Assembly (NCBI RefSeq): GCF_030818415.1
Contig: NZ_JAUTAE010000001.1
Coordinates: 2,153,501 to 2,217,500, forward strand
Source of the DNA: Sphingomonas sp. SORGH_AS_0950
GTDB lineage: Bacteria > Pseudomonadota > Alphaproteobacteria > Sphingomonadales > Sphingomonadaceae
DNA: 64,000 nucleotides
Direction of reading: 5' to 3'
In this document: positions 1-64,000 of the stretch, one piece after another
Layout of the letters: the number at the start of each line of letters is the position of its first letter
Position numbering within the stretch: the first letter of the stretch is position 1
Notes under the pieces: generated by a model
Seen by the model: only the letters and a program-made list of their open reading frames with translations
Told to the model about the DNA's origin: nothing
The model's database searches: none
Made by a program: the position numbers and the translations under genes

Positions 1-564
1 GCCTGGCCGCTCTGGTACTGGCCGGTCTCGATCCTGCTCTATCTGGTCGCGCACGACACCTGGTTCTACTGGACGCATCGCTGGATGCACCGCCCGGCGG
101 TCTTCAAGGCCGCGCATGCCGTCCACCATGCCAGCCGCCCGCCCACCGCATGGGCGGCGATGGCGTTCCACCCGATCGAGGCGGTGACCGGCGCTGTGGT
201 AATTCCGCTACTCGTTTTTCTTATTCCGATTCACGTCGCCGCACTCGGCTTGGTGCTGACGATCATGACCGTTATGGGCGTCACCAACCATATGGGCTGG
301 GAAATCTTCCCGCGCTTCATGTGGCGGGGGCACCTGGGGGGGTGGCTCATTACCGCAAGCCACCATCAACGGCATCATGAGCAATATGGGTGCAACTATG
401 GACTCTATTTCCGTTTCTGGGACCGGCTCTGCGGCACCGACCGCGGCCTTGGCGATTTTGAGCGCGCCCATGCGCAGGCCGCGCGCCGTGTCGCTGGCGC
501 TGATGCTGGCCGCGCTGCCGCTGATCGGCGCCGCGCCGGTCAGTCGGCTGGACATCGCGATTGA
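1..564 (+). CDS. Sterol desaturase / fatty acid hydroxylase family protein (5' end outside window)
   Basis: The reading frame is open from base 1, so the N-terminus is missing. The visible part has the histidine clusters of the membrane-bound di-iron hydroxylase superfamily: HDTWFYWTH, then HAVHH, then HHQRHH near the C-terminus, separated by hydrophobic segments. These enzymes use a histidine-bound di-iron centre to oxidise lipid or carotenoid substrates in the inner membrane. Recognisable homology ends at about base 440. The last 40 or so residues are Ala/Arg-rich and read through the start of the next gene in another frame, so the tail is probably unconserved. The substrate cannot be told from sequence; carotenoid or sterol-like lipids are possible. 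Confidence 0.85.
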   Translation, partial: AWPLWYWPVSILLYLVAHDTWFYWTHRWMHRPAVFKAAHAVHHASRPPTAWAAMAFHPIEAVTGAVVIPLLVFLIPIHVAALGLVLTIMTVMGVTNHMGWEIFPRFMWRGHLGGWLITASHHQRHHEQYGCNYGLYFRFWDRLCGTDRGLGDFERAHAQAARRVAGADAGRAAADRRRAGQSAGHRD

Positions 565-907
565 CCAGCTGCGCTCGGCCAAGGGTTCGATCCGCCTGTG
601 CCTGACCGCCGACCCCGACAATTTCCCCGCCTGTGTCGATGATGCGCGGGCGATGACCCGATCGGTGCCTGCGGGCCAGCGCGCCATCCATCTCGACGGC
701 CTGCCCCATGGCAATTACGCCGCCGCCGTCATCCATGACGAGAATGACAATGCCAAGCTGGACACGCTGGCGGGCATCCCGCGCGAAGGCTTCGGCTTTT
801 CGCGCAATCCGGCGATCCGGTTCGGCCCGCCGCGTTTCACCGCGGCCCGTTTCGCGCTCGATTCTGTTGCCGAAACACAACAGATCAGGATGCGGTACAT
901 ATTCTGA
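470..907 (+). CDS. DUF2141 domain-containing exported protein
   Basis: A 145-residue protein with a signal peptide (MRRPRAVSLALMLAALPLIG, then APVS), followed by a DUF2141-type domain. The domain includes LRSAKGSIRLCL and the acidic loop HDENDNAKLD, which resembles the D-x-N-x-N-x-K-LD turn usual in this family. Function is unknown; it is probably periplasmic or outer-membrane associated. I chose the ATG at 470 because the signal peptide begins there; an upstream ATG at 377 would put non-signal sequence in front. It overlaps the preceding desaturase by 95 bases in another frame, which suggests translational coupling. Confidence 0.8.
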   Translation: MRRPRAVSLALMLAALPLIGAAPVSRLDIAIDQLRSAKGSIRLCLTADPDNFPACVDDARAMTRSVPAGQRAIHLDGLPHGNYAAAVIHDENDNAKLDTLAGIPREGFGFSRNPAIRFGPPRFTAARFALDSVAETQQIRMRYIF

Positions 908-978
908 CACACAGCGCCGGAGCGAAATCGTTACCGTAGCGTTGCATTTCGGATAACCGATTCAGGGAGTTTTCCGTC

Positions 979-1875
979 TTGCGCCTTTTCTCGCGCTCCA
1001 TCCTACGGGGTGCCGCCCCGCTGATCGCCCTGGGCGCCGCCTCCCTCTCGATGCCTGCCCAAGCCCAGGACAATGCACCGGCCACCAGCCCGGCGGCGGC
1101 CGAAATGGCGGGGCAGCTCGGCAAGAACACGATCACCATCGGTCTGGGCGCGGCCTATCTGCCCGATTATGAGGGGTCGAAGGATTATTCCTTCAGCCCC
1201 GCGCCCGCCGCGCTCGCCTATATCGACGGGCATACCATCACCTATATCGGCAACCGCCTGTCGGTCGACCTGATCGGCGACAAGGCCAATCGCGACTGGG
1301 ACATTCAGGCCGGGCCGATCGGCGTGGTCAATCTGGACCGGACCACCAGCTCGGGAATCGACAATCCCCGCGTCCGCGCGCTGGGCAAGATCGGCGCGGC
1401 GGTCGAGCTGGGCGGCTATGTCGGCATCGGCAAGATCGGCGTCATCACCAGCCCCTATGACCGGCTGTCCGTCTCTCTCAGCTATCGCCACGACGTGACC
1501 GGCGTGCATGACAGCGGCATCTGGCAGCCTTCGGTCAATTATTTCACCCCGCTGTCGACCAAGGCGGCGGTCGGGTTGTTCGCCACCGCCGAACATGCCG
1601 GACGCGGCTATGCCCGCCGCTATTTCTCGATCACGCCCGACCAGAGCGCGGCGAGCGGCCTGCCCGTCTATAACGCGCGCAGCGGGTGGAAGGACTGGTC
1701 GATCGGCGGCCTCGTCACCTATTCGATCACCGGCAATCTGCTGAAGGGCTGGAAGGTCGTCGGCGGGCTGACCTATGGCCGGGAGCTGGGCAATTTCGCC
1801 GACAGCCCGATCGTGTCGCAGGTCGGTTCGCGCAGCCAGTGGCTGGGCGCGCTGGGGCTGGCCTACACCTTCTGA
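979..1875 (+). CDS. MipA/OmpV family outer-membrane protein
   Basis: A 298-residue protein starting at TTG, with an AGGGAG ribosome site 9 bases upstream. A signal peptide (to about residue 29, ending PAQAQ) is followed by a beta-barrel pattern of alternating hydrophobic residues and a terminal aromatic (GLAYTF). The segment GLGAAYLPDYEGSKDYSFSP is diagnostic of the MipA/OmpV family; the length is slightly above the usual 250-280. In Escherichia coli MipA scaffolds murein enzymes, but most family members are simply barrel proteins of uncertain role. A GC-rich hairpin follows the stop. It is transcribed alone, convergent with the lipoprotein gene. Confidence 0.88.
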   Translation: MRLFSRSILRGAAPLIALGAASLSMPAQAQDNAPATSPAAAEMAGQLGKNTITIGLGAAYLPDYEGSKDYSFSPAPAALAYIDGHTITYIGNRLSVDLIGDKANRDWDIQAGPIGVVNLDRTTSSGIDNPRVRALGKIGAAVELGGYVGIGKIGVITSPYDRLSVSLSYRHDVTGVHDSGIWQPSVNYFTPLSTKAAVGLFATAEHAGRGYARRYFSITPDQSAASGLPVYNARSGWKDWSIGGLVTYSITGNLLKGWKVVGGLTYGRELGNFADSPIVSQVGSRSQWLGALGLAYTF

Positions 1876-1887
1876 CGCGAGCGGGGC

Positions 1888-1912
1888 GGGGCGGGAGCGA
1901 CCGACCCGCCCC
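1888..1912. terminator. Possible bidirectional terminator hairpin
   Basis: GGGGCGGG and CCCGCCCC can pair across a 9-base loop between two convergent genes. There is no long T-run, so the call rests on position and stem strength. Confidence 0.35.
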
Positions 1913-1916
1913 CCCC

Positions 1917-2432
1917 TCATTCCTGCGGGCATTCGTCCGGGCGCGTGACCGGCGCGCCGCCCATATACCATTGGCTGCGGTCGCCCATCGTCTCGCGGTC
2001 ATGGTAGCAGACCTGCGCCTTGCCCGTCCTGGTATCCAGCGCCACCGTCCAGTTGTTGTCGGCGCAGTCATGCGGGGTGCAGCCATGCGCGGCGATGCCG
2101 GACTTGCCCTGCGCGAAGATCGGCACCGTCACCGCGCCGCGCGACATGATCCGCCGGACCAGCGACTGGTCGCCCACCGCATCGTGCAGCGCGCTCGCCA
2201 CCTCGGTCCGGTCGAAGAAGCTCACCCCGTCGACCGCGTCCCCCGGATAATGGCCGATATAGGCGGTCAGCGGATTGACCTGCGCCACGCCCGGGATCGG
2301 CGTCGGCCGCGCGGTGCCCGGCGGGGTGAAATTGCCCGGCGCCACGTCGGAGTCCGCATCCCCGTCCTTGCTGCCGCAAGCCGCGAGCGCCAGCAGCGCG
2401 AGGGGGGCGATCAGGGCAAGACGGCGCATCAT
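1917..2432 (-). CDS. Small lipoprotein of unknown function
   Basis: A 171-residue protein with a lipoprotein signal peptide: MMRRLALIAPLALLALAAC, lipobox LAAC, acylated Cys at residue 19. The mature part starts with an Asp/Gly-rich linker, then a globular domain with four cysteines, including the pair in HGCTPHDC and a later QVCYHD. It contains NNWTVALDTRTGKAQVCYHD, a fold fragment seen in small sphingomonad surface proteins, but I do not recognise a named family. Because the Asp after Cys is absent (next residue Gly), outer-membrane sorting is more likely. The start could be the first or second of two adjacent ATGs. Confidence 0.7.
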   Translation of the reverse strand: MMRRLALIAPLALLALAACGSKDGDADSDVAPGNFTPPGTARPTPIPGVAQVNPLTAYIGHYPGDAVDGVSFFDRTEVASALHDAVGDQSLVRRIMSRGAVTVPIFAQGKSGIAAHGCTPHDCADNNWTVALDTRTGKAQVCYHDRETMGDRSQWYMGGAPVTRPDECPQE

Positions 2433-2500
2433 ACTCTCCTGAAAACATTCTTCTTTTGCAGTCGCGGGAACGCATCGACGCCGCGACCGGTTGCCGGGGC

Positions 2501-2944
2501 ATGACGCCCCCTGCCCCCCATGATGCCGCGCTCGATCGCTTTGTCGAGGCCCAGCGGACCCAGCATGACATCGCCCTGGCCGAACTGCGTGCCGGGCGAA
2601 AGCGAAGCCACTGGATGTGGTTCGTCTTTCCCCAGATCGCCGGACTGGGCCGCAGCGAGACCGCGCGCTTCTACGCCATCGCGGACGCGGGGGAGGCGCG
2701 GGCCTATCTGGCGCATCCGCTGCTCGGGGCCCGGCTGTACGAGGCCGTGGCGGCGGCGGTGGCCGCGCCCGGATCGGCGGAGGCGATATTCGGCGGTATC
2801 GATACCATCAAGCTGCGATCCTCGCTGACCCTGTTCGCGGCGGTGGCGGACAATCCGGCCCCGTTCCGCCATGGGCTGGAGCGGTTCTTCGGAGGGCAGC
2901 CGGACCCCGCCACGCTCGAACGGCTGAACCGCCCGGCGGGGTGA
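2501..2944 (+). CDS. DUF1810 family protein
   Basis: A 147-residue cytosolic protein with the DUF1810 signatures: RFVEAQ near the N-terminus, then ALAELRAGRKRSHWMWFVFP, YLAHPLLGARL, and KLRSSLTLFA towards the C-terminus. The family is widespread in bacteria and of unknown function. The start at ATG 2501 fits the family N-terminus; the ATG at 2456 would add 15 unconserved residues and lie very near the divergent lipoprotein start. It ends in a 10-bp perfect inverted repeat that overlaps the stop codon. Confidence 0.85.
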   Translation: MTPPAPHDAALDRFVEAQRTQHDIALAELRAGRKRSHWMWFVFPQIAGLGRSETARFYAIADAGEARAYLAHPLLGARLYEAVAAAVAAPGSAEAIFGGIDTIKLRSSLTLFAAVADNPAPFRHGLERFFGGQPDPATLERLNRPAG

Positions 2945-2954
2945 CGCCGGGCGG
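2929..2954. terminator. Hairpin at convergent gene ends
   Basis: CCGCCCGGCG pairs perfectly with CGCCGGGCGG over a 6-base loop and is followed by CCCTTT. It overlaps the DUF1810 stop codon and lies 14 bases from the end of the convergent lipoprotein gene, so it may serve both. Confidence 0.5.
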
Positions 2955-2968
2955 CCCTTTCGGATGGC

Positions 2969-3349
2969 TCAGCTCTTAATCGTGACCGGGCCGGGGCCGG
3001 TGACGCTGGCCGACTGGTCGGCGGTCATCACGATCGTCCATTGCGCGGTGCCGTCGCACACCGCGTTCCAGCTCGGATTGCCGTTGACCGGGGCGGCCTC
3101 CTTCATCGCGGTGACCGACTGGCAGCTCGCCCCCGACGGCCCGGCATCGCGGATCGCCCGGAACAGGACGCCGCGCCGCTGCCCCTCGGGAAGCGCACGG
3201 ATCTTGGCGCCCAGCGCGTCCGCACTCATCTCGCTGCCATTGCTGGTCACGGCCGCGCTGCTGGTGTTGCCGGCTTCGGTCGAGGACCCGCAGGCGGCCA
3301 GCGGGAGCGCGGCGGCCAGAACGGCGAGGGCGATGGTGGAACGCTTCAT
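2969..3349 (-). CDS. Small lipoprotein of unknown function
   Basis: A 126-residue protein beginning MKRSTIALAVLAAALPLAAC: a classic lipoprotein signal with lipobox LAAC, followed by a Ser/Thr/Ala-rich linker. The mature domain includes two more cysteines (ASCQSV and AVCDGT) that may form a disulfide. Longer in-frame starts upstream add non-signal sequence and would overlap ung, so the ATG at 3349 is preferred. I do not recognise a named family. It is divergent from ung, with about 115 bases between starts for both promoters. Confidence 0.75.
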   Translation of the reverse strand: MKRSTIALAVLAAALPLAACGSSTEAGNTSSAAVTSNGSEMSADALGAKIRALPEGQRRGVLFRAIRDAGPSGASCQSVTAMKEAAPVNGNPSWNAVCDGTAQWTIVMTADQSASVTGPGPVTIKS

Positions 3350-3464
3350 GATCTTCCTCCTCCAAATCGAACGCAGCGGCCGCGGGCGCGCGACCGTATC
3401 GCTTGCATAACGACTATCGGCGATCCCGGTTGCGCGGCCAAGACAGCTTCTGCATGACGGGACC

Positions 3465-4160
3465 ATGAGCGACATTCACCTGCACGAGAGCTGGCTGCTG
3501 CCCTTACGTGGCGAGTTCGACGAACCCTATATGAAGGCGCTCAAGACCTTCCTCGCCGACGAGCGCGCCAGCGGCCAGCGGGTCTTTCCCCGGCCCAAGG
3601 ACTGGTTCCGCGCGCTCGACCTGACCCCGTTGCCTGAGGTGCGCGTCGTGATCCTGGGGCAGGACCCCTATCATGGCGAGGGTCAGGCGCATGGCCTGGC
3701 CTTCTCGGTCCAGCCGGGCGTCCGCCCGCCGCCCAGCCTGGTCAACATTTACAAGGAGATGGCGACCGACCTGGGCATCGCGCCGCCCTCCCACGGGCTG
3801 CTCGACCATTGGGCGCGACAGGGGGTGTTGCTGCTCAACTCGGTGCTGACCGTGCGGATGGGCCAGGCCGCCTCGCACCAGGGGCGCGGGTGGGAGCGGT
3901 TCACCGACGCGGTGATCCGCGCCGTCGCCGCCAAGCCCGAGCCGGTCGTCTTCATCCTGTGGGGCGCCTATGCCCAGAAAAAGGCGGGCTTCGTCCGCGA
4001 GATGGGTGGCGGGCGGCATTGCGTCCTGACCTCGGTCCACCCCTCGCCCCTGTCGGCACGCGGCGGCTTCTTCGGATCGAAGCCCTTTTCGCGCGCCAAC
4101 GCCTTTCTGGTCGAGCATGGCCGCGAGCCGATCGACTGGGCGCTGCCGCCGCTGGACTGA
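3465..4160 (+). CDS. ung: Uracil-DNA glycosylase, family 1
   Basis: A 231-residue enzyme that removes uracil from DNA and starts base-excision repair. The water-activating motif GQDPYH is at residues 65-70 (catalytic Asp67), the uracil-binding and base-stacking segments HGLAFSVQ and [10 protein letters not shown] follow, and the DNA-intercalation loop HPSPLSA with its catalytic His is near residue 193. The length matches the family (about 225-230). The gene stands alone; the next gene starts 78 bases downstream. Confidence 0.97.
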
Positions 4161-4238
4161 TCTGTAATCGCACTGGCATCATTTCCGCCAAGCGCGCATA
4201 GGGCCCGCCATTCCACCGATCAGATAAGGACAAGGGCG

Positions 4239-4547
4239 ATGGCCGACGACGACTATGTCTATGACGAAGCGACCGGCGAATGGATCAGCGCAGCCGATGC
4301 GGCGGCGAAGGCCGGGACGGCCGATGACGATGCGGTCGTGGTGCGCGACTCGGTCGGCAATGTGCTGAGCGACGGGGATCAGGTGACGCTGATCAAGGAC
4401 CTGACCGTCAAGGGCGCAGGCCAGACGCTGAAGCGCGGCACGCTGATCAAGTCGATCCGCCTGACCGGCGACGCGCAGGAAATCGACTGCAAGTTCGACG
4501 GGATCAAGGGGTTGGTCCTGCGTGCGGAGTTTGTGCGGAAGCGGTGA
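4239..4547 (+). CDS. PhnA/YjdM-type domain protein lacking the N-terminal zinc ribbon
   Basis: A 102-residue protein. Residues about 35-102 match the C-terminal domain of YjdM/PhnA (VRDSVGNVLSDGDQVTLIKD, then LKRGTLIKSIRL, IDCKFDGIKG and a closing EFVRK). The usual N-terminal Cys4 zinc ribbon is replaced by an acidic stretch (MADDDYVYDEATGEWISAAD) with no cysteines. The family was named for a phosphonate locus but has no proven enzymatic role there. The AAGGACAAGGGCG before the ATG gives a good ribosome site. The acidic leader looks rewritten, not truncated, because the length is close to normal. Confidence 0.85.
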   Translation: MADDDYVYDEATGEWISAADAAAKAGTADDDAVVVRDSVGNVLSDGDQVTLIKDLTVKGAGQTLKRGTLIKSIRLTGDAQEIDCKFDGIKGLVLRAEFVRKR

Positions 4548-4591
4548 TGAAAGTGATGTTACGAGCTAAATAACGTTGGTATCACTGCTTC

Positions 4592-4623
4592 GGGGAATGA
4601 GTCACTTGCTCACACCATTCCCC
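4592..4623. repeat. Inverted repeat upstream of the endonuclease gene
   Basis: GGGGAATG (4592-4599) and CATTCCCC (4616-4623) form an 8-bp stem with a 16-base loop, ending 20 bases before the endonuclease start. There is no T-run. It could be a weak terminator for the PhnA-like gene or an operator for the endonuclease gene. Confidence 0.45.
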
Positions 4624-4643
4624 CTACCAGCGAGAGGCAGCTC

Positions 4644-5696
4644 ATGCTCGATTTCACCAATCTACCCAAAGATGGTATTCGCTTCGAGCAACTTATTCGC
4701 GACATATTACTACGCTCGGGGCTGAAGCCCAATTGGACCGGGGTTGGCCCTGACAGCGGACGAGATCTGATAGCAACAGAAATTCAAAAGGGTCCGCTTT
4801 TTTCGAACGAAAAAATCTGGCTCGTTGATTGCAAACATTTCGCGCATTCTAAGCGTTCAGTTGGCGTATCTGACGTTATTGACATCATAGATCGATGTCA
4901 TCGCTCTAATGCTTCTGGATTTTTACTCGCAACTTCTACGCAACCATCGTCCGAATTAACGCGAAAATTACAAGAAATTCAGCAAACTAGACATATTGAC
5001 ACACTTGTGTGGGATGGCTTCGATATCGAAAATCGCCTCCTAACACATCAAAATTATTCTCTCGCGCAAAACGCATTTTACAATCCACGACCCGATCAAT
5101 GGAAAATATTTTTCACCGAGCGTGAACAGAGATGGACTGCCCACTTCGATGGGCATTTTCTGTTCGTGGAAAGTCGATCTGGCATCGCTCCCCCCAGCTT
5201 GCAATTTTTAGAAACAATCATTGGCGAACTTGATAATGTGGCGGTAGGCTCCGAAGAAAGTATACGCGTGCGAGCGATATGGCACGATACACCAAACGGG
5301 TGTTTTTACACATGCTGGGCAGACTATCTCATCCCCGCACACAAAACTCCTGATCTCGATAAGCTCTCTGTTAAAAGCCAGCTTCGAGAAAATATTGATG
5401 GGCAAATTATAAACTGGGAAGTTCGCTTACAAATCACCCTGCCAAATTCCGATTATTTTGACGTTGATGACGATGCATACTATTTGGAATTCAAAGAGCC
5501 GCTTTACTATAAAATTTACCGTACGCATCCCTCCACATCAACGGAAGAAGATCCTGATTGGTGGAACGTGCGCGCGCCGAAAATTCGGAATTTTGATGAT
5601 GCGCTAATGTGGAGTAAATACAAAGAAAAACATGGTTTTTTTCAGAGTGCAACAATGTGCCCACCGTACCGATCTGATGTAAAACCACCCTTTTGA
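4644..5696 (+). CDS. Mrr-like restriction endonuclease domain protein (orphan, AT-rich)
   Basis: A 350-residue protein. The N-terminal 120 residues look like a PD-(D/E)xK nuclease of the Mrr type: helix Glu in RFEQLIRDILL (E15), SGRDLIA (D41), then WLVDCKH (D62, K64), and a later VSDVIDIIDRCHRSNASGFL strand-helix. The rest of the protein is unlike anything I recognise and may be the target-sensing part. The codon use is clearly AT-richer than the surroundings, with many A/T third positions, which indicates horizontal transfer. No methyltransferase or helicase is next to it, so it is either a modification-dependent (type IV-like) nuclease or an orphan. A terminator hairpin lies downstream. Confidence 0.75.
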   Translation: MLDFTNLPKDGIRFEQLIRDILLRSGLKPNWTGVGPDSGRDLIATEIQKGPLFSNEKIWLVDCKHFAHSKRSVGVSDVIDIIDRCHRSNASGFLLATSTQPSSELTRKLQEIQQTRHIDTLVWDGFDIENRLLTHQNYSLAQNAFYNPRPDQWKIFFTEREQRWTAHFDGHFLFVESRSGIAPPSLQFLETIIGELDNVAVGSEESIRVRAIWHDTPNGCFYTCWADYLIPAHKTPDLDKLSVKSQLRENIDGQIINWEVRLQITLPNSDYFDVDDDAYYLEFKEPLYYKIYRTHPSTSTEEDPDWWNVRAPKIRNFDDALMWSKYKEKHGFFQSATMCPPYRSDVKPPF

Positions 5697-5794
5697 CATG
5701 TATTCTCATATTATCGCCTCCCATTAGCATCGAGCCATCAAGCGATTAATTGCTTAGCTGCCATAAAAATTCGGGCGAATTCACGCATGTAGAG

Positions 5795-5825
5795 GCCGCC
5801 CCATCGTCGGGGGCGGCTCCTTTTT
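5795..5825 (+). terminator. Rho-independent terminator after the endonuclease gene
   Basis: GCCGCCCC pairs with GGGGCGGC over a 7-base loop and is followed by TCC and TTTTT on the plus strand. It lies just before the convergent end of thiC, where an A-run on the other side gives no T-run for minus-strand transcripts. Confidence 0.75.
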
Positions 5826-5827
5826 CA

Positions 5828-7815
<1,988 letters not shown>

Positions 7816-7890
7816 CCCTGCATAAGCGCAAATCGCGCCCAGCAGAAGGGCTTTCCGCCGAAATGCCCCGTGCGGCCGGGCGGACGCATG

Positions 7891-7931
7891 AAAAAGCCCC
7901 GGTCGGCCAGGGGCTGGCGGCCGACCGGGGC
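7891..7931 (-). terminator. Rho-independent terminator of the ferritin-like gene pair
   Basis: On the minus strand GCCCCGGTCGGCC pairs perfectly with GGCCGACCGGGGC (13 bp, 10-base loop) and is followed directly by TTTTT. It starts 27 bases after the stop of the second ferritin-like gene. Confidence 0.9.
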
Positions 7932-7957
7932 GATCACCCCTCGTGGGACAGAATACG

Positions 7958-8974
7958 TCAGCCGCTGGCCGCGCTGGTCCGTACATTGCCGTTCAGGCCG
8001 CTCGGGAAGAAGCCGCCGCCGGTCACCGCCGCCTTGTTGAGATAGACGACGTTCAGCACCTGCTGCGGCGTGCGGACAAAGGCGACGGCGTTGGAATCGG
8101 CGGGCACGATATTCGCCGACGTGACGCCGTTGGCGGTGACGGTGATGCCCTGATCGAGGTCGGTCGAGCCGTCCAGGCTGTCACGCGCGTCCGAAATCTG
8201 GTTCGCCGCGGTGATCAGCGTTCCGTTGCTCAGCCCCTTGCGATAGATGACCGAGCGGACCAGGCCCGCATGATAGGCCTCGGCCGCGTGGATGCCCGCC
8301 GCCGCCTCGACAAAGGTCTTGTTGGAGAGCAGCGTGACCCCGCCCATATAGGCGGTGACGCCGACATCCTCGAAGATATAGGCGGCGAGCAGGAAATTCT
8401 CGTCCGAGGCATAGGGGTCGAAGGTTCCGGTCGATCCGATCACCCCGGCCGCGCGCGCCGCCGCCGTGAAGGCGCCATTGGCATCGCCCGACAGGTTGAT
8501 CGCGGGCTGCGCCACCGCGCTGGAGCCCAGTGCGTTGCGCAGGAAGGTGACGTGCGCGATCTCGTCATAGGCGATCTCGCGAGCATATTGCGCCACCAAT
8601 GGGTCCTGAAACGCGACCTGTCGCGGCTGTCCGCTGGTGCTGGTCGCCACCGAGCCTTGCGTCCCCGTCCCCGCCTGAAGCGAGGAGGACAGGCCCGCGC
8701 CGAAGGCGGCATAGCTGTAGAATTGCGCTTCCAGATATTCCAGCTGAAGCGCGAAGTTCAGGACATCGGCATCGGTGACCGAACCCGCCGTCGCGGTCGG
8801 GGTGGGCGTCGGCAGGACGATGACGTCGTTATCGTCGCTGCCGCACGCGCCCAGCATGGCCAGCCCACCCACCGCACCGGCCCCGGCGGCCATGCGCATG
8901 AAACGGCGCCGGTCGGACCGGCGCTTGGCCGAAGCCTCTTCGATCACATCGAGAATGAAGCGTTCTTCGCTCAT
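7958..8974 (-). CDS. Tat-exported ferritin-like domain lipoprotein
   Basis: A 338-residue protein. Its N-terminus has a twin-arginine signal (SDRRRFMRMAAGAG) ending in a lipobox (MLGAC), so it is probably a Tat-exported lipoprotein. A Thr/Pro linker is followed by a ferritin_2-type four-helix domain: LNFALQLEYLEAQFY, REIAYDEIAHVTFLRNAL, and later AAEAYHAGLVR, which supply Glu and His ligands for a di-metal site. Related proteins are called desiccation-associated or PCC13-62-like; most are uncharacterised. It is the second of two paralogous genes, 38 bases after the first, and is followed by a strong terminator. Confidence 0.88.
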   Translation of the reverse strand: MSEERFILDVIEEASAKRRSDRRRFMRMAAGAGAVGGLAMLGACGSDDNDVIVLPTPTPTATAGSVTDADVLNFALQLEYLEAQFYSYAAFGAGLSSSLQAGTGTQGSVATSTSGQPRQVAFQDPLVAQYAREIAYDEIAHVTFLRNALGSSAVAQPAINLSGDANGAFTAAARAAGVIGSTGTFDPYASDENFLLAAYIFEDVGVTAYMGGVTLLSNKTFVEAAAGIHAAEAYHAGLVRSVIYRKGLSNGTLITAANQISDARDSLDGSTDLDQGITVTANGVTSANIVPADSNAVAFVRTPQQVLNVVYLNKAAVTGGGFFPSGLNGNVRTSAASG

Positions 8975-9012
8975 GATGAAAAATCCTCTCGGAACGAGGA
9001 AAAAGGGGGAGA

Positions 9013-9969
9013 TCAGTTGGCCGCGCTCGCGCGCAGGGTGCCGTTGACGCCGGCGGGGAAGAATCCGCCCAGCGTGGCCGACGCCTTGTTGAGATAGACG
9101 ATATTCAGCACCTGCTGCGGCGTGCGGCTGAACGCGATCCCGTTGGAGTCGAGCGGCACGATGTTGGACACCTGCTGTCCGCCGACCGTGGTCGCGGCGA
9201 TGCCCTGATCCAGGTCGGTGGTCCCGTCCAGGCTGTCGCGCGCGTCCGAGATCTTGCCCGCCGCGGTGATCAGCGCCGGGGTCTGAATTCCCTTGGCATA
9301 GAGCGTCGTGCGGACGATCGCGGCATGATAGGCCTCGACCGCTAGGATTCCGGCAGCCGCCTGGAGAAAGGTCTTGTTGCTGATCAGCGGTGAGGCCCCC
9401 TTATAGGCGGTCACGCCGACATCCTCGAAGATATAGGCGCCGAGCAGGAAATTCTCGTCCGAGGCGTAAGGGTCGAAGGTCGCGTTGGAGTCGATCACGC
9501 CCGACGCGCGCGCGGCCGCGGTGAACGCGCCGTTCGCGTCGCCCGAGATATTGATCGCGGGCTGCGCCACCGCCGAACTGCCCAGCGCGGTGCGCAGGAA
9601 CGCGACATGCGCGGCTTCGTCGGCCGCGATCTCGCGGGCATATTGCTCGACGATCGGGTCGGTGAACGTCACCTTCTTGCCGCCGGTAACCGCGCCCTGC
9701 GTGCCCGTGCCGGTCAACTGGCTGGAGGCGAGGCCGGTGCCATTGGCGGCAAAGGCATAGAATTGCGCTTCGAGATATTCGAGGTTCAACGCGAAGTTCA
9801 GGATATCCGCGTCGGTGACTGTCGACTGGGCCCCCGCCTTGCTGGTCAGGGTAAAGGCCGCGACGCCGGCGGCGGCGGCGCCCATCGCCGTCTTGAAGAA
9901 CTCGCGTCGTTGATCGCGGCGCTGGGCCCGTGCGTCAAATGCGTCGAGCAGGTGTGCGCTTTCGGTCAT
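9013..9969 (-). CDS. Tat-exported ferritin-like domain protein
   Basis: A 318-residue paralogue of the next gene. The N-terminal QRREFFKTAMGAAAAGVAAF followed by SKAGAQ is a Tat signal peptide with a signal peptidase I site, not a lipobox. The ferritin_2 domain has LNFALNLEYLEAQFY, REIAADEAAHVAFLRTAL and VEAYHAAIVRT. The protein should be soluble in the periplasm, whereas its partner is membrane-anchored. The ATG at 9969 is favoured because GGAGG lies 7 bases upstream; an ATG one codon earlier is also possible. It is the first gene of a two-gene unit whose leader carries an unusual inverted repeat. Confidence 0.88.
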   Translation of the reverse strand: MTESAHLLDAFDARAQRRDQRREFFKTAMGAAAAGVAAFTLTSKAGAQSTVTDADILNFALNLEYLEAQFYAFAANGTGLASSQLTGTGTQGAVTGGKKVTFTDPIVEQYAREIAADEAAHVAFLRTALGSSAVAQPAINISGDANGAFTAAARASGVIDSNATFDPYASDENFLLGAYIFEDVGVTAYKGASPLISNKTFLQAAAGILAVEAYHAAIVRTTLYAKGIQTPALITAAGKISDARDSLDGTTDLDQGIAATTVGGQQVSNIVPLDSNGIAFSRTPQQVLNIVYLNKASATLGGFFPAGVNGTLRASAAN

Positions 9970-9995
9970 CATGCTCCTCCCGGTATGGAACCCTC

Positions 9996-10036
9996 GCAAG
10001 TCTATCTGTCGGTTCTTTGCCAGCAGATAGACTTGC
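9996..10036. repeat. 13-bp inverted repeat in the leader of the ferritin-like operon
   Basis: GCAAGTCTATCTG (9996-10008) and CAGATAGACTTGC (10024-10036) are perfect reverse complements separated by 15 bases. The element lies 27 bases upstream of the start codon of the first ferritin-like gene. It could be a leader hairpin close to the ribosome site or a protein-binding operator; there is no T-run. Confidence 0.75.
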
Positions 10037-10090
10037 AAGAGGGTCAAGCGGGAAGACTTTTCAGGGTAAAGCCCAACGCCCGACCGAAAA

Positions 10091-10170
10091 GCGAAACGTT
10101 ACGACCCCCAGAAAAGACGCAACTCTTTTCACCTGTCCGGTTAGACCGCGATTCGATACGGCGAAACGTT
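10091..10170. repeat. Two GCGAAACGTT direct repeats 70 bp apart
   Basis: The 10-mer GCGAAACGTT occurs at 10091-10100 and again at 10161-10170, between egtD and the ferritin-like operon. Each holds the palindromic core AACGTT. They are placed where an upstream regulator of the ferritin-like genes would bind. Confidence 0.5.
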
Positions 10171-11147
10171 CAGGGAGCAAGACGAACCGATTGCGCCTCG
10201 GCGAGATAGACCGCGAACATGTCGTCCGGATCGCTCCATTGCGCGACCGGAGTCCAGCCGCCCGCGCGCAGCAGGATCTTGGCGTCGCGGGGGCCGTATT
10301 TGTGGCTGTTCTCGGTGTGGATCGTCTCGCCCGCGGCCATGGCGAAGGGGCGGCCCTCGATAGTGAAGGCGACATCGCGGGTCGCGGCCAGGTGCATCTC
10401 GATTCGCGAGCGATCGTCGTTCCACACCGCGCGGTGGCGGAACGCCTCGACTGGGATGGTGCCGTCCAGCTCGCGGTTGATCCGGTCGAGCAGGTTGCGG
10501 TTGAACGCCGCCGTCACGCCCTGCGCATCGTCATAGGCGGGGACCAGGATCTCGCTGGACTTGGCGCGGTCCATCCCGATCAGCAGCATCGCCCCCTCAC
10601 CCAGCGAACCGCGCATCGCGCGCAGCAGGTCGGTCGCCATGGCGGGCGTCATGTTGCCGATGGTCGAGCCGGGGAAGAAGCCCAGCTTCGGCGCCTCCGC
10701 CACCATCGCGGGTAGCGTCAGCGGGTGCATGAAATCCCCCTCCAGCGGATGGATGGGCAGGTCGGGAAAGGCCTGTTGCAGATTGCGCGCGGATTCGCGC
10801 AGGAAGTCGCCCGAAATGTCGATCGGCACATAGGCCGACGGTTCGACGCAGCGCAGCAGCACCGGCGTCTTGGTCGAGGAGCCCGATCCGAACTCGACCA
10901 CCGCGCGCCCCTTGCCGACATGCGCGACGAGGTCGGGGCAGATGGTCTTCAGGATCGCGGTCTCGGCGCGGGTGGGATAATATTCGGGCAGGTCGGTGAT
11001 CGCCTCGAACAGCTCGGACCCCTTGCGGTCATAGAACCAGCGGGCGGGGATGGCGCGGGGGCGGCGCTCCAGTCCGGCAAGGACATCGGCGCGGAAGGCG
11101 GGATCGGTCAGCGACATCTGACCATCCTCGATCTCGGGCTTCAGCAT
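10170..11147 (-). CDS. egtD: L-histidine N-alpha-methyltransferase (ergothioneine biosynthesis)
   Basis: A 325-residue SAM-dependent enzyme that trimethylates histidine to hercynine, the first step of ergothioneine synthesis. Features: IPARWFYDRKGSELFEAIT at the N-terminus, SAM-binding VVEFGSGSSTKTPVLL, the FFPGSTIGNM segment, GMDRAKS, and the substrate-binding region HTENSHKYG. The length matches EgtD (about 320). It starts 2 bases after egtB stops, so the two are co-transcribed. Confidence 0.96.
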   Translation of the reverse strand: MLKPEIEDGQMSLTDPAFRADVLAGLERRPRAIPARWFYDRKGSELFEAITDLPEYYPTRAETAILKTICPDLVAHVGKGRAVVEFGSGSSTKTPVLLRCVEPSAYVPIDISGDFLRESARNLQQAFPDLPIHPLEGDFMHPLTLPAMVAEAPKLGFFPGSTIGNMTPAMATDLLRAMRGSLGEGAMLLIGMDRAKSSEILVPAYDDAQGVTAAFNRNLLDRINRELDGTIPVEAFRHRAVWNDDRSRIEMHLAATRDVAFTIEGRPFAMAAGETIHTENSHKYGPRDAKILLRAGGWTPVAQWSDPDDMFAVYLAEAQSVRLAP

Positions 11148-11149
11148 GA

Positions 11150-12421
11150 TTACAGGTCCTTTGCCAGACGGACGCCGGTGAACTGCCAGCGCTGATGGGG
11201 GTAGAAGAAGTTGCGATAGGAGGCGCGGGCATGGCCGCGCGGCGTCGCGCAGCTGCCGCCGCGCAGGACGAACTGCCCGTTCATGAACTTGCCATTATAT
11301 TCGCCGACCGCCCCCTCGACGGCGCGAAAGCCGGGATAGGGACGATAGGCGCTGCCGGTCCATTCCCAGACATCGCCGAAAAAGGCGGGGCCATGGGTCG
11401 CGGGACGCGGCTCGACCGCGCCGCCCGCCTCCATCTGATTGCCCCCCGCCGGATCATGCGCGGCGGCGGCGGCTTCCCACTCCATCTCGGTCGGCAGCCG
11501 CGCGCCCGCCCAGCTGGCAAAGGCATCCGCCTCGTAGAAGCTGACATGCGTCACCGGGGCGGCGGGATCGACCGCGCGGCGGCCGTCCAGCCCGAAACGG
11601 GTCCAGCCGCCGTCGCGCTCTTCCCAATAAAGCGGTGCGGCGATCCCCTCTCCCTTCACCCAGGCCCAGCCGTCCGACAGCCAGAGCCGGGGATCGTGGT
11701 AACCGCCATCGGCGATGAACTGCATCCATTCGGCATTGGTGACCGAGCGATCGGCGATGGCATGGCGATGGAGCAGAACGTCGTGGCGCGGCCCCTCGCA
11801 GTCGAAGGCGAAGCCCTGTCCGTCATGGCCGATCCGGACCACGCCCGCCTGCCCCTCGATCCAGCCGATCGGGCCGGGCATCGCGACGGGGGCCTTGGGC
11901 TCGGGCGGATAGAGCGCGGGCTCCAGCGGGTTTTCGGAGAAGAGGTGCAGGATGTCGGTGACGAACAGCTCCTGATGCTGCTCCTCGTGATGGCATCCCA
12001 GCGCGACCAGCTCGCGCGCCGCGTCGGGCAGGTCGGGCAGCGCCGCCAGCAGCGCGGCATCGACATGCGCGCGGTACGCCCGCACCTCGTCCAGCGTCGG
12101 GCGGGTGATCATCCCGCGACGATGGCGCGCGTGGCGTTTGCCCTCCGCCTCGTAATAGCTGTTGAACAGGAAGGGAAAGCGCGGATCGTGCAGCCGATAG
12201 TCCGGCACATGGTCGCGCAGCACGAACGTCTCGAAGAACCAGGTCGTGTGCGCCATGTGCCACTTGGCGGGCGAGGCGTCGGGCATCGACTGCACGGTCG
12301 CGTCGGCGTCGGACAGCGGCTCGGCCAGCGACAGGGTCAGCGCGCGGACGGCGCGATAGCGGGATGCCAGTTCGTCGGCAGGCGTCGGCGCCGTCGCGGA
12401 CGACGGTACGAAGGTCGGCAT
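11150..12421 (-). CDS. egtB: Ergothioneine biosynthesis sulfoxide synthase
   Basis: A 423-residue non-heme iron enzyme that joins hercynine to a thiol donor (gamma-glutamylcysteine or cysteine). The DinB-like N-terminal domain has the iron ligands: WHMAHTTWFFETF and the HxxxHxE motif in GCHHEEQHQEL. The C-terminal FGE-sulfatase domain contains PVTHVSFYEADAFASWAGAR, LPTEMEWEAA, GDVWEWTGSAY and VLRGGSCATP. With egtD it forms the two-gene ergothioneine set; no egtA, egtC or egtE is nearby, so the final C-S lyase must be encoded elsewhere. Confidence 0.96.
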   Translation of the reverse strand: MPTFVPSSATAPTPADELASRYRAVRALTLSLAEPLSDADATVQSMPDASPAKWHMAHTTWFFETFVLRDHVPDYRLHDPRFPFLFNSYYEAEGKRHARHRRGMITRPTLDEVRAYRAHVDAALLAALPDLPDAARELVALGCHHEEQHQELFVTDILHLFSENPLEPALYPPEPKAPVAMPGPIGWIEGQAGVVRIGHDGQGFAFDCEGPRHDVLLHRHAIADRSVTNAEWMQFIADGGYHDPRLWLSDGWAWVKGEGIAAPLYWEERDGGWTRFGLDGRRAVDPAAPVTHVSFYEADAFASWAGARLPTEMEWEAAAAAHDPAGGNQMEAGGAVEPRPATHGPAFFGDVWEWTGSAYRPYPGFRAVEGAVGEYNGKFMNGQFVLRGGSCATPRGHARASYRNFFYPHQRWQFTGVRLAKDL

Positions 12422-12461
12422 TCGGCTGCTCCCCGGATTGCGGGGAACAGCGACCGGCCCG

Positions 12462-13025
12462 TTACCGTCTCGCCCGCACCCCTCCTGGAACCCAAAGAAC
12501 GTCCGATGCGCCGTTTTTGTTCACCACCCGTGCCGCGACGAACAGCCAGTCCGACAGGCGGTTGAGGTAGGCGAGGGCGGACGGATTGGTCGCCTCATGC
12601 TCCGAAAGCGCGACGCCCGCCCGCTCGGCCCGCCGGGTGATCGCGCGCGCCAGATGCAGGTGCGCCGCCGCCGGCGTGCCGCCGGGCAGGATGAAGCTGG
12701 TCAGCGGTGCCAGCTGCGCGTTCATCGCGTCGATCTCGTCCTCCAGCCGCGCGACTTGTTCGGGCAGGATGCGCAGCGCCCCCTCGACATGGTCGGGCGT
12801 GGCGAGATCGGCGCCCAGGTCGAACAAGTCGTTCTGGATCCGCGTCAGCTGCTCGGCGAGCGGTCCCTCCATGCTCAGCAACGCGACGCCGATCGCGCTG
12901 TTCGCCTCGTCCACCTCGCCGATCGCGATCAGCCGCGCATCCGCCTTGGACCGGCGCGACCCGTCGACCAGCCCGGTCGTGCCCGCATCGCCGGTGCGGG
13001 TGTAGATCTTCGTCAGCTTGACCAT
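12462..13025 (-). CDS. Cob(I)yrinic acid a,c-diamide adenosyltransferase, PduO type
   Basis: A 187-residue protein that makes adenosylcobalamin from cob(I)alamin and ATP. The ATP-binding N-terminus YTRTGDAGTTGL is diagnostic for the PduO/MMAB family, followed by IGEVDEANSAIG, FDLGADLATP, and the helix HLHLARAITRRAERA that carries key Arg and Glu residues. It is the first gene after egtB on the same strand, 40 bases away, and overlaps nothing. The following small membrane protein ends 4 bases before its start. Confidence 0.95.
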   Translation of the reverse strand: MVKLTKIYTRTGDAGTTGLVDGSRRSKADARLIAIGEVDEANSAIGVALLSMEGPLAEQLTRIQNDLFDLGADLATPDHVEGALRILPEQVARLEDEIDAMNAQLAPLTSFILPGGTPAAAHLHLARAITRRAERAGVALSEHEATNPSALAYLNRLSDWLFVAARVVNKNGASDVLWVPGGVRARR

Positions 13026-13029
13026 CGGA

Positions 13030-13257
13030 TCAGGTCCGCCCCGCCAGGAACAGCAGCAGCACGACGATGGTGATCGCCAGCGCCTGGAAGAAGATGCGCT
13101 GCTGCATCATCCGGTTGGATTTCAGCTGCGACGCGGTCGGCCCCTCGCCCTTCGCCTCCGCCGTGGCTTCCTGCAAAAAGGTGATGATGCCGCGCACCAG
13201 CGCGACCAGGGTGGCGAGCATCGCCGCGATCAGCAGGATCACGAGAAATGTGGTCAT
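13030..13257 (-). CDS. Small two-helix membrane protein (HIG1-like)
   Basis: A 75-residue protein with two transmembrane segments (about residues 2-28 and 55-72) and a short charged connecting loop (SQLKSNRMMQQRIFFQ). The pattern resembles HIG1-domain or twin-transmembrane proteins that are common next to cobalamin adenosyltransferase genes in alphaproteobacteria. Function unknown; respiratory supercomplex assembly is the role of eukaryotic HIG1 relatives. The ATG at 13257 is chosen because the longer reading frame adds low-complexity Arg-rich sequence. The gene ends 4 bases before the adenosyltransferase start, so the two are likely co-transcribed. Confidence 0.75.
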   Translation of the reverse strand: MTTFLVILLIAAMLATLVALVRGIITFLQEATAEAKGEGPTASQLKSNRMMQQRIFFQALAITIVVLLLFLAGRT

Positions 13258-13267
13258 GGCGCGGAGC

Positions 13268-14135
13268 TTACGCCTCCCCCAGCCGAAATCCAGCGGGAAG
13301 CATATTGCGGCGCAGCGCGTCCGCCAGCGCGCGACCATCCTCGCCGCCCTCGCGCATCGCGGCCAGCGCAGGCGCGCCGTGGCGCTTGGCGAGCCGCTGG
13401 CCATCGGCGCCCAGGATCAGCGGATGATGATGATAGAGCGGCGTCGGCAGGCCGAGCAGCGCCTGGAGCAGCCGGTGGACATGGGTGGCGTCGAACAGGT
13501 CGACCCCGCGCACCACAATGGGTGACGCCCTGCGCGGCATCGTCGACCGTCACCGCCAGATGATAGCTGGCGGGCGCATCCTTGCGCGCCAGGATCACGT
13601 CGCCATGCGCCAGCGGATCGCCGGCGACGATGCCCGCGCGGTCGTCCTGCCAGCTCAGCGGCCCCGTGCGTCCGGCGGCGCGCGCCATGTCGAGACGCCA
13701 GCCATGCGGCATCGCCATCCGCGCGGCGCGCACCTCGGGGGGCAGATGGCGGCACGTCCCCGGATAGACCGCCACGGCCCCATGCGGCGCCGACAGGCTG
13801 GCGGCGATCTCGGCACGGGTGCAGAAACAGGGATAGAGCAGATCGGCCAGGCGCGCCTGCGCCGCCGCATACAGGTCCAGCCGCTCCGACTGGAAGGATA
13901 GATCGTCCCATTCCAGCCCCAGCCATTCCAGGTCGCGCAGGATCGTGTCGACATGTTCGGGTCGGCTGCGCGTGCCGTCGATATCCTCGATGCGCAGCAG
14001 GAAGCGCCCGCCGCCCGCGCGCGCCAGATCGTGCGCGCGCACCGCCGACAGCGCATGGCCCAGATGCAGCCGCCCGGTCGGGCTGGGCGCGAACCGCGTG
14101 ACGGGGCGGGTGGCGGGCGGGTGGGCTCCGCTCAT
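13268..14135 (-). pseudogene. gluQ: Glutamyl-Q tRNA(Asp) synthetase, frameshifted
   Basis: The 5' part encodes a class I glutamyl-tRNA synthetase-like fold without the anticodon domain: RFAPSPTGRLHLGHALSA (HIGH-type motif), LLRIEDIDGTRS and a zinc-site CFCTRAEIAASL. At about 13517 an extra A (plus strand) shifts the frame: the upstream frame reads [10 protein letters not shown] and then turns to Arg-rich nonsense, while [20 protein letters not shown] and the KLAKRHG-type region continue in the frame that ends at 13268. Without that base the protein would be about 288 residues, the normal GluQ-RS length. This is either a true pseudogene or a sequencing error. The product would put glutamate on queuosine of tRNA-Asp. 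Confidence 0.85.
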
Positions 14136-14245
14136 CGCCCGCCCCCTTGACCGCGTTTCCCATCCCATGTTCTCATAGCGTCCAGTGTCATAGCCATGTC
14201 ACGCGCCTGCGCGAATAGCGTCGGCGTACCACGAAGGGAGGAGCT

Positions 14246-14812
14246 GTGTTTCATCCCGACCTGATCCGACACCCGGACAGTTGTCCGGCACTTGTGCTGA
14301 ATGCGGACTATACGCCGCTGTCCTATTATCCGCTGTCGGTCTGGCCCTGGCAGACCGCGGTGAAGGCCGTGTTCCTCGACCGGGTGGATATCGTCGCCCA
14401 TTATGAGCGCGAGGTGCGCAGCCCGACCGCCAAGGTCAAGCTGCCCTCGGTCATCGCGCTCAAGCAATTCGTGAAGCCGTCGCAATTTCCGGCCTTCACC
14501 CGCTTCAACCTGTTCCTGCGCGACCGCTTCTCCTGCCAATATTGCGGGTCGCATCGCGACCTGACCTTCGACCATGTCATCCCGCGCGCCCAAGGGGGCC
14601 GGACGACCTGGGAGAATGTCGTCACCGCCTGCGCGCCGTGCAATCTGAAGAAGGGCGGGCGCACCCCGCGCCAGGCCGGAATGCCGCTGCATATCGAGCC
14701 GATCCGCCCGACAAACTGGCATTTACAGGAACATGGGCGCAGCTTCCCGCCCAATTATCTGCATGAAACATGGCACGACTGGCTGTACTGGGACGTTGAG
14801 CTGGAAGCGTAA
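14246..14812 (+). CDS. HNH endonuclease family protein
   Basis: A 188-residue protein with GTG start and GGAGGAG ribosome site 3 bases upstream. The HNH core has two CxxC zinc pairs (CQYCGSH and CAPCNLKKGGRT) flanking FDHVIPRAQGGRTTWENVV. The N-terminal half (LVLNADYTPLSYYPLSVWPW) is typical of a widely conserved alphaproteobacterial protein, unlike phage HNH nucleases. Its in vivo substrate is not known. It is divergent from the gluQ pseudogene and 18 bases before the EF-hand lipoprotein gene. Confidence 0.9.
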   Translation: MFHPDLIRHPDSCPALVLNADYTPLSYYPLSVWPWQTAVKAVFLDRVDIVAHYEREVRSPTAKVKLPSVIALKQFVKPSQFPAFTRFNLFLRDRFSCQYCGSHRDLTFDHVIPRAQGGRTTWENVVTACAPCNLKKGGRTPRQAGMPLHIEPIRPTNWHLQEHGRSFPPNYLHETWHDWLYWDVELEA

Positions 14813-14830
14813 CGAACCTGGGAGTCGGCG

Positions 14831-15277
14831 ATGCGGGAATGGGCGATAGGCCTCGGGATGGTGGCGATGCTGGCGACGACGGCCTGCGGCAAGAAGGAAG
14901 AGAATCGCGCCGAAGCCGATCGCGCCGCCGCCAAGGCGGGCTTCGTCCCTCCCTCGGTCACGTCCCGCGTCGATTTCGGCAGCATGATGGCGCGCCGCTT
15001 CCGCGAACTCGACCGCGACGGCAACGACATCATCACCGCCGACGAAATGCCCGCGAGCCGTTCGCGCTTGTGGGAGCTGGATCGCAACAAGGACGGCGAG
15101 ATCACCGAAAGCGAGTTTTTCGAGGGGATGCTGGCGCGCTTCGACCGGATGGACCTGAACCGCGACGGCACCGTCACCTCCGAGGAACGCGAGGCGTCGC
15201 GCACCGAGCGCCCCGCAACCCCGACCAACCCGGTCGCGACGGGTGCGACCAGCGGCGCGCCGGGGAATATGAACTGA
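14831..15277 (+). CDS. EF-hand domain lipoprotein
   Basis: A 148-residue protein with lipoprotein signal MREWAIGLGMVAMLATTAC (lipobox TTAC). Three calcium-binding loops follow: DRDGNDIITADE, DRNKDGEITESE and DLNRDGTVTSEE, with Asp/Asn at the usual ligand positions and Glu at position 12 of each. The C-terminus is Pro/Thr-rich. It should bind calcium at the cell envelope; a partner is not evident. It follows the HNH gene by 18 bases and may share its transcript. Confidence 0.9.
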   Translation: MREWAIGLGMVAMLATTACGKKEENRAEADRAAAKAGFVPPSVTSRVDFGSMMARRFRELDRDGNDIITADEMPASRSRLWELDRNKDGEITESEFFEGMLARFDRMDLNRDGTVTSEEREASRTERPATPTNPVATGATSGAPGNMN

Positions 15278-15322
15278 GCCGCAGGGCGGCGGCGCCCGCT
15301 CGTCCGCCGCGCCGCTTCCGCG

Positions 15323-15940
15323 TCAACAGGGATCGGCGCTGGGGAGGAACGGCCCCGATCGGTCCCGCTCGCCGTCATGCACCGGATCGATCGCCAGCAC
15401 GAGGCGGCGACCGCCACCGGGCGGCGCACGGTGGAGGACCCTGGGCGGGTCGAGCAGCATCCGCCCCTTGAACACGCCCACCGCCCCGGTCGGCACCTCG
15501 CAGATCGCGTCGGGCCCCTCGGCGCAGCACCATTGGAGGCCGGGGCCGATATAGGTGCATCGCAGCGCGATGGGGGAGCGGTCGGCGTGGAACTGGTGGC
15601 CGGTCCCGCCCTGGCCGACCGCGAGCCGGACGCGCAGGCGATCCTCGCCGGTCAGCGCGGCGAGACGCCGGACGAGACGGTCGATGTCCACCCCCAGCAT
15701 CTCGCGCACCGCCCGCGCATATCCCGCCGCGCGCAAGGCGGCGTCCACCGACCCGCCGAGATCGGTCTCGACCGACAGGCTGTCGACACCGTCCAGGTCG
15801 AGCGCGTCCAGCGCCGCCCGGAGCGGCGGGGGCAAGCGACGCCACCAGATGGCCAGAGCCGTATCGGGCCGCGCGATATGATCGAGCAGCGCGCTATCGC
15901 CACCGATGGCGACCCGCCGCGCCATGCCGATCGCGGTCAT
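15323..15940 (-). CDS. DUF1826 domain-containing protein
   Basis: A 205-residue protein matching DUF1826: ALAIWWRRLPPPLRAALDAL, DRLRVRLAV, the metal-site-like segment HQFHADRSPIALRCTYIGPG, QWCCAEG, and RVLHRAPPGGGRRLVLAIDP. Function is unknown. In other bacteria the gene is often under Zur control and near zinc-homeostasis genes; no such neighbour is visible here. The start at ATG 15940 avoids an unconserved Cys/Arg-rich extension. It ends 45 bases from the convergent EF-hand gene and starts 10 bases after the NTF2-like gene ends. Confidence 0.83.
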   Translation of the reverse strand: MTAIGMARRVAIGGDSALLDHIARPDTALAIWWRRLPPPLRAALDALDLDGVDSLSVETDLGGSVDAALRAAGYARAVREMLGVDIDRLVRRLAALTGEDRLRVRLAVGQGGTGHQFHADRSPIALRCTYIGPGLQWCCAEGPDAICEVPTGAVGVFKGRMLLDPPRVLHRAPPGGGRRLVLAIDPVHDGERDRSGPFLPSADPC

Positions 15941-15950
15941 CGCCCCGGCG

Positions 15951-16415
15951 TTACGGCTGATAGGGCAGCGACGACTGGTGAAGGATGATCCGCACCCTCC
16001 CATCCTCGCATTGCTTGAACACGAAGCTCTTGTTCACGAAGATATGGCTGTCATCCTCGCCGATGAAGTGCACGTTGCACTGCACGATCGCCAGGTCGCC
16101 GTGCAGGATATAGTCGAGCTTGCTGTACCAGACCTTCACCCAGGGCTTCAGCTTGAACCCCTTGTCGTCGGGAAAGTCCGCATTGCCGCCGATGAAATAG
16201 GCGAGCGCCCCCTCCTTGGTCGGGCGATAGGTCTTCGCGCCGAAGGTCAGCGTCGGCTTGAACAGCACCTTGCCATGGTCGTAATCGTAATTGTCGCTCA
16301 GGATCCGGGACGCGAAGGCCCCGACGTCGCCGCCCTCGGCATGAACCCGGCCGACCGCCACCACATTGTCGCACCAGGTCTGTAGCGCCGTGTGGACCAG
16401 CTCTTCGGTGAACAT
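15951..16415 (-). CDS. NTF2-like (SnoaL/CaMKII-association type) protein
   Basis: A 154-residue protein with a predicted cone-shaped NTF2-like fold: MFTEELVHTALQTWCDNVVA helix, then SDNYDYDHGKVLFKPTLTFG, ALAYFIGGNADFPDDKGFKL, and terminal strands IFVNKSFVFKQCEDGRVRII. Relatives are sometimes mislabelled phosphoribosyl-AMP cyclohydrolase, but no HisI cysteine/histidine set is present. The substrate is unknown. The ATG at 16415 has AGGAACG just upstream. It lies directly upstream of the DUF1826 gene and may be co-transcribed with it. Confidence 0.7.
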   Translation of the reverse strand: MFTEELVHTALQTWCDNVVAVGRVHAEGGDVGAFASRILSDNYDYDHGKVLFKPTLTFGAKTYRPTKEGALAYFIGGNADFPDDKGFKLKPWVKVWYSKLDYILHGDLAIVQCNVHFIGEDDSHIFVNKSFVFKQCEDGRVRIILHQSSLPYQP

Positions 16416-16506
16416 CGTTCCTGCCTTTCTCCAATGGTCGGGATGCCGTTCGCGACCACGCGGGAGCGCGTCGACCAACCAGCATCCCGGCCCGCTTTTG
16501 CCCTTT

Positions 16507-16523
16507 ATGATATTACATATCAT
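16507..16523. promoter_or_regulatory. Palindrome between divergent genes (possible operator)
   Basis: ATGATAT-TAC-ATATCAT is a perfect 7+3+7 dyad, AT-rich in otherwise GC-rich DNA, 92 bases upstream of the NTF2-like gene and 165 bases upstream of ppc. Confidence 0.4.
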
Positions 16524-16633
16524 CGCTGGTCTGTAAGGAAATCTTGCTGCGGCGGACACTTCGACAAGCGACGCGCCCCACCGCATGCCAGCACGCAATT
16601 TTGCAGTCCGATGACACAGGATATTATACCAAA

Positions 16634-16648
16634 ATTGCGGTCCGCAAT
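16634..16648. promoter_or_regulatory. Palindrome upstream of ppc (possible operator)
   Basis: ATTGCGG-T-CCGCAAT is a perfect 7+1+7 dyad 39 bases upstream of the ppc start, where a repressor or activator could act on the promoter. Confidence 0.4.
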
Positions 16649-16687
16649 CGGTTGACGCCCGCCCTATTGCGTTGCAGCAATGCGCGC

Positions 16688-19363
16688 ATGACGAAACTGC
16701 CTCCCATCGCGAACAATCCCGATATCCGTTTCCTGGGCGCGCAACTGGGCGACGTGATCCGTCGCTATGGCGGCGATGCGCTGTTCGAGGCGACCGAGGC
16801 GATTCGCCGCGCCTCGGTCGATCGATACCGGGGACTGGGGGAGGACGGCTCGGTCGACCTCCAGCTGGAACGCCTCGCGCTCGACGAGACGCTGGATTTC
16901 GTGCGCGGCTTCATGCTGTTCTCGATGCTCGCCAATCTGGCCGAGGACCGGCAGGGCATCGCGCGCGAGCCCGGCACCGACATTGCCGAGGTGCTGGCGA
17001 CGCTGGCCGACAAGGGCATCGACCGCGACGCCGCGATGGAGCTGCTCGGCCGTTCGCTGGTCGTCCCCGTCCTGACCGCGCACCCGACCGAGGTGCGGCG
17101 CAAGAGCATGATCGACCACCGCAACCGCATCGCCGAGCTGCTGGCGATGCGCGATGCCGGACGCGACGTCACCCCGGACGGCGACGATGTCGAGGCCGCG
17201 ATCGGGCGCCAGATCGCGCTCCTGTGGCAAACCCGCGTGCTGCGTCGCGAGCGGCTCTATGTCACCGACGAGGTGGAGACCGCGCTGTCCTATCTGCGCG
17301 ACGTCTTCCTGCCGGTGCTGCCCGCGCTCTATCAGCGCTGGGACAAGGCATTCGGCACGCGCGTCCCCGCTTTCCTTCGCACCGGGTCGTGGATCGGCGG
17401 CGACCGCGACGGCAATCCCTTCGTCACCGCCGAATCGCTGACCACCGCGCTGGCGCGCGCGGCCGAGGCGGTGCTGGGCCATTATTGCGACGCGATCCAC
17501 GCGCTGGGGGCCGAGCTGTCGATCTCGACCGGCCATGCCGAGGTGGACGAGGCGGTGCTGGCGCTGGCCGAGGCGAGCGGCGACGAGGCGCTCAGCCGCT
17601 CGGACGAACCCTATCGCCGCGCGCTGTCGGGCATCTATGCGCGGCTCGCCGCGACGCATCAGGCGCTGACCGGCAAGCCCGCGCCGCGCCCCGGCCGCCT
17701 GACCGGCGAACCCTATCCCGATCCCAAAGCGCTGCGCACCGATCTGGTCGCGATCGCGCGCGGGCTGGCGGCGCGCGGCGACGGCGCGTTGGCGAGCGGC
17801 GGCGCGCTCGGGCGGCTGATCCGCGCGGTCGAGACGTTCGGCTTCCACCTCGCCACGCTCGACCTGCGGCAGAATTCGGCGGTGCACGAACGGGTCGTGG
17901 CCGAGCTGCTGAAGGTCGCAGGGGTCGAGGCGGATTATCTCGCGCTGGACGAAGAGGCGCGCGTCGCGCTGCTCCGCCGCGAACTAGCCAATGCCCGGCC
18001 GCTGTTCAGCCATTATGCCGAGTATTCGGACGAGACGCGCTCCGAACTGGCGATCGTCCAGGCCGCCGCCGATGCGCATGCCCGGTACGGCCCCAAGTGC
18101 ATCACCAACTATATCGTCTCGATGGGCAAGTCGGTGTCAGACCTGCTCGAGATCAACCTGATGCTGAAGGAGTTCGGCCTCTACCGCCCCGGCGAGCCCG
18201 CCACCGCCGCGATCATGGCGGTGCCCCTGTTCGAGACGATCGAGGACCTGGAGGCAGGGCCCGAGATCATGCGCGCCTATTTCGCGCTGCCCGAGATCGC
18301 CGCCATCGTCCGCGCGCGCGGGCATCAGGAGGTGATGATCGGCTATTCGGACTCGAACAAGGACGGCGGTTACCTGACCTCCACCTGGTCGCTGTCCAAG
18401 GCGTCGAGCGCGTTCCGCCCGGTGTTCGACGCGGCGGGGGTGCAGATGCAGCTGTTCCATGGGCGCGGCGGCGCGGTCGGGCGCGGCGGCGGCAGCGCCT
18501 TTGCCGCGATCCGCGCGCAACCGCACGGCACGGTGCAGGGCCGTATCCGCATCACCGAACAGGGAGAGGTGATCGCGGGCAAATATGGCACGCGCGACTC
18601 CGCGCTGACCAATCTCGAGGCCATGGCATCGGCCACCCTGCTCGCCAGCCTGGAGCCCGAACATCTCTCCCCGGCCGAGAATGCGCGCTTCACCGCCGCG
18701 ATGGAGCAATTGTCGGCGACCGCCTTCACCACCTATCGCGGCCTCGTCTACGGGACCGAGGGGTTCCGCACCTTCTTCCGCCAGATGACCCCGATCGCCG
18801 AGATTGCGGGCCTGAAGATCGGCAGCCGCCCGGCCAGCCGCAAGAAGTCCGACGCGATCGAGGACCTGCGCGCCATTCCCTGGGTGTTCAGCTGGGCGCA
18901 GGCGCGCGTCATGCTGCCCGGCTGGTTCGGCGTCGGCACCGCCATCGCCAATTTCGAGGACAAGGCGCTGCTGGCCGACATGGCGAAGAACTGGCCGTTC
19001 TTCGCCGCGACGCTGGCGAATATGGAGATGGTGCTCGCCAAGTCGGACATCGGCATCGCGCGCCGCTATTCCGGGCTGGTCGAGGACGAAGCCTTGCGGG
19101 ATTCGATCTTCGGGCGCATCCATGACGGCTGGCACCGCGCGCGCGACGGGCTGCTGACCGTGACGGGTCAGACGCGGCTGCTGTCGGACAATCCCGCGCT
19201 GGAGGCGTCGATCCGCCTGCGCCTGCCCTATATCGAGCCGCTGAACCTGCTCCAGATCGAGCTGATGAAGCGCCACCGCGCGGGCGAGGACGATCCGCGC
19301 ATCGGCGAGGGCATATTGCTGTCGATCAACGGCATCGCCACCGCGCTGCGCAACAGCGGGTAA
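16688..19363 (+). CDS. ppc: Phosphoenolpyruvate carboxylase
   Basis: An 891-residue enzyme that adds bicarbonate to phosphoenolpyruvate to make oxaloacetate, refilling the TCA cycle. Signature motifs: VLTAHPTEVRRKS with the catalytic His, GYSDSNKDGGYLTS, and FHGRGGAVGRGGG, plus the C-terminal end ALRNSG. The ATG at 16688 gives the usual N-terminus; an open frame upstream (from 16544) is not conserved. The osmC-like gene starts 4 bases after the stop. Two short palindromes lie in the leader region. Confidence 0.97.
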   Translation: MTKLPPIANNPDIRFLGAQLGDVIRRYGGDALFEATEAIRRASVDRYRGLGEDGSVDLQLERLALDETLDFVRGFMLFSMLANLAEDRQGIAREPGTDIAEVLATLADKGIDRDAAMELLGRSLVVPVLTAHPTEVRRKSMIDHRNRIAELLAMRDAGRDVTPDGDDVEAAIGRQIALLWQTRVLRRERLYVTDEVETALSYLRDVFLPVLPALYQRWDKAFGTRVPAFLRTGSWIGGDRDGNPFVTAESLTTALARAAEAVLGHYCDAIHALGAELSISTGHAEVDEAVLALAEASGDEALSRSDEPYRRALSGIYARLAATHQALTGKPAPRPGRLTGEPYPDPKALRTDLVAIARGLAARGDGALASGGALGRLIRAVETFGFHLATLDLRQNSAVHERVVAELLKVAGVEADYLALDEEARVALLRRELANARPLFSHYAEYSDETRSELAIVQAAADAHARYGPKCITNYIVSMGKSVSDLLEINLMLKEFGLYRPGEPATAAIMAVPLFETIEDLEAGPEIMRAYFALPEIAAIVRARGHQEVMIGYSDSNKDGGYLTSTWSLSKASSAFRPVFDAAGVQMQLFHGRGGAVGRGGGSAFAAIRAQPHGTVQGRIRITEQGEVIAGKYGTRDSALTNLEAMASATLLASLEPEHLSPAENARFTAAMEQLSATAFTTYRGLVYGTEGFRTFFRQMTPIAEIAGLKIGSRPASRKKSDAIEDLRAIPWVFSWAQARVMLPGWFGVGTAIANFEDKALLADMAKNWPFFAATLANMEMVLAKSDIGIARRYSGLVEDEALRDSIFGRIHDGWHRARDGLLTVTGQTRLLSDNPALEASIRLRLPYIEPLNLLQIELMKRHRAGEDDPRIGEGILLSINGIATALRNSG

Positions 19364-19367
19364 GAGC

Positions 19368-19772
19368 ATGACCGATTGCGTGGTCCGCTACGAAGGCGGC
19401 CTGCGCTGCCGGACCGAGCATCCCGACTCCGGCGCGGTGCTGGTCACCAACGCCTCGCCGGAACTGGGCGGCAGCGGCGAAGGCTTTTCGCCGAGCGACC
19501 TTTTGTCGGTGTCGCTGGGCGGTTGCGTGCTGAGCATCATGGCGATGGCGGGGCGCGTCGCCGGGCTGGAATTGGCGGGCGCGACGGCGACCGTCACCAA
19601 GGAGATGGGCAACGCCCCGCGCCGGATCACGACCCTGGCCGTGACGGTGCGCGTGCCGGGCCGCTATGACCCGGCCCAGCGTAAGCGGCTGGAAGCGGCG
19701 GCGGCGGCCTGCCCGGTCCATGCGGTGCTGGGCATCGACGCGCCGATCCGCATCCTGTGGGACGAGGACTGA
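19368..19772 (+). CDS. OsmC family protein
   Basis: A 134-residue protein with the two redox-active cysteines of OsmC/Ohr: Cys in SLGGCVLSIMAM and Cys in AAACPVHAVL. Members reduce organic peroxides or have related thiol chemistry. The N-terminal RYEGGLRCRTEHPDSG and PSDLLSVSLGGC match the OsmC subgroup (YhfA-like) more than Ohr. It starts 4 bases after ppc, so it is likely translated from the same mRNA. Confidence 0.88.
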   Translation: MTDCVVRYEGGLRCRTEHPDSGAVLVTNASPELGGSGEGFSPSDLLSVSLGGCVLSIMAMAGRVAGLELAGATATVTKEMGNAPRRITTLAVTVRVPGRYDPAQRKRLEAAAAACPVHAVLGIDAPIRILWDED

Positions 19773-19794
19773 CGGCCCGATGCCTTGGCTTCCC

Positions 19795-19985
19795 TCGCCC
19801 ATCGCAGAGGGGAGAGGGTTGCGCAGACTTGGTCTTTGCGAGCAAAGGCTTAGTCCGAGCTGGGTGAGGGGTGCATGCGCGTAGCGCGCGAGCCTTCGGG
19901 CTCGCTCAACCCCTCACCCAAGCTGCGCTAGCCAGCAGGCTGGCAAGCTTCGCTAACCCTCTCCCCTGTCCAGGGGAGAGGGGAA
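19795..19985. repeat. Intergenic imperfect palindrome (sphingomonad-type repeat)
   Basis: The stretch has outer arms GAGGGGAGAGGGTT and AACCCTCTCCCCTG and an inner pair CTGGGTGAGGGGT and ACCCCTCACCCA, with a hairpin at its end (CCCTGTCCAGGGGAGAGGGG). The end hairpin also occurs at 45698-45720. No gene is visible in it. Confidence 0.7.
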
Positions 19986-20021
19986 GAAGCAGTGCTGAAT
20001 GGCGATCCGCCGGTAAGGAAT

Positions 20022-20363
20022 TCAGCGCCCGACCTGCCGCGCCTCCTCGGCGGTGAAGCCCTCGACCATCGCGCGGAAGGTCGCCTCCGCCACATCGGGG
20101 TTCACCCCCTGCCGCGCGGCCTTTTCGCGGATGCGCGCCAGGATCTGGCGGATTCGCGCCTCATCGCGCACCGTCGCGGCGGAGGTCTTGAACCGCCCGG
20201 CCTGCGCGACATAGCGCGACCGCTCGGCCATCAGGCGCAGGATCTGGTCGTCGATCCGGTCGATATTGGTCCGCACCTCGCCCAGATTGCGGCAGCACGG
20301 CGTCGGCGCGGGGCTCGCGGCGGTCAGCAGGGCGGCCGCTACGGGCCAGAGCATCGATCGCAT
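20022..20363 (-). CDS. Exported chorismate mutase (AroQ type)
   Basis: A 113-residue protein: an N-terminal signal-like segment (MRSMLWPVAAALLTAASPAP) followed by an AroQ chorismate mutase helix bundle, with RTNIDRIDDQILRLMAERSR, a conserved Lys in GRFK, and RDEARIRQIL. The enzyme rearranges chorismate to prephenate. The signal peptide suggests a periplasmic form, as in the secreted *AroQ class, although chorismate is normally cytosolic. A stretch of PTPCC at the cleavage region could be an alternative lipid site, but no clean lipobox is visible. Confidence 0.8.
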   Translation of the reverse strand: MRSMLWPVAAALLTAASPAPTPCCRNLGEVRTNIDRIDDQILRLMAERSRYVAQAGRFKTSAATVRDEARIRQILARIREKAARQGVNPDVAEATFRAMVEGFTAEEARQVGR

Positions 20364-20474
20364 ATCCGATTCTCCCGGTGGAAGCTGGCGGACGGATACG
20401 CCCCCAGGCTTCGACCGGCCAAGCCCGCAGCCCTTCGATCGGCCGCGCTGGCGGGTGCGGCCGTCGTGGATCGC

Positions 20475-20972
20475 TCAGGCGAGCGCGCGTTGCCGCTCGC
20501 CGCGTTCGTGCGCCAGCAGCCATTGCTTGACCACCAGCCCGCCCGCAAAGCCGGTCAACGTGCCGTTCGCGCCGATCACCCGGTGGCAGGGGGTTACGAT
20601 CGACAGCGGATTGCGGCCATTCGCCGCCCCCACCGCGCGCGAGGCTCCCGGCCGCCCGATCGCGGCGGCCAGCGCGGCGTAGCTGCGCGTCTCGCCGTAA
20701 GGGATGGCGTTCAGGCCGGTCCACACCGCTTTCTGGAAGTCCGTGCCCTCGGGATCGAGCGGCAGGTCGAAGGTGCGGCGCCGTCCCTCGAAATAGTCGC
20801 GCAACTGGCGCACCGCCTCGGCCAGCACGGCATGGGCGGGATCGTCGCACCGTTCGGGCAACCGGACCCGCCCCGCCCTCTCCTCGGCCCACAGGACGGC
20901 GCGCAGGCCGCGCTCGCTGGCGACAAGGGTCAGTTCGCCGACCGGCGAGGCCATGGTGCATTCGCTCAACAT
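20475..20972 (-). CDS. ogt: Methylated-DNA-[protein]-cysteine S-methyltransferase
   Basis: A 165-residue suicide repair protein that removes methyl groups from O6-methylguanine. The active-site motif TPCHRVIG (acceptor Cys) is at about residue 129; the helix-turn-helix DNA-binding part is TDFQKAVWTGLNAIPYGETR, and the Asn hinge ANGRNPLSIV precedes the Cys. The start at ATG 20972 gives the normal length. It is 110 bases downstream of the chorismate mutase gene (in minus-strand order, upstream of it) and follows the thioesterase gene. Confidence 0.95.
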   Translation of the reverse strand: MLSECTMASPVGELTLVASERGLRAVLWAEERAGRVRLPERCDDPAHAVLAEAVRQLRDYFEGRRRTFDLPLDPEGTDFQKAVWTGLNAIPYGETRSYAALAAAIGRPGASRAVGAANGRNPLSIVTPCHRVIGANGTLTGFAGGLVVKQWLLAHERGERQRALA

Positions 20973-21022
20973 GGGGCCGACCCTAGCCGATCCCCGCGCC
21001 CCGCGCGTCCCGCTTCTTGCGG

Positions 21023-21415
21023 TCAAACCATGAAGGGCGCGGCGATCTCGGCCGTGACGCGCAGCAGCCGGCCGGTGGCGCGGTCGAGCAGCGCCCAGGT
21101 CGTCACCGCCTCCACCTTTACCTGCCCCTCGGCATCCAGAAAACGGACATGCCGGTCGAACCGCGCGCCCTTGGGCGGGTTGGGGACCCAGGTTTCCGCC
21201 GTCACCGTCTCCCCCGCCACGACATTGCCGCGATAGTCGATCTCGTGCCGCGTCACGACCCAGACATGCGCCGCGACATGTTCGGGCGGCGCGACCGCTT
21301 CCCAATGGGCGGTGGCGATCGCCTGAATCCACTGGACCCAGACGGCGTTGTTCACATGGCCCAGCTCGTCGATATGGTCGGGGCCTGCGGTGATCTGGAT
21401 CGAAAAGCGGCTCAT
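21023..21415 (-). CDS. Acyl-CoA thioesterase, hot-dog fold
   Basis: A 130-residue protein of the 4-hydroxybenzoyl-CoA thioesterase type. The HIDELGHVNNAVWVQWIQ segment carries the catalytic-region pattern D/E-x-x-GHVNN of this family, and HEIDYRGNVVAGETVTAETW supplies the next strands. It hydrolyses acyl-CoA esters; the substrate is not evident. Its ATG overlaps the DedA gene end by 4 bases (TGA/ATG overlap), so it is translationally coupled to it. Confidence 0.88.
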   Translation of the reverse strand: MSRFSIQITAGPDHIDELGHVNNAVWVQWIQAIATAHWEAVAPPEHVAAHVWVVTRHEIDYRGNVVAGETVTAETWVPNPPKGARFDRHVRFLDAEGQVKVEAVTTWALLDRATGRLLRVTAEIAAPFMV

Positions 21416-21996
21416 GCCTGTTCGTTCGGCTCCCTGTATCTCTGCCACAGCGCGCGGACGCCCCAGCCGATCGCGGCGGCGACCATGACCAGCGCCGCCG
21501 CCATCAGGATATGGCGCAGACTGGGGCGATAGCGCGCCGCCAGTTCCTGGAACGCCTCGCCGAACAGATAACCGATGCCGACGAAGATCGAAGCCCAGCA
21601 TGCGGCGGATGCGGCGTTGACCGCGACGAACAGCCGGGTCGACACCTGGCTGGTCCCGATCGCGACCGGGCTGATCGTGCGCAGGCCATAGAGGAAGCGG
21701 AAGGCGAAGATGAAGCCGACCGGATAGCGTTCCATCATCCGCGTCACGCGCGCATAGACCCGTCGCTTGCGCAGCTTGGCCACCCAGCGCCCGTCGCGCG
21801 ACCGGCGGCCGATGGTGAAGAAGATCTGGTCGGCGACGAACGATCCGATCGCCGCGGCGATCAGCGCGGCAGGCCAGCCGACCAGCCCCTGATGCGCCAG
21901 GATGCCGCCGGTGACGACCGCCGTCTCCCCCTCCAGCCCCGCACCCAATGCGATCGCCGCCACGCCGTAGCGCGCGACGATCGCCTCGATGCTCAG
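21412..21996 (-). CDS. DedA family membrane protein (probable CTG start)
   Basis: A 194-residue inner-membrane protein with four or five transmembrane segments and the DedA signatures GLEGETAVVTGG, FRFLYGLRTISPVAIGTSQV and a charged C-terminus. DedA proteins help recycle or flip undecaprenyl phosphate and phospholipids and maintain proton-motive force. No ATG, GTG or TTG occurs at the expected start. CTG at 21996 (CTGAGCATC) fits: it overlaps the oligopeptidase stop in a CTGA junction and has GGGAGTGGAG just upstream. The neighbouring thioesterase overlaps its 3' end. Confidence 0.83.
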   Translation of the reverse strand: MSIEAIVARYGVAAIALGAGLEGETAVVTGGILAHQGLVGWPAALIAAAIGSFVADQIFFTIGRRSRDGRWVAKLRKRRVYARVTRMMERYPVGFIFAFRFLYGLRTISPVAIGTSQVSTRLFVAVNAASAACWASIFVGIGYLFGEAFQELAARYRPSLRHILMAAALVMVAAAIGWGVRALWQRYREPNEQA

Positions 21997-24062
21997 GACT
22001 CCACTCCCATCTGCCACAGGATGAAGGCATGTTCCTCCGCGCCTTCGCGCAGGGACTCGAACCGGCCGGACTTGCCGCCATGCCCGGCGCCCATATTGGT
22101 CTTGAGCAGCAGCAGATGGTCGTCGGTCTTGGTCGCGCGCAGCCGGGCGGCCCACTTCGCGGGCTCCCAATAGGTGACGCGCGGATCGTTCAGCCCGCCC
22201 GAGATGAACATCGGCGGATAGGCCTGGGCCCGGACATTGTCATAGGGGCTGTAGCTGCGGATCAGCTCGAACGCCGCCTTGTCCTCGATCGGATTGCCCC
22301 ATTCGGGCCATTCGCCCGGCGTCAGCGGCAGCTCGGCATCCATCATCGTGTTGAGGACGTCGACGAACGGCACGTCGGCGATCACCGCGCCCCAGAGTTC
22401 GGGGTCCGAATTGACCACCGCACCCATCAGCTCGCCGCCCGCCGAGCGGCCCGCAATCGCGATCTGCCCCTGGCTGGTCCAACCGCCCGCGATCAGCCCC
22501 TTCGCCACGTCGACGAAATCGTGGAAGGTGTTGGTGCGCTTCTCCAGCTTGCCGTCCAGATACCATTGCTGGCCCAGATCGTCGCCGCCGCGAATATGCG
22601 CGATGGCATAGGCGAAGCCGCGATCGAGCAGGCTCATGCGGCCCGTGGAGAAGCCCGGCGGAATGGCATAGCCGTAGGCGCCATAGGCATAAAGGAACAG
22701 CTTGCCCGACCCGTCGCGCGGGAAATCCTTCGGATAGACGATCGACACCGGCACCATCGTCCCGTCGCGCGCGGCAATCTTCAGCCGCTCGGTCCGGTAC
22801 TTGTCCGCGTCATAGCCCGAGGGGATTTCCTGGACCTTCAGCACGGTCAGCCCGCCGGTCGCCACGTCATAATCATAGACGGTGCCCGGCGTGACCATCG
22901 ATTCATAGCCCAGGCGCAGCACCGACACGTCGTACTCGGGATTGTCGCCCAGACCCGCCGTGTAGCTCGCCTCGGGGAATTCGATCCGCTGCGGTACGGT
23001 CGGCGCGTCGTAGCGGTGGATGGCGATCCGGTCCAAACCGTCCTCGCGCCCCTCGACCACGAAGAAGTCCTTATAGCACTCGACCCCGGTCATGTAGAAA
23101 TGCGGGTTGGGCGCGATCAGCTCGTGCCAGTCGCCGGGTGCCTCGATCGAGGCGGTGCAGAGGCGGAATTGCGGGTCCACATCGTTGGTGTGGATGAACA
23201 GCGTGCCGTCATGCTCGTCCACATCATATTCGCGGCCTTCCTTGCGGGGCGCGACCAGGATCGGTTCCGCAAAGACATTGTCGGACGGGACCAGCCGCAC
23301 CTCGCTGGTGACATGGTCGCCGGTCGCGATCACGATCCAGTTGCGCGCGGAGGTCTCGGCGACGGCGACGCGGTAGCCCTCGTCATCCTCATGGAACAGC
23401 TCGACATCTTCGGCGACATCGGTGCCCAGCTTGTGGAAGCGCGCATTGTCGGTCCGCCACTGGGCATTGGCCACGCCGTAGAGGAAGCCGCTATCGTCCT
23501 TGGTCCAGACGATCTCCGACAACATGCCGGGAATGACTTCCGCCAGGTGTTCGCCGGTGGTCAGGTCCTTGATCCGCACCTCGAACCGCTCGGAGCCATT
23601 GTCGTCGATCGCATAGGCGAGGTAGCGGCCATTGTTGCTGATCGAGAAGGCGCCCAGCCGGAAATATTCCTTGCCCTCGGCCAGCGCCGGTTCGTCGAGC
23701 AGCAGCTCGTCGGGACCGCCCGCGACCGGCTTGCGCCACCATTTGCGATATTGCCCGCCCGTCTCGAACGCGGTCCAGTAGAGCCAGTCGCCGTCCTTTT
23801 GCGGCACGGAGGATTCGTCCTCCTTGATCCGCCCCTTCATCTCTTCGTACAGCCGGTCGATCAGCGGCTGGCGCGGGGCCATGACGGCCTCGAAATAGGC
23901 GTTCTCCGCCTCGACATAGGACAGGACGTCCTTGTCGGTGACCTCCGGGTAGGCGGGGTCCTTCAGCCAGGCATAGGGATCTTCGATGGTGATGCCATGC
24001 GCGGTGAAGCTGTGGGCACGGGTTTCGGCAACGGGCGGAGTCAGCGCAACGGGTTCGGTCAT
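21993..24062 (-). CDS. ptrB: Oligopeptidase B (S9 family serine peptidase)
   Basis: A 689-residue enzyme with an N-terminal beta-propeller and a C-terminal alpha/beta hydrolase domain. Catalytic residues are visible: Ser in AIAGRSAGGELMG (about residue 540), Asp in SGGLNDPRV and His in MGAGHGGKSGR. Acidic residues typical of oligopeptidase B substrate binding follow the Ser. It cleaves short peptides after basic residues, cytosolic in most bacteria (no signal peptide here). Its stop overlaps the DedA start, so the two are coupled. Confidence 0.95.
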   Translation of the reverse strand: MTEPVALTPPVAETRAHSFTAHGITIEDPYAWLKDPAYPEVTDKDVLSYVEAENAYFEAVMAPRQPLIDRLYEEMKGRIKEDESSVPQKDGDWLYWTAFETGGQYRKWWRKPVAGGPDELLLDEPALAEGKEYFRLGAFSISNNGRYLAYAIDDNGSERFEVRIKDLTTGEHLAEVIPGMLSEIVWTKDDSGFLYGVANAQWRTDNARFHKLGTDVAEDVELFHEDDEGYRVAVAETSARNWIVIATGDHVTSEVRLVPSDNVFAEPILVAPRKEGREYDVDEHDGTLFIHTNDVDPQFRLCTASIEAPGDWHELIAPNPHFYMTGVECYKDFFVVEGREDGLDRIAIHRYDAPTVPQRIEFPEASYTAGLGDNPEYDVSVLRLGYESMVTPGTVYDYDVATGGLTVLKVQEIPSGYDADKYRTERLKIAARDGTMVPVSIVYPKDFPRDGSGKLFLYAYGAYGYAIPPGFSTGRMSLLDRGFAYAIAHIRGGDDLGQQWYLDGKLEKRTNTFHDFVDVAKGLIAGGWTSQGQIAIAGRSAGGELMGAVVNSDPELWGAVIADVPFVDVLNTMMDAELPLTPGEWPEWGNPIEDKAAFELIRSYSPYDNVRAQAYPPMFISGGLNDPRVTYWEPAKWAARLRATKTDDHLLLLKTNMGAGHGGKSGRFESLREGAEEHAFILWQMGVES

Positions 24063-24152
24063 CCCCCGGATGTAGCTAGGGTTGGGGTCTGCCGGAAGAG
24101 GCGGCGGGTCCGCTATTTCTCATGCCCCACCATCCCCTCGCCACGTGCCTCC

Positions 24153-24255
24153 CCAACAGCCGTTCACGCTGAGCGAAGTCGAAGCGCACGGTCCGCGATG
24201 AGCCACGAAGGGAATCCCTTGGCCTTCGACTTCGCTCAGGCTGAACGGCTGTTGG
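24153..24255. repeat. Sphingomonad intergenic inverted repeat, copy 1
   Basis: Arms of about 32 bases flank a 38-base centre: the left arm begins CCAACAGCCGTTCACGCTGA and the right arm ends CAGGCTGAACGGCTGTTGG. Copies of the core GACTTCGCTCAGGCTGAACG are at 50230-50303 and 55974-56061. It is followed by a T-rich stretch, so it may also act as a terminator. Confidence 0.85.
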
Positions 24256-24273
24256 GATTTTTGGGTGCGACGT

Positions 24274-25377
24274 TTAACCCTTCCACCCGTCCGCCAGCGT
24301 CCAACGATCGCGCCAGTGCAGTACGGGTGTCTCGCCCTCCCATTCCACCGGCAGCCAGATATAGCGCCCGTCGATCGCATTTTCCGGCCGCCAGCGATCC
24401 GCCATGAAGATGAAGCGCGGCTCGCCCCCCGGCCGCTCGGGCGGCAGCGGCAGGACGAAGGTCGATTGCGAGTGGAAGGTCGTCTTCCGGTCCACCTCGC
24501 TACCACGCACCGGATTGCCCAGCGAGCGCCACGGCCCCGTCACCGCGTTCGCGACATAGACCCGCCCCGGATTGGGCCTCCACCCGGTCAGGCCCGAGGC
24601 GAACATGTAATAGCGCCCCTTCGCCTTGAAGAGCGCGGGTGCCTCGTTCCCGCCATCGGGCAGCGCGCGGACATAATAGCCGTCATGCCGGGTCCAGTCG
24701 GGCGCCAGCCGCGCGATCTGCAGCGTCGCATTCTCTTCCGAGGCATAGATGTGCCACGCGGTGCCGCCGTCGACGAAGACGGTCATGTCGCGCGCCATCT
24801 GCCCGCCGGGAAAGTCGCGCGCCAGGATCGTGCCGGGCGCCTTGTCCTCGGCCGTCGCGTTGGCGGGCCAGATGCCGGGATTGACCCGGCCAGCGTGCAG
24901 GAAGCGGAACGGCCCCTGCGGCCGGTCGGCCAAGGCGACGCCCGCCTGCGCGGCGCCATATCCCCGCCCCTTGAGTTCCAGATGGAACCACATCACGAAT
25001 TTGCGGGTGCGCGGATTATAGACGACCTTGGGCCGTTCCAGGATACAGCCCCGCGCGATCGGGCTGGCGGGATCGTCGGACACGGACAGCGCAACCCCTT
25101 CGTCGCGCCAGTTCACCAGATCGGTCGAGCTATAGGCATGGACGCCGACCAGCGCGGTATTGCCGCCTTCGCCCTCGGTCTTGTGCTCGCCATGCCACCA
25201 CCAGCGTCCGCCGTGCCGCAACAGCCCGCCGCCATGGGCGTTGATCGCCACCCCCTTCGTGTCGTTCCACACCTCTCCGGGGCGGAAGGCGTCCAGCCCG
25301 GCCGCCCGCGCGCCACCGCCCCCGATCAGCGCCGCCGCGCCCGCCCCCACCAGGATGCCCCGCCGGTCGATCATCAT
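24274..25377 (-). CDS. GH43-like glycoside hydrolase, exported
   Basis: A 367-residue protein with an N-terminal Tat-like or Sec signal (MMIDRRGILVGAGAAALIGG, then ARAAG). The mature domain looks like a five-bladed propeller of GH43/GH-F: NAHGGGLLRHGGRWWWHGEH, VNWRDEG, then RPKVVYNPRTRKFVMWFH, an Asp-rich MTVFVDGGTAWHIYASEE, and EAPALFKAKGRYYMFASG. Acidic residues at these positions fit the Asp/Asp/Glu triad of family 43. The closest functional type may be a galactan-degrading enzyme, but the substrate is inferred loosely. Divergent from the aminopeptidase; ribosome site GGGAGG is 5 bases before ATG 25377. Confidence 0.75.
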   Translation of the reverse strand: MMIDRRGILVGAGAAALIGGGGARAAGLDAFRPGEVWNDTKGVAINAHGGGLLRHGGRWWWHGEHKTEGEGGNTALVGVHAYSSTDLVNWRDEGVALSVSDDPASPIARGCILERPKVVYNPRTRKFVMWFHLELKGRGYGAAQAGVALADRPQGPFRFLHAGRVNPGIWPANATAEDKAPGTILARDFPGGQMARDMTVFVDGGTAWHIYASEENATLQIARLAPDWTRHDGYYVRALPDGGNEAPALFKAKGRYYMFASGLTGWRPNPGRVYVANAVTGPWRSLGNPVRGSEVDRKTTFHSQSTFVLPLPPERPGGEPRFIFMADRWRPENAIDGRYIWLPVEWEGETPVLHWRDRWTLADGWKG

Positions 25378-25510
25378 CCGATCCTCCCAAATGCCATTCG
25401 CGGTAGATCGTATATCGTCTGACAAATTCCTCAAGCCCCCGAGAGGCTCGACGCTGTACGGGCGGAGGGCTAGACCGGCCCCGTTTCCCATTTCTGTCAG
25501 GCCGCTTCCC

Positions 25511-27301
25511 ATGTCCCACTCTGCCCGTCTTGCCGCCCTTCGTGCCGAACTGGCATCCCTTGGCCTTGACGGTTTCGTCGTCCCGCTGACCGACGAGCAT
25601 ATGAGCGAATATGTCGGCGACTATGCGCAGCGGCTGGGCTGGCTGACCGGGTTCGGCGGTTCGGCGGGCAGCGCGGTGGTGCTGGCGGACAAGGCGGCGA
25701 TCTTCACCGACGGGCGCTATACGCTCCAGGTGCGCGAGCAGGTGTCGGGCGACGACTATGCCTATATCCCCGTGCCGCAGGACAGCGTGGCGGGCTGGCT
25801 GGGCCGCGAGACGGCGGCGGGGCAGCGGATCGGCTACGACCCGTGGCTGCACACCCGCCAGCAGGTCGCCGACATGACCGCCGCGCTGGCCGACCGCGAC
25901 GCGGAACTGGTCGCGGTCGGCGCCAATCCGATCGACGCGATCTGGACCGACCGCCCCGCCCCTTCGCCCGCCGTGATGACGGTGCAGGACGATGCGGTGG
26001 CGGGCGAGAGCGCGGCGGCCAAGCGCGCGCGGATCGGCGAATGGCTGGCCGAGCAGCGCGCCGATGCGGTGGTGCTGTCGGCGCTGGACTCGATCGCCTG
26101 GACGCTCAACGTGCGCGGCACGGACGTCGCGCATACGCCGGTCGCCTTGTCCTATGCGATCGTCCATGCGGATGGCGAGACCGACCTGTTCGTCGCGCCG
26201 GACAAGATCACACCCGAGGTCCGCGCGCATCTGGACAATGCGGTGCGGCTGCACGACCGCGCGGCGTTCGAGGGCTATCTGACCGGCTTTGCGGGCAAGC
26301 GCGTGGTCGCCGATCCCGAGCGCGCGGTCGCTGCCATCGCGCAAGCGCTGGAGGCGGGCGGGGCCAAGGTGCTGGCGCTTCGCGATCCCGTCGTGCTGAC
26401 CAAGGCGATCAAGAACACCGCCGAGGTGGCCGGGCACCGGGCCGCCTCGGTCCGGGACGGCGCGGCGATGGTGCGCTTCCTGCGCTGGGTCGAGAGCGAA
26501 TGCCCCAAGGGCGGGCAGACGGAGCTGTCCGCCGCCGCCCGGCTGCTGGCGTTCCGCGAGGCGACGGGGCTGCTCAAGGACACCAGCTTCTCGACCATCT
26601 CGGCGACCGGCGCGCATGGTGCGAGTCCGCATTATCACGTCACCGAGGAGTCCAACGTAGCGATCGAGCCGGGCCAGCTCTTCCTGATCGACTCCGGCGG
26701 GCAGTATCAGGACGGCACCACCGACATCACCCGCGTCATGCCGATCGGTGCGCCCACGGACGAGATGCGCGACCGCTTCACCCGCGTGCTGAAGGGGCAT
26801 ATCGGGCTGGCGACGGCGGTGTTTCCGGACGGGACGCTGGGCGGGCACCTCGACTCGCTGGCGCGGCGGCCGCTCTGGGAGGTCGGCCTGGATTATGCGC
26901 ATGGCACCGGCCACGGCGTCGGCGCATACCTGTCGGTGCATGAGGGGCCGCAGCGTATCGCCGCACCCAACTATCCCGGCGGCGCCGCGATGGAGCCGCT
27001 GCGCGCGGGCATGATGCTGTCCAATGAGCCGGGTTATTACAAGGCGGGCGAGTATGGCATCCGCATCGAGAATCTGGTGCTGGTCGAACCGCGTGAGATT
27101 GCGGGCGCAGACCGGGACATGCTGGGGTTCGAGACGCTGACCCTGTGCCCGATCGAGCGGACGCTGATCGTGGCGGACCTGCTGACGGCGGAGGAGCGGG
27201 ATTGGCTCAACGCGTATCATGCGCGGGTGGCGGAGGTTCTGGCGGCCGAGCTGGAGGGCGCGGATCGCGACTGGTTGCTGGAGAAGTGTGCGGCAATCTG
27301 A
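25511..27301 (+). CDS. pepP: Xaa-Pro aminopeptidase (M24 family)
   Basis: A 596-residue enzyme that removes N-terminal residues linked to proline. Two creatinase-type N-terminal domains are followed by a pita-bread domain with the metal ligands: Asp in IDSGGQYQDGTTDITR (two Asp), His in AHGTGHGVGAY, Glu in MMLSNEPGYYKAGEYG and Glu in GIRIENLV. The size corresponds to the longer eukaryote-like APP-1/XPNPEP1 form, common in alphaproteobacteria. No signal peptide is present. A large repeat region follows. Confidence 0.93.
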   Translation: MSHSARLAALRAELASLGLDGFVVPLTDEHMSEYVGDYAQRLGWLTGFGGSAGSAVVLADKAAIFTDGRYTLQVREQVSGDDYAYIPVPQDSVAGWLGRETAAGQRIGYDPWLHTRQQVADMTAALADRDAELVAVGANPIDAIWTDRPAPSPAVMTVQDDAVAGESAAAKRARIGEWLAEQRADAVVLSALDSIAWTLNVRGTDVAHTPVALSYAIVHADGETDLFVAPDKITPEVRAHLDNAVRLHDRAAFEGYLTGFAGKRVVADPERAVAAIAQALEAGGAKVLALRDPVVLTKAIKNTAEVAGHRAASVRDGAAMVRFLRWVESECPKGGQTELSAAARLLAFREATGLLKDTSFSTISATGAHGASPHYHVTEESNVAIEPGQLFLIDSGGQYQDGTTDITRVMPIGAPTDEMRDRFTRVLKGHIGLATAVFPDGTLGGHLDSLARRPLWEVGLDYAHGTGHGVGAYLSVHEGPQRIAAPNYPGGAAMEPLRAGMMLSNEPGYYKAGEYGIRIENLVLVEPREIAGADRDMLGFETLTLCPIERTLIVADLLTAEERDWLNAYHARVAEVLAAELEGADRDWLLEKCAAI

Positions 27302-27303
27302 TT

Positions 27304-27552
27304 TTTCACGCGAAGGCGCGAAGGCGCGAAGAGAAAGAAGGTTGGTTCGCGCGGAGGCGCGGAGACGCGGAGGTGTCTCGCCCGCCGCGCCAGCGGCCCT
27401 TTTATCTCTGACGCTGACGAATAGAGGGCGCTGCGCGCGTCATGTCCTCTCTGCGCCCTCTGCGCCTCTGCGCGAATAAAACTTCTTCTCCGCGTCTCCG
27501 CGCCTCCGCGCGAACCAACCTTCTTCGCGGCTTCGCGGCTTCGCGTGAACAA
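27304..27552. repeat. Long intergenic inverted repeat of GC-rich CGCGGAGG-type units
   Basis: The left part (27304-27375) contains GCGAAGGCGCGAAGGCGCGA and GCGCGGAGGCGCGGAGACGC. The right part (27482-27552) is its reverse complement with few mismatches (CTCCGCGTCTCCGCGCC and CTTCGCGGCTTCGCGGC). The stem could reach about 65 bases, separated by about 105 bases. It lies between pepP and the glutamate dehydrogenase gene; I see no gene in 27302-27654. A short palindrome CCCCGGCCTTCGCCGGGG follows at 27616-27635. Confidence 0.8.
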
Positions 27553-27654
27553 AAACACCGCGCGGGAGAGGCCTCCCACGCGGCGTCTTGCGCGCCTCAC
27601 ACGGCAAAGGAACTGGGCCCCGGCCTTCGCCGGGGAACAGTGTTCCCTTTCCCC

Positions 27655-30600
27655 TTACCGCCCCAGCAGCACCCGCGCCTGGCCCGCGATCTGGGCCAGC
27701 ATCGCGGCGTTGGGCTGTGCCGCCAGGCGGGCCCGGTCGATCACCGCCTTGAACTGACCCACACGCGCGGCGTTGCGCTCCAGCCAGGCTTCGACCGCCG
27801 CTTCCGGGTCGGTCGCGCCCGCACGACCGAGGAAGTCGAGCCGCTGCTGCTGGAAATCGCGCGCCAGCCCTGCGATCAGCAGGCGTTCCCACGGATCGCT
27901 GGGGTTGATCCGCGCCGCCTGACCCTGTGCCCAGTCGAGGCCCAGCGCCTGGCCCAGACGGGTAAAGGCATGGGTCAACCGCGTCTCGTCCAGCGACAGA
28001 CGCTGGCCCAGATCAGCCAGCCCCACCGCACCGTCGAGTTCGGACACCCGCACCACCCGCGCCGCGAGTTCGGCCGGAGCCCCCGCCTCTTCGAGCACGG
28101 CGACGACCCGTGCGCTCTGCGCCTTGGCCTCGTCGCGCAGCAGCGCGGGCGTTTCGGCCGCCAGCCGCTCGATCCCCGGCTGCAACCGCTCCAGCGCCGC
28201 GCCCGGTGCGGTCCCGGCGGGCATGGCACGCAGCAGGTCGGCGATCTGCGAGCGGGTCGCCCGCGCCACCTCGTCGAACAGCGCGATGCGGGCGGCTTCG
28301 GGCATCGCCGCCGTCTCGATCGCGGTCCACAGCCCGCCCAAGTCGAACAGCCGCTCGACCACGACGAACATCGCCGCGATGTCGGCCATCGCCGCGCCTT
28401 CCTCCTCCGCCAGTTCGAAGGGGTGGAGGATGCCCAGCCGGTTGACGATGCGGTTGGCAAGTTTGGTCGCGACGATCTCGCCGCGCAGGCGATGCTGGTC
28501 GATCGCCTCGCCGAACGCTTCCCGCATCGCGGGCGGGAAGGCCGCATGCAGATCGGGGCGCAGTTCGTCGTCCAGCGCCAGCGGGCTGGTCTCGATCGCG
28601 TCCTGCAGGGTCAGCTTGGCCGTCGCCAGCAGCACCGCCAGTTCGGGCCGGGTCAGCGGAATCCCGTCCTGCCCGCGTCGCAGCAACACGTCGTTGCTGC
28701 CCAGCCCCTCGACCGCGCGGTCGAGCCGTCCGGCGCTCTCGAAGATCTCGATAACGCGGACATAGCTGGGCATCGCGCCCGCCCCGTCCGCCTCGGCGAT
28801 CGACAGGCCGAGCGTCTGGAGCCGGTTATCCTCCAGCACGATATGCGCCACGTCATCGGTCATCGACGCCAGCAGCGTGTTGCGGTCGTCCTCCGCCAGA
28901 CGGCCCTCGATCATCTCGCGGTTGAGCGCGATCTTGATGTTGACCTCGTTATCCGAACAGTCGACGCCCGCCGAATTGTCGATGAAGTCGGTGTTGATCC
29001 GCCCTCCCCGCTCGGCAAAGGCGATGCGCGCGGCTTGCGTCACGCCCAGATTGGCGCCCTCGCCGATGGCGGTGACGCGAAGATCCTCGGCATCGACGCG
29101 CAGCCGATCGTTGGCCGGATCGCCGACCTGGACGTTATTCTCCGCCGCCGCCTTGATGTAGGTCCCGATGCCGCCGAACCAAAGCAGGTCGGCCGGGGCC
29201 TTGAGGATCGCCGAGATCAGCGCCGCCGGTTCGAGCGACGTGGCGGTGATGCCCAGCGCCTCGCGCACTTCGTCCGACAGCGGGATGGTCTTGGCCGAAC
29301 GCGGGAAGACGCCGCCGCCCGCCGAGATCAGGCCGGTATCATAATCCGCCCAGCTCGACCGGGGCAGCGCGAACATCCGCGCGCGTTCGTCCCAGCTCGT
29401 CGCGGGGTCGGGATTCGGATCGAGGAAGATGTGGCGATGGTCGAACGCCGCGACCAGCTTGATCGCCTTGGACAACAGCATCCCGTTGCCGAACACGTCG
29501 CCCGACATGTCGCCGCAGCCGACGACGCGGATGGGCTGGGTCTGCACATCCACGCCCCGCTCGGCGAAGTGGCGCTGGACCGAGACCCAGGCGCCCTTGG
29601 CGGTGATGCCCATCGCCTTGTGGTCATAACCCTGGCTGCCCCCGGAGGCGAAGGCGTCGCCCAGCCAGAAGCCGCGCTCCAGCGCCAGCGCATTGGCCAC
29701 GTCGGAGAAGGTCGCGGTGCCCTTGTCGGCGGCAACGACGAAATAGGGATCCTCGCCGTCCAGCACGCGCACGCCCGCCGGGTGCACCACCGCGCCCTCG
29801 ACGATATTGTCGGTGATCGACAGCAGCGCGCGGATGAACACGCGGTAGCTTTCCTTGCCCTCGGCCGCCCAGCCGTCACGGTCGGTGACGGGCGAAGGCA
29901 GCTGCTTGGGGTAGAAACCGCCCTTCGCGCCCGTGGGCACGATGACCGCGTTCTTCACCCGCTGCGCCTTCATCAGCCCCAGAATCTCGGTGCGGAAATC
30001 GTCGCGGCGATCCGACCAGCGAAGCCCGCCGCGCGCGACGGGTCCGGCACGCAGATGGATGCCCTCGACACGGGGGCTATAGACCCACACCTCGCGCCAG
30101 GGTAGCGGCGCCGGGAGCCCCGGAATCCTGTGGCTGTCCAGCTTGAACGCCAGCGCTTCCTTGCCCGCCTCTGCAAAGGCGTTGGTGCGCAGGGTCGCCG
30201 CGATCATGTCGCGGAAGCTGCGCAGGATACGGTCGTCGTCGATCGCCGACACGGCATCCAGCCCCGCCGCGATCGCGGCATCGGCGGCGGCGATATCGCC
30301 CTGCGCCTTGGGATCATGCGCGGCGCTAAACCGCTCGATCAGCGCGGTCGCCAGCTTGGGTGCCCGGCGCAGCGCGTCGACCACGGTAGTCAGCCCATAA
30401 GGCAGCCCAGCCTGGCGCAAGTATCGGAACCAGGCGCGGAACAGCACCACCGCCTGCGGGCTGAGGCCGACATCGACGATCAGCCGGTTGAACGCGTCAT
30501 TCTCCGCCTTGCCCTCCAGCACGGCGGCGATCGCCCCCTCCAGCACCGCCGCGCCCTTGGGCTCGGTGGTCGCCTCGGTCTCGACGATGAAGTCGTGGAC

Positions 30601-32268
30601 GAAGGGATCGGCATCGTCGCGCAGCCGCGTCGGCAGCTCGCCGATCACGCGGAAGCCGAAATTCTCCAGCACCGGGACCGCGTCCGACAAAGGCAGCGCG
30701 CCGTTCAGCTTATAGATCTTCAGCTGGCGGTCCTGCCCCGGCTGGACCGGGAACAGGCGCACCGAGCGGCTCCCCTCATTCTCCAGCGACGACAGGCGCA
30801 GAATGTCGGCGGCGGCTTCGGCCGCGTCACTGACATTGCGGTAATTGGTCGGGAAGCCATTGGCCCAGCGCAAGGCCAGCCGCGCCGCACGGGGCGCGGG
30901 CACCTGCTCGGCCAGCGCCGCCTCGACATCGGGCATCCAGCCGCGCACCATCTTGCGCAGCCGCTCGGACAGCGCCGCCGTGTCGGGCAGGCGGCCGTCC
31001 TGGCGCAGGTCGATCGTATAGCGGATCAACGCGACGACGCCGTCCTCCAGCGCGATCGACCAGTTGAGCAGCGAGCCGTTCGCCGCCTCACCCAGCATGT
31101 CGCCGATCGCGACACGCCGCGCAGTGGTCAGTTCGTCGCGCGGCAGCCAGACAAAGGCGAACAGATGGCGCTGCAACACCGACCGGATCAGCACCAACTC
31201 GGGGCGCGGGCGATCGGCCAGCGACATGGCGGTCAGGGCCAACGTCTCCAGCGCCTCGGCCGGGAAGGCGGTGACCAGATCATGCGGCAACGCGGTCAGC
31301 GCATGGGTCAGCGCCTTGCCGGTATGGCCGCGCGGGTCAAAGCCGAACTTGGCCTGGAGCGCGGCGAGCCGCGTGCGCAGCACCGGCACCTCATGCGGCG
31401 GGCTGGCGAGCGCGGCGCTGGTCCACAGACCCGCATGGATCGACAGGCCGACGACGCGGCCCTCCTCCATCACCGGCACCAGCACCAGGTCGAGCGGTAC
31501 CGAGCGATGCACGGTCGAGATCGCGTTGGACTTGAGCAGCAATGGCGCCGCCCCACCTTGTGCGAAATAGTCCAGCGCCCGCTGACGCGAGGTGTCGGCG
31601 AGCAGCGGCACCTTGTGCGGCGTCCGCGCCACGCCCAGCGCGGGTGCGTCGCGGCCATCCTCGAACCATTTCTCATGGCCCAGCAGCGTCAGCTTGCCGC
31701 CCAGGAACCACAGCAGCAGCGCGGCTCCCTCGCCATTCTTTTCGCCCAGCGTGGTCGCATCGGCGGCCAGCGCGTCCTGCAACCCCGACCAGTCGGCCAC
31801 GGCGGCGCGGACATCGGCCAGCACGGCGCGCAGATCGTCGACCAGCCCGCGCCGGTCGCGCGCATCGGCGCGTTCCATTTCCAGATAGATGAAGGATTCG
31901 GACCGGCCGCCGGTGCCGATCGCCTGAAGCTGTCCCTCGGCATCGCGGGTCACGGGCAGGACGGGGTGGATCACCCGGTCGATCGCGATTCCGTCCGCGC
32001 CGACCATCGCCGCGATCGAATCGACCAGGAAGGGCATGTCGTCATTGACGATGGCCAGCCGCATCCGGCGGTGCGTGTCGTCGCCCGACATCGGCTCCAG
32101 CGCGATCGACGGCTCTCCCGGCGACCGCTGCTGGGCCACCCCCGCGACGAAGGCCGCCGCGGCAGCCACCTCCGCGGGGCCGAACCCCTGCAATTCCGCC
32201 GGAAGGGCGCCCTGGGTCAGCCGTGCGGCAATCGCGTCGGCCATCGGATGCGACATATTCGGTGCCAT
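27655..32268 (-). CDS. NAD-specific glutamate dehydrogenase, large (GDH180-type)
   Basis: A 1537-residue protein of the large NAD-GDH class (usual length about 1600). N-terminal ACT-like regulatory regions cover roughly the first 650 residues. The catalytic dehydrogenase part contains VIVPTGAKGGFYPKQLP (near residue 778), GYDHKAMGITAKGAW, VVGCGDMSGDVFGNGML and INTDFIDNSAGVDCSDNEVN. It deaminates glutamate to 2-oxoglutarate, feeding carbon into the TCA cycle and supplying ammonia. The C-terminal region has no enzyme signature. Its 3' end lies beside a repeat. Confidence 0.95.
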   Translation of the reverse strand: MAPNMSHPMADAIAARLTQGALPAELQGFGPAEVAAAAAFVAGVAQQRSPGEPSIALEPMSGDDTHRRMRLAIVNDDMPFLVDSIAAMVGADGIAIDRVIHPVLPVTRDAEGQLQAIGTGGRSESFIYLEMERADARDRRGLVDDLRAVLADVRAAVADWSGLQDALAADATTLGEKNGEGAALLLWFLGGKLTLLGHEKWFEDGRDAPALGVARTPHKVPLLADTSRQRALDYFAQGGAAPLLLKSNAISTVHRSVPLDLVLVPVMEEGRVVGLSIHAGLWTSAALASPPHEVPVLRTRLAALQAKFGFDPRGHTGKALTHALTALPHDLVTAFPAEALETLALTAMSLADRPRPELVLIRSVLQRHLFAFVWLPRDELTTARRVAIGDMLGEAANGSLLNWSIALEDGVVALIRYTIDLRQDGRLPDTAALSERLRKMVRGWMPDVEAALAEQVPAPRAARLALRWANGFPTNYRNVSDAAEAAADILRLSSLENEGSRSVRLFPVQPGQDRQLKIYKLNGALPLSDAVPVLENFGFRVIGELPTRLRDDADPFVHDFIVETEATTEPKGAAVLEGAIAAVLEGKAENDAFNRLIVDVGLSPQAVVLFRAWFRYLRQAGLPYGLTTVVDALRRAPKLATALIERFSAAHDPKAQGDIAAADAAIAAGLDAVSAIDDDRILRSFRDMIAATLRTNAFAEAGKEALAFKLDSHRIPGLPAPLPWREVWVYSPRVEGIHLRAGPVARGGLRWSDRRDDFRTEILGLMKAQRVKNAVIVPTGAKGGFYPKQLPSPVTDRDGWAAEGKESYRVFIRALLSITDNIVEGAVVHPAGVRVLDGEDPYFVVAADKGTATFSDVANALALERGFWLGDAFASGGSQGYDHKAMGITAKGAWVSVQRHFAERGVDVQTQPIRVVGCGDMSGDVFGNGMLLSKAIKLVAAFDHRHIFLDPNPDPATSWDERARMFALPRSSWADYDTGLISAGGGVFPRSAKTIPLSDEVREALGITATSLEPAALISAILKAPADLLWFGGIGTYIKAAAENNVQVGDPANDRLRVDAEDLRVTAIGEGANLGVTQAARIAFAERGGRINTDFIDNSAGVDCSDNEVNIKIALNREMIEGRLAEDDRNTLLASMTDDVAHIVLEDNRLQTLGLSIAEADGAGAMPSYVRVIEIFESAGRLDRAVEGLGSNDVLLRRGQDGIPLTRPELAVLLATAKLTLQDAIETSPLALDDELRPDLHAAFPPAMREAFGEAIDQHRLRGEIVATKLANRIVNRLGILHPFELAEEEGAAMADIAAMFVVVERLFDLGGLWTAIETAAMPEAARIALFDEVARATRSQIADLLRAMPAGTAPGAALERLQPGIERLAAETPALLRDEAKAQSARVVAVLEEAGAPAELAARVVRVSELDGAVGLADLGQRLSLDETRLTHAFTRLGQALGLDWAQGQAARINPSDPWERLLIAGLARDFQQQRLDFLGRAGATDPEAAVEAWLERNAARVGQFKAVIDRARLAAQPNAAMLAQIAGQARVLLGR

Positions 32269-32348
32269 GGGTGCAAGTCCTAGGCTTGGGCTTCGCGCCG
32301 CTCAACCCTTTGCCGACAGAGAAAAGATGTTGCGCCGCAGCGCAATTT

Positions 32349-33164
32349 TCATTGCGACGCGCGCAATACCCTGTCGGCCAGCCGCTCGTCATCGACGACC
32401 GATCCCAGGACGGCGATGCGGCCGCCCTGCGTCACCCGCCCGACCACGACGACCGGGCTTCCGACCGCCGCGCCGGTGTCGAACAAGACATGGCCGAGCG
32501 GCGCGGGATCGGCGCGCGCGCGACGCAGAGGCGGCTTGGGCGCCTCGTCCCACAATGTCCCGCCCGTCGCGGGCGGCTCCATCTGCGCCATCGAATCGAG
32601 CAGCGCGGAATCGAGCGTCGCCTGCAACAACGGATCGGCCAGTTCCTTCCAGCTGACGACGCCGTGGATGAAGTCGATCGTCCGGCCATCGGACGAATAG
32701 GGCAGCAGGATCGCACGGTACAGCGTGGTGCGGCCGCGCGCGTTGACGAACTCCGCCTCGAACCCGGCAGGCGCCTTGTCGCTCAGGATCTGGCCATAAT
32801 GCCCGACCATCCGCGCCAGGAGCGACCCCTGCGGCAGATCGGCAAGCGTTCCGGGCCGCCCGTCCAGATCGCCCTCCCCGCGCAGGGCCTGGCCGATATA
32901 GGCGATCGCCGGATCGCCCGACCGCCCCCGAAAATCCAGCAGCACCGAATTGCCCGCGAAATCGGCGATCGCCTCGGGATCGAGCGCGGCGATCGGCGGA
33001 TAGGGCGCTTCGCCCAGCAGCGAGGCCCAATGGTGATAGGCGCGCGCATGCAACCGCCGCTCCACGCCGCCCAGCGCGAACAGCACGTCGTCAGCCTCTC
33101 CCACCCCGCTCGCGTCGACGGGGAGAGCCTCGTTCAGATCCGGCCCGGTGGTCATGACTGTCAT
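32349..33164 (-). CDS. PAS-like domain protein of unknown function
   Basis: A 271-residue protein. A PAS-like segment runs from RRLHARAYHHWASLLGEAPY through VLLDFRGRSGDPAIAYIGQA to AEFVNARGRTTLYRAILLPY, similar to PAS_5-type domains. The C-terminal 90 residues carry ATLDSALLDSMAQMEPP and a possible beta-sandwich, with no enzyme motif. It may sense a small ligand or redox state. It lies 80 bases upstream of the glutamate dehydrogenase gene on the same strand, so co-transcription is possible. Confidence 0.65.
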   Translation of the reverse strand: MTVMTTGPDLNEALPVDASGVGEADDVLFALGGVERRLHARAYHHWASLLGEAPYPPIAALDPEAIADFAGNSVLLDFRGRSGDPAIAYIGQALRGEGDLDGRPGTLADLPQGSLLARMVGHYGQILSDKAPAGFEAEFVNARGRTTLYRAILLPYSSDGRTIDFIHGVVSWKELADPLLQATLDSALLDSMAQMEPPATGGTLWDEAPKPPLRRARADPAPLGHVLFDTGAAVGSPVVVVGRVTQGGRIAVLGSVVDDERLADRVLRASQ

Positions 33165-33299
33165 CCTCGCTATCCGGTCCAGTCATGGCGCCGTTATCGT
33201 TAACGACATGTAAAGATGCCAAAGCCGCTTGCCAGCCCCCAACAGACCTGTTAAGCGCCGCCACCTCGACCGGACACCAGCCGGTTCGACCGATGAAGG

Positions 33300-33375
33300 G
33301 CCGCTTTAGCTCAGCTGGTAGAGCATCGCATTCGTAATGCGGGGGTCACAGGTTCGAGTCCTGTAAGCGGCACCA
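33300..33375 (+). tRNA. tRNA-Thr (anticodon CGU)
   Basis: A 76-base cloverleaf with acceptor ends GCCGC and GCGGC, D-loop AGCTCAGCTGGTAGAGC, anticodon loop TTCGTAA (CGU) on stem CGCA/TGCG, T-loop GGTTCGAGTCC and an encoded CCA. It reads ACG codons. Confidence 0.97.
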
Positions 33376-33812
33376 TCCCCCAAAAAACATTGAAAAAGCA
33401 ATCGCTTGGGCAACAGCCTCGTGCCGATCGTAGCCCGCTGGTGTTGCCCTGCCTCTTGTCATGTGGCTTGACGCAAACATTTCGGTCTGACCGCTCGATT
33501 GATGGATGGGGAGCCTTTGCAGTCCCGACGCTCGGCTCCGCGATTGCGGGCAGGCCTGCCAGGCCTTGACGCAGGCCGGAAGATTTCCCCGCTCTTGCCT
33601 CAGCGGGCATAGGGAAGTTGCGGAGCATCGCCGTCATCACGGCCGCCCACTCGCGCCACGTCGTCCCGTAACGCGAAGCGACCATGCCCCTTTCGCCCAC
33701 TGACCGAAACCAGCCGTATACGATCGTTCGGATATAAGGTGGTCCGGTGCCGACTCCGTCCCTGTGATGACGGAGGTGATCGTGCGCTTCGTCGATGCGA
33801 AGGACCTGACCC
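33376..33812. other. Intergenic region with no gene recognised
   Basis: After the tRNA there are 437 bases with no convincing gene on either strand. They contain a perfect 12-base palindrome (GGCAGGCCTGCC, 33549-33560), and a motif GAAAC (33705-33709) 15 bases before CGTT (33725-33728). The latter resembles an ECF-sigma promoter and is followed by TATAAG, about 85 bases before the first small exported ORF. Confidence 0.5.
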
Positions 33813-33935
33813 ATGACGCTTCCTGCCCTGACGCTGGCGACCGGCGCCCTTTGCGTGTCGGGCTCCGCGAGCGCCATCCCGGTGGGCGGCGCCCATGCCG
33901 GTCCGGGTGTCCATAGCCAGGGAGAGGGCCGTTGA
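33813..33935 (+). CDS. Small exported peptide, 40 residues
   Basis: ATG 33813 has AAGGA 9 bases upstream. The product begins MTLPALTLATGALCVSGSAS and ends with a Gly/His-rich tail. It looks like a signal peptide (cleavage near SASA-IPV) with a mature part of about 19 residues. Its TGA overlaps the TTG start of the MlaA-like gene (TTGA), as in coupled translation. Function not known; it may be a leader peptide. Confidence 0.4.
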   Translation: MTLPALTLATGALCVSGSASAIPVGGAHAGPGVHSQGEGR

Positions 33936-34858
33936 TCGCATTGTCGCTGGTCGCGATACTGGCGACCCCGTCGCTGCCCGTGCAGCGATCGGTGTCCCTG
34001 CCGCCGGATTTCGAGGCGGCCTCGATCGCGATCGAGGATGTCCATGCCTTCACCCCGCCCGAAGCCGCCGCCGCTCCCGCAACCGACAGCGACGCCGGCG
34101 AGGCGGAGGAGATCGTGGTGACCGCGAGCCGGCACCGCGCGAGCGATCCGCTGCGCGCGGTGAACGCCGCCGCCTTCGCACTGTCCGAGAAGGTGGACGA
34201 CGCCATCCTGGAGCCCGCCGCCCATGTCTATGAGCAGGCCGCGCCACGGCCAGTCCGCACCGGGCTGCGCAACTTCTTCGCCAATCTGCGCGAGCCGGTC
34301 GCCTTCGTGAACTTCCTCCTTCAGTTCAAGTTCGGCAAGGCGGCGGAGACGGTGGGCCGCTTCGCGATCAACTCGACGATCGGGCTGGCGGGGGTCGTCG
34401 ACATGGCGCGCCGGTGCCCCTTCCGTCTTCCGCGCCGCCCCAACGGCTTTTCGGACACGCTGGGCTTTTATGGCGTCAAACAGGGACCCTTCCTGTTCCT
34501 GCCCCTGCTCGGGCCGACCACCTTGCGCGATCTCGTCGGCGGTGCGGTCGACGGCATCGCTTCGCCGGTCGCGATCGGGGGGCCGTTCCGCAACCGCGCC
34601 TATATCGTCATCAGCAACGTCGTGCGGACGCTCGATCGCCGCGTCGAGATGGATGAAGAGTTGCGCGAGATCAGCGAACAGCCCGATCCCTATGCTGCCA
34701 GACGGGATCGCTATCTCGACCAGCGCGAGGCGCGGGTGCGGCGATTGAAGGGGCTGGGCGACCCGGACGCCGTGGTGGAGGAAACGCCCTATGGCCAGGT
34801 CGATCCGTCCGCGCCCCTCCCTGCCTGCCCGCGCCGGAAGGCCAGCCATGCGGGATGA
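33932..34858 (+). CDS. MlaA-like protein without a lipobox
   Basis: A 308-residue protein starting at TTG. Residues about 70-270 match MlaA/VacJ: ALSEKVDDAILEPAAHVYEQ, PRPVRTGLRNFFANLREPVA, RFAINSTIGLAGVVDMA, GFYGVKQGPFLFLPLLGPT and TLRDLVGGAVDGIASP. MlaA normally forms a ring in the outer membrane and removes misplaced phospholipids. Unusually the N-terminus has no Cys: MIALSLVAILATPSLPVQ, so it would not be acylated. A segment EEIVVTASRHR just before the MlaA domain matches the N-terminal TonB-box region of sphingomonad receptors. The C-terminus has an extra charged tail (RDRYLDQREARVRRLKGL). Confidence 0.85.
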   Translation: MIALSLVAILATPSLPVQRSVSLPPDFEAASIAIEDVHAFTPPEAAAAPATDSDAGEAEEIVVTASRHRASDPLRAVNAAAFALSEKVDDAILEPAAHVYEQAAPRPVRTGLRNFFANLREPVAFVNFLLQFKFGKAAETVGRFAINSTIGLAGVVDMARRCPFRLPRRPNGFSDTLGFYGVKQGPFLFLPLLGPTTLRDLVGGAVDGIASPVAIGGPFRNRAYIVISNVVRTLDRRVEMDEELREISEQPDPYAARRDRYLDQREARVRRLKGLGDPDAVVEETPYGQVDPSAPLPACPRRKASHAG

Positions 34859-34967
34859 TCGCCCCTGCCCCGCTGCCTTCGAAGCGCAGGATCGCGGAGC
34901 CCCCGCCCCGCTCCTGTCCCACCCGGCATGCCGCCCCGTTCCGGGCGGCTGGATCATAGGACGACCG

Positions 34968-35063
34968 ATGCGACTGATCGCTCTTTGCCTGACCTCTCTC
35001 CTCCTCTCGGCCACGCTGATCCCGAACACCGCGCATGGACAGGGTTGGACCTGGAACGGGTGA
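34968..35063 (+). CDS. Small exported peptide, 31 residues
   Basis: Starts at ATG 34968 with AGGA upstream: MRLIALCLTSLLLSATLIPN then THGQGWTWNG-like tail (TAHGQGWTWNG). The first 25 residues look like a signal peptide, leaving QGWTWNG-type mature peptide. An in-frame start at 34848 overlapping the MlaA-like stop would give 71 residues. Function unknown; weak gene-level evidence. Confidence 0.3.
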   Translation: MRLIALCLTSLLLSATLIPNTAHGQGWTWNG

Positions 35064-35179
35064 CGGACCTCGCCGTCGCGATTCAAAGGCAATGCCCCTT
35101 TCGCTCCGTCTGCTGAGTGAAGGCAGCGTGAAAAGCCCGCGCGCGGATCAGGGGCAGGCGGATGAAGGACGGGTATGTG

Positions 35180-35557
35180 ATGGATCGACTGGCCTATGTC
35201 GCGACGGGATTGCTGATATGCGCGGGCGTACCGGCGCTGATCCTGACCAGCGCGGAAGCCTTTCCGCAGGTGAGCGTACAGGCGCCCGAGACCGGGGCGT
35301 GCCTCCGCACCGGCGGGGTCAGCATCCTTGTCGACGGCACGCCCTATTGCCGCCAGCCAAATCGCCCCGCCATCGACGAGCAGCATTTCCCCCGGCCACG
35401 GCCAGGCATCGCGGTCATGTCCAACCCCGCCAGCGCCTATTGCGAGGAGCTGGGCGGCACGCTGGAGACGGTGGACGCGCCGGACGGCCAGACGGGTTAT
35501 TGCCATTTGCCGAGCGGCGCGGTGGTCGAGGAATGGGCGCTGTACCGTGGCCGGTAA
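35180..35557 (+). CDS. DUF333 domain protein, exported (single module)
   Basis: A 125-residue protein with signal peptide (DRLAYVATGLLICAGVPALI). The C-terminal DUF333 module is NPASAYC, 19 residues, C, then HLPSGAVVEEWALYRG. The two Cys are 20 positions apart, the same spacing as in the three-module protein downstream. A second Cys pair (GACLRTGG and TPYCRQ) lies before it. DUF333 proteins are often called putative hemolysins, but no haemolytic activity is supported by sequence. A start at 35162 would place residues before the signal peptide. Confidence 0.82.
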   Translation: MDRLAYVATGLLICAGVPALILTSAEAFPQVSVQAPETGACLRTGGVSILVDGTPYCRQPNRPAIDEQHFPRPRPGIAVMSNPASAYCEELGGTLETVDAPDGQTGYCHLPSGAVVEEWALYRGR

Positions 35558-35708
35558 CCGCCATGGGGCCGCGATGCTGCGGCAGGACTTTTGCCATGCA
35601 GGGGATCACGCCCCGCCGCCCGCCCGCATGCCTCCGCGGCGGGTGACGGCCGCGAATTCCTTTTTCAACGATCCGTCACTAAGGAGTTCGATACGATTCA
35701 CTCCCATC

Positions 35709-36224
35709 ATGTCGGTGTCGATGTCATCAAGCGGGCTCGAAGCAGTCTATCTGGCCAACCGCGACAAACTTGTCCGGTTCCTGGTCGCGCGCGGTGCGGG
35801 CGATTCCGCCGAAGACCTGGTGAATGATCTTTGGCTAAAGATTTCAACACTTTCGCCGGGACCGATCGCCAATCCCATGTCCTATCTGTTTCGCGCCGCC
35901 GATACGTTGATGATCGACCGCTATCGGGCGCGCCGCCAGGCGGAGCGCCGCGACCAGGACTGGTACGACCTGAGCAGCGACGGCGAAACCTCGGGCGAAC
36001 CGGCGGGCGAGCGGGTGATCGGCGCGCAGCAGGAAGTGACCAGGGTGGCGGCGGTGCTCGCAAAGCTGGGCGCGCGTCGGGAAACGATCTTCCGCCGCGC
36101 CCGGATAGACGGCGTGTCGCAACGACAGATCGCGACCGAACTCGGCGTCAGCCTCAGCACGGTGGAGGCGGATCTGCGGATCGCCACGCGCGCATTGATC
36201 GAATTGAAGGAAGACCTGCGATGA
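35709..36224 (+). CDS. RNA polymerase ECF sigma factor (FecI-like)
   Basis: A 171-residue sigma factor. Region 2 includes AVYLANRDKLVRFLVARG, AEDLVNDLWLKI and MSYLFRAADTLMIDRYRARR; region 4 is RETIFRRARIDGVSQRQIAT then ELGVSLSTVEADLRIATRAL, a helix-turn-helix. It is followed by FecR and a receptor with a signalling domain, so it should act at the promoter of this surface-signalling locus. The start is uncertain: ATG 35709 or 35721, with no clear ribosome site. Its stop overlaps a 14-codon ORF by ATGA. Confidence 0.88.
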   Translation: MSVSMSSSGLEAVYLANRDKLVRFLVARGAGDSAEDLVNDLWLKISTLSPGPIANPMSYLFRAADTLMIDRYRARRQAERRDQDWYDLSSDGETSGEPAGERVIGAQQEVTRVAAVLAKLGARRETIFRRARIDGVSQRQIATELGVSLSTVEADLRIATRALIELKEDLR

Positions 36225-36265
36225 GCATCTCCCACGCCATCGCGATCGAGGACAAGGCACGATGA
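36221..36265 (+). CDS. Bridging mini-ORF of 14 codons between sigma factor and FecR
   Basis: ATG 36221 overlaps the sigma-factor stop (ATGA). The ORF encodes MSISHAIAIEDKAR and its TGA overlaps the ATG of fecR (ATGA, 36262). A strong ribosome site GAAGGAAG lies 7 bases before ATG 36221. It may simply be a translational relay, ensuring stoichiometric sigma and anti-sigma synthesis; no peptide function is implied by sequence. Confidence 0.45.
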   Translation: MSISHAIAIEDKAR

Positions 36266-37218
36266 CCGGCAGGAAGGTCGAGGACCATGCACTGGATTGG
36301 GCCATCCGTGTCGCCGATCCCGATTTCGACGATTGGGACGGGCTGACCGCATGGCTGGAAGCCGATCCGCGGAACCCGGACCGGTATGACGATGCGACGG
36401 TGGCCATCGCCGAGGCACGAGACCGCGTCGCGGCCCTGCCCGTCCACACGGCCCCCGCCCCAGCCACGCCCGTCCAGCCCGTGCCGGTCGCCGCCAATGA
36501 TGCCGGCGCGGCGCGGCGTGGCTATTGGCGCTGGGGCGGCGGGGCCGTCGCCGCGATGCTGGCCGTGGTCGTCGGCACCTCGGTCTGGAACGGCCGGTCG
36601 CAACCCTATGCGGTGGAAACCCGCCCCGGCGAGCAGCGCGCGATCGCGCTGGCCGATGGCAGCCAGATCATCATGGCGGGCGGCTCGCGCGTGACGCTGG
36701 ACCGCGCAAACGCACGGGTGGCGGTCGCGGATCGTGGCGAGATGCTGTTCCGGGTCCGGCATGACGCGGCGCATCCCTTCCGGGTGACCGCCGGGGAGAC
36801 GACGATGGTCGATCTGGGCACCGTCTTCGACGTGAAGCGCGATCCGCAGCGGACGCGCGTCGCGGTGGCGGAGGGCGCGGTGATGATCGATCCGAAGGGC
36901 GCGGGGCTTCGGCTCGATCCCGGTCAGGCGGTGGTGGTGACGGGCGGCCGCTCCTTCCGTCGCGAGCGCGCCGAGGATGTCGGGGGCTGGCGCGAAGGGC
37001 GGGTGACCTTCGACGGCGCATCCCTGTCCGACGTCGCCCGCGATCTCAGCCGTCAGATGGGCCATGCCGTGCGCGCCGACGCCTCCGTCGCCGATCGGCT
37101 GTTCAGCGGCACGGTCGATCTCCGCTCGCTGAACGACGATCCGGCGCTGCTGGGTCGCCTGCTGGCGGTGAATGTCCGGACGGACGGCCAGACCTGGGTG
37201 CTGGGCGGCGATCGGTGA
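36262..37218 (+). CDS. FecR family anti-sigma factor
   Basis: A 318-residue protein. The N-terminal domain (ALDWAIRVADPDFDDWDGLT then AWLEADPRNPDRYDDA) is the DUF4880/FecR_N cytosolic part that contacts the sigma factor; a single transmembrane helix is near residue 95 (AAMLAVVVGTSVW); the periplasmic FecR domain follows, with RPGEQRAIALADGSQI and GTVFDVKRDPQRTRVAVAEG. The C-terminal region (LFSGTVDLRSLNDDP) is STN-like and should meet the receptor's signalling domain. Its stop overlaps the receptor's GTG start (GTGA). Confidence 0.93.
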   Translation: MTGRKVEDHALDWAIRVADPDFDDWDGLTAWLEADPRNPDRYDDATVAIAEARDRVAALPVHTAPAPATPVQPVPVAANDAGAARRGYWRWGGGAVAAMLAVVVGTSVWNGRSQPYAVETRPGEQRAIALADGSQIIMAGGSRVTLDRANARVAVADRGEMLFRVRHDAAHPFRVTAGETTMVDLGTVFDVKRDPQRTRVAVAEGAVMIDPKGAGLRLDPGQAVVVTGGRSFRRERAEDVGGWREGRVTFDGASLSDVARDLSRQMGHAVRADASVADRLFSGTVDLRSLNDDPALLGRLLAVNVRTDGQTWVLGGDR

Positions 37219-39665
37219 GGCCGGCCGCCGGGTGGGTCGCGGTCGGGCTGTTGACGACCGCGACCGCGACGTCTGCCGCCGCCGCCGCGCCGACGCTGGC
37301 GATCGATCTGCCCGCCGGCAGCGTCAGCAGCCAGGTGCTGGCGCTGGGGCGGCTGGGCGGCGTCAGCGTCGTGGTGACCGACGCGCGGCTATGGGGAAAG
37401 CCGGTGCCCGCGCTGCGCGGACGGATGACCGTGCTCGCCGCGCTGCGCCTGATCGCCGCGCGCTGCGGCGGCGCGGTCGAGCCGATCGATGCCGCGATCT
37501 TCCGGCTGGTGCCGGGCCGCGCAGCGGCGCGCCGCACGCCCCCGCCCAGACCCCGGCCGCCCGCCCCGGCACCCGCGCCTCCCGCCCCGCCCACGCCCGA
37601 TATCGTCGTGGTGGCCAGCAAGCGCGACCTGCCCCTCGATCATGTCGCGGGACAGATCATGCGGATCTCCGGGCGGGATCTGGAATTCGGCGGCGCCGGA
37701 GGGACGGAGCGGCTGACCTCTCGCCTGTCGACCCTGGCGTCGACCTATCTGGGGGCCGGGCGCAACAAGCTGTTCATACGCGGCATCGCCGATTCCAGCT
37801 TCACCGGCCCGACCCAGGCGACCGTCGGCCAGTATTTCGGCGACCTGCGCCTGGGCTATAATTCCCCCGACCCCGATCTTCGGCTGGCCGATCTGGCGGC
37901 GGTCGAGGTGCTGGCGGGGCCGCAGGGCACGCTGTACGGTGCCGGTTCGCTCGGCGGCCTGATCCGGCTGGTTCCCAATCCCGTCGAGCTGGACCGCACC
38001 GGCGGATCGGTCGCGGTGGGGGCCTCCGCCACCAAGCATGGCGCGCCGGGATATGACGCGCAGGGGGTGCTCAACCTGCCGGTCGTGACGGATCGGCTGG
38101 GCATCAGGCTGGTCGCCACGGCGGTCGAGGAAGGCGGTTACATCGACAAGCCGCTGCTCCGTCGCCACAATGTCAACACCACGCGCATCGCGGGCGGGCG
38201 CGGCACCGTGCACCTGAAGATCGCCGACCATTGGAGCGCCGAACTGATCGGGATCGGCCAGCGTATCCGCGGGGCCGACAGCCAATATGCGGATTGGAAC
38301 GGCGTGCCCCTGACGCGCAACACCAGGGTCGTCGAGGGGTTCGGAAGCGACTTCCGTCAGGGCCAGTTCGTGCTGAACGGCCGGATCGGAGAGGTGCGGT
38401 TCAGCTCCTCGACCGGCATCACCGCACATGACCTGACCGAACGTTACGACGCGACGGTGGCGGGCGACGATCCGACGGTCTTCCTCCAGACCAACCGGAC
38501 GCGCATGTTCGCCAACGAGACGCGCGGCTGGGTCACGCATGCCGACGGATCGGGCTGGCTGCTGGGCCTGAGCTATACCGACAATCGCTCGCGGCTGTCG
38601 CGCGCCTTCCTGTCGCTCGGCGACCGCCAGCAGCTTCCCGGCGTGTCGAACGCGGCGCAGGACGCCACCGCCTATGGCGAGGCGAGCGCGCGATGGACGA
38701 AGAGCCTTTTGGTGACGGGCGGCTTGCGCGTGAACCGATCGGTGCTGACGGGGGCGGCCGAGGACACGCTGGTGCAGAGCGGGCCCGAGGTAGGGGCGAC
38801 GCTGGCCTCGCGACGGAAGCTGTCCCTGCTGCCCTCCGCCTCGGCCCTGCTGGACGTGGGGGCCGATGCCGCGATGTTCCTGCGCTATCAGCAGGGGTTT
38901 CGGCCCGGCGGGTTGACGATCTTCGACGGCTATGTCCGCCGCTTCAACAGCGATCATGTCGCGACGATCGAGGCGGGCTATCGCCTGGGTCACGCCGGGC
39001 GAAGTCCATTCGCCTTCTCCCTCACGGTCGCGCATACCGACTGGCGCAATATCCAGGCCGACTTCGTCGATGCGGGCGGCCTTTTGTCCACCGCCAATGT
39101 GGGCAATGGCGACATCTGGACGGTGGAGACGACCGCCTCCGCGCGGGTGGCGAAGGGGCTGCGGGTCGACGCCGCGCTCTCGCTCAACGACAGCAGCATC
39201 AACGAACGCACCCCGAAATCGTCCACGACCGACGACGTGGTGAGCGCAGGCGCGGGCGCTGGCGGGGGCGCTGGCGGGGGCGCTGGCGGGGGCGCTGGCG
39301 GGGGCGTGACGGCGCGGCTGGGGCCCATCCCGAACATCGCCAACGTCACCGCGCGCATCGGGCTGTCCTATGATGCCGCGCTATCCGATCGCACGCGGCT
39401 GAAGGTCGATGGCTGGGCCCGCTATGTGGGCACCTCGCGGCTCGGGGTCGGACCGGAACTGGGTGAGGAGCAGGGCAATTTCCTCGACAGCGGCCTCACC
39501 GCCCGGCTGGGATGGGATCGCTTCGGCCTGACGGCGGGCGTGACGAACCTGACCGATACGCGCGGCAACCGCTTCGCGCTGGGAACCCCCTTCTTCACAG
39601 GCAAGGGACAGGTCACACCGCTGCGCCCCCGGACCTTCCGCATCGGGCTGGACGCCGCTTTCTGA
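37215..39665 (+). CDS. TonB-dependent receptor with N-terminal STN signalling domain
   Basis: An 816-residue outer-membrane receptor. Signal peptide, then an STN domain (residues about 25-100: LAIDLPAGSVSSQVLALGRL), a Pro-rich linker (PPPRPRPPAPAPAPPAPP), TonB-box region DIVVVASKRDLPL, plug (VEVLAGPQGTLYGAGSLGGL) and a 22-strand-type barrel ending in FRIGLDAAF. The STN domain transmits ligand binding to FecR. The ligand is unknown; nothing identifies a siderophore type. A 12-bp tandem repeat encoding AGGG units lies in an extracellular loop region near residue 680. The GTG start overlaps fecR by four bases. Confidence 0.93.
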   Translation: MRPAAGWVAVGLLTTATATSAAAAAPTLAIDLPAGSVSSQVLALGRLGGVSVVVTDARLWGKPVPALRGRMTVLAALRLIAARCGGAVEPIDAAIFRLVPGRAAARRTPPPRPRPPAPAPAPPAPPTPDIVVVASKRDLPLDHVAGQIMRISGRDLEFGGAGGTERLTSRLSTLASTYLGAGRNKLFIRGIADSSFTGPTQATVGQYFGDLRLGYNSPDPDLRLADLAAVEVLAGPQGTLYGAGSLGGLIRLVPNPVELDRTGGSVAVGASATKHGAPGYDAQGVLNLPVVTDRLGIRLVATAVEEGGYIDKPLLRRHNVNTTRIAGGRGTVHLKIADHWSAELIGIGQRIRGADSQYADWNGVPLTRNTRVVEGFGSDFRQGQFVLNGRIGEVRFSSSTGITAHDLTERYDATVAGDDPTVFLQTNRTRMFANETRGWVTHADGSGWLLGLSYTDNRSRLSRAFLSLGDRQQLPGVSNAAQDATAYGEASARWTKSLLVTGGLRVNRSVLTGAAEDTLVQSGPEVGATLASRRKLSLLPSASALLDVGADAAMFLRYQQGFRPGGLTIFDGYVRRFNSDHVATIEAGYRLGHAGRSPFAFSLTVAHTDWRNIQADFVDAGGLLSTANVGNGDIWTVETTASARVAKGLRVDAALSLNDSSINERTPKSSTTDDVVSAGAGAGGGAGGGAGGGAGGGVTARLGPIPNIANVTARIGLSYDAALSDRTRLKVDGWARYVGTSRLGVGPELGEEQGNFLDSGLTARLGWDRFGLTAGVTNLTDTRGNRFALGTPFFTGKGQVTPLRPRTFRIGLDAAF
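39255..39302 (+). repeat. 12-bp tandem repeat within the receptor gene, four copies
   Basis: GGCGCTGGCGGG occurs four times in a row (39255-39302) and partly a fifth, encoding GAGG repeats. Since the unit is 12 bases, copy-number change alters loop length in frame. Confidence 0.9.
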
Positions 39666-39851
39666 CGATTGTTTTTACGGTATCGGCCGTACCGCTCCGT
39701 CATCCCCATTGCCCGGCCTCGAACGCCGACCGTCGAATACCGGCGAGCGGTTCATTCAGCTACCGGCAATACGAAGGAAGGAATAACCCGTCTTCGGAAT
39801 GACAATCTCCATGACGGGAAAATTCCTGGCCTCGTTGGGAAGGACAAATAT

Positions 39852-40442
39852 ATGAAGCTCAAAGTATTTCTGATGACCAGCCTGGTGTCCGCGGGCGCGG
39901 CCATGCTTGCGACTCCCGCCCAGGCGCAGGCCAATAGGCAAGGCATCGCCAATCCCGCCTCGGAATATTGCGTCTCGATCAAGGGAACCTCATTCTCGCG
40001 CAAGACGCCATCGGGCGAGATCGGCTATTGCCGGTTGCCCAACGGCCGGACTGTGGAAGAGTGGAAGCTGTTCCGCGAAAGCCAGAAGCGTCCCCCGGCC
40101 CCGAAGCCGCGTAACGACGCGTCCATGGCCAATCCCGCATCGGTCTATTGCGACAAGATCGGCGGCACCAACATCGACCGCCACACGCCGCAGGGCGATG
40201 TGGGGCTGTGCCGCCTGCCCAATGGCAAGACGGTCGATGCCTGGGCGCTGTACCGCCGCGACGAGGGCAAGCCCGCCCCGGCCCGCCGCGATCGCATCGG
40301 TCTCGCCAATCCGGCATCGGGTTACTGCCTGAAGCAGAAGGGACGCCTGGAAATGCGCGAGGGACCGGGCGGCACGACGGGCTATTGCCATCTGCCGAAC
40401 GGACGCGTCGTGGAAGAATGGCGCCTGTATCGCGAGCAGTAA
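39852..40442 (+). CDS. Exported protein with three DUF333 modules
   Basis: A 196-residue protein with signal peptide (cleavage near AQA-QAN, residue 26). Three modules follow, each starting NPAS-x-YC: residues 34-75, 94-135 and 153-194. Within each, two Cys are exactly 20 positions apart (C40/C60, C100/C120, C159/C179), and the second is followed by RLPNG or HLPNG and a closing EWxLYR or equivalent. Linkers are Pro/Lys/Arg-rich (PPAPKPR and PAPARRDR). Ribosome site GGAAGGA is 7 bases upstream. Unlike the annotation often given (putative hemolysin), no toxin motif is present. It lies 186 bases after the receptor gene, followed by a strong terminator. Confidence 0.85.
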   Translation: MKLKVFLMTSLVSAGAAMLATPAQAQANRQGIANPASEYCVSIKGTSFSRKTPSGEIGYCRLPNGRTVEEWKLFRESQKRPPAPKPRNDASMANPASVYCDKIGGTNIDRHTPQGDVGLCRLPNGKTVDAWALYRRDEGKPAPARRDRIGLANPASGYCLKQKGRLEMREGPGGTTGYCHLPNGRVVEEWRLYREQ

Positions 40443-40475
40443 TCGGTCAGGCTCGCCAGGAGCCTTTGTGAATAG

Positions 40476-40505
40476 CGGCCGCGCGTTTCGACGCGCGGCC
40501 GTTTT
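40476..40505 (+). terminator. Rho-independent terminator after the DUF333 gene
   Basis: CGGCCGCGCG pairs with CGCGCGGCCG over a 6-base loop and is followed by TTTT. It ends the run of surface-signalling genes. Confidence 0.88.
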
Positions 40506-40687
40506 CGTTGCGTCATGGGCCGTTCCGAGACAGCAACGACCAAGCAGAAAATTCTCCCGCCAAGTTTTTCAAAAAAATTTTCCGGGGACCCAAGGCATAT
40601 TGGAAATGGTGTCGTCTTGCGAGTGTAGGGGGACGCAGACTGGTGCAGCCCACTCGAAACAAGATTCATTTCGAAGGACGATTTTCC

Positions 40688-41455
40688 ATGACCCTGGTTA
40701 GCACGTTCGCGGCCGCTCGTCTCGGTGCGTACCGGTATTCGACGGCCCTGGCCGTCAGCATGATTGCCACCATCGCAGCCGTTGCCCCCGCGGCCGCGCA
40801 GCAGTCCGAACCCGGCCCCTATGCCGTCGCCCGCGCCGGCGTGCAGGTCGACTCGGACGTCAAGACCAACCGGGTGCTGGCCAAGGGCCAGACCGTGTCG
40901 AAGACGGCGCCGACGCTGCCCAAGAATATCGACAACAATTCCGGCTTCACCGGCGAACTGGGCCTGGGTTACGACTTTGGCGGGTTCCGCCTGGAAGGCA
41001 CGGCGGGTTACGACACCGCCAGCGTCAATCCCAAGGCCCTGGGCGACAAGAATTATGTCGCAGGCGGCCGTGCCAAGTCGTTCGACCTGGGCGTCTCGGC
41101 TTATGTCGACCTGATCCAGGACGGCCCCCTCAAGCCGTTCGTCGGCGGCGGCATCGGCGCCTCGCGCGTCAAATATTCGGCCTATCGCGAAGCGCGCAGC
41201 GCCAATCCCGGCACGCTGAAGCCCAGCGCGGACATCGTCGGCACCGACTGGGGCTTCCGCTGGCATCTGGACGCGGGCGTCAGCTATGACGTGGCGCCGA
41301 TGACGTCGATCGAAGTGCTCGGCCGCTATGCGAAGACGTCGGGCCTGCGGATGAAGGGCGTGACGCTCGATCAGGATCTCAGCCGCTCGACCACCGACTA
41401 TAAGCTGAAGAGCTCGTCGACCTCGCTCATGATCGGCCTGCGCCAGAAGTTCTGA
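40688..41455 (+). CDS. Outer-membrane beta-barrel protein (surface-antigen type)
   Basis: A 255-residue protein. An extended signal peptide ends near AAAQQ (residue 40), then a barrel domain like OmpA/P44-Msp2 small porins: YAVARAGVQVDSDVK, FTGELGLGYDFGGFRLEGTA, DLIQDGPLKPFVGGGIGASR, and a terminal IGLRQKF ending in Phe, the usual BamA signal. Ribosome site GAAGGA lies 8 bases before ATG 40688. It has its own terminator and is separated from the DUF333 gene by another, so it is transcribed alone. A structural role is likely. Confidence 0.85.
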   Translation: MTLVSTFAAARLGAYRYSTALAVSMIATIAAVAPAAAQQSEPGPYAVARAGVQVDSDVKTNRVLAKGQTVSKTAPTLPKNIDNNSGFTGELGLGYDFGGFRLEGTAGYDTASVNPKALGDKNYVAGGRAKSFDLGVSAYVDLIQDGPLKPFVGGGIGASRVKYSAYREARSANPGTLKPSADIVGTDWGFRWHLDAGVSYDVAPMTSIEVLGRYAKTSGLRMKGVTLDQDLSRSTTDYKLKSSSTSLMIGLRQKF

Positions 41456-41476
41456 TCGCACGCCGACCCGATGCGA

Positions 41477-41516
41477 AGGCGCCGTCCCTGCTCCGGCCGG
41501 GACGGCGCCTTTTTTT
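41477..41516 (+). terminator. Rho-independent terminator of the barrel protein gene
   Basis: AGGCGCCGTCCC pairs with GGGACGGCGCCT over about 10 bases and is followed by TTTTTT. A classical strong terminator. Confidence 0.95.
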
Positions 41517-41537
41517 GCATGGCGGATCCGCGCCCCG

Positions 41538-41696
41538 TCAGTCGGTGCCCCGCTCCTCCGGCGGCGTGTCGCGCGGCGGGGCGGCGGGGGCGGGGGCGGG
41601 GGCGGGGGTGTCCAGCCCCCTGGCCTGGGCCTTGCGACGTTTCAGATTTTCCCGCAGCTGCGCCGCCAGCCGTTCCGCGCGTTCGTCTTTTGTCAT
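41538..41696 (-). CDS. Small basic/proline-rich protein, 52 residues
   Basis: ATG at 41696. The product starts MTKDERAERLAAQLRENLKR, RKAQARGLD, and ends in a PAPAPAPAAP stretch and PPEERGTD. It resembles a short family of hypothetical proteins in sphingomonads. The N-terminal part is helical and Arg-rich. The coding stretch includes a repeated GGGGGC run. Function unknown. It sits between the barrel protein terminator and the tRNA. Confidence 0.6.
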   Translation of the reverse strand: MTKDERAERLAAQLRENLKRRKAQARGLDTPAPAPAPAAPPRDTPPEERGTD

Positions 41697-41781
41697 GACA
41701 AAATGCATATTCCGGCAAACGGCCGCTTGACAACGCCCGCCGGATCGTCTCTAGGCGCGCTTCCCGCGGTGAAACGCGAGT

Positions 41782-41856
<75 letters not shown>

Positions 41857-41957
41857 TTTTCCCCCGCCCGTGACCGGGCCGGGGCGATCCCCCAGCTTTC
41901 CGGACCCATCACAAAACTTGGTTGGGATCGTTTCGCGGCTTCGCTAGCTATGGCCCA

Positions 41958-43250
41958 ATGAAATTTCGTTTTTCCTTTGGGGCTCAGGTCTTCGTCGGCA
42001 TGGCCGTCGGGCTGCTGCTCGGGCTGTTCGCGCGCGCGCAGAATGTCGCCGGACTGGCCGAGGCGTTGCGGATCATCGGCGAGAGCTTCGTCCAGCTGCT
42101 CAAGGTGCTGGTCGTCCCGCTGGTGTTCACCGCCATCGTCGCCTCGATCGCGGCGCTACGTGACCTGAACAATGCCGCGCGGCTGGTCGCCGCCACCTTC
42201 ATCTGGTTCGCGATCACCGCGCTGATCGCGGTCACCATCGGGCTGACGCTGGGCACCGTCCTGCAACCCGGCCTGCACGCCGGAGTCGCGGCGGGCAGCG
42301 CGGTGCGGCCCGACACGGCGGGCTCGTGGCTCGACTTCCTGCGCGGGCTGATCCCGTCCAACATCCTGGGCCTGTCCGCCTCGACCAGCGCGGGCGATGG
42401 CGGCGCGCTCAAGACCGGGCTGTCGTTCAACATCCTCCAGATCATCGTCATGGCGGTCGCGATCGGCGTCGCGGCGGTGCGGGTCGGCGACAAGGGCGAG
42501 AGCTTGCTGTCGTTCAACGCCTCGGCGCTCGCCATCTTCCGGCGCATCCTGTCCTGGGTAATCCGGCTGACCCCGATCGGGTCGGGCGCGCTGCTGGGCA
42601 ATGCCATCGTCCGCTATGGCTGGCAGTCGCTCTCGGCGCTCGGCAGCTTCGCGCTGGCGGTCTATATCGGGCTCGGCCTTGTCCTGTTCGTCGTCTATCC
42701 GCTGCTGCTGCTGGCCAACGGGCTGTCGCCGAAGCGATTCTTCGCCGCCGCCTGGCCCGCGATCCAGCTGGGCTTCGTCTCGCGCTCGTCGATCGCCACC
42801 CTGCCCGTGACCGAGGATGCGGTGGAGCGGCGGCTGGGCGTGCCGCGCGCCTATTCGGCCTTTGCGGTGCCCTTTGCCGCGACGACCAAGATGGACGGCT
42901 GTGCGGCCATCTATCCCGCCATATCGGCACTGTTCGTCGCGCAATATTACGGCCTGCCGCTGCATGTCGGCGATTATGTGCTGATCGTGCTCGTCTCGGT
43001 GCTGGGTTCGGCGGCGACCGCCGGGCTGACCGGCGCGGTCGTGATGCTGACCCTGACCCTGTCGACTCTGGGCCTGCCGCTGGAGGGCGCGGGGCTGCTG
43101 CTGGCGATCGACCCGATCCTCGACATGGGGCGGACCGCGATCAACGTGGCGGGCCAGGCGCTGGTCCCGACGATCGTCGCGCATCGTGCCGGGCTGATCG
43201 AACAGACGCCCCCCGCAGACCGCTTGCCGGAGGTGCCGCAAACGGGGTAA
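41958..43250 (+). CDS. Dicarboxylate/amino acid:cation symporter (DAACS family)
   Basis: A 430-residue inner-membrane transporter of the glutamate/dicarboxylate:sodium symporter family. Marks of the family: SRSSIATLPVTEDAVERR (serine-rich hairpin), the NMDGT-like motif ATTKMDGCAAIYPAI (here KMDGC), and DPILDMGRTAINVAGQ with the substrate-binding Asp and Asn. About 8 transmembrane helices and two hairpins. The N of NMDGT is Lys and the T is Cys here, which may change sodium or substrate preference. The ATG at 41958 is favoured over one at 41922. Confidence 0.9.
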   Translation: MKFRFSFGAQVFVGMAVGLLLGLFARAQNVAGLAEALRIIGESFVQLLKVLVVPLVFTAIVASIAALRDLNNAARLVAATFIWFAITALIAVTIGLTLGTVLQPGLHAGVAAGSAVRPDTAGSWLDFLRGLIPSNILGLSASTSAGDGGALKTGLSFNILQIIVMAVAIGVAAVRVGDKGESLLSFNASALAIFRRILSWVIRLTPIGSGALLGNAIVRYGWQSLSALGSFALAVYIGLGLVLFVVYPLLLLANGLSPKRFFAAAWPAIQLGFVSRSSIATLPVTEDAVERRLGVPRAYSAFAVPFAATTKMDGCAAIYPAISALFVAQYYGLPLHVGDYVLIVLVSVLGSAATAGLTGAVVMLTLTLSTLGLPLEGAGLLLAIDPILDMGRTAINVAGQALVPTIVAHRAGLIEQTPPADRLPEVPQTG

Positions 43251-43323
43251 ACTGCGCCATGAGCTTGCGCGCGGTGTTCTGGCAAAGTAATACACGCGAG
43301 TGGCAGACCGCCGGAACCCTGTG

Positions 43324-45435
43324 ATGCGCCCCGACCCTTTCAATCCCGACCGTACGCCCATCAATCGCCCCTATGAGCCGGTGGGGCCCAACTATCCGCT
43401 CTACGATGCCGAGACCCAGAGCTGGTCCTTCGGCACCGACGAGGACGAGGCGCCCGCCGAACGCCAGCGCCGCCGCATCCACTGGGGCCGGTGGATCGTG
43501 CGCGGTACGGGGGTGGGCATCATCCTGCTGGTGCTGGCGATCATCTGGCTGGCGGTCACCGCGCCGCTGTCGCGCTCGCTCCAGCCGCCGACGCCGCCGT
43601 CGATCACGCTGACCGCCGATGACGGCACCCCGATCGCACGGCGCGGCGCGATCATCGGCGCGCCCGTCGACGCGGCCAAGCTGCCCGCCCATGTGCGCGA
43701 GGCGTTCATGGCGATCGAGGACCGGCGCTTCTACTCGCACTGGGGCATCGACCCGCGCGGCATCCTGCGCGCGATGTGGCACAATGTCGGATCGGGCGGC
43801 GTGCGCGAGGGCGGATCGACCATCACGCAGCAGTTGGCCAAGAACGCCTTTCTCGATTCCGACCGGACGGCGGGCCGCAAGATCCGCGAGGCGATGATCG
43901 CCTTCTGGCTGGAGGCGTGGCTGACCAAGGACGAGATCCTGTCGCGCTATCTGTCCAACGTCTATTTCGGCGACAATGTGTACGGCATCACCGCCGCCTC
44001 GAAACATTATTTCGGGCGAACGCCGGACCGGCTGAACATCGGCCAGGCGGCGATGCTGGCCGGGCTGGTCAAGGCGCCCTCGCGCCTGGCCCCCACCACC
44101 AATCTGAAGGGCGCGCGCGCGCGCCAGGCGGTGGTCGTCGCGGCGATGGAGGATGCGGGCTTCCTGACCAAGCGCGAGGCCGATGCGGTCCAGCCGCAGC
44201 GCGTGCTCGCCTCGCGGCCCGAGACCCTGCCCTCGGGCACCTATTTCGCCGACTGGGTGCTGCCCGAGGCACGCGACCAGGCGGGCGAGATCAAGACCGA
44301 GGCGACCGTCCAGACGACGCTCAATCCCCGGCTCCAGCGGATCGCCGAGCGGACGGTGCGCAGCGCCGGGCTCAACCAGGCGCAGGTCGCACTGGTCGCG
44401 ATGCGCCCCGATGGCCGCGTCGTCGCGATGGTCGGCGGCAAGGATTATTCCAAGAGCCCGTTCAACCGCGCCACCCAGGCGCGACGCCAGCCGGGCTCGG
44501 CGTTCAAGCTGTTCGTCTATCTGGCGGCGCTGCGTTCGGGCATGACCCCGGACTCGACCATCGAGGACGAGCCGGTCGACATTGCGGGCTGGAAGCCGCG
44601 CAACAGCGACGGGCGCTATCTGGGCAAGATTACGCTGCGCCAGGCCTTTGCCCGCTCGTCGAACGTCGCCGCCGCGCGGCTGACCCAGGCGGTGGGCGTG
44701 AAGTCGGTGATCAAGGCGGCGCGCGACCTGGGCATCACCACGCCGATCGCCAACGAGGCGACGATCGGCCTGGGCACCTCGACCGTCAGCCTGCTGGAGC
44801 TGACCGCCGCCTATGCCGCCATCGCCAATGAAAGCTATCCGGTCGTCGCGCGCGGCCTGGGCGATGTGAAGGACAAGGGCTGGTATCAGGCGCTCACCAA
44901 CCGCAAGACGGGCTTCTCGTCCGCCGTGCATGACGGGATGCTCGACCTGCTGTCGTCCTCGATCAAGACGGGGACGGGGCGGCAGGCGCTGCTGACCGTC
45001 GATGCCTATGGCAAGACCGGCACGACGCAGGATTCGCGCGACGCGCTGTTCATCGGCTTCGCGCGCGACCTGGTGGTGGGCGTGTGGGTCGGCAATGACG
45101 ACAATACCCCCAATCCCGGCCTGTCGGGCGGCGGCGTGCCCGCGCGGATCTGGCGCGCCTTCATGCAGTCGGCGCTGGACATTCCACCGGTCGCGGCCCC
45201 GGTGGTCGAGCAGGAGGTCGATCCCGACGCGATCGCCAACGGCATGGAAGAGGAAACCCTGCCGATCGAGGGCGACCCGGTCGGGGACATCATCCAGGGC
45301 ATGGGGCTGGACCTGCGAACCGGTGAGGACGGATCGATCACCGTCGGCCCCGGCCGCCGCCGCCCCGACCGCGCCGGCCCGCCCCCCGAGGACCGCCGCC
45401 CGCCCGACGAGCGCGATGGCGAAGGCGAGGAGTAA
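43324..45435 (+). CDS. Penicillin-binding protein 1A-type peptidoglycan synthase
   Basis: A 703-residue bifunctional enzyme. A cytoplasmic tail and one transmembrane helix (IILLVLAIIWLAVTAPL) are followed by a GT51 glycosyltransferase domain (catalytic Glu in AIEDRRFYSHWG, and EGGSTITQQLAKN) and a transpeptidase domain with Ser in PGSAFKLF (near residue 392), SSN in ARSSNVAAA and KTG in YGKTGTTQ (near 562). It polymerises and cross-links cell-wall glycan strands. The C-terminus is acidic and Pro-rich. A GTG at 43300 is an alternative start, without a good ribosome site. Confidence 0.94.
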   Translation: MRPDPFNPDRTPINRPYEPVGPNYPLYDAETQSWSFGTDEDEAPAERQRRRIHWGRWIVRGTGVGIILLVLAIIWLAVTAPLSRSLQPPTPPSITLTADDGTPIARRGAIIGAPVDAAKLPAHVREAFMAIEDRRFYSHWGIDPRGILRAMWHNVGSGGVREGGSTITQQLAKNAFLDSDRTAGRKIREAMIAFWLEAWLTKDEILSRYLSNVYFGDNVYGITAASKHYFGRTPDRLNIGQAAMLAGLVKAPSRLAPTTNLKGARARQAVVVAAMEDAGFLTKREADAVQPQRVLASRPETLPSGTYFADWVLPEARDQAGEIKTEATVQTTLNPRLQRIAERTVRSAGLNQAQVALVAMRPDGRVVAMVGGKDYSKSPFNRATQARRQPGSAFKLFVYLAALRSGMTPDSTIEDEPVDIAGWKPRNSDGRYLGKITLRQAFARSSNVAAARLTQAVGVKSVIKAARDLGITTPIANEATIGLGTSTVSLLELTAAYAAIANESYPVVARGLGDVKDKGWYQALTNRKTGFSSAVHDGMLDLLSSSIKTGTGRQALLTVDAYGKTGTTQDSRDALFIGFARDLVVGVWVGNDDNTPNPGLSGGGVPARIWRAFMQSALDIPPVAAPVVEQEVDPDAIANGMEEETLPIEGDPVGDIIQGMGLDLRTGEDGSITVGPGRRRPDRAGPPPEDRRPPDERDGEGEE

Positions 45436-45975
45436 CGGGGGCTCTTCCGGCGGGAGGAGCTTCACCCGAACGGGAGATGGTTCAGCCGAAACTGTGACGG
45501 CGCGACGAGGAATGGCTCGGCGTTTGATCGCAGCGCTTCGACTGCGACGTTCGACAACCACCACCCCGGCGAAGGCCGGGGTCCAGTTGCCGAGCAGTCG
45601 TCGCGGCATACCAACGCTACCCCGACTGGATCCCGGCCTTCGCCGGGATGGTGCTTATAGAATGTGAGGCGGATCGACATTCAGGGCCTCCTTCCCTCTC
45701 CCCTGTCCAGGGGAGAGGGAAGGAGGGGCAATGTCGGTCCGCCCCACGGCGTTTAATCCCGACAGGCGGATACGCGAGCTGCCGGGGTAAAGGAACATGA
45801 GGGCTTGCCCTGCCCGCCCCTTGCCCGTTAAACACGGCGTCATTCGCAAGGACCCGGTGAAATTCCGGGTGGCTATTCCGGCCGCCGATCCGCCGGACAA
45901 CAGACAGCATGGCTTTTCCCTTTTCGCTCGCGAACCGCCGAGCGGCCTTGCCATGCGCCTGATCCTGGTTTTCCC
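45436..45975. repeat. Intergenic region with repeats and a hairpin-rich leader
   Basis: There is no convincing gene in these 540 bases. A palindromic repeat, CCCCGGCGAAGGCCGGGG (near 45564) and GGATCCCGGCCTTCGCCGGG (near 45627), occurs in opposite orientations; a second element CTCTCCCCTGTCCAGGGGAG is at 45697-45716. From about 45850 the leader of the SulP gene has a hairpin CCCGG-TGAAATT-CCGGG, possibly an RNA regulatory element. Confidence 0.65.
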
Positions 45976-47457
45976 ATGACTGTTACAAACTACCGAACCC
46001 AATGGTTCTCGAGCCTCGGCGAGGCGCGTCGCGACGTGCTTGCCGGGTTGGTCGTCGCGCTTGCGCTGATTCCCGAGGCGATCGGCTTTTCGATCATCTC
46101 GGGCGTCGATCCGCGCGTCGGCCTCTATGCCTCGGTCGCGATCGCGATCGTCATTTCCTTCCTCGGTGGGCGGCCCGCGATGATCTCCGCCGCGACCGCC
46201 GCCGTCGCGGTCGTGGTCACGCCGCTGGTCCGCGACCACGGCGTCGACTATCTGTTCGCCGCGACCATCCTGATGGGGCTGATCCAGATTGCCGCCGGTG
46301 TCCTCCGCCTCGACCTGGTGATGCAGTTCGTGTCGCGCTCGGTCATCACCGGCTTCGTCAACGCGCTCGCCATCCTGATCTTCATGGCGCAGCTGCCGCA
46401 ACTGACCGGGGTGACCTGGCACAGCTATGCGATGGTCGCGGGCGGGCTCGCCATCATCTACCTCTTGCCGCGCGTGACCAAGGCGGTCCCCTCGCCGCTG
46501 GTCGCGATCCTGGTGCTGGCCGGGATCAGCATCGCCATGGGCCTGCCGGTGCGCACCGTCGGCGACATGGGCCGCCTGCCCGAAGGCTTGCCCAGCCTCG
46601 CCCTCCCCAACGTGCCGCTGACCTTCGAGACGTTGCGGATCATCCTGCCCTATTCGCTGACCATGGCGGCGGTCGGCCTGCTCGAATCGCTGCTGACCGC
46701 GCAGATCGTCGACGACATGACCGACAGCGACAGCGACAAGCGCCGCGAATGCATGGGCCAGGGCGGGGCGAACATCGCCGCTGCGCTGGTCGGCGGCATG
46801 GGCGGCTGCGCGATGATCGGCCAGTCGGTCATCAACGTCACCTCGGGTGGGCGCAAGCGGCTGTCGACGCTGACCGCCGGTGTCGTGCTGCTGGTCCTGC
46901 TGGCCGGGCTCGGCCCGGTCGTGGGGCGGATTCCGATGCCCGCGCTGGTCGCGGTGATGATCATGGTGTCGATCGGCACGTTCAGCTGGAACTCGATCCC
47001 CAACCTGCGCCGCCACCCGCCGACCTCCTCGGTCGTCATGCTGGTCACGGTGGCGGTGGTCGTCGCCACCCGCGATCTGGCGCAGGGGGTGCTGGCGGGC
47101 GTGCTGCTGTCGGGCATCTTCTTCGCGGGCAAGGTCCGCCGCCTGTTCGCGGTCGAGCGGATCGAGGATGCGGGCACCGTGCGCTACCGGGTGACGGGGC
47201 AGATCTTCTTCGCCTCGGTCGACCGCTTCACCCGCGCCTTTCAAGCGGAGCCGGGCCGCGCGGTCGTGATCGACGTGTCGGCGGCGCATTTCTGGGACAT
47301 TTCGGGGGTCGGCGCGCTCGACAAGATCGTCGCGCGGCTGCGGCGCGACGGAGCCGGGGTCGAGGTGATCGGCTATAACCAGGCGAGCGCCGACCTGGTC
47401 GACCGCTTCGCGCTGCACGACAAGACGGGCGTCGAACTGGGCATCGCGCCGCACTGA
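45976..47457 (+). CDS. SulP family anion transporter with STAS domain
   Basis: A 493-residue transporter. About 11-12 transmembrane helices ([20 protein letters not shown] is the family start; [19 protein letters not shown] is the conserved family core) and a C-terminal STAS domain ([20 protein letters not shown]). SulP proteins move sulfate, bicarbonate or other anions, usually with protons or sodium. Substrate not determinable here; bicarbonate-type SulPs often share the PEAI(G)FS start. The leader upstream has hairpins that may control expression. The ltaE gene follows by 59 bases. Confidence 0.93.
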
Positions 47458-47516
47458 CGCCCGGCCGGGGGGAGCGGTGTTGACGCATGGGTCCGCCTCC
47501 CCCAAACGCCTGTCCC

Positions 47517-48518
47517 ATGCGCTTTTTCTCGGACAACGCCGCCCGTATCCATCCCAAGGTGATGGAGGCCATCGCCAGCGCCGACCAGATGGACACCGCC
47601 TATGACGGCGACCGCTGGTCGAAGGCGCTGGACGGCCGATTGTCCGAGCTGTTCGGCACGCAGGTCGAGGTGCTGTGGGTGCCCACCGGCACCGCCGCCA
47701 ATTGCCTGGCGCTGGCCGCGCTCTGCCCGCCGCATGGCGGCGTCGTCTGCCACCGCGACTCGCATATCCAGAATGACGAGGGCGGCGCGCCCGAATTCTA
47801 CACCCACGGCGCCAAGCTGATGCTGGCCGATGGCGAGGGGGCCAAGCTGACCCCCGACACGATCCGGACCGTGATCGATGCCATCGCCGACGACGTCCAC
47901 CGGGTCCAGCCGCACGCCGTCTCGATCACCAACGCCACCGAATATGGCCGGATCTACAACCCCGACGAGGTCGCCGCGATCGGTGCGCTGGCCCAGCAAC
48001 GGGGCCTCGGCTTCCACATGGACGGCGCGCGCTTCGCCAATGCGGTGGCGCGGCTGGGCTGCACGCCCGCCGCGCTGACCTGGCAGTCGGGGGTAGAGGC
48101 CCTGTCCTTCGGCTTCGTCAAGAACGGCGCGATGAGTGCCGAGGCGCTGGTCTTCTTCAAGCCCGGCCTTGCCGACGTCACCCGCCGCCGCCGCAAGCGT
48201 GCCGGGCTGTTGATGTCCAAGGGCCGCTATCTGGCGGCGCAGGTGCTGGCGATGGTCGAGAACGACTTGTGGATCGCCAATGGCGCGCTGGCCAATGCCT
48301 GTGCCGAGCGGCTGGGCGGCGCGGCGGGCGAGCGGCTGGTCCACCCGGTCGAGGCGAACGAGGTCTTCCTGCGCGTCACGCCCGAAGAGGCCGCGAGCCT
48401 GCGGGCGCAGGGGTTCGACTTTTACGACTGGGCAGAGGGTGAGATTCGCCTCGTCACCGCCTGGGACACCGATGCGCAGGCGGCCGTTCGCCTCGCCGAC
48501 GCGATCGCCCGGCTATGA
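47517..48518 (+). CDS. ltaE: Low-specificity L-threonine aldolase
   Basis: A 333-residue PLP enzyme that splits threonine and allo-threonine to glycine and acetaldehyde. FSDNAARIHPKVMEAI begins the family; DGARFANA (cofactor contact) and FGFVKNGAMSAEAL, with the PLP-binding Lys, are clear. The ATG at 47517 is supported by the conserved FFSDN N-terminus. Its ATGA stop overlaps the EamA start (48515), so the two are coupled. Confidence 0.92.
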   Translation: MRFFSDNAARIHPKVMEAIASADQMDTAYDGDRWSKALDGRLSELFGTQVEVLWVPTGTAANCLALAALCPPHGGVVCHRDSHIQNDEGGAPEFYTHGAKLMLADGEGAKLTPDTIRTVIDAIADDVHRVQPHAVSITNATEYGRIYNPDEVAAIGALAQQRGLGFHMDGARFANAVARLGCTPAALTWQSGVEALSFGFVKNGAMSAEALVFFKPGLADVTRRRRKRAGLLMSKGRYLAAQVLAMVENDLWIANGALANACAERLGGAAGERLVHPVEANEVFLRVTPEEAASLRAQGFDFYDWAEGEIRLVTAWDTDAQAAVRLADAIARL

Positions 48519-49435
48519 GCGAGTTCGACACGGCCCCCCGCTCGACCCGCGCCGCCGTCCTGATCCCCTTCGCCATCGTCACGCTGATCTGGGGATCGAC
48601 CTGGCTGGTGATCCGCGACCAGATTTCGGTCGTCCCCGCCACCTGGTCGGTTAGCTATCGGTTCCTGGTCGGCGGGCTCGCCATGGGCGCCTTCGCGCTC
48701 GCCCGGCGGGAGAGTTTCCGGCTGGGCACCACCGGCTGGCTGTTCGCTGCCGGGATCGGGGTGTTCCAGTTCGTCTTGAACTTCAACTTCGTCTACCGGG
48801 CGGAAGCCTATATCACCTCCGGGCTGGTTGCGGTCGTGTTCGCGATGCTGCTGATCCCCAATGCGGGCTTTGCGCGCCTCTTCCTGGGGCAGCGCATGGG
48901 GCGGCAGCTGCTGGTCGGCTCCGGCATAGCGATGGCGGGGGCGGCGCTGCTGTTCGTGCACGAGGCGCGGGTCGATCCGGCGGGGCCCGCGCGCGCGCTG
49001 ACCGGCATCGCGCTGACCATCATCGCGATCCTGTCCGCGTCGACCGCCAATGTCATGCAGGCGACCAACACCGCCAAGCGTTTCCCGATGCATGCGACGC
49101 TCAGCATCGCGATGCTGATCGGATCGGCGCTCGACGCGATCATCGCCTATAGCCTGAACGGCCCGCCGGTATTCGAGATGCGAACCGGCTATGTGCTGGG
49201 CATCCTCTATCTGGGACTGTTCGCCTCGGCGCTGGCCTTTCCGCTCTATTACCGCGTGCTGCGCGCGATCGGCCCGGCCAAGGCGGCCTATTCCAGCGTC
49301 ATCGTGCCGGTGATCGCGATGAGCCTGTCGACGGTGTTCGAGGGCTATCGATGGTCGCTGCTGGCGGGCGCGGGGGCGGCGGTGACGGCCGCCGGGCTGG
49401 TCATCGCGCTCAAGGCCCGCAGGCCCAACCGGTAA
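48515..49435 (+). CDS. EamA/DMT family transporter
   Basis: A 306-residue inner-membrane protein of the drug/metabolite transporter superfamily, with ten predicted helices in two EamA repeats. Conserved FAIVTLIWGSTWLVIRDQIS at the start and RVLRAIGPAKAAYSSVIVPV near the end match the EamA motif. It shares four bases with ltaE, suggesting a link to threonine/glycine metabolism (possible amino acid exporter). The last 91 bases overlap the convergent SDR gene. Confidence 0.9.
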   Translation: MSEFDTAPRSTRAAVLIPFAIVTLIWGSTWLVIRDQISVVPATWSVSYRFLVGGLAMGAFALARRESFRLGTTGWLFAAGIGVFQFVLNFNFVYRAEAYITSGLVAVVFAMLLIPNAGFARLFLGQRMGRQLLVGSGIAMAGAALLFVHEARVDPAGPARALTGIALTIIAILSASTANVMQATNTAKRFPMHATLSIAMLIGSALDAIIAYSLNGPPVFEMRTGYVLGILYLGLFASALAFPLYYRVLRAIGPAKAAYSSVIVPVIAMSLSTVFEGYRWSLLAGAGAAVTAAGLVIALKARRPNR

Positions 49436-50184
49436 TCGGGATAGCGGGGCCGCCAGCCCAGCACCCGCTTCGCCTTGCCATTGGCCACCCGCCGGTTCTC
49501 GGCATAGAAACCCCGCGCCGCCGCCGACAGGCTCTCCAGCGGGACCAGCGGCGGCGGCGGCATCCCCGCGAGCGTGGCGGCATAGGAGACGACGGCATCC
49601 TGGTCGCAGGGGAAATCGTCGGCCAGGTTATAGGCCCCCGCCGGGCCGTCGAACCCGGCGATCACGCCCGATACGATATCGGCGATATGCACCCGGCTGA
49701 ACACCTGCCCCGCCAGCCCGACGCGGTGCGCCCGACCGCCGCGAACCCGGTCGATCGGCGAGCGGCCGGGGCCATAGATGCCGGGCAGACGAAACACCCG
49801 CGCGCCCAGCGCCTGCCAGTCCGCATCCGCCACCGCCCGCGCCGCGCGGCGGCCCGAGCCGATCGGCGCGGTCTCGTCCACCCATGCGCCGCCGGTGTCG
49901 CCATACACGCCGGTCGAGGACAGATAGCCGATCCAGGCGTCCGATTTCGCGAGGTGCGCGCCATAAGCGGCCAGCACGGGATCTTGCTCGCCCTCGGGTG
50001 GGACGGAGGACAGGATGTGCGTGGCGGCGGCGATGCCCGCCTCGACGCGGTCCCGGTCGTCGAAGCGGAGCGTGCCGCCGCGCCCGTCGCGGGTGGTGCC
50101 CGAAACGGACCAGCCGCGCCCTTCCAGCAGCGCCGCCAGATGACCGGCGGCATAGCCCATGCCGAAGACGAAGAGACGACTCAT
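49345..50184 (-). CDS. NAD-dependent epimerase/dehydratase family (extended SDR)
   Basis: A 279-residue protein with an N-terminal FVFGMGYAAGHLAALL nucleotide-binding motif (GxGxxxGxxA type), and LSSTGVYGDTGG with the conserved Ser and Tyr of the SDR active site (YLSSTGVYG). It resembles YeeZ-like SDRs. No partner for a sugar pathway is near. Its C-terminal 30 residues overlap the EamA gene tail in antisense; these residues (VTAAPAPASSDHR) are unconserved. The substrate is unknown. Confidence 0.87.
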   Translation of the reverse strand: MSRLFVFGMGYAAGHLAALLEGRGWSVSGTTRDGRGGTLRFDDRDRVEAGIAAATHILSSVPPEGEQDPVLAAYGAHLAKSDAWIGYLSSTGVYGDTGGAWVDETAPIGSGRRAARAVADADWQALGARVFRLPGIYGPGRSPIDRVRGGRAHRVGLAGQVFSRVHIADIVSGVIAGFDGPAGAYNLADDFPCDQDAVVSYAATLAGMPPPPLVPLESLSAAARGFYAENRRVANGKAKRVLGWRPRYPDYRLGLRALSAMTSPAAVTAAPAPASSDHR

Positions 50185-50229
50185 GCCTTAATGCCACCCG
50201 TCATCGTGATCGCCATTTATCCTAACCTC

Positions 50230-50303
50230 CGTTCGCACTGAGCGAAGTCGAAGTGCACGTCCAAGGTGCGGCCCTTGGCCTTCGACTACGCTCAGGCTGA
50301 ACG
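50230..50303. repeat. Sphingomonad intergenic inverted repeat, copy 2
   Basis: Arms CGTTCGCACTGAGCGAAGTC and its near complement GACTACGCTCAGGCTGAACG face each other over about 26 bases. Same family as 24153-24255. Confidence 0.8.
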
Positions 50304-50349
50304 GGCGTGAGGGAAGTTTGGCCGCAAAAGCCATACTCCCCCTACTCCC

Positions 50350-52059
50350 TCACTTCGCCGCCATCGGCCCCTTGTAGAGCGTGCCGAAATAATCGCCCTT
50401 GTTCCACACCGGCCGCTCGGGCGCATCGGCGATCTCGCGGGCGATGGCATAGTTCACGCTGACGAAGCGCGGCCCCTGGCTCCAGTCGATGCCCTGGTCC
50501 ACCTCGTCGCCGGGGCGGTGATAGCGGTGGCTCATGAAATCCTCGACCGCCGCCTTGCCCGGCCCCGCCTGCCCCGGCCACAGGAAGACCGAGGGGATGC
50601 CCTTCTGCACGAAGCGGAAATGGTCGGAGCGGACGAAGATCCCCTCCTCGGGCATCGGATCGGGCGCGACCGGCAGGCCCATCGCCCCCACCGCCTTGCG
50701 CACGATCGGGCCCAGCGTCGATCGGTCGGCGCCGAACACCACCATATCCTCGAACTTGTAGGTCAGGATCGGCATGTCGAGATTGACGTCGGCGACGATC
50801 GACTTCAGCGGCACGGTCGGGTGGTTGGCGAAATAGTCGGAGCCGACCAGCCCCTTTTCCTCCGCCGTCACCGCCAGGAACATCACGGTCCGCTTGGGCG
50901 GGGTGGCGGCGGTCTTGAACCGCTTGGCCTCCTCGATCAGGCTGGCGATGCCGATCGCATTGTCGAGCGCGCCATTGTTGATCCGGTCGCCATCGCCGCC
51001 TTCGTTGGTGCCGATATGGTCGAGATGCGCCGACAGGACGACCACCTCGTCCTTCAGCCTGGGGTCGCTGCCGGGGATCAGGCCGATGACGTTGCTGCTG
51101 TCCATCGGCTTGAACCGGGTCTTGGACGCCACCGTCAGCTGCCCCCTGGCGGTCAGCGGCTTATAGGCGGGCTTCGCCGTGGCGGCGGCCTTCATCACCG
51201 CGTCCCACCCCTTGCCGAACAGCTTGGCCGCGCCCGCCTGCGACAGGGTGCCCAGCACCGGGGTCGACGGGGTCATGGCATGCGCGGTGCCGTCCAGGTT
51301 GGCCCAGGTCACGCGCGGCGCATCATAATAGCGCGCCAGCGTCGAGAAGGGCCGCTGGCGGGGCCCCGCGCGCGGCATGTCGATCTGGATCGCGCCGACC
51401 GCGCCCCTCGCCGCCGCCAGCGACGCCTTGTTGCCCGCCGATCCGAAAAAGGCGCGCGCTTCGCCGTCCAGCCCCTCGGGCGTGCCGGGGACGAAGGCGA
51501 CGATCTTGCCGCGCACATCGACGTTCCGGTAATCGGTCAGCCCATATTGCGCCGCGTCAATGCCATAGCCGACGAAGACGACCGGCGCCGACACGCTGGT
51601 CTCGCGCCGGTCGGGCACGGGCGAGGGTACGAAGTCCTCGGCGAAGACCAGCTCCTGCGGCTGGCCGCCCGCCGGCGTCCACAGCGCGCTGCCCTTGTCG
51701 GCGACATTGTACGCGACCAGCGGCACCTTTTGCAGATAGCCGCCCTGGTCGCCGCCGGGCCGCAGCCCCGCCGCATAGAATTGCGCCGCCACATATTGCG
51801 CGGCGATGTCATAGTCGCGCGTCCCCGCTTCTCGCCCCGCCATCGCGTCGGACGCCAGGAACAGGACATGCGCCTTCATCGCGGCCTGATCCTCGGGCAG
51901 CGGTGCGGTGATGACGGCATTGCGCTCGGCCGCGCTGCGCTGCGCCGCCGGTGCCGAGGCGGTCGGGGCGGCCGCCTGGAGGTGCAGATGGTCATGGTCG
52001 TGAGCGACAGCGGCGGTGGACAGGAGAAGCAGCGGCAAAAGGGCCGTCGAACGCGACAT
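50350..52059 (-). CDS. M28 family metallopeptidase, exported
   Basis: A 569-residue protein with a signal peptide (MSRSTALLPLLLLSTAAVAH). The His-rich DHDHLHL follows and may bind metal. The peptidase domain has the M28 zinc ligands: SAHLDHIG, NNGALDNA, TAEEKGLVGS, NLDMPI and RSDHFRF. A PA-type insert (residues about 200-270) lies before it. It releases N-terminal residues from peptides in the periplasm. The start at ATG 52059 is chosen because the signal peptide begins there. It is divergent from the aminopeptidase N gene. Confidence 0.92.
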   Translation of the reverse strand: MSRSTALLPLLLLSTAAVAHDHDHLHLQAAAPTASAPAAQRSAAERNAVITAPLPEDQAAMKAHVLFLASDAMAGREAGTRDYDIAAQYVAAQFYAAGLRPGGDQGGYLQKVPLVAYNVADKGSALWTPAGGQPQELVFAEDFVPSPVPDRRETSVSAPVVFVGYGIDAAQYGLTDYRNVDVRGKIVAFVPGTPEGLDGEARAFFGSAGNKASLAAARGAVGAIQIDMPRAGPRQRPFSTLARYYDAPRVTWANLDGTAHAMTPSTPVLGTLSQAGAAKLFGKGWDAVMKAAATAKPAYKPLTARGQLTVASKTRFKPMDSSNVIGLIPGSDPRLKDEVVVLSAHLDHIGTNEGGDGDRINNGALDNAIGIASLIEEAKRFKTAATPPKRTVMFLAVTAEEKGLVGSDYFANHPTVPLKSIVADVNLDMPILTYKFEDMVVFGADRSTLGPIVRKAVGAMGLPVAPDPMPEEGIFVRSDHFRFVQKGIPSVFLWPGQAGPGKAAVEDFMSHRYHRPGDEVDQGIDWSQGPRFVSVNYAIAREIADAPERPVWNKGDYFGTLYKGPMAAK

Positions 52060-52197
52060 GCAGAACCTTTCCAGAGAAGTATGACACAGGCGTAACAGGC
52101 CGCATCGCCCGATCAACCCCGGCCACGGCGCGGGCCTGTGCTTTTTCGGGTACGGCCGATGGTGGTCCAATGCGGTGGCCGTGGCTATATTCCCGTC

Positions 52198-54801
52198 ATG
52201 GACATCCAGCGTAGCGCCGCCCAGCCCAGCATGACCCCGGCCGCCATCCGGCGCGAGGATTATGCGCCCCCCGCCTGGCGCGTGCCCGAGACGCGGCTCG
52301 ACTTCGCGCTCGACCCCGCCGAAACCCTGGTCCGCGCGACCCTGTCGGTGGTGCGCGACGGCGCGCATGACGAGCCGCTGCGGCTGGACGGCGCGGGGCA
52401 GGTGCCGCTGTCGGTCAAGGTCGACGGCGTGGCCGTCACCGACTGGCGGATCGAGGGCGAACAGCTGGTCGTCCCGCTGCCCGGCGATGCCCATGAAGTC
52501 GAGACCGAGGTGGTGATCGCGCCCGACCACAATACCCAGTTGATGGGTCTTTATGCCTCGGGCGGGAATCTGTGCACCCAGTGCGAGGCGGAGGGGTTTC
52601 GCCGCATCACCTTCTTCCCCGACCGGCCCGATGTCCTGAGCGTCTACCGGGTGCGGATGACCGCCGACCGGGGGCGCTATCCGGTGCTGCTCGCCAATGG
52701 CGATCCGGTGGCCAGCGGCGAGAATGACGACGGCACCCATTGGGCGGAGTGGCACGATCCCTTCCCCAAGCCCTCCTATCTCTTCGCGCTGGTGGCGGGC
52801 GATCTGGCGGTCAACGCCGCGACCTTCACCACCATGAGCGGGCGCGAGGTGCGCTTAGGCATCTGGGTCCGCGCCGCCGACCTGCCCAAGACCACCCATG
52901 CGCTCCACGCGCTGAAGCTGTCCATGGCCTGGGACGAGCGGGTCTATGGCCGCGAATATGACCTGGACGTGTTCAACATCGTCGCGGTCGACGATTTCAA
53001 CTTCGGCGCGATGGAGAATAAGGGGCTGAACATCTTCAACAGCCGCTACATCCTCGCCGATCCCGACACCGCGACCGATTACGACTATGACGCGATCGCC
53101 GCCGTCGTCGCGCATGAATATTTCCACAACTGGTCGGGCAACCGGATCACCTGCCGCGACTGGTTCCAGCTGAGCCTCAAGGAAGGCTTCACCGTCTATC
53201 GCGACCAGTGTTTCTCCGCCGACCAGGGATCGGCGGCGGTCAAGCGGATCGAGGATGTGCGGGGGCTTCGCGCCAGCCAGTTCCCCGAGGATTCGGGGCC
53301 GCTCGCCCATCCGGTGCGCCCCGAAAGCTATATCGAGATCAGCAATTTCTACACGGCCACCATCTACAACAAGGGTGCCGAGCTGATCCGCATGATGGCG
53401 ACGATGCTGGGCCCGGTGAAATTCCGCGCCGCGACCGACCTGTACTTCACCCGCTTCGACGGGACGGCGGCGACGTGCGAGGATTTCGTCGCCTGCATGG
53501 AGGAGGCGGGCGGCGTCGACCTGTCGCAATTCCGCCTCTGGTATAGCCAGGCGGGAACCCCGCGGGTCTCGGCGGGCCTCTCGCACGAACCCGGCGGCGG
53601 CCGCGCAACGCTGCGTCTGGCCCAGCACGTACCCGCCACGCCGGGGCAGGCCGTCAAGCAGCCGATGGTCCTGCCGCTCAAGGTCCGGCTGTTCGGCGCG
53701 GAGACGGGCCGCCCGCTGACCGACGAGCGGCTGATCCTGCTCGACCAGGTGGCCGAGACGATCACCTTCGAGGCGGTGACCGAGCGGCCCGTCCTGTCGA
53801 TCAATCGCGGCTTTTCCGCCCCCGTGGTGGTCGAGAGCGACCGGACGGCGGAGGATCTCGCCTTCCTGTCGGCGCATGACGACGACCCCTTCGCCCGCTA
53901 TGAGGCGATGCAGCAGCTGATGCTCGACACGCTGGTCGCGGGCACGATCCATGGCGAGGTGCGGGCCGAGGCCGTGGTCGACGCGGTGACCCGCACGCTG
54001 GCGGCCGAGGGGCTGGAGCCCGCCTTCCTGGCCGAGGCCGTGCTGCTGCCGTCCGAGAATTTCATCGGCGACCAGCTGGCGACGGTCGATCCCGACGCGA
54101 TCCATGCCGCGCGCGAGGCGCTTCGCCGTCGTCTGGGGCAGGCGCTGGAGCCCGAATGGCGGCGGCTCCATGCCGAGCTGGCGCAGGATGCCTATGTCTA
54201 TTCGCCCGAGGCCAAGGGGCGGCGTCGGCTGCGCAATGTCGCGCTCGGCTATATCGCGGCGAGCGGTGCGGAGGATGCCGCCGCGCTCGCCTTCGCGCAG
54301 TTCGAGGGGGCGGACAACATGACCGACCGGCAGGCGGCGCTGACCACTTTGGTCAATTCCGACGCCCCCGAGCGCGAGGCGGCGCTGGCGCAGTTCCACG
54401 CGCGCTATGCCGACAATCCGCTGGTCCTGGACAAATGGTTCCAGACCCAGGCGCTGTCGTCGCGCAGCGACACAGGCGCGATCGTCGAGCGGCTGGCCGG
54501 GCATCCCGACTTCACGCTCGCCAACCCCAACCGCGCCCGCGCGCTGGTCGGGGCGTTCGGGATGAACCAGCGTGCGCTCAACGCGGCGGACGGTTCGGGC
54601 TATCGCTTCCTGGCCGACCAGCTGATCGCGCTCGACCGGCTCAACCCGCAAACGGCGGCCAAGCTGTTGCCGCCGCTGGGCCGCTGGCGGCGGTTCGACG
54701 CGAAACGCTCCGCCCTGATGCGCGCCGAGCTGATGCGGATCATCGCCACGCCGGGGCTGTCGAAGGATCTGTTCGAGCAGGCGTCGAAGAGCATCGAGTG
54801 A
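52198..54801 (+). CDS. pepN: Aminopeptidase N (M1 family)
   Basis: An 867-residue cytosolic zinc aminopeptidase. GAMENKG (near residue 272) and HEYFHNWSGNR with the downstream Glu (LSLKEGFTVYRDQ) give the zinc-binding and catalytic groups of M1. The C-terminal helical region is that of bacterial PepN. The ATG at 52198 gives the expected N-terminus. It recycles peptides after intracellular breakdown. Two other peptidase genes (M28, pepP) are in the window but not in the same operon. Confidence 0.96.
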   Translation: MDIQRSAAQPSMTPAAIRREDYAPPAWRVPETRLDFALDPAETLVRATLSVVRDGAHDEPLRLDGAGQVPLSVKVDGVAVTDWRIEGEQLVVPLPGDAHEVETEVVIAPDHNTQLMGLYASGGNLCTQCEAEGFRRITFFPDRPDVLSVYRVRMTADRGRYPVLLANGDPVASGENDDGTHWAEWHDPFPKPSYLFALVAGDLAVNAATFTTMSGREVRLGIWVRAADLPKTTHALHALKLSMAWDERVYGREYDLDVFNIVAVDDFNFGAMENKGLNIFNSRYILADPDTATDYDYDAIAAVVAHEYFHNWSGNRITCRDWFQLSLKEGFTVYRDQCFSADQGSAAVKRIEDVRGLRASQFPEDSGPLAHPVRPESYIEISNFYTATIYNKGAELIRMMATMLGPVKFRAATDLYFTRFDGTAATCEDFVACMEEAGGVDLSQFRLWYSQAGTPRVSAGLSHEPGGGRATLRLAQHVPATPGQAVKQPMVLPLKVRLFGAETGRPLTDERLILLDQVAETITFEAVTERPVLSINRGFSAPVVVESDRTAEDLAFLSAHDDDPFARYEAMQQLMLDTLVAGTIHGEVRAEAVVDAVTRTLAAEGLEPAFLAEAVLLPSENFIGDQLATVDPDAIHAAREALRRRLGQALEPEWRRLHAELAQDAYVYSPEAKGRRRLRNVALGYIAASGAEDAAALAFAQFEGADNMTDRQAALTTLVNSDAPEREAALAQFHARYADNPLVLDKWFQTQALSSRSDTGAIVERLAGHPDFTLANPNRARALVGAFGMNQRALNAADGSGYRFLADQLIALDRLNPQTAAKLLPPLGRWRRFDAKRSALMRAELMRIIATPGLSKDLFEQASKSIE

Positions 54802-54805
54802 TCCC

Positions 54806-54928
54806 AGCCTTCCCAAGCTGTGCTTGGGGAGGGGGACCGCCGCGAAGCGGTGGTGGAGGGGCATGCTCGCTGGCGGGGACACCCCTCCGTCAGTCCTTTG
54901 GACTGCCACCTCCCCTTGCAGGGGAGGA
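54806..54928. repeat. Imperfect palindromic intergenic element
   Basis: CCTTCCCAAGCTGTGCTTGG and CACCTCCCCTTGCAGGGGAG flank a central section with CCGCCGCGAAGCGGTGGTGG and complementary remnants. No gene. Such elements are typical between sphingomonad genes. Confidence 0.65.
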
Positions 54929-54930
54929 AT

Positions 54931-55863
54931 TTATTGCGTCTTTGCCTTCAAAAATCCTTCCATCACGATCCACCGGTAGAAGGCGTCGAACCAGCCGGTG
55001 CTGGTCGTCTTCTTCGGATACATGCCGAAGCCGTGCCCGCCCTGGCCATAGAGGTGGAACTCGACCGGCTTCTTCGCCGCCAGCCACTGGTCGATCAGGC
55101 CGAAGCCCTTGCCCGCGAACAGCGGATCGTCGGCGGCGATCGCGGCGAACATCGGCGGCGCATCGGCCGGGACCGTCATCGGCTGGAGCGGGCCATAGAT
55201 GTCGCCGACAAAGGCGGGCCTGGCCTGTCCGTCCAGCACCGTCGCGACCGTCAGCATCGCACCAGCCGAAAAGCCGACCATGCCGATCCGGTTGGGGTCG
55301 ACCTTCCACTCGTTCGCGCGCTGGCGGACCAGGGCGAAGGCGGCGCGCGAGTCGGCGATCTGGGGGGCCAGGCCCTTCAGCGCCTCTTCGGGACTGGGCC
55401 GCGCGGCGGGTCGCGCCACGCTGGAGAACATCGCCGCCATCGACTTTTCGAATTCGCCCATATCGGCGGGTGTCTGGTTCAGCCGGTATTTCAGGACGAA
55501 GGCGGCGATGCCGCGATCGGCCAGCGCCTTGGCGACGTCCCAGCCCTCATTCTGCATCGACAGCGTGCGGAAGCCGCCACCGGGCGCGACGATCACCGCC
55601 GCGCCGGTCGCCTTGGCGGGATCGGGCAGGAAGGGGGTCAGCGTCGCTTGCGTCACGTTGCGTGCGAAGACGCTGTCATATTGGCTGTGCCAGCTTTCCT
55701 TGTTCTTCGCACCGGGCAAGGGGCCGGTGTTGAGCGGAATGGCACCCGGCTGAGCGGGGATGGCGATCGGCACCATCTTGTCGCTCTGCGCGAGGGCGGG
55801 TGCCGCCACCGAGAGCGTTAGCAAAGCGGCCAGCGCATGGCGGGCCCAGCGATTGGACTTCAT
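54931..55863 (-). CDS. Exported alpha/beta hydrolase (acetylesterase-like)
   Basis: A 310-residue protein with signal peptide (ALAALLTLSVAAPALAQ). The hydrolase part has AAVIVAPGGGFRTLSMQNEG (oxyanion region), the nucleophile GMVGFSAGAML (Ser), Asp in IAADDPLF and His in GQGGHGFGM. It resembles BD-FAE or xylan acetylesterases; the substrate is not given by sequence. It may act on plant-type oligosaccharides, but there is no carbohydrate cluster here. The RBS lies just after a short promoter region. Confidence 0.87.
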   Translation of the reverse strand: MKSNRWARHALAALLTLSVAAPALAQSDKMVPIAIPAQPGAIPLNTGPLPGAKNKESWHSQYDSVFARNVTQATLTPFLPDPAKATGAAVIVAPGGGFRTLSMQNEGWDVAKALADRGIAAFVLKYRLNQTPADMGEFEKSMAAMFSSVARPAARPSPEEALKGLAPQIADSRAAFALVRQRANEWKVDPNRIGMVGFSAGAMLTVATVLDGQARPAFVGDIYGPLQPMTVPADAPPMFAAIAADDPLFAGKGFGLIDQWLAAKKPVEFHLYGQGGHGFGMYPKKTTSTGWFDAFYRWIVMEGFLKAKTQ

Positions 55864-55973
55864 ATCCCCTCCTGTCCTCCGTGGGTTATGTCCCTACGGT
55901 CGGACAGGGATGGTACGCTTCGGGGCGTAGGGTGCAAGGGGTAATGTTAAGGCTAACAGTGGTGGGGCGTGGG

Positions 55974-56061
55974 CTTCGACTTCGCTCAGCCCGAACGGCT
56001 GTTCGTATCCAGTCCCCGACGCCCAGACCCCACACCCCGTTCAGCCTGAGCGTAGTCGAAG
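55974..56061. repeat. Sphingomonad intergenic inverted repeat, copy 3
   Basis: Arms CTTCGACTTCGCTCAGCCCG and CAGCCTGAGCGTAGTCGAAG, about 38 bases apart. Same family as 24153-24255 and 50230-50303. Confidence 0.8.
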
Positions 56062-56089
56062 GCCAAGGGAATCCCTCACCCGCAATCCC

Positions 56090-56449
56090 TCAGAACAACC
56101 GCCCCCCATCGGGCACCGCCTGATCCGGCCCGATCAGCACCACCTGCCCCTCCGCATCGGGAAAGCCCAGGGTCAGCACCTCGGACATCATCGGTCCGAT
56201 CTGGCGCGGCGGAAAATTGACCACCGCCGCCACCTGCCGCCCGACCAGCGTCTCGGGCGTGTAATGCCGCGTGATCTGCGCCGAGGATCGCTTGACCCCG
56301 ATGACGGGACCGAAGTCGATGGTCAGCTTGATCGCGGGCTTGCGCGCCTCCGGAAAGGGCTCGGCGGCGATGACGGTGCCGACGCGGATGTCGACCGCCA
56401 GGAAATCCTCGATCCCGATCCGGGGTGCGGGCGCGTCAGAAGTCGACAT
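56090..56449 (-). CDS. csaA: CsaA-type tRNA-binding / chaperone protein
   Basis: A 119-residue OB-fold protein of the CsaA family: [20 protein letters not shown] at the start, [19 protein letters not shown] and [20 protein letters not shown] at the end. CsaA binds tRNA and, in Bacillus, acts as a secretion chaperone. Its start overlaps the GST-like gene end by 14 bases. Both are transcribed on the minus strand. Confidence 0.92.
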
Positions 56450-57107
56450 TGTCGTAATGCGACGGCGGCGTGACCATCTCCATCCGCTCGGACAGCAGCG
56501 GGCGGAAGGAGGGGCGGCTCTTCAGCCCGCGATACCAGCGCGCGGTCTGCTCATGCCCCTTCCAGTCGATGCCGCCCAGATAATCGGCGACCGAGATCTG
56601 CGCGGCGGCGGCGAGGTCGGCCAGGCTCATCGTCGCGCCGCCCAGCCAGTTGCGATGGTCGAGCAGATAATCGGTATAGTCGAGATGCCCGACCGCCGCC
56701 TTCATCGCTTCGCGCAGGCCCTTGGCATCCGGGCTGCCGGTACGCGCGACGCGCTTGACCATGCGCTCGTGGAGCAGCGGGCCGGTCACGTCCTGATAGA
56801 AATGCGTATCGAACCACGTCACCAGCCGCCGGATCTCGGCCCGGCCGACGGCGGTGCCGTTGATCATCGCCGACTTCTCGACCGTCTCCTCGAAATATTC
56901 CGAGATCGCCATGGAATCAACCAGCAGCACGCCGCGCTCCTCGTCGACCATCACCGGGGTCTGCCCGGCGGGGTTCATGTCGAGGAACTCGTCGCGCCGC
57001 TGCCACGGCGACTCGCGGACCAACTCATATCCGACGCCCTTCTCGCCCAGCAGCAGCCGGACCTTGCGCGAAAAGGGACAGAGCGGGAATTGATAGAGTT
57101 GCCACAT
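56436..57107 (-). CDS. fzlA: GST-fold protein, FzlA-like
   Basis: A 223-residue glutathione S-transferase-fold protein: thioredoxin-like N-terminus [20 protein letters not shown], the cis-Pro region GQTPVM, ISEYFEE, and a GST C-terminal domain. The tail [17 protein letters not shown] resembles that of Caulobacter FzlA, which binds FtsZ and is needed for constriction; there the C-terminal tail is essential. The active-site residues for glutathione are not obvious, as in FzlA. Start at 57107 (57116 possible). Confidence 0.8.
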
Positions 57108-57134
57108 GCCGCCCATCTAAGCGGCCGGGCATGG

Positions 57135-58601
57135 TTACGCCAACCCCGATGGCGATGTTTTCACCCGCCCGCGCGACGCAGGACGGCACAGTCGCCGCCA
57201 CCCGACCACGACGCCGCTGACCGACAGGATCAGCCCGGCGATCGACCAGAGCCACATCCACGCCGTCCAGCCGGGCCGCCACGCGGTCAGCCACGGCCAG
57301 TCCCAGGTGTGAAGCAGCGTATAGGCCCAGCGATAAGCCCGCCGGACGCGGTCCTGCCGCTCGACCACCGCCCCGCTCATCGGGTCGAGATAGAGCCAGG
57401 TCGCCGCGCGATCGTCGAACCGCATTCGCACCACCGGCAACCGGGCGGGATTGGTCCAATAGAAATCGGGCCGCTCCAGCCGTGCCACCCCCGTCACATG
57501 CCCGCCGGGGACCAGCATGGCGGCGGCGTCCGGTCGATCGATCGGCGCGGCCGGGGCCAGCGTCGCCTGCTCCAGCCAGCGCGGATGCGGTCCGGCCGGG
57601 TCGATCGCGATGCGCCGCCACCCGCCATCGCCGCTCCACACGACGCTGTGCGCCGGGCCCGCCATGGCGGCGAGCCGGTCGAGCGCCACCGGCTCGCCCG
57701 CCTGCCCGGCATAGGCGCGCATCGCCTCCACCGGCGCGGTGCCCCCGGCAAAGACGCGTCCCGGATCGACCGACAGCCAGCCGCTGACGATCCAGCCGGT
57801 CAGCAGCACGCCGCCCAGCAGCCCGCTGACATGATGCCAGACCATCCAGCCGCGATAGGGCGTCACCCGCCCGCCGCGATACCGACGCCGCCCCAGCCGC
57901 ATGCGCAGGATGCCGATCCACATTCCGGTCAGCGCGACCGCGATGCACGGCCCCGACACCCACATCACCACCTGCCGCCACAGCCCGCCGTCGCGGCGCA
58001 GGATCGTCGGATAGAGCCAGTGCGGCACCGACCCCAGCCAGTTCCAGATACGCTGCGTCCGGGTCGTCCGCTGCACCGGCTGGCCGGTCAGGCTGGAGAT
58101 ATAGAGCTCGGTCCCGGCGGCATCGGCCAGCGTCGCCTTCCACAACGGACGGTGCCGGTCGAAGCCGCCCGCTACGGTCCATTGGTCATGCCCGATGGGC
58201 GCGACCGCGACGACCGGCGCCCCCGCGAACCGCACCGCGACCCGACGGGCATAGGCGGCCTCGACCGGCGCGACGCGAGCCCCCGTCCGGGCGGAGCGGA
58301 TCTGCGTCTCGCCCTCCGCCCCTTCGATCCGCCAGACCGGCACGCCGTCGCGCATCTCCAGCGTGATCCGCCGCGCGGTCGCGCCGTCCGGCGGCGGCCG
58401 ATCGACCCCGCCCCAGTCGATCGGCTCCGCCCCGGCCGCCATCTGGGCAGGGGTCAGCGCGGGATAGGGGACGTAGATCATCACCAGCCCGGAGGCGAAC
58501 CACATCGCGAAGAACAGGCAGGCGGCGATCCCGGCCCAGCGATGGACGAGAAAGGCGAACCGGACGGCCGCCCTTCCCCATGACGCGTCAGAACGTCGCA
58601 C
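57135..58601 (-). CDS. PepSY-associated transmembrane protein
   Basis: A 488-residue membrane protein with four or more helices: FLVHRWAGIAACLFFAMWFA, WHHVSGLLGGVLLTGWIVSG, WMWLWSIAGLILSVSGVVVG, and paired His residues for haem (HRW and HHVSG, HTWDW). PepSY-TM proteins next to TonB receptors are thought to reduce ferric or other metal chelates at the inner membrane. Start is uncertain; GTG at 58601 overlaps the receptor stop by 14 bases. It should be co-transcribed with the receptor, under the cobalamin riboswitch. Confidence 0.83.
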   Translation of the reverse strand: MRRSDASWGRAAVRFAFLVHRWAGIAACLFFAMWFASGLVMIYVPYPALTPAQMAAGAEPIDWGGVDRPPPDGATARRITLEMRDGVPVWRIEGAEGETQIRSARTGARVAPVEAAYARRVAVRFAGAPVVAVAPIGHDQWTVAGGFDRHRPLWKATLADAAGTELYISSLTGQPVQRTTRTQRIWNWLGSVPHWLYPTILRRDGGLWRQVVMWVSGPCIAVALTGMWIGILRMRLGRRRYRGGRVTPYRGWMVWHHVSGLLGGVLLTGWIVSGWLSVDPGRVFAGGTAPVEAMRAYAGQAGEPVALDRLAAMAGPAHSVVWSGDGGWRRIAIDPAGPHPRWLEQATLAPAAPIDRPDAAAMLVPGGHVTGVARLERPDFYWTNPARLPVVRMRFDDRAATWLYLDPMSGAVVERQDRVRRAYRWAYTLLHTWDWPWLTAWRPGWTAWMWLWSIAGLILSVSGVVVGWRRLCRPASRGRVKTSPSGLA

Positions 58602-60768
58602 GAAGGCCCAGGTCCAGCGAGCGCGGACGGCCCAATATCCATTGCTGATCGCCATAGGCGGTGACCGCATAGGCCTTGTCGAACAGGTTATAGACGCGCA
58701 GGTCGACCGCCATGCGCGGGCTCAGCGCATAGGACAGGGCGGCGTCCACCGTCGCATAGCCGGGGATGCGAAACGCATCGGCATTGTCGGAAAAGCGCCG
58801 CCCGACATAGCGCAGCCCCGCCCGCGCCTGCATGCGGGCCGTGGCATCCCAGCGCAGCCAGAGATTGCCCAGCGCCTCGGGCACATTGGGCGGCGTCCGG
58901 CCGCTATAGTCCGCGCCGCCCGAACGGAAATCATCGAACCGCGCATCCAGCATCGTCGCATTGGCGTCGATCCCGAACCCCTGGGGCAGATCGACCGAGA
59001 CCGCCGCCTCCACCCCTTGCGCCGAACGCTGGCCGACCTGCTCGACCGGGCTGGAGAGGGTGCGCTGCGCCAGCAGCCCCGTCTTGACGATGCGATAGGC
59101 CGCCAGCGTCGCGGTGCCGCGCCCGCCCAGGAACAGCCACTTGGCCCCCATTTCGACCTGGTTGCCCTTCGCATTGCCGAACTGCACCTGCCCGCTCGAC
59201 ACGGTGGTCAGCGTGGCCAGCGGGTCGACGCCGGTGGCATATTGGCCATAGAGCGACAGGGTCGGCCTCGGCTGATACACGATGCCCGCCCGCCAGGTCG
59301 CGTTGCGGAAGGTCTTTTCAAAGGCGAAGCGATCGGTCCGCGTGCCGCCCGGATAGGCGATCGCCCAGCGGCGGACCTGATCCTCCTCGTAACGGAAACC
59401 GCCGACCACCGACCATTTCTGGCCCAGCGTCACCCGATCCTCGGCAAACACCGCCAGCGCGACGGTGCGGGTGCGGTATCGCGGCGCGATCCCCTGCGTA
59501 TCCAGAAAGCGGCCGGGATCGAAGGCGAAGGGATCGACCGCATCGACCTGCGCATCCGATCCAAAGTCGTTCTCATGGGTGAAGCGCACCAGATTGGCGT
59601 CGACCCCGACGACCAGCGCATTGGCGATGCCCGGCGCCAGCGGCGTGCGCAGCGTCACGCTCGCCTGGTCGCCCCATTGGGTCTGGTCGTGACGGATGCC
59701 GTAATTGTCGCTCCGCCGGATCGTGCCGGGCGTACCGCTCTCCCCGTTGGCGCACGTGCCGTTGGTACCGACCCAGCAATAGCTCTCCAGATTGCGCCAG
59801 AATCGATCGCTGGTCAGATAATAGGCGATGTTGGAGACGCTGACCGCCGCGCTCGGCGTCCAGTCGACCTGTACCGAGGCACGGTCGTCGCGAAACCGCA
59901 TCCGTCCGTCCCCGACATTATAGTTGCGCGTCCGAATCGCCGGGTCGAGCCGCCCGTCGATCAGCGGCGTCCCGAAATAGCCGATCGGCCGCTGGTCGCC
60001 ATGATCGCCGCGGATCGTCACCGCCAGCCGTGGCGAAGGGGTCCATTTCACCGTGCCCGACAGCGCGAAACTGTGCGAATCCCCCCGGTCGACATAGCCG
60101 TCCGAGCGGCGATAGCTGGCATCCAGCCGATAGCCCAGCGTGGCCCCCGCCGGACCGCCGATCCCGGCCGCCAGCCGAACGCTGTCCTGCGCGCCATAGC
60201 CGATCTCGGCCTGTCCCTCGGTCCGGGCGGTGGGCTTGCGCATCACGACATTGACCGCGCCGCCCAGCGCGCCCTGGCCATAGAGCACCGACGCCGGGCC
60301 GCTCAGCACGTCGATCCGCTCGACCATCCAGGGATCGGTCGGAAAGGTGATCGTCCCGGCCGCCGGGAACAGCCGGACCCCGTCAATCAGTTGCAGGACC
60401 GAGCCCTGTCCGGAAAAGCCACGCGCCGCCAGGGCGGTGCCGCCATTGCCGGGATTGGCGACGCTCGACAGTCCGGGGGCGCGTGTCTCGGCCTCGACGA
60501 TCGACTGGTCGCCCCGCGCGCGCACCAGGTCGCCGTCGAGCGAGGTGATGCTGGCAGGGGTTTCGAGCGGGGTCAGCCCCAATCGGCTGCCCGTGGCATT
60601 GGGCCGGTCCATCGCCGGTTTGTCGCGCGTACCGACGACCAATATCGTGGCGTCGGTGCCGGTCGGCATGCCCCCCTGCTGCGCCCAAGCGGGCATCGCC
60701 ATGCAGGACCACAGGGCCCCACCCACAAGGATGAGACCACGGCTCGATGATATGTGATGATATAACAT
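58588..60768 (-). CDS. TonB-dependent receptor under cobalamin riboswitch
   Basis: A 726-residue outer-membrane receptor. Signal peptide, then ILVVGTRDKPAMDRP (TonB-box region), plug (VERIDVLSGPASVLYGQGAL), and a barrel ending LDLGLRATF. It is similar to siderophore receptors of the FhuE/FpvA group but without an STN domain. The riboswitch upstream suggests a corrinoid or cobalt-linked ligand. The start ATG 60768 has poor ribosome-site match. Two short hairpins lie just before it. Confidence 0.9.
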   Translation of the reverse strand: MLYHHISSSRGLILVGGALWSCMAMPAWAQQGGMPTGTDATILVVGTRDKPAMDRPNATGSRLGLTPLETPASITSLDGDLVRARGDQSIVEAETRAPGLSSVANPGNGGTALAARGFSGQGSVLQLIDGVRLFPAAGTITFPTDPWMVERIDVLSGPASVLYGQGALGGAVNVVMRKPTARTEGQAEIGYGAQDSVRLAAGIGGPAGATLGYRLDASYRRSDGYVDRGDSHSFALSGTVKWTPSPRLAVTIRGDHGDQRPIGYFGTPLIDGRLDPAIRTRNYNVGDGRMRFRDDRASVQVDWTPSAAVSVSNIAYYLTSDRFWRNLESYCWVGTNGTCANGESGTPGTIRRSDNYGIRHDQTQWGDQASVTLRTPLAPGIANALVVGVDANLVRFTHENDFGSDAQVDAVDPFAFDPGRFLDTQGIAPRYRTRTVALAVFAEDRVTLGQKWSVVGGFRYEEDQVRRWAIAYPGGTRTDRFAFEKTFRNATWRAGIVYQPRPTLSLYGQYATGVDPLATLTTVSSGQVQFGNAKGNQVEMGAKWLFLGGRGTATLAAYRIVKTGLLAQRTLSSPVEQVGQRSAQGVEAAVSVDLPQGFGIDANATMLDARFDDFRSGGADYSGRTPPNVPEALGNLWLRWDATARMQARAGLRYVGRRFSDNADAFRIPGYATVDAALSYALSPRMAVDLRVYNLFDKAYAVTAYGDQQWILGRPRSLDLGLRATF

Positions 60769-60949
60769 TATTTGCTCATAGCGTCTTGTCGCGAACAAGC
60801 CGAGACCTTCCGTTCGCTTCGAACGGCCGGATGCCATGCGCGCTGGACGCCTTTCCGCACTCGACATGGCCACCCATGCGCCTCCGCCACCATTGGCGTC
60901 GCTCGTCGGAAAAGACCTAGCCACGGCCATCCCCTGGGCCCGGCATGAG

Positions 60950-61146
60950 CGACCTGACGCCGGCAGGTCTCCTGGCTCACGGGTCATCGCGAACCATGCG
61001 CCTTCCCAGGTTGCCCCAGTGGCTGGACCGGCTCGACACCGGTCCCTGCATGTCCGCTCACCGCTTACAGTTGCAGGGACAGCCTCGGATTCGGGCGGTC
61101 ACCCGCCCTCACCGCGTTCCCTTTTAATTCCCCTGTTCGGGGAAAC
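60950..61146 (-). promoter_or_regulatory. Cobalamin riboswitch
   Basis: Read on the minus strand: AAAAGGGAACGCGGTG, GCTGTCCCTGCAACTGTAAG (B12 box-type core), GCCACTGG, GGGAAGGCGC and GACCCGTGAGCCAGGAGACC. This is the order and composition of the AdoCbl riboswitch. It lies about 180 bases upstream of the receptor start. Confidence 0.93.
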
Positions 61147-61251
61147 CGGCGCGATCACGACCGGAATATTCCGGCCGCGTACTGATTGCGGCAATCGGCA
61201 GGGCGGGTCAAGCATCTGCCCCCAGCAGCGGCTTTGCGCTATCCCGAACCT

Positions 61252-61554
61252 ATGGCCCGCAAGACCCGCTATCTGACCGCAACGATGCCCGACGGCTATG
61301 TGAAGACCATCGGCCCGACTTCAGCCCCGTTCAGCCATTACTGGCGGATCGTCGCCGATCTGGGCGGGGGCCGGACGGAGGTGTTCTGGGGTCACGCGAA
61401 ATCGCGGAAAGAAGCCATGGCGCACGACGCATCGCTGGCGGAAGCGGCGCGCAAGCGCGGCTGGGTGGGGCACAGATTCGAGGTGGTGGAATTGGCGGAG
61501 AGCCAGGATCCGCCAGCGGCGCTGCCACCGAGGAGCGGCGGGCGTCGTCGCTAA
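61252..61554 (+). CDS. Conserved small protein of unknown function
   Basis: A 100-residue protein beginning MARKTRYLTATMPDGYVKTI, with GRTEVFWGHAKSRKEAMAHD and an Arg-rich C-terminus. No signal peptide or membrane segment. I do not recognise a family. Start at 61252 chosen because upstream sequence is part of the divergent riboswitch region; the ribosome site is weak. Confidence 0.6.
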   Translation: MARKTRYLTATMPDGYVKTIGPTSAPFSHYWRIVADLGGGRTEVFWGHAKSRKEAMAHDASLAEAARKRGWVGHRFEVVELAESQDPPAALPPRSGGRRR

Positions 61555-61623
61555 GACGCGAACGCGCCAATCCGCCATCGGCTATGCCGTGGCGGTTTCG
61601 TATGGGGTGATGTTGGGTGTGTA

Positions 61624-61700
<77 letters not shown>

Positions 61701-61815
61701 ACTGAGCTGAGCCGCACGGCGGCACGCTTCATGCGTGGTGTCGTGGGGCTGAGCGCCCCGGGCTGAGTGCCCGAGGAAACAAGTGAATGGGTTTTGTGTA
61801 TACGCGGACTATAAT

Positions 61816-61931
61816 GCCTGGCGACGCCCTACTCTTCCACTGCTTGAGCAGTAGTACCATTGGCGCAGTCGGGTTTCACGGCCGAGTTCGGGATGGGATC
61901 GGGTGGGACACCGACGCTATGGCCACCAGGC
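61816..61931 (-). rRNA. 5S ribosomal RNA
   Basis: Minus-strand sequence TGCCTGGTGGCCATAGCG, then CCCACCCGATCCCATCCCGA ACTCGG-type loop and GTGAAAC and a 3' end that pairs with the 5' end (CCAGGCA). Ends are approximate. Confidence 0.95.
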
Positions 61932-62061
61932 AATAGAGTCCGCGAATACTGACCCCGCTTTGTGGGCGGGGTGATGGGTATAAAATCGATGCGTGCACTG
62001 GCTGTATTGATGACCGCACCCTGCCATCTAGCCCAGGGCTGATGGTGGGGGTGTGGAGCTC

Positions 62062-64000
<1,939 letters not shown>

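Follow-up and report, generated by a model that had tools for sequence, protein, structure and literature searches.

Receptor-sigma signalling of the Fec type has been studied mainly as iron regulation, PUMA3 being one exception. In PUMA3 (VreA/VreI/VreR) of Pseudomonas aeruginosa, a surface-signalling sigma factor controls secreted proteins and secretion systems, most of them encoded beside its own locus, and VreA is listed as transducer-like in its N-terminal half (PMC2729926, available part). A non-iron output of surface signalling is not new, since PUMA3 is a surface-signalling system for secreted factors. In the Has arrangement, sigma factor, anti-sigma factor and receptor are accompanied by a secreted carrier (PMC9249621, available part), and surface-signalling regulators are activated by proteolysis, release of the sigma factor by FecR proteolysis being known for Fox (PMC11637429, available part). 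Among open-licence papers, we found no published description of this receptor-sigma family or of an exchangeable output with one common element across sphingomonads; in a paper on sphingomonad TonB transporters (PMC7142613), sigma factor, FecR and autotransporter are absent from the text.

Here we describe a locus of Sphingomonas sp. SORGH_AS_0950, contained in a window of 64,000 nucleotides (the whole stretch of DNA analysed; G000:C1:2153501-2217500, G000 being this genome). Judging from gene order and upstream DNA, the locus is quite probably a non-iron cell-surface-signalling cassette of a large sphingomonad family with exchangeable outputs, which here would be a DUF333/barrel output together with an MlaA output of this strain.

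Gene content of the locus

The following genes are read directly from the DNA:

33813..33935, + strand: short exported-looking peptide of 40 aa (by eye), with a stop codon overlapping the TTG at which the MlaA frame starts
33932..34858, + strand: MlaA-family protein (PF04333, 198.8 bits, cut-off 25)
34969..35063, + strand: a further small peptide of 31 aa that looks exported (by eye)
35162..35557 (start 35162 or 35180), + strand: DUF333x1, exported-looking, one DUF333 domain (81.9 bits, cut-off 25)
35709..36224 (start 35709 or 35721), + strand: ECF sigma factor (TIGR02937, 52.7 bits, cut-off 42.9)
36262..37218, + strand: FecR-type sigma regulator (PF04773, 68.2 bits, cut-off 24)
37215..39665, + strand: TonB-dependent receptor with an N-terminal STN-like signalling domain
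39852..40442, + strand: DUF333x3, exported-looking, three DUF333 modules (211.7 bits, cut-off 25)
40688..41455, + strand: outer-membrane beta-barrel protein (OMP_b-brl, 40.9 bits on a longer frame, cut-off 28.7)

Pfam and the reading frames recover every gene named in the preliminary description, in a single direction (33813-40442); its list nevertheless left out the barrel gene at 40688-41455, which is the next gene in 6/6 loci of this type. The sigma factor also matches Pfam Sigma70_r4_2 (33.6 bits, cut-off 25.7), the FecR-type regulator has a membrane span (by eye), and DUF333x1 carries a degenerate module-like stretch upstream of its DUF333 domain (by eye). That the barrel gene is the remnant of an autotransporter barrel finds no support in BLASTP, which gave no significant similarity (best E 3.8). 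No iron-uptake genes were recognised beside the trio formed by sigma factor, FecR-type regulator and receptor. Between 33400 and 41900, the search for sigma-70 promoters returned a single match, inside the receptor gene, and terminator-like matches showed no excess (4 vs 4.5 in shuffles).

Conservation and genomic setting

A search for PF03891, the DUF333 family, gave matches in 18/295 genomes from the genus (that of the window among them) and in 5/396 genomes drawn from the order, 3 of which were already counted, for a combined 20 genomes. In six of these 20 (G000, G025, G059, G068, G334 and G578), DUF333 genes flank a trio; five of the six are in the named-genome scan described below (two Sphingomonas yabuuchiae, S. 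endophytica, an uncultured Sphingomonas and a record labelled Novosphingobium capsulatum). In the remaining 14, no trio was found within the 6-17 kb read around the domain. Wherever DUF333 adjoins such a receptor (6/6 loci), the order is DUF333, sigma factor, FecR, receptor, DUF333 (2 or 3 modules), barrel. With DUF333 in 18/295 genomes and this order in 6/6 linked loci, the core gene order recurs beyond chance. Whether neighbours vary among relatives thus has two answers: the six-gene core is constant in the six loci, while neighbours outside it largely vary, with one gene pair, a few kb upstream, common to the loci of G068 and G059 (L050, L052).

In the window, the block is bordered by two tRNA-Thr genes, at 33300-33375 (cgt) and 41782-41856 (ggt), and comparison with the near relative G025, in which two flanking proteins are near-identical (97%), delimits the following segment:

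33376..41622, no strand: strain-variable segment; the G025 alignment stops at the 3' end of tRNA-Thr(cgt) and restarts just before tRNA-Thr(ggt)

G025 DNA aligns to the window through 33375 and then from 41623 onward, the two anchors lying on separate G025 contigs; its own cassette sits elsewhere in the genome, with a receptor about 71% identical to the window's. Next to tRNA-Thr(cgt), the border of the cassette in the window, G025 has different DNA. It includes a gene with a serine-recombinase-like N-terminus (by eye; L200:14383-16005) that runs up to this tRNA, which suggests an integration hotspot.

Such a setting fits a simpler explanation, namely that the trio is an ordinary iron- or nutrient-uptake signalling unit and that DUF333, barrel and MlaA are incidental hitch-hikers in a tRNA-linked island: the receptor belongs to the TonB-dependent transducers, segment 33376-41622 varies between strains at tRNA-Thr, and conservation does not extend to MlaA or the outer neighbours. 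We regard this as unlikely, given that the core order is kept at different genomic sites and that the same element precedes the cargo genes (see below).

Related trios with other cargo

A named-genome scan for relatives of the receptor kept 80 of 309, and these trio loci fall by cargo into 42 with a downstream autotransporter, 22 with an upstream autotransporter, 5 with DUF333, 5 with Wza-type polysaccharide genes, 3 with ABC-type polysaccharide export genes and 3 with other arrangements. The polysaccharide labels derive from gene lengths and from a Pfam scan of one locus per type (L065, the contig of L185; and L061, outside the 80), in which Wzz scored below and Poly_export above the cut-off. 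A paralogous trio elsewhere in the window's genome has its autotransporter upstream (L053; sigma gene at about G000:C1 1026500). Many upstream-autotransporter trios are accompanied by genes for a GH115 glycosidase, a GDSL lipase and a cupin (L053:145-5092 and 13/80 loci); the promoter-like element described below lies upstream of these genes in none of the 13 loci counted.

A receptor tree built by a quick method from 82 sequences (the 80 relatives plus the window's receptor and the paralog in its genome), with several long branches flagged, places the DUF333-type receptors in one clade (SH-aLRT 100, end branches at most 0.2), sister to the upstream-autotransporter and ABC types. Two records titled Microvirga and Actinobacteria (L153, L192) have receptors nested among sphingomonads and are probably mislabelled assemblies.

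The receptor and its ligand

The receptor has 816 aa and a plug domain (26.2 bits, cut-off 23.9), and aligns nearly over its full length with its relatives. The STN domain claimed for it in the preliminary description stands in modified form: Pfam STN is not found in the window's receptor taken alone, and the signalling domain emerges from its relatives. A profile made from homologous N-terminal pieces (18 of 20 excised pieces aligned) matches the solved signalling domains of FoxA/CntO, FemA and the ferripyoverdine, FecA and ferric-pseudobactin receptors, over most of the domain and with E values of 1e-4 to 1.5e-3; designed TIM barrels score similarly against it, but over just 24 residues. Taken singly, 6/18 N-termini match Pfam STN at E up to 1 (best 0.0009). 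Judged by profile comparison, the receptor N-terminus is therefore a signalling domain. Further along, at 39249-39305 of the window, the receptor has a Gly-rich tract, GAGAGGGAGGGAGGGAGGG, which is missing from three aligned DUF333-type relatives.

The ligand had been proposed to be connected with the envelope or with the DUF333 proteins, and here the comparison points elsewhere. Receptors 58-63% identical to the window's adjoin autotransporters or polysaccharide-export genes, and residues 181-240 at the apex of the plug, a domain parts of which are conserved across TonB receptors generally, show 92-93% identity when the 6 DUF333-type receptors are set against the 23 of upstream-autotransporter type, compared with about 55% over the whole protein. 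We infer that the two types share a ligand: because the plug apex is so alike across types and related receptors adjoin other cargo, one shared cue with different outputs would fit better than a cargo-specific ligand. Alternatively, the receptor could recognise the cargo itself or something that the cargo binds, with DUF333 as a carrier of the HasA type, a scheme compatible with control by the sigma factor. DUF333 genes do lie on both sides of the receptor in 6/6 loci, and Has offers the precedent of a sigma/anti-sigma/receptor set with a secreted carrier (PMC9249621, available part); receptors with the same plug apex nevertheless adjoin autotransporters or polysaccharide-export genes without any DUF333, and we find such a carrier role decidedly improbable.

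A promoter-like element before unrelated cargo

Four promoter-like elements lie upstream of cargo genes in the locus:

33736..33760, + strand: AAGG-N14-CTCCGTC before the peptide/MlaA operon, 77 nt upstream; one of four strict matches genome-wide (control 1)
35086..35110, + strand: AAGG-N14-CTCCGTC before DUF333x1; AAGG-N17-CGTC at the corresponding site in 6/6 loci (GAGG in L116)
39677..39701, + strand: weaker element ACGG-N14-CTCCGTC before DUF333x3, from the alignment of loci
40592..40616, + strand: AAGG-N17-CGTC before the barrel gene; 6/6 loci

In aligned upstream DNA, AAGG-N17-CGTC precedes DUF333x1 in 6/6 loci (as GAGG in L116) and the barrel gene in 6/6, and the weaker element of DUF333x3 shows the pattern in 5/6 loci and is recognised in the sixth (L118) only by alignment. 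A matrix built solely from the 12 DUF333x1 and barrel sites of the six loci, used at a score threshold of 8, is found upstream of 40/66 autotransporter genes, 6/751 other genes, 0/75 sigma genes and 0/80 receptor genes. This is the sole fully independent test of the element, because the simplified AAGG-N17-CGTC was settled on after the autotransporter sites had been inspected and the strict AAGG-N14-CTCCGTC was picked from those sites.

With genes that have fewer than 100 bases upstream dropped, the simplified form precedes 65/66 autotransporter genes vs 7/747 other genes (a Fisher P of 8e-87 overstates independence, because the loci are mutually related), together with 5/5 barrels, 6/79 FecR, 3/75 sigma and 0/80 receptor genes, 6/14 genes next downstream of the receptor, and 4/10 DUF333 genes when the script's start codons are used. 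It is found in 64/64 autotransporter-type loci, and spacing in the autotransporter regions is 17 in 65 cases and 18, 14 and 13 in 2, 1 and 1. Polysaccharide-export cargo is preceded by the same element in 6/8 loci (L140-L142, L161, L185 and L192), and in L158 and L172 the element is not assigned to a gene start. Some small genes could be further targets: an 89-aa gene upstream of DUF333x1 in L120, with the element 55 nt before it, is possibly strain-specific cargo, and opposite-strand 81-aa genes beside the upstream-autotransporter trios of L136 and L151 have it 83-88 nt upstream.

The strict form has 84 matches in the 80 trio loci (1.55 Mb) with 0 reversed, and 0 in 46 comparison loci (626 kb, related genomes); at nine other spacings (10 to 19) it gives 0-1 matches each in trio loci and 0-2 in comparison loci. 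It occurs twice in the window, at 33736 (peptide/MlaA operon) and 35086 (DUF333x1), and four times in the whole genome (control 1); of the other two matches, one precedes the autotransporter of the paralogous trio and one lies within a gene on the opposite strand. At the scale of whole genomes the excess is slight, with 39 matches vs 28 of the reversed control across 20 genomes, so that one or two matches per genome are background; a looser CAAGG-N16-YCGTCT gives 4 matches vs 4 in the control in G000. The seven further pattern matches that were read give a wider regulon little support, although additional targets elsewhere may exist: four lie inside genes (both in G000, one in G025, one in G029), one overlaps a gene end (G025), and two fall between genes, at 282 nt from the start of a gene for 851 aa in G025 and at 54 nt from one for 409 aa in G067.

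Lone DUF333 genes lack [AG]AGG-N17-CGTC upstream in the 17 loci inspected, start codons being uncertain in a few. One such gene lies in the window's genome (G000:C1:2978812-2978946, L068), and similar genes occur in other contexts in several Sphingomonas genomes, without the element upstream.

Could the element be read by some other regulator, common to sphingomonad envelope genes, and not by the adjacent sigma factor? Two paralogous trios of one genome do have it in common, as this would allow. The strict form is absent, however, from the 626 kb of comparison loci, and where the wiring differs, a related form is found where self-regulation predicts it: RAGG-N16-YCGTC precedes FecR in 40/41 downstream-autotransporter loci and 4/4 Wza loci, where sigma and FecR do not overlap, and in 0/5 DUF333, 0/22 upstream-autotransporter and 0/3 ABC loci. 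Another regulator therefore strikes us as a poor candidate, and we infer that the adjacent sigma factor reads the element. On these grounds, this sigma factor likely controls the genes for DUF333, the barrel and MlaA. The earlier proposal of a signalling trio with non-iron cargo is in this respect supported, since the likely targets (DUF333, barrel and the MlaA operon) share one promoter element, which is clear before MlaA, DUF333x1 and the barrel and weak before DUF333x3.

An MlaA operon particular to this strain

The MlaA-family protein scores 104.3 bits against the NF011672 equivalog, below the cut-off of 375, and by eye the N-terminus of the called frame has no lipobox Cys. That MlaA belongs to the conserved unit was rejected: it has no match in G025, G059, G068, G052 and G045 (G334 and G578 being outside that search), and none lies upstream of the core in L050, L051, L052 and L114, while in L095/L116 the contig starts just before DUF333x1. 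In MlaA neighbourhoods elsewhere, 28/29 loci hold MlaA and 0/28 have the element before it. Three loci (L202, L211, L213) have MlaA near a trio of another subfamily; 3/28 is no frequency, as the loci were picked partly for receptor and MlaA matches sharing a contig. The view of MlaA as a mere passenger was reconsidered once the 33736 element came to light: a chance match there is unlikely, because it is correctly oriented before the operon and lies 1.35 kb from another element. The peptide/MlaA operon is thus a probable target of the sigma factor in this strain, outside the conserved unit.

The DUF333 modules

DUF333 (PF03891) proteins are often named 'putative hemolysin'. In predicted structures, each module is confidently modelled as a helix, a hairpin, a short strand and a helix (the third module, modelled alone, has a mean pLDDT of 94.7), and each has two conserved cysteines. 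Fold comparison yielded no usable function, no Foldseek match reaching E 0.001 and no Z exceeding 3.2; against the PDB, the sequence has no match (best E 0.25), and no known peptidase inhibitor is confidently matched by fold or sequence. Among 120 listed relatives (132 found), DUF333 is the lone domain in 98 and is fused to a peptidase-inhibitor domain in 17 by precomputed Pfam labels (I78 in 11, I42 in 5, I9 in 1), of which 8 were rescanned and 8/8 confirmed; elsewhere it is joined to NlpE/META (3), a TPR set (1) or a mycobacterial lipoprotein domain (1). The inhibitor fusions suggest that DUF333 may work as a peptidase inhibitor or in the vicinity of one, and its modules are small units for which binding or inhibition is the likeliest role. 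Because surface-signalling regulators are activated by proteolysis, it is even conceivable, if very improbable, that the DUF333 version secretes a multi-headed peptidase inhibitor as its output and that this inhibitor damps the proteolytic cascade activating its own switch, in a switch slot exchangeable between autotransporter, polysaccharide export and DUF333 plus barrel.

Discussion

Our preferred reading is that of a signalling cassette with a non-iron, exchangeable output. An extracellular ligand would bind the receptor, whose N-terminal signalling domain would relay binding to the FecR-type regulator; the sigma factor, once freed, would transcribe from AAGG-N17-CGTC promoters the peptide/MlaA operon, DUF333x1, DUF333x3 and the barrel gene, and the DUF333x1 transcript may read on into sigma factor, FecR and receptor. 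The products, which are presumably exported, would then alter the cell surface or the surroundings.

The sphingomonad receptor-sigma family appears to be wired to products of the surface or beyond it, one promoter-like element preceding unrelated cargo. What is gained is a named, testable promoter, a sequenced strain in which it has few predicted targets, a way towards the ligand, for which any member of the family may serve, and, for the functionally uncharacterised domain DUF333, a regulatory setting.

While the locus has in common with FecI/FecR/FecA-type systems (Fec, Fox, Pup, Has) an ECF sigma factor, a FecR-domain regulator and a TonB-dependent receptor with an N-terminal signalling domain, there are several differences from described systems: (i), its sigma factor is predicted to act on genes for exported DUF333 proteins, a barrel and MlaA, and no iron-uptake genes are recognised adjacent to it; (ii), unlike other DUF333 proteins, its tandem modules, with a domain score well above the Pfam cut-off, are tied to a signalling trio; (iii), compared with PUMA3, likeness to transducers extends beyond the N-terminal half in this 816-aa receptor, which has a plug as well as a barrel, the cargo belongs to other families, and relatives differ in their output.
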